Shown here: piece after piece, positions 1-10,712 of the stretch | Layout: every line of letters starts with the position of its first letter | Position numbering within the stretch: the stretch's first letter is position 1 | Assembly (NCBI GenBank): GCA_016936035.1 | Contig: JAFGPU010000007.1 | Span: 1-10,712, forward strand | Length of the DNA: 10,712 nucleotides | Reading direction: 5' to 3' | From: Acidimicrobiales bacterium | GTDB taxonomy: Bacteria; Actinomycetota; Acidimicrobiia; Acidimicrobiales; VFJN01 | Notes under the pieces: generated by a model | What the model saw: only the letters and a program-made list of their open reading frames with translations | Database searches by the model: none | What the model was told of the DNA's origin: nothing | Program-made: the position numbers and the translations under genes

Positions 1-399
1 CGCGCCTCGAAGATCATGCAGGAGCGAGCGTTCGCCAACGACAAGATCACCTTCCTGTGGAACCACGTGGTCGAGTCGATCTCGGGCGACGGCACCCTGA
101 CCGGGGTCACGGTCCGCAACGTCCTCACCGGCGAGGCCAGCGAGCTGGCGGTCACCGGCCTGTTCGTCGCCATCGGCCACAAGCCCAACACCGACCTCTT
201 CAAGGGCCAGCTCGAGATGGAAGAGTCCGGCTACCTGGTGACCGGCCTCGCCGGAGGCGCCAGCACCACCAACGTCGAAGGCGTCTTCGCCTGCGGTGAC
301 GTGCAGGATCACACCTACCGCCAGGCCATCACCGCCGCCGGGTCGGGTTGCGAGGCAGCCATCGATGCCGAGCGCTGGCTCGAGGCGCAGCACGCCTGA
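1..399 (+). CDS. trxB: thioredoxin reductase, C-terminal part (5' end outside window)
   Basis: This is the last 132 residues of an NADPH-dependent flavoprotein that reduces thioredoxin in the cytoplasm. The reading frame is open from base 1 ([11 protein letters not shown]...), so the start lies upstream. The segment [14 protein letters not shown] is the usual end of the NADPH-binding domain in low-molecular-weight thioredoxin reductases. [16 protein letters not shown] followed by [11 protein letters not shown] is the C-terminal FAD-binding signature. The redox-active CxxC and both dinucleotide GxGxxG motifs would lie upstream and cannot be checked. The stop TGA is at 397-399. trxA follows 105 bp downstream on the same strand, the common actinobacterial trxB-trxA pair. 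Between them lies a 12-bp palindrome (410-421) without a T-run, so read-through into trxA is plausible. Confidence 0.96.
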
Positions 400-487
400 G
401 GGGTGCAGCGGGGGTACCCCCACGGGGAACATCGACAACGCGGTCGCTGTTCACCTCACTAGCTCTGGATTCGAAGCCACCCATCCC

Positions 488-496
488 AAGGAAGGT
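488..496 (+). promoter_or_regulatory. Shine-Dalgarno of trxA
   Basis: AAGGAAGGT sits 8 nt before the ATG at 505 and fixes the trxA start. An independent trxA promoter in 400-487 is possible, but I see no convincing -35/-10 pair. Confidence 0.7.
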
Positions 497-504
497 CACC
501 ACGA

Positions 505-834
505 ATGGCTGCACACATCAGCACCCTCACCGACGCGACGTTCGACGAGACGATCGGCTCGTCCGCCGAGCCCGTCGTGGTCGACTTCTGGGCCGAGTGG
601 TGCGGACCCTGCAAGATGATCGCACCGATCCTCGACGAGATCGCGAACGAGCACGCCGGCAAGATCAGCGTCGGGAAGCTCAACGTCGACGAGAACCCCG
701 ACGTGGCGCGGCGGTACGACGTGATGAGCATCCCCACGCTCATCGTGTTCAAGGACGGTGCCGCCCAGAAGCGCCTCGTCGGCGCCAAGGGCAAGGGTCA
801 ACTTCTGGCTGAGCTAGAGGAGTTCCTGCCCTGA
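505..834 (+). CDS. trxA: thioredoxin
   Basis: A 109-residue cytoplasmic thiol-disulfide reductant, the usual length of a single-domain thioredoxin. It passes electrons from TrxB to ribonucleotide reductase and other targets. The active site WCGPC is at residues 32-36 (catalytic C33 and C36). It follows the strand VVVDFWAEW, which carries the buried Asp (D27). The cis-proline is P77 in MSIPTL, followed by the conserved strand LIVFKDG. Start ATG 505 is supported by a strong Shine-Dalgarno 8 nt upstream, and the stop TGA is at 832-834. It lies downstream of trxB and ends about 50 bp before a strong hairpin terminator, so trxB-trxA form the end of a transcription unit. parB approaches convergently from the other side. 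Confidence 0.98.
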   Translation: MAAHISTLTDATFDETIGSSAEPVVVDFWAEWCGPCKMIAPILDEIANEHAGKISVGKLNVDENPDVARRYDVMSIPTLIVFKDGAAQKRLVGAKGKGQLLAELEEFLP

Positions 835-854
835 CGGGGCTGTTCCCCACGTAA

Positions 855-881
855 TCCACAACCTGTGCGTAAGGTTGTGGA
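855..881. repeat. 9-bp inverted repeat with DnaA-box-like arms
   Basis: TCCACAACC (855-863) and GGTTGTGGA (873-881) are perfect inverted copies separated by 9 nt. The left arm overlaps TAATCCACA (852-860, one mismatch to TTATCCACA). The right arm overlaps TGTGGACGA (876-884, reverse complement TCGTCCACA, one mismatch to TTGTCCACA). It could simply form a small hairpin before the main terminator, since it has no T-run of its own. It could also be a pair of DnaA-binding sites. Confidence 0.5.
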
Positions 882-882
882 C

Positions 883-936
883 GACTCAACCCCAACTTGA
901 GGACACTCGATCCTCAGGTTGGGGTTGAGTCTTTTT
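883..936 (+). terminator. Rho-independent terminator after trxA
   Basis: A 21-bp stem (883-903 with 911-931) contains a single U-G wobble and a 7-nt loop (904-910). It is followed directly by TTTTT (932-936). The T-run is on the + strand, so it terminates trxA. Transcripts of parB coming from the right would meet the hairpin without a T-run after it. Confidence 0.93.
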
Positions 937-1141
937 CACGACCTTTGAGTCCGACTCGAGACTTTGGTCGCTCCACGGTGTACCCGATCGCCCTCGGCAC
1001 CGCCGCATGGGCACGATGCGCAGCGATGCTGGCCAGATCCGCACGCACCGTGGTGAGGAGCGCAGCTGTTGCGCCGCTATCCCCAACATCCCCAGGATGT
1101 CCACCGAGCCGGGCGATCCGCGCCGGGCCGGTGTGGATACC

Positions 1142-2029
1142 TCAGGTGTCGCTGGTGGCCATCACCCGGTAGATCCGCTCGAGATCCTCGAGGTCGGCGA
1201 ACTCGATCACGACCTTGCCCCGCTTGGGGCCCATGTTGATCCTCACCCGGGTGTCGAGTTGGTCGGCCAACAGCTCCTCCAGCTCGAGAAGACCCGGGGC
1301 CCGGAGCTTGCTGCCCGGGGTACCACCGTCCGGGGCGGGGGCGTCGTTGGACGCCTTGGCCGCGCGCTGGCGGATGGCCTCTTCGGTCTCGCGGACCGTC
1401 AGCCCCTCGGAGACGACGCGGCGCGCCAGTGCCTCCTGAAACGCCCGATCGGGCGTGCCGAGCAGCGCCTTGGCATGGCCGGCCGACACCTGGCCGTCGG
1501 CCACCAGCCGCTGGACCTGGGGCGGCAGCTGGAACAGGCGCAACAGGTTGGCGACGGCCGACCGGCTCTTGCCGACCCGATGTGCGACCGCCTCCTGCGT
1601 CATGTTGAAGTCCTCGATGAGCTGCTGGTAGGCGGCCGCTTCCTCGAGGGGGTTCAGGTCGTCGCGGTGCAGGTTCTCGACGAGCGCGTGCTGCAGGGTC
1701 AACTCGTCGCTGACGTCCCGCACGATGATGGGCATGAACTGCAGGCCCGCACGCTTGGAGGCGCGCCAGCGCCGCTCACCGGCGATGAGCGCGAACCGGT
1801 CGGGACCGATCTCGCGCACCAGGATCGGTTGGAGCACGCCGAGCTCGCGGATCGAGGCCGTGAGGCCGGCCAGCGACTCCTCGTCGAAGTGGCTGCGGGG
1901 CTGGTAGGGGTTCGGCTCGATCTGGCTGATCGGCACCTCGCGGACCCCGGGGCGCGGGTCGGCGCCCGCGGTCACGTCCTGGGGGATCAGCGCTCCGAGA
2001 CCCTTACCCAGCCCGCTTCGCCGCTCCAC
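1142..2029 (-). CDS. parB: chromosome-partitioning protein ParB (parS-binding CTPase)
   Basis: A DNA-binding CTPase clamp that loads at parS and spreads along the origin region, guiding ParA-driven segregation and SMC loading. About 295 residues, normal for chromosomal ParB. The N-terminal box RRSGLGKGLGALIP is the conserved ParA-contacting motif. The N-terminal CTP-binding domain contains GERRWRAS (near 85-92) and ENLHRDDLNPLEEA (near 119-132). The helix-turn-helix MTQEAVAHRVGKSRSAV lies near 144-160. After a Pro/Gly linker (about 225-245), the C-terminal dimerisation domain ends KGKVVIEF-type, here RGKVVIEFADLEDLERIYRVM. There are two consecutive GTG codons, at 2032 and 2029. The Shine-Dalgarno GGAGG lies 6 nt before the second but only 3 nt before the first, so I chose 2029. 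The start lies inside the 3' end of parA, implying translational coupling. Confidence 0.97.
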   Translation of the reverse strand: MERRSGLGKGLGALIPQDVTAGADPRPGVREVPISQIEPNPYQPRSHFDEESLAGLTASIRELGVLQPILVREIGPDRFALIAGERRWRASKRAGLQFMPIIVRDVSDELTLQHALVENLHRDDLNPLEEAAAYQQLIEDFNMTQEAVAHRVGKSRSAVANLLRLFQLPPQVQRLVADGQVSAGHAKALLGTPDRAFQEALARRVVSEGLTVRETEEAIRQRAAKASNDAPAPDGGTPGSKLRAPGLLELEELLADQLDTRVRINMGPKRGKVVIEFADLEDLERIYRVMATSDT

Positions 2030-3026
2030 CACTCACCTCCATCGCCAGGCTTCGGTAGGCGATCGACCCTCGTGAGGTCGGATCGAACGTGATGATCGGC
2101 TGCCCGAACGACGGGGCTTCACTGAGCCGGACGGTGCGCGGGACGATGGCGTTGCACACCTTCTCGCCGAAGTGGTCGCGCACCTCGTGGACGACCTGGT
2201 CGGCGAGCTTGGTGCGCGCGTCGTACATGACGAGCACCATGGCGCTGAGTTCGAGCCGAGGGTTGAGGTTCCGCTGCACCAGCTGCACGTTGCGCAGCAG
2301 CTGACCCAGACCCTCGAGCGCGTAGTACTCGCACTGGATGGGGACGATGACCTCGCTGGCCGCTGCCAGCCCGTTCACGGTCAGGAGACCGAGCGACGGG
2401 GGGCAGTCGATGAGCACGTAGTCGTAGTCCTCGCGCACCGAGTCGAGGGCCCGACGCAAGCGCATCTCGCGGCTGAAGGCGGGCACGAGCTCGATCTCGG
2501 CCCCGGCGAGATCGAGAGCCGCCGGGGCGCAGAACAGGTTGCGTACTGCGGTGGCCTCGACGCAGTCCTCGATCGGGAGGTCGTTGAGGACCACGTCGTA
2601 CATCGAAGCTTGGAGATCGCGGATGTTGATGCCCAAGCCGGTGCTGGCGTTGCCCTGGGGGTCGAGGTCGACCACGAGGGTGCGGTAACCGAGCTCGGCG
2701 AGGCAGGCGCCGAGGTTGACGGCCGTGGTGGTCTTGCCCACGCCGCCCTTCTGGTTGGCGATGGCGATGGTGCGGGGGAGCGGACGCTCGAACGGTGTCG
2801 GTTCGTGCGGTTCGGTGGGGGTGACTGTGGCGTCGTCGGACTGATGGGGCTCGACAACAGCAGGAGGAGGCGTCATGGCCTGTGCGTTCTCGTGAGGGTC
2901 GCGGGTTGTCTGGTCACCACTCAGGTCATCGAGCGCCGGAATGGCGTCGACCCCGGGAAGCGAGAAGCCGGAACGCCCGGGAGTAGCCCGGGCCTGGGTG
3001 ACAGCGTCGGGCGTGCTCTCGGTCAT
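2004..3026 (-). CDS. parA: chromosome-partitioning ATPase ParA
   Basis: A Walker-type ATPase that binds DNA non-specifically when ATP-bound and moves ParB-parS complexes. With the start at 3026 it is 340 residues. The deviant Walker A KGGVGKTT is at 93-100 (signature K93 and catalytic K99). The A' motif VVDLDPQGN is at 118-126 and Walker B VLIDCPPSLG at 204-213. It also has the conserved GLGINI, EYYALEGL and PRTVRLSEAPSFGQP blocks. About 80 residues before the core are Pro/Thr/Asp-rich and probably disordered. Starts at ATG 3035 (MCRMTES) or 3026 lack a good Shine-Dalgarno, and an internal ATG at 2876 would remove 50 residues of the extension. The stop TAA at 2004-2006 overlaps the parB start by about 26 nt. 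A perfect parS in a 30-bp palindrome ends about 40 bp upstream of the start codon, so ParB may autoregulate parAB. Confidence 0.97.
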   Translation of the reverse strand: MTESTPDAVTQARATPGRSGFSLPGVDAIPALDDLSGDQTTRDPHENAQAMTPPPAVVEPHQSDDATVTPTEPHEPTPFERPLPRTIAIANQKGGVGKTTTAVNLGACLAELGYRTLVVDLDPQGNASTGLGINIRDLQASMYDVVLNDLPIEDCVEATAVRNLFCAPAALDLAGAEIELVPAFSREMRLRRALDSVREDYDYVLIDCPPSLGLLTVNGLAAASEVIVPIQCEYYALEGLGQLLRNVQLVQRNLNPRLELSAMVLVMYDARTKLADQVVHEVRDHFGEKVCNAIVPRTVRLSEAPSFGQPIITFDPTSRGSIAYRSLAMEVSGGAAKRAG

Positions 3027-3066
3027 CCGGCACATGTTTCCGGGCGGAGGGTGTCGGGTCAAGCCC

Positions 3067-3096
3067 TGATGGGTGTTCCACGTGGAACACCCATCA
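3067..3096. promoter_or_regulatory. parS site 1 within a 30-bp perfect palindrome
   Basis: The core TGTTCCACGTGGAACA (3074-3089) is a perfect 16-bp parS palindrome of the family consensus TGTTNCACGTGNAACA. Here the symmetry runs on for 7 more bases each side (TGATGGG ... CCCATCA), giving a 30-bp palindrome over 3067-3096. It lies just upstream of parA, in its probable leader or promoter region. It is therefore suited to autoregulation of parAB as well as to segregation. Confidence 0.95.
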
Positions 3097-4381
3097 ACGG
3101 GGGCCGGAACACAAGGTACACCGACGAGGCGCGAGACGCACCAAAACCACGCTTCGCGCGCGGGTGGACGCAGCACAGGTCGAGCGGGCCTGGGACCGCC
3201 CCGCTGCCGTCCGGGGAGATCCAGGCCGCCGCACCAGGCGACCTGGCGTCGTCCACCGGCACTCGCGTTCTGCGAGCCGCCAGGGCTCTCAGCCGCCGAC
3301 GTTCCTGCCCTCCACAATCGTCGACCCACCGCTCGAGCCCGAGGCTGCGTCCACGGCCGCCGCCGGGCGCCGCCGTCCGTCAGCGCCCACCACGGGCCCT
3401 CGATCCGACGGACCGGCCGGTCGCTGCGGCGACTCTGCCGTGCCGATGCCCCCGTCGGGGAGGTGCCCTGGCGCCGACCGGAGGGGCACAGGCTCCGCAC
3501 CTGGCCATGTCCGCGTTCGGGCGCGCTGAGCCGTACTCGCCCGGCCGCTGGCACGCCCAGGAACGGTCCGGGCGGCTCGCGGCGAGCGGCCGGCCCTGCA
3601 GGTCGCCGCCCACACCAGCCGTTCCGGTGACCTGCGACCTCGGCCACTGACTGCTCCACGAGGCGGGGCAGCTGGTGTCGTCGGCACGTCCACGCGCAAT
3701 CGGCGCACGACCGGAAGAGCGCTCGGGGCCGATCCCTCGAGCCCACAGCTGACCTGCGCGGAGCGAAGCTCAGCACGAGCGGATGACGCCGGCACGGGGC
3801 TCTCCGGCCACGTCGGCAGAATCGGATCAGGCGCTTCGAGCCTCCGTGAGAGCGATGGTCGCCGCCCCGGTGTGCCCGCCTCCCCCCGCCCACGTGCGTC
3901 GGGACGCTGTCCGGTCACCCCCGCCGCTCGACCCTCGCCCGCCGCCACACGAGCATCGCCGTGCTGCCCCCGTCTCACGGACCCGGCCTGCCCCAGGCGT
4001 GCGTCGCAGGGCCGTCCCCACCCCTCGCCCGAGACCGGGTCGCGCAAGCGCGGCTCACCCGGGCCTGTCGCCCGAGTCTGCGGCGCCGAGCCGGCCCTCG
4101 CGCCTCCTCCCTGCGTTGCCTGCCGCTGCGTCGCACGCGCCCATCGTCCAGCCTGCAGCGCACGGGCTCACCCAGCCCCGTTGCCCAGGCCCTCGCCGAC
4201 CGCGGGGCGCCGGCCTTGGGGATCAGCGACCTGTGGCCAGCCAAGCACCACCGGGGCGCGATCCAGGGCACAGGGGCCTGTCCGGGCGTCGTACGGAGAG
4301 CCCCACGGTGCATCTAATCCATCGGCCAGCGACACGCGACGAGTCCGGCGGGCAGTCGGATGGGACATCCCACCTGCTGGG

Positions 4382-4397
4382 TGTTCCACGTGGAACA
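4382..4397. promoter_or_regulatory. parS site 2
   Basis: TGTTCCACGTGGAACA is a perfect 16-bp palindrome identical to site 1, extended by one matching base each side (G4381, C4398). It lies in the gene-poor region, 115 bp from site 3. Confidence 0.94.
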
Positions 4398-4496
4398 CGA
4401 GGCGTTCCCCGGTCCGATGCATCCGGGCGGCGAGCGGCCCGGTCCGCCCGCAGCGCTCTGACCTGCGTCAACTGCCGCGACGACGGGCCGTCGCCG

Positions 4497-4512
4497 TGTT
4501 CCACGTGGAACA
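4497..4512. promoter_or_regulatory. parS site 3
   Basis: TGTTCCACGTGGAACA is a third perfect copy, again within an 18-bp palindrome (4496-4513). The centre-to-centre distance from site 2 is 115 bp, about 11 helical turns. Confidence 0.94.
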
Positions 4513-5647
4513 CTGCATCTCGTCATGCGTGGTGTGCTCCCGAGCCACCTGCCCGACCGAGGTCACCGCACCACACGACGCCAGCAGCCCCCGGCAGGCC
4601 TCCGTATCGACCGCTGCCGGCGCCGTCCACCCACCTGCAGGCGTCTGTGTGTCCTCGCTGATCGGAGCGCCTCCTTCGACGTGCCCCCACCCGTCGGCGC
4701 AGCGGGATCAACGGAGGCAGCGTGGATCAACGGAGAGGGACATCGTCCGCGCCAAGAGATCCAGTCGTCTCTCGTTGGGCAGCGCGATCAGGGCCGGGCG
4801 TTCGCTGGCCCCTCGTCGTTCGCTCGTCGGCAAGCCTCGGCATCCGGAGCACCGCTCGGCGCGATTGGTGCCCCGCACCCAGAAGCGCTGCTTCGTCGTG
4901 GGGGTGGGGCCAACGTCTACCTCGGGGTTCACCGGCCCGAACCGGGCGTCCCGTCGGCGGTGAAGCCTGCCGCGGCTCCGCCCCGCTATGGCCCCCGAGG
5001 CTCCACCGCTCAGTCCAGCGCCCGCCCGGACTGCACGCCCAGCCAGGACCTGCGGGGGCCCGCACCGCCCCAGCACCCCACAGCCGCTCGCGCCTGCACA
5101 CCCCGACCGGGGATGCGTCCCCCGCCCCACCGGTCGCCCGAGTACGACCCACGCGCCGTCACACCTCGCCCTTGCACACGACCCCCGCCGCGTGCGAGCT
5201 GCCCGCGTCCTTCGCGTGCCGGGCGTGTCTGGCAATCTCCGTCCCGCCCGGCCGACGTCCAGCGGATGCCCACGGGCGTCGCCGACTCAGGCAGATGTGC
5301 AACCGTGCCAGCACCCTGCCGACCTCAAGAGGCGCCGCCGTCACGTGCGTGGGCCGCTGTGCAGGTCACAGTGCCGCGGCAAGGACGTCCACGCAGCAGC
5401 CGATCGCACCGGTCGCCCCTCGTGCGGACGCCGGACCGAGGCGTCGTCCTCCGTCCGGCGTTCGCGATCGGGGCCCGATACCGGGACAGTGCCGACTCTC
5501 CGCCCCAGTGTCGGATCACGCAACCCATTGTCGGCCCGCCGTCCACGACGCGCCGACCCGAGAGTGGCGGACTGCGGCGTGTCCCACGCCTGACCCCCAG
5601 CCGGCGAACTGCGGCCGGCGCACACGATCTCCGCCACCACGCGGATC

Positions 5648-5663
5648 TGCTTCACGTGGAACA
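5648..5663. promoter_or_regulatory. degenerate parS-like site 4
   Basis: TGCTTCACGTGGAACA differs at one base (third position, C for T) from TGTTTCACGTGGAACA, the common asymmetric parS variant. It differs at two bases from the three perfect sites in this window. It keeps the CACGTG centre and the complete right half. It may be a weaker ParB site; chance occurrence is unlikely but possible. Confidence 0.65.
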
Positions 5664-6386
5664 GCAGCCGTGGGAGACCGTGCAAGACCCACCCCGCAGC
5701 ACCGTGCCAGGCACACACTCCTGATGCCTCGGCGCCTGCGAGGAGCCCATGCGCGGCGGACGCGCCAGCACCAGCCGACAGCGTCCGAACGGTGTTCCAT
5801 CGACGATGGCACCCGGGGACGGCTCCCTCGATCCTCCGCATCCCTCGCCGGCCTCCGGCACTCAGAGCGCCCGCAATCCTCCCTCCTGCCCGCCAGGCGG
5901 TCGGTCGTGCCGCTCGGCGATGCGGCGAGGGCGGACCCATCCGTGAGCGGGTCCATCGCCTGCACGCTCCCGAGCCCGGTCAGCAGCGGCACGAGCTCCG
6001 CACGCCACATCCGCCTCGTCCAACTGGGCCACCCAGACGGCATCTCGCAGATCGGCGCCGGTCACGACGGTGCGCGGAGACGATTTCGACCGGCTGTGCG
6101 ATGCACGTGGCCGGTTGTCCGTGGAGACACCGCCGGCGGTCGAGATGTCCGGTGCTGCCCCGACAGCGGTCCGGGACGGCACCGACGCCCGAGGGCGTCA
6201 CCTGGGCGAGCATGCGCGTGTCCCTGGTCCGTTCGGGGTGCGACCGGTCGTCACGGCCGGCACCGGTCAGCGGCGCTCATGCGCACCTGCGGCGACGCCC
6301 GCCGGCACAGCCATCACCCTCGGCCTCAGCTTCGACGCACCAGCGACGCCACGCCGGCGGGCCCTCGAGATCGTTGACGGCATCCT

Positions 6387-6423
6387 GGTGGGCAACCCGG
6401 GTGAGGGACGCTCGGTGGGCAAC
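6387..6423. repeat. 10-bp direct repeat just downstream of rsmG
   Basis: GGTGGGCAAC occurs at 6387-6396 and again at 6414-6423, 27 bp apart, immediately past the rsmG stop codon. No hairpin with a T-run follows on the minus strand, so it is not a standard terminator. No function is assigned. Confidence 0.5.
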
Positions 6424-6428
6424 AGGTG

Positions 6429-7196
6429 TCAGAACAACGGGCGCTTGGCGGGCACGCCGTCTCGCCGCGGGTAGGTCTCTGGGCATGTGCTTTCGAGCAC
6501 AAGCGAGCGGTAGTGAAACGGGTCGCTCCACGTCCGCTCGCTCGCCAGGCCCAGTTGTGCCAACCCGTCGGCGGGCCACCGGTCGCCGGGCGCCACGTTC
6601 TGGTGGAGACCGCCGCCGCCCCCGACATCGACCGTCGCCCCCCGGAGCGGGCCGGTCCGGCCCGCGACATCGACCGCCGCATCCCCGTGCGGACGGGCGC
6701 AGTCCGCAGCACCCACGTCGGCCGTCGCCTCTCCGTCGTCGCCGGGCGGCTCGCTCACGACGAGATGCCCGCCGACGACGAGAAACGGCGCCCCGCACTC
6801 CGCGGTCACCGCCGGTGGGCCGAAACCGCGCGCCACCACCGCATCGAAAGCACCGCGCAGCTCGGGTCGCCGACCGGCGTCCTCCGCCCGGGCGCGCACC
6901 ACCGAGACACGGTCATCGCATCCCAACTCGGCGACGGCCTCGGCGAGGAACGCGCAGCGGCGGGCGGACGCGTCGAGCAGGACGGCCTGGCTCGCAGGCC
7001 AGTGGAGGGCGAGCACCAGACCGGGGAGACCGCCCCCGCTCCCCAGGTCGAGGAACCGCTGCGGGGGGGTGCCCAGCCCGGCAGCGAAGCCCCGGGCGTG
7101 ATCGATCTGCACGCGAAGGGAGCCGGGCCCGAGGTAACCCAGGCGCCGGCTCCGTTCGAGGACGCCGTCCAGCGCGGCGTCGTCAGACGTGGTCAT
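6429..7196 (-). CDS. rsmG: 16S rRNA (guanine-N7) methyltransferase RsmG
   Basis: An S-adenosylmethionine-dependent enzyme that methylates N7 of the conserved guanine of 16S rRNA (G527 in E. coli). Its loss commonly gives low-level streptomycin resistance. It is 255 residues long. The SAM-binding motif I FLDLGSGGGLPGLVLA is at 48-63, followed by the strand AVLLDASARRCAFL (71-84). The region RARAEDAG (101-108) and strands through HLVVSEPPG (144-152) complete the fold. The C-terminus YPRRDGVPAKRPLF matches the family ending. Residues about 153-203 form a Gly/Ala/Asp/Val-rich insertion built from imperfect repeats (AxxDV), absent from typical RsmG of about 210-230 residues. Start ATG 7196 has a weak GGACGGG upstream and lies 16 nt after the jag stop; a longer in-frame start at 7274 would run into jag. 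It is the last gene of the rpmH operon. Confidence 0.96.
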   Translation of the reverse strand: MTTSDDAALDGVLERSRRLGYLGPGSLRVQIDHARGFAAGLGTPPQRFLDLGSGGGLPGLVLALHWPASQAVLLDASARRCAFLAEAVAELGCDDRVSVVRARAEDAGRRPELRGAFDAVVARGFGPPAVTAECGAPFLVVGGHLVVSEPPGDDGEATADVGAADCARPHGDAAVDVAGRTGPLRGATVDVGGGGGLHQNVAPGDRWPADGLAQLGLASERTWSDPFHYRSLVLESTCPETYPRRDGVPAKRPLF

Positions 7197-7212
7197 GCGA
7201 CCCGTCCGGTCG

Positions 7213-8229
7213 TCATGCCGGGCGGATGACCACCCGGCGGGCCGCGTCCTCGCCCTCGGACACCGTGACCACACCGTCGATCTCGTTGACGACGTCGTGC
7301 ACGATCTTGCGGTCGGCTGAGCCCATCGGGTCGAGGGCCTTGGCCACCCCGGACTCCTTCACGCTCTCGGCGACGCCGGTGGCGAAGCGCTCGAGCGCCT
7401 CCTTCCGGCGGGCGCGGTAGCCGGCGACATCGACCCGGACGCGCGCGTGCGGCTGTCCCACGAAACGCCGCTGCACCATGCTGCGCACCAGTTCCTGGAC
7501 CGCCTGCAGGGTCACGCCCTTCTGGCCCACGAGGAGGCCGAGCTCGGACCCCTCGACCGCTGCCTCCAACGCCTGGTCGTCGTCGGACACGGTGACCGTG
7601 ACGGTGGCGTCGTCACGGCCGAACGCAGCGACGAGGTCGGTGAGGAAGGCCTCGACCGCCTTGCGCTGTTCCTCGAGGTCGAGCTCGCCCACCTCGGGTC
7701 GATCTGCCGATTGCGTGCTCTCGCTCACCGTTGCTCCCTCTGACGTACGAGACCCGCGGCTGCGGCGCCTCCTGCTGCTCGACGAACTGCCGCCGCTGCG
7801 ACCCCCGGCCGACTGCCGGTCGGGACGGGCGCCGGCCTTCGTGCCGGCGGCGACATCCGCACCGTCGCCCGTGCCGCCGCTTGCCCCACTTCCACCGTTG
7901 CGCGCGCCGTTGCCGCGGGCGCCCGTCGACCGGGCGCCGCTGCGGCTGCGCTCCCGCGAGTCGCTCGCTCCCTTCTTGGGACGGCTGCGGTCGCTGTCGC
8001 GGCCCCGGCGGTCGCCCTTGCGCCGCTCACGCCGCTCGACCTTGGGGCGGGGCGCGGTGGGGCGAACACGCGCGCGCACCTGCGCCTCGGAGCGCAAGCG
8101 ACCGAACAGGCCCTTCTGCGCGTCCTGGACGACCTCGACCTCGGCGTCCTGCTCGTCGACCCCGAGTTGGTCGAGCGCCACCTCTGTGGCCTCTTCGATG
8201 GTCCGGCCGGACGTGACAACCCATTCCAC
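7213..8229 (-). CDS. jag: RNA-binding protein Jag (KhpB/EloR family)
   Basis: A cytoplasmic RNA-binding protein, linked in firmicutes to cell elongation and post-transcriptional control. It is 338 residues long. The Jag-N domain covers about 1-55 with the signature VVQDAQKGLFG (33-43). Next is a long low-complexity linker (about 58-175) rich in Arg, Ser and Gly, including runs of Ser and of Arg. The KH domain covers about 190-268, with the nucleic-acid loop VGQKG (234-238). The R3H domain (about 270-338) contains DRKIVHDVV with the spaced Arg and His. The start is GTG 8229. Its Shine-Dalgarno AGGAAG is formed by the last codons of yidC, and the yidC stop is only 6 nt upstream, so translation is probably coupled. 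The yidC-jag-rsmG order is typical of origin regions. Confidence 0.96.
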   Translation of the reverse strand: MEWVVTSGRTIEEATEVALDQLGVDEQDAEVEVVQDAQKGLFGRLRSEAQVRARVRPTAPRPKVERRERRKGDRRGRDSDRSRPKKGASDSRERSRSGARSTGARGNGARNGGSGASGGTGDGADVAAGTKAGARPDRQSAGGRSGGSSSSSRRRRSRGSRTSEGATVSESTQSADRPEVGELDLEEQRKAVEAFLTDLVAAFGRDDATVTVTVSDDDQALEAAVEGSELGLLVGQKGVTLQAVQELVRSMVQRRFVGQPHARVRVDVAGYRARRKEALERFATGVAESVKESGVAKALDPMGSADRKIVHDVVNEIDGVVTVSEGEDAARRVVIRPA

Positions 8230-8235
8230 TGCGAT

Positions 8236-9312
8236 CTACTTCCTCTTCTTCTTCTTGCGGGAGCGCGGGTGGGGCTTGGTGCCCGATGTCCTCGCGCCGG
8301 CTGGTGTCTTGTCGGCGGGCGTGGCGTCCTTGGGCCTGGCCGACGAGCCGTTGCCGCTGGCCTTCGCCGAGGACTTGCCCGCGGTGCCCTTCTTCGCCGC
8401 CGCCTTGTTGGCCGGGCCCGCCTTCTTGGCGGCACCCGCCTTGGCGGGCGAGCCGCCATCCTTCTTCTTGGCCTCGCGCAGCTCGGCCATGGCCTTCTGC
8501 GCCTGCACGCCCACCGAGTCCTCGCCCCGGTACAGCGCCCGGGTGATGTAGTGCTGCTGACCGACCCGCCACAGGGTCGACACCAGGAAGTAGATGCCGA
8601 TGGCCGCGGGAGTGACGAACGCGAAGAACACGTACATCATCGGGCCGATGCGCATCATCATCTGCTGCTGCTGGCTGACCTCGGCGCCGGCGTTGCGGCC
8701 CATGATCTGCTTCTGCTGATACCAGCTGAGCACGGCGATGACGGCGACCAGACCGATGAACGGCACGGCCGTCAGGAACCCCTCGCCCAGGGAGGCCGAC
8801 GGGCTCAGCGCCAGGTCGACGCCGAACGCCCGCATGTGGTCGTCGCCCAGCAGCGACTGGTACAGCTCGGTCGAGCTGTCGAGGTACTTGGGGCGGAAGC
8901 CCGAGGTGATCGTGGCCGCCGGATCGTAGTCCTGCTGGACGAGCTGCTGGAGGCCGACGAACTTCGCGTCCCGGGTCAGGCCCTGGATCACGTAGAACAG
9001 CACCGAGAACACGGGCGCCTGGATGAGCAGCGGCAGGCAGCCCCCGACGGGGTTGATCTCGTGCTCCTTGTAGAACGCCATCAGCTCCTCGTTGAGCTTC
9101 TGGCGGTCGTCCTTGTACTGCACCTGCAGCTTGCGGATCTGCGGCTGCAGGCGCTGCATCTCGATCATCGACCGCGTGCCCTTGAGGGTGAGCGGCGTCG
9201 TGATGATCATCACCACGCACGTCAGCAGTGCGATGGCGACCGCGTAGTTGGGGACGAGCGTGTAGAAGAAGTTGAGGGTGTTGGCGATCAGCTCGAAGAG
9301 GCCGTTGAGCAT
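8236..9312 (-). CDS. yidC: membrane protein insertase YidC/Oxa1 family
   Basis: Inserts and folds membrane proteins, alone or with SecYEG. It is 358 residues long. It begins with a hydrophobic segment (about 1-20), then a TM helix (about 23-42). A cytoplasmic coiled-coil hairpin follows, with the family motif MQRLQPQIRKLQVQYKDDRQK (about 52-72). The NPVGGCLPLLIQAPVFSVLFYVI block (88-109) is highly typical. Further TM helices lie near 178-197, 221-232 and 234-248 (IGIYFLVSTLW). The C-terminal tail of about 100 residues is rich in Lys, Ala, Gly and Ser and ends SRKKKKRK, a positive tail as in YidC forms that bind ribosomes. At the position of the conserved groove Arg my hand alignment gives Met35. 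ATG 9312 shares one base with the yidD stop (TGATG), with AAGGAAAG 8 nt before it. Confidence 0.97.
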   Translation of the reverse strand: MLNGLFELIANTLNFFYTLVPNYAVAIALLTCVVMIITTPLTLKGTRSMIEMQRLQPQIRKLQVQYKDDRQKLNEELMAFYKEHEINPVGGCLPLLIQAPVFSVLFYVIQGLTRDAKFVGLQQLVQQDYDPAATITSGFRPKYLDSSTELYQSLLGDDHMRAFGVDLALSPSASLGEGFLTAVPFIGLVAVIAVLSWYQQKQIMGRNAGAEVSQQQQMMMRIGPMMYVFFAFVTPAAIGIYFLVSTLWRVGQQHYITRALYRGEDSVGVQAQKAMAELREAKKKDGGSPAKAGAAKKAGPANKAAAKKGTAGKSSAKASGNGSSARPKDATPADKTPAGARTSGTKPHPRSRKKKKRK

Positions 9313-9542
9313 CAGTGGTGCTTTCCTTCAGGAACGGGATCCCAACCGTGACCACCCCAGGGGTGGCAGCGGCACAAGCGGCGAACGGTCAGGGCGCCGC
9401 CACGCACAGCCCCGTGCTCCTCGAGTGCGTCGAGCGCGTAGTTGGAGCACGTGGGGACGAAGCGGCAGGGCGAGGGTCGACCGTCCGTGACCCTCTGGTA
9501 GAGACGTACGGCGCTGTGCAGCACCCGGGCGAGGAGGGTCAT
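9312..9542 (-). CDS. yidD: membrane protein insertion efficiency factor YidD
   Basis: A small membrane-associated helper of YidC-dependent insertion. At 76 residues it is a normal length for the family. It starts with an amphipathic helix ([15 protein letters not shown]). It then carries the signature [15 protein letters not shown] (about 26-40) and [17 protein letters not shown] (about 55-71), with the conserved Cys residues. The final motif reads GHGWDPVP where GGYDPVP is usual. ATG 9542 overlaps the rnpA stop by 4 nt (ATGA), and GAGGTGG a few bases upstream serves as Shine-Dalgarno. The stop TGA shares one base with the yidC start, so rnpA, yidD and yidC are probably translationally coupled. 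Confidence 0.97.
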
Positions 9543-9895
9543 CGTGCCACCTCGCCCGACGGGGGGTGGGCATCGGCGAGCGCAGCGACCGAGCGCTCGA
9601 GGTCGCGCCGCAGCTCCGCGTAGCTGCGGCCGGCCGCCTCGGGGCGGAGCGAGATCAGGTAGGCGCCGGTGGGCAGGCCGCCGGAGGACCGGTCGAGCTC
9701 GCGCACGGCCGCCCGGAGCCGGCGGCGCACCTTGTTGCGGACGACTGCGGGACCGACCTTGCGCCCGATCGCGTAGGCGACGCGCACCTCGCCGGTGCCC
9801 GGCAGGTGCACGACCGTCATCGGCCCGCGCCGCGCTCGACGTCCCTCGCGCCGTAGCGCGTCGAAGGTCGCACGATCGCTGACCCGCCCGATCAG
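9539..9895 (-). CDS. rnpA: ribonuclease P protein component (start uncertain)
   Basis: The basic protein subunit of RNase P, which helps the catalytic RNA cut 5' leaders from tRNA precursors. The family begins at [19 protein letters not shown] and continues [31 protein letters not shown], containing the RNR-type motif. The stop TGA 9541-9539 overlaps yidD by 4 nt. The start is a problem. A classical 118-residue protein would have to begin at CTG 9895-9893, overlapping the rpmH TGA, or at the following ATC; no ATG, GTG or TTG is in place. ATG 9820 would delete the first helix (93 residues). The frame is open upstream through all of rpmH to GTG 10045 (168 residues, GAGGAGG in front) and ATG 10063 (174 residues). 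I give the CTG-based span as the conserved part, and an extended product is a real possibility. Confidence 0.88.
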
Positions 9896-10026
9896 GCCGA
9901 GAGGCGCTCGCGGCCCTTCCGCCGCCGGGTCCGGACGATCGCGCGACCGGCGCGCGTCTTCATGCGGTGGCGGAAGCCGTGACGAGTCGAGCGTCGACGC
10001 TTGTTGGGCTGGTATGTGCGCTTCAC
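9892..10026 (-). CDS. rpmH: 50S ribosomal protein L34
   Basis: A small, highly basic protein of the large ribosomal subunit. It is 44 residues, the standard length. It begins (GTG read as Met) [20 protein letters not shown] and continues [23 protein letters not shown], matching L34 throughout. GTG 10026-10024 is preceded by GAGGAGG with a 6-nt spacer. The stop TGA 9894-9892 lies where the classical rnpA start would be. rpmH is the first gene of the leftward operon leaving oriC. The whole gene lies inside the upstream extension of the rnpA frame (different register), so both proteins may be read from this DNA. Confidence 0.97.
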
Positions 10027-10148
10027 CTTGTGCCTCCTCGGCCACGCGGCCTCCTCGCGACATGAGCGGGGCCAGCGGCGGGAATCGGAATGATCCTGCG
10101 ACCAACTCGACGCGCGGCGTTGGAGCACCCGCGCCGGTGCCGGGACAA

Positions 10149-10179
10149 ACGGTAGAGGTCGCGGCGCGCTCCACGCCAA
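10149..10179 (-). promoter_or_regulatory. possible rpmH operon promoter (weak)
   Basis: On the minus strand, TTGGCG (10179-10174) and TACCGT (10154-10149, fitting TANNNT) are 19 bp apart and about 120 bp upstream of rpmH. The spacing is wide and the match is modest, so this is only a candidate. The nearby DnaA box at 10193-10201 could link it to DnaA control. Confidence 0.2.
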
Positions 10180-10192
10180 CCTGCCCACAGCT

Positions 10193-10201
10193 TGTGGACA
10201 G
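10193..10201 (-). promoter_or_regulatory. DnaA box (oriC)
   Basis: TGTGGACAG on + reads CTGTCCACA on -, one mismatch to TTGTCCACA. It faces CTGCCCACA at 10181-10189 as an imperfect inverted pair. Confidence 0.6.
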
Positions 10202-10250
10202 CCTCGCGCACCGTCGGTCCACATGCGCCCCCAGGCTGACATCCCCATCC

Positions 10251-10259
10251 TGTGGATGA
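10251..10259 (-). promoter_or_regulatory. DnaA box (oriC)
   Basis: TGTGGATGA on + reads TCATCCACA on -, one mismatch to TTATCCACA. It is the same 9-mer as the box at 10405-10413, in opposite orientation. Confidence 0.6.
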
Positions 10260-10404
10260 CCCTGGTCGCATCGGGGTGCTGGTGCTACGTTGCGGCCGCC
10301 TCGTTTTCCGGGACGGGGTGCCAGAGCCGGGGAGGCACCTCGCTGACCGGCGGCCGGCGGCTCCCCGACATCCGCCGGCTACCTGGTGTCTAGTTCTTGT
10401 GCGG

Positions 10405-10424
10405 TCATCCACAAGTGTGGATGG
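10405..10424. promoter_or_regulatory. paired inverted DnaA boxes upstream of dnaA
   Basis: TCATCCACA (10405-10413, +) and TGTGGATGG (10416-10424, reading CCATCCACA on -) face each other across 2 nt, 40-60 bp before the dnaA start. They are suited to origin binding and possibly to dnaA autoregulation. Confidence 0.6.
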
Positions 10425-10448
10425 TGTTGTGGAAGATGCGGATGACGC

Positions 10449-10455
10449 AGGAGGA
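10449..10455 (+). promoter_or_regulatory. Shine-Dalgarno of dnaA
   Basis: AGGAGGA lies 9 nt before GTG 10465 and 12 nt before ATG 10468. The spacing favours the GTG. Confidence 0.7.
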
Positions 10456-10464
10456 CCGTCCGAC

Positions 10465-10712
10465 GTGATGAGCGATGCGCACCGCTTGTGGACCATGTGC
10501 GCCGCCCTCCTCCGTGCGCAGGTGTCCGACCCGGTGTGGCACACGGCGTTCGAGGGGGTGCGGGCAGTCGACTACGACGGCCGCACGCTCACGCTCGGGG
10601 CGCCCAGCCCGCTGGCCAAGGAGCGCATCGAAGGCCGCTACCTCGGCCTCGTCCGCGACGCGCTGACCGAGGCCGGGGCGCCCCACGTCGAGCTGCTGCT
10701 GCGCATCGAGCC
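10465..10712 (+). CDS. dnaA: chromosomal replication initiator DnaA, N-terminal part (3' end outside window)
   Basis: The ATPase that binds DnaA boxes and opens oriC. Only about 82 residues are present, all domain I. LWTMCAALLRAQVSDPVWHTAFEGV followed by GRTLTLGAPSPLAKERIEGRYLGLVRDAL follows the family pattern LW..L...VS...W.TWF....-L.V.....W/ERI..RY..L. This domain mediates DnaA self-assembly and helicase loading. Usual Trp residues are present (LW and VW), but the common TWF is TAF here. GTG 10465 and ATG 10468 are adjacent in-frame starts, and Shine-Dalgarno spacing favours GTG. A DnaA-box-like 9-mer (TGTGGACCA, 10487-10495) lies within the first codons. The gene diverges from rpmH across oriC, and the frame is open to the end of the window. 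Confidence 0.95.
   Translation, partial: MMSDAHRLWTMCAALLRAQVSDPVWHTAFEGVRAVDYDGRTLTLGAPSPLAKERIEGRYLGLVRDALTEAGAPHVELLLRIE

Follow-up and report, generated by a model that had tools for sequence, protein, structure and literature searches.

A candidate nested rnpA-rpmH gene pair with tandem Shine-Dalgarno sequences in an Acidimicrobiales bacterium, and putative counterparts in its order

The closest described counterpart of the locus analysed here is the rnpA-rpmH site of Thermus (Feltens et al., 2003, PNAS), where, as excerpts of two later papers describe it, rpmH lies wholly within rnpA in another reading frame and the RNase P protein RnpA is N-terminally extended (PMC9841429, PMC4892627); the site is given there as 5'-AUGGAUG-3' with a single Shine-Dalgarno (SD) sequence, GGAGG (PMC9841429). 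The excerpted account of 2022 calls it the only bacterial case before E. coli pqiA, tamA and narQ, the lambda holin-antiholin pair being also named (PMC9841429). For nested rnpA-rpmH genes in Actinomycetota, no report was found in the open-access literature. A general kind of gene contact is the stop-start overlap (AUGA, GUGA, UUGA) with translational coupling.

The window, by which we mean the whole stretch of 10,712 nucleotides analysed, stems from contig 317 of a 555-contig draft genome (3.2 Mb, 68% complete). On its minus strand, rpmH is followed by rnpA, a small ORF, which we take by its place to be yidD, and a YidC-family gene. Elsewhere in the window, between the ParA gene (2007-2900) and the RsmG gene (6429-7274), the palindrome GTTCCACGTGGAAC occurs in three perfect copies and one copy with two mismatches (3075-3088, 4383-4396, 4498-4511 and 5649-5662; 0.04 expected) and is presumably parS-like. 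The features that bear on the start of RnpA are the following.

9892..10026, minus strand: rpmH (ribosomal protein L34, 44 aa, GTG start), matching PF00468 (Ribosomal_L34) over 1-44 of 44
9539..10045, minus strand: rnpA as proposed for the nested reading (168 aa and stop codon), matching PF00825 at residues 54-153
10061..10063, minus strand: ATG, disfavoured alternative upstream start (174 aa), with a weak SD (-1.5 kcal/mol) and not in the sister species
10050..10055, minus strand: SD1, AGGAGG, 4 nt before GTG 10045, duplex energy -11.8 kcal/mol, kept in the sister species
10043..10045, minus strand: GTG, proposed RnpA start (168 aa), in frame, open through rpmH and conserved among homologues
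10033..10038, minus strand: SD2, AGGAGG, 6 nt before the rpmH start, duplex energy -11.8 kcal/mol
9893..9895, minus strand: CTG overlapping the rpmH TGA, rival RnpA start (118 aa), with TTG, GTG or ATG here in 50/117 loci of the same offset
9818..9820, minus strand: ATG at which the window's gene call begins (93 aa, P0036), situated too late, with the profile match beginning at 38 of 109

Extending from GTG 10026 to TGA 9894-9892, rpmH is wholly enclosed by the extended rnpA frame, which is +2 relative to it and ends at TGA 9541-9539, so that in the window rpmH lies inside an open rnpA frame having a start upstream of rpmH. A preceding sequence-only reading of this DNA had noted that rnpA lacks an ATG, GTG or TTG from the rpmH stop down to ATG 9820 and that its frame stays open upstream through rpmH to GTG 10045 and ATG 10063; both observations are borne out on the sequence, and TTG 10105 and GTG 10222 are further possible in-frame starts upstream. 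After rpmH no standard start precedes ATG 9820, yet a CTG is present, as the junction GCC-TGA-TC reads CTG(9895)-ATC-GGG in the rnpA frame. An assembly error behind this junction appears unlikely, because the junction letters recur unchanged in G006, another genome of the genus.

With 61.4 bits against the RNase P profile PF00825, the 168-aa RnpA scores well above the curated cut-off of 22.3. The form starting at CTG 9895 matches the profile from position 6, the form starting at ATG 9820 from position 38 of 109. In an AlphaFold model of the 168-aa protein (46 sequences, mean pLDDT 80.5), residues 58-67 form the first helix, upstream of residue 76, which corresponds to ATG 9820, and residues 1-50 are of low confidence and devoid of secondary structure; the model indicates that the N-terminal extension of about 50 residues is probably disordered. 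The placement of ATG 9820 behind the conserved first helix, as the sequence-only reading had it, agrees with this predicted helix and with the 37 profile positions lost, and for these losses ATG 9820 was rejected as the RnpA start. Profile and model place it too late, and the RnpA start should therefore be sought no later than CTG 9895, although the window's listed gene call is the 93-aa form (P0036).

Upstream of rpmH, the second AGGAGG is offset from the first by 17 nt and the two GTG starts, 10045 and 10026, are 19 nt apart, each with an anti-SD duplex energy of -11.8 kcal/mol as compared with -2.6 kcal/mol for CTG 9895 and -1.5 kcal/mol for ATG 10063. Both SDs, both GTG codons and the junction CTG are identical in the sister species of the same genus (G006), where the frame is open and ATG 10063 is absent. 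We consider it likely that rnpA and rpmH are nested in the window and that RnpA is made mainly from GTG 10045 (168 aa). The strongest support for this reading lies not in the open frame but in the conservation of a start codon that is served by a separate SD and does not share the rpmH frame. Ribosomes binding SD1 would start RnpA at GTG 10045, while other ribosomes binding SD2 would start L34 at GTG 10026; reading of RnpA would cross the whole of rpmH at +2 and yield a protein of 168 aa in which the extension of about 50 residues precedes the usual RNase P fold. We infer that GTG 10045 is used and is the source of most RnpA, that RnpA and L34 are both made from one mRNA, the two SDs of which are shared out among ribosomes, and that the extension is tolerated, not needed. 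The junction CTG may yield some short RnpA too, and long and short forms, with both starts in use, could occur together. Of the two options put forward by the sequence-only reading, the nested one is thus the better supported, but with two SDs and a 19-nt offset the layout is unlike that of Thermus, and of the two lengths proposed, the strong SD favours 168 aa over 174 aa.

Homologous proteins were collected with the 168-aa form (best 120 of 230 matches) and the 118-aa form (best 120 of 149) as queries, pooled and sorted by a motif script. Among the 159 different clusters in the matches listed, 104 carry the extension, 42 have a late start, nine start at the junction and four are of other types, counts in which the 168-aa query favours extended proteins and in which, since gene callers choose between rpmH and an extended rnpA, the 42 late-start calls are uninformative on their upstream frame. 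Sixty-three of the 104 extended clusters listed are called from the position of GTG 10045, and the 41 that begin further upstream have V (37), G (2), A (1) or Q (1) at this place. The junction residue is L in all 102 parsable extended clusters listed, where L may be CTG or TTG. The nine listed clusters called from the junction have L, V or M as first residue and 56-72% identity to RnpA of the window; among the clusters listed, none above 72% identity starts at the junction. Considered together with a junction ATG in the genome G001 of the same family, these junction-starting homologues suggest that a standard junction start is the older one. Two predicted proteins, P0107 and P0151, carry the first part of L34 fused in frame to RnpA and are perhaps deletions or products of chimeric contigs. 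The nine named loci found with RnpA of the window are labelled Acidimicrobiaceae (six), Clostridia (two) and Actinomycetes (one).

For a survey of the order, in which rnpA was found in 370/397 genomes, 30 loci and 100 further places were taken from the rnpA search lists, the loci being drawn from the better-scoring places, so that weakly scoring rnpA genes are under-sampled. The 242 loci of the collection as a whole were reduced to 210 distinct ones upon removal of L008, which is without an RnpA match, of L031, L074 and L180, which are without a recognised rpmH, and of near-identical sequences. A missing standard rnpA start is not rare in the order (91/210 loci), and 117/210 loci share the junction offset of the window, with CTG (64), TTG (39), GTG (8), ATG (3) or GTA (3) as the codon in question. 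Four loci, L024 and L038 (f31) and L187 and L193 (f39), have rnpA frames with neither ATG, GTG or TTG nor a junction CTG, and the draft genome G386 holds two rpmH-rnpA loci of unlike type (L070 and L075), perhaps by contamination.

This distribution bears on the alternative that RnpA (118 aa) is started at CTG 9895 by coupling to rpmH termination at the TGA it overlaps, in which case GTG 10045 and the openness of the frame would be incidental; we regard this alternative as rather unlikely for the window. The offset is widespread, and its junction codon is a standard start in the 50 loci with TTG, GTG or ATG; in genus g106, it is TTG in five genomes and CTG in five. At the junction, TTG and CTG have similarly weak mean SD energies (-3.96 and -4.05, respectively), and SD-less coupling to rpmH therefore seems usual at junction starts. 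Among the 24 loci with neither a standard start nor an open frame, 12 have the offset of the window and 11 of these a CTG, and because this CTG is kept despite a stop-closed frame, it or the codon after it probably serves as the rnpA start in part of the order. A CTG start, which the sequence-only reading had offered together with ATC as its second option, is hence a live one, and as far as standard starts are concerned these 11 loci have the junction CTG only; in the window, GTG 10045 is possible as well. However, a start at CTG leaves the conserved SD1-GTG pair unexplained, and in genus g130 (f16), where the rpmH stop is TAA, the junction codon is GTA and the upstream AUG is kept (3/3 genomes).

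A start at ATG 10063 (174 aa), by which the genes would still be nested, is very improbable: the codon is in frame and open, and the two homologues with G in place of V at the position of GTG 10045 (P0030, P0033) have a Met upstream, but it was rejected for its weak SD (-1.5 kcal/mol) and its absence from the sister species. Hardly any credence is due to ATC 9892 beside the CTG, a codon that follows the junction CTG in both the window and G006 but to which no signal points, or to the late ATG 9820, which equals the gene call P0036 but costs the 37 profile positions and the first predicted helix.

Returning to the nested reading with its start at GTG 10045, the sequence-only reading had named an ATG or GTG at the 9895 position in relatives, or stops in the extended frame in close relatives, as evidence against it. 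Both occur in the wider family, as genus g2 (G001) has ATG at this place and, upstream, a GTG whose SD is weaker, and genus g3 has stops in the extended frame in the three genomes with the locus, together with a different junction offset; in the genus of the window, G006 is open and has CTG. The tandem form, defined as an NTG that has an SD and lies in the +2 frame at 10-60 nt upstream of rpmH, is present in 14/210 loci, 13 of them in an open rnpA frame (f1, 3; f3, 7; f53, 3) with the upstream start at -19 in twelve and at -22 in one; the exception, G145 (f23), has GGTGA as its match and its rnpA in a different frame. A later standard start is present in three of the 13, as ATG in G001 and as TTG in G418 and G336, and missing from the other ten. 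Within genus g55, two genomes possess the second SD, together with ATG and an open frame; in the three that lack this SD, the junction CTG is the same and stops interrupt the frame. An SD-backed upstream start occurs in 10/41 open loci without and in 3/47 open loci with a later standard start (Fisher test, P=0.03).

A single shared SD with starts one nucleotide apart is not the layout of the window; it is that of 30 other loci of the order. An ATG stands 4 nt before rpmH in 32/210 loci, 30 of which, distributed over seven families (f2, f8, f10, f16, f29, f38, f55), have a GTG start of rpmH (AUG-N-GUG); all 30 are in an open rnpA frame, 26 have no standard start further on, and in 27 the SD match reaches at least 5 nt. 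The later standard start is missing in 26/31 loci with an in-frame upstream AUG vs 65/179 others (P=8e-7, kinship ignored), a link that is weak within f16 alone (18/21 vs 4/7), where G354 and G289 have the CTG and no upstream AUG. In four loci with an unlike junction offset and no later standard start (L046, L088, L138, L226), the upstream AUG is still in frame. A further locus of f16, L057 (G399), has a stop in the rnpA frame just past rpmH and no standard start, and both its genus mates have the upstream AUG, which points either to a genuine loss or to an error in the assembly. In a pattern search over whole genomes, AUG-N-RUG was seen ahead of rpmH in 22/397 genomes of the order (reversed control, 0), 20 with AUG-N-GUG and two with AUG-A-AUG (frame closed in G196, open in G341). 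Across the phylum, the same pattern, which overlooks any rpmH whose Met and Lys are separated by a residue, was found in 0/396 genomes, 30 of them from the order.

Openness of the frame as such was rejected as proof of coding, as the extended frame is open in 65/91 loci with the junction offset of the window and no AUG 4 nt before rpmH, and is therefore weak evidence of nesting. A codon simulation gives a chance of an open frame per locus of 0.46 for f16, and underestimates openness, since f54, with TTG at the junction in 13/13 loci, is open in 10/13 loci vs 0.31 expected. Wobble T of the kind that gives rise to a stop is found in 0/98 cases in genus-collapsed f16, yet in only 12/290 in GC-matched loci without AUG; a further set of wobble-T counts, for nested loci, is partly circular because open loci had been selected. 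The reduced synonymous change in rpmH that the sequence-only reading had proposed to look for was not found: the rpmH/rnpA ratio of fourfold-site divergence comes to 0.89 for nested f16, other groupings giving 0.68-1.26, and between the window and G006, 8/26 fourfold sites have changed in rpmH vs 31/62 in rnpA (P=0.11). Selection on the amino acids of the RnpA extension was likewise looked for and is not visible.

On balance, it seems somewhat more probable than its opposite that the enclosure of rpmH in rnpA extends beyond Thermus to ten families of one order of Actinomycetota in two designs, a shared-SD AUG-N-GUG in seven families and, in three, tandem SDs with the upstream start some 19 nt ahead of rpmH. 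These designs would have been acquired or given up repeatedly, alongside a third arrangement in which rnpA starts at a CTG by coupling to rpmH termination. A tree of 113/210 loci built on L34 and RnpA, with rough support, requires at least nine changes of the AUG label and at least six of the tandem label, among which gains are indistinguishable from losses and the tandem label of which omits G316, G034 and G239 (SD match of 4 nt). If true, an essential gene pair would be arranged as nested genes in many uncultured bacteria, and gene callers would often truncate RnpA, as in the late starts of 42/159 homologue clusters listed. The presence of nested, CTG and standard starts among close relatives would moreover allow a test of the origin of overlapping genes, for the birth and loss of which the order would form a natural series.

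Compared with the Thermus site as the excerpted sources present it, the window has in common that rpmH is enclosed by rnpA in another frame with a predicted N-terminal extension of RnpA, and differs in having two SDs, starts 19 nt apart that are both GTG, and CTG as a possible second start. The AUG-N-GUG loci of the other families of the order, with a single SD and a 4-nt offset, follow the design in those excerpts closely. With stop-start overlaps the locus shares, in many relatives, an rnpA NTG over the rpmH TGA; here, in contrast, the codon is CTG and is accompanied by an SD-backed upstream start. E. coli pqiA and tamA, according to the excerpts of PMC9841429, likewise have two nearby starts in different frames, in tamA with two SDs, but their AUG and GUG codons overlap (AUGUG) and the second start serves a short ORF, whereas the window concerns two essential genes. 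As judged by its predicted starts and SDs, the tandem-SD layout of the window is a variant of the Thermus design.
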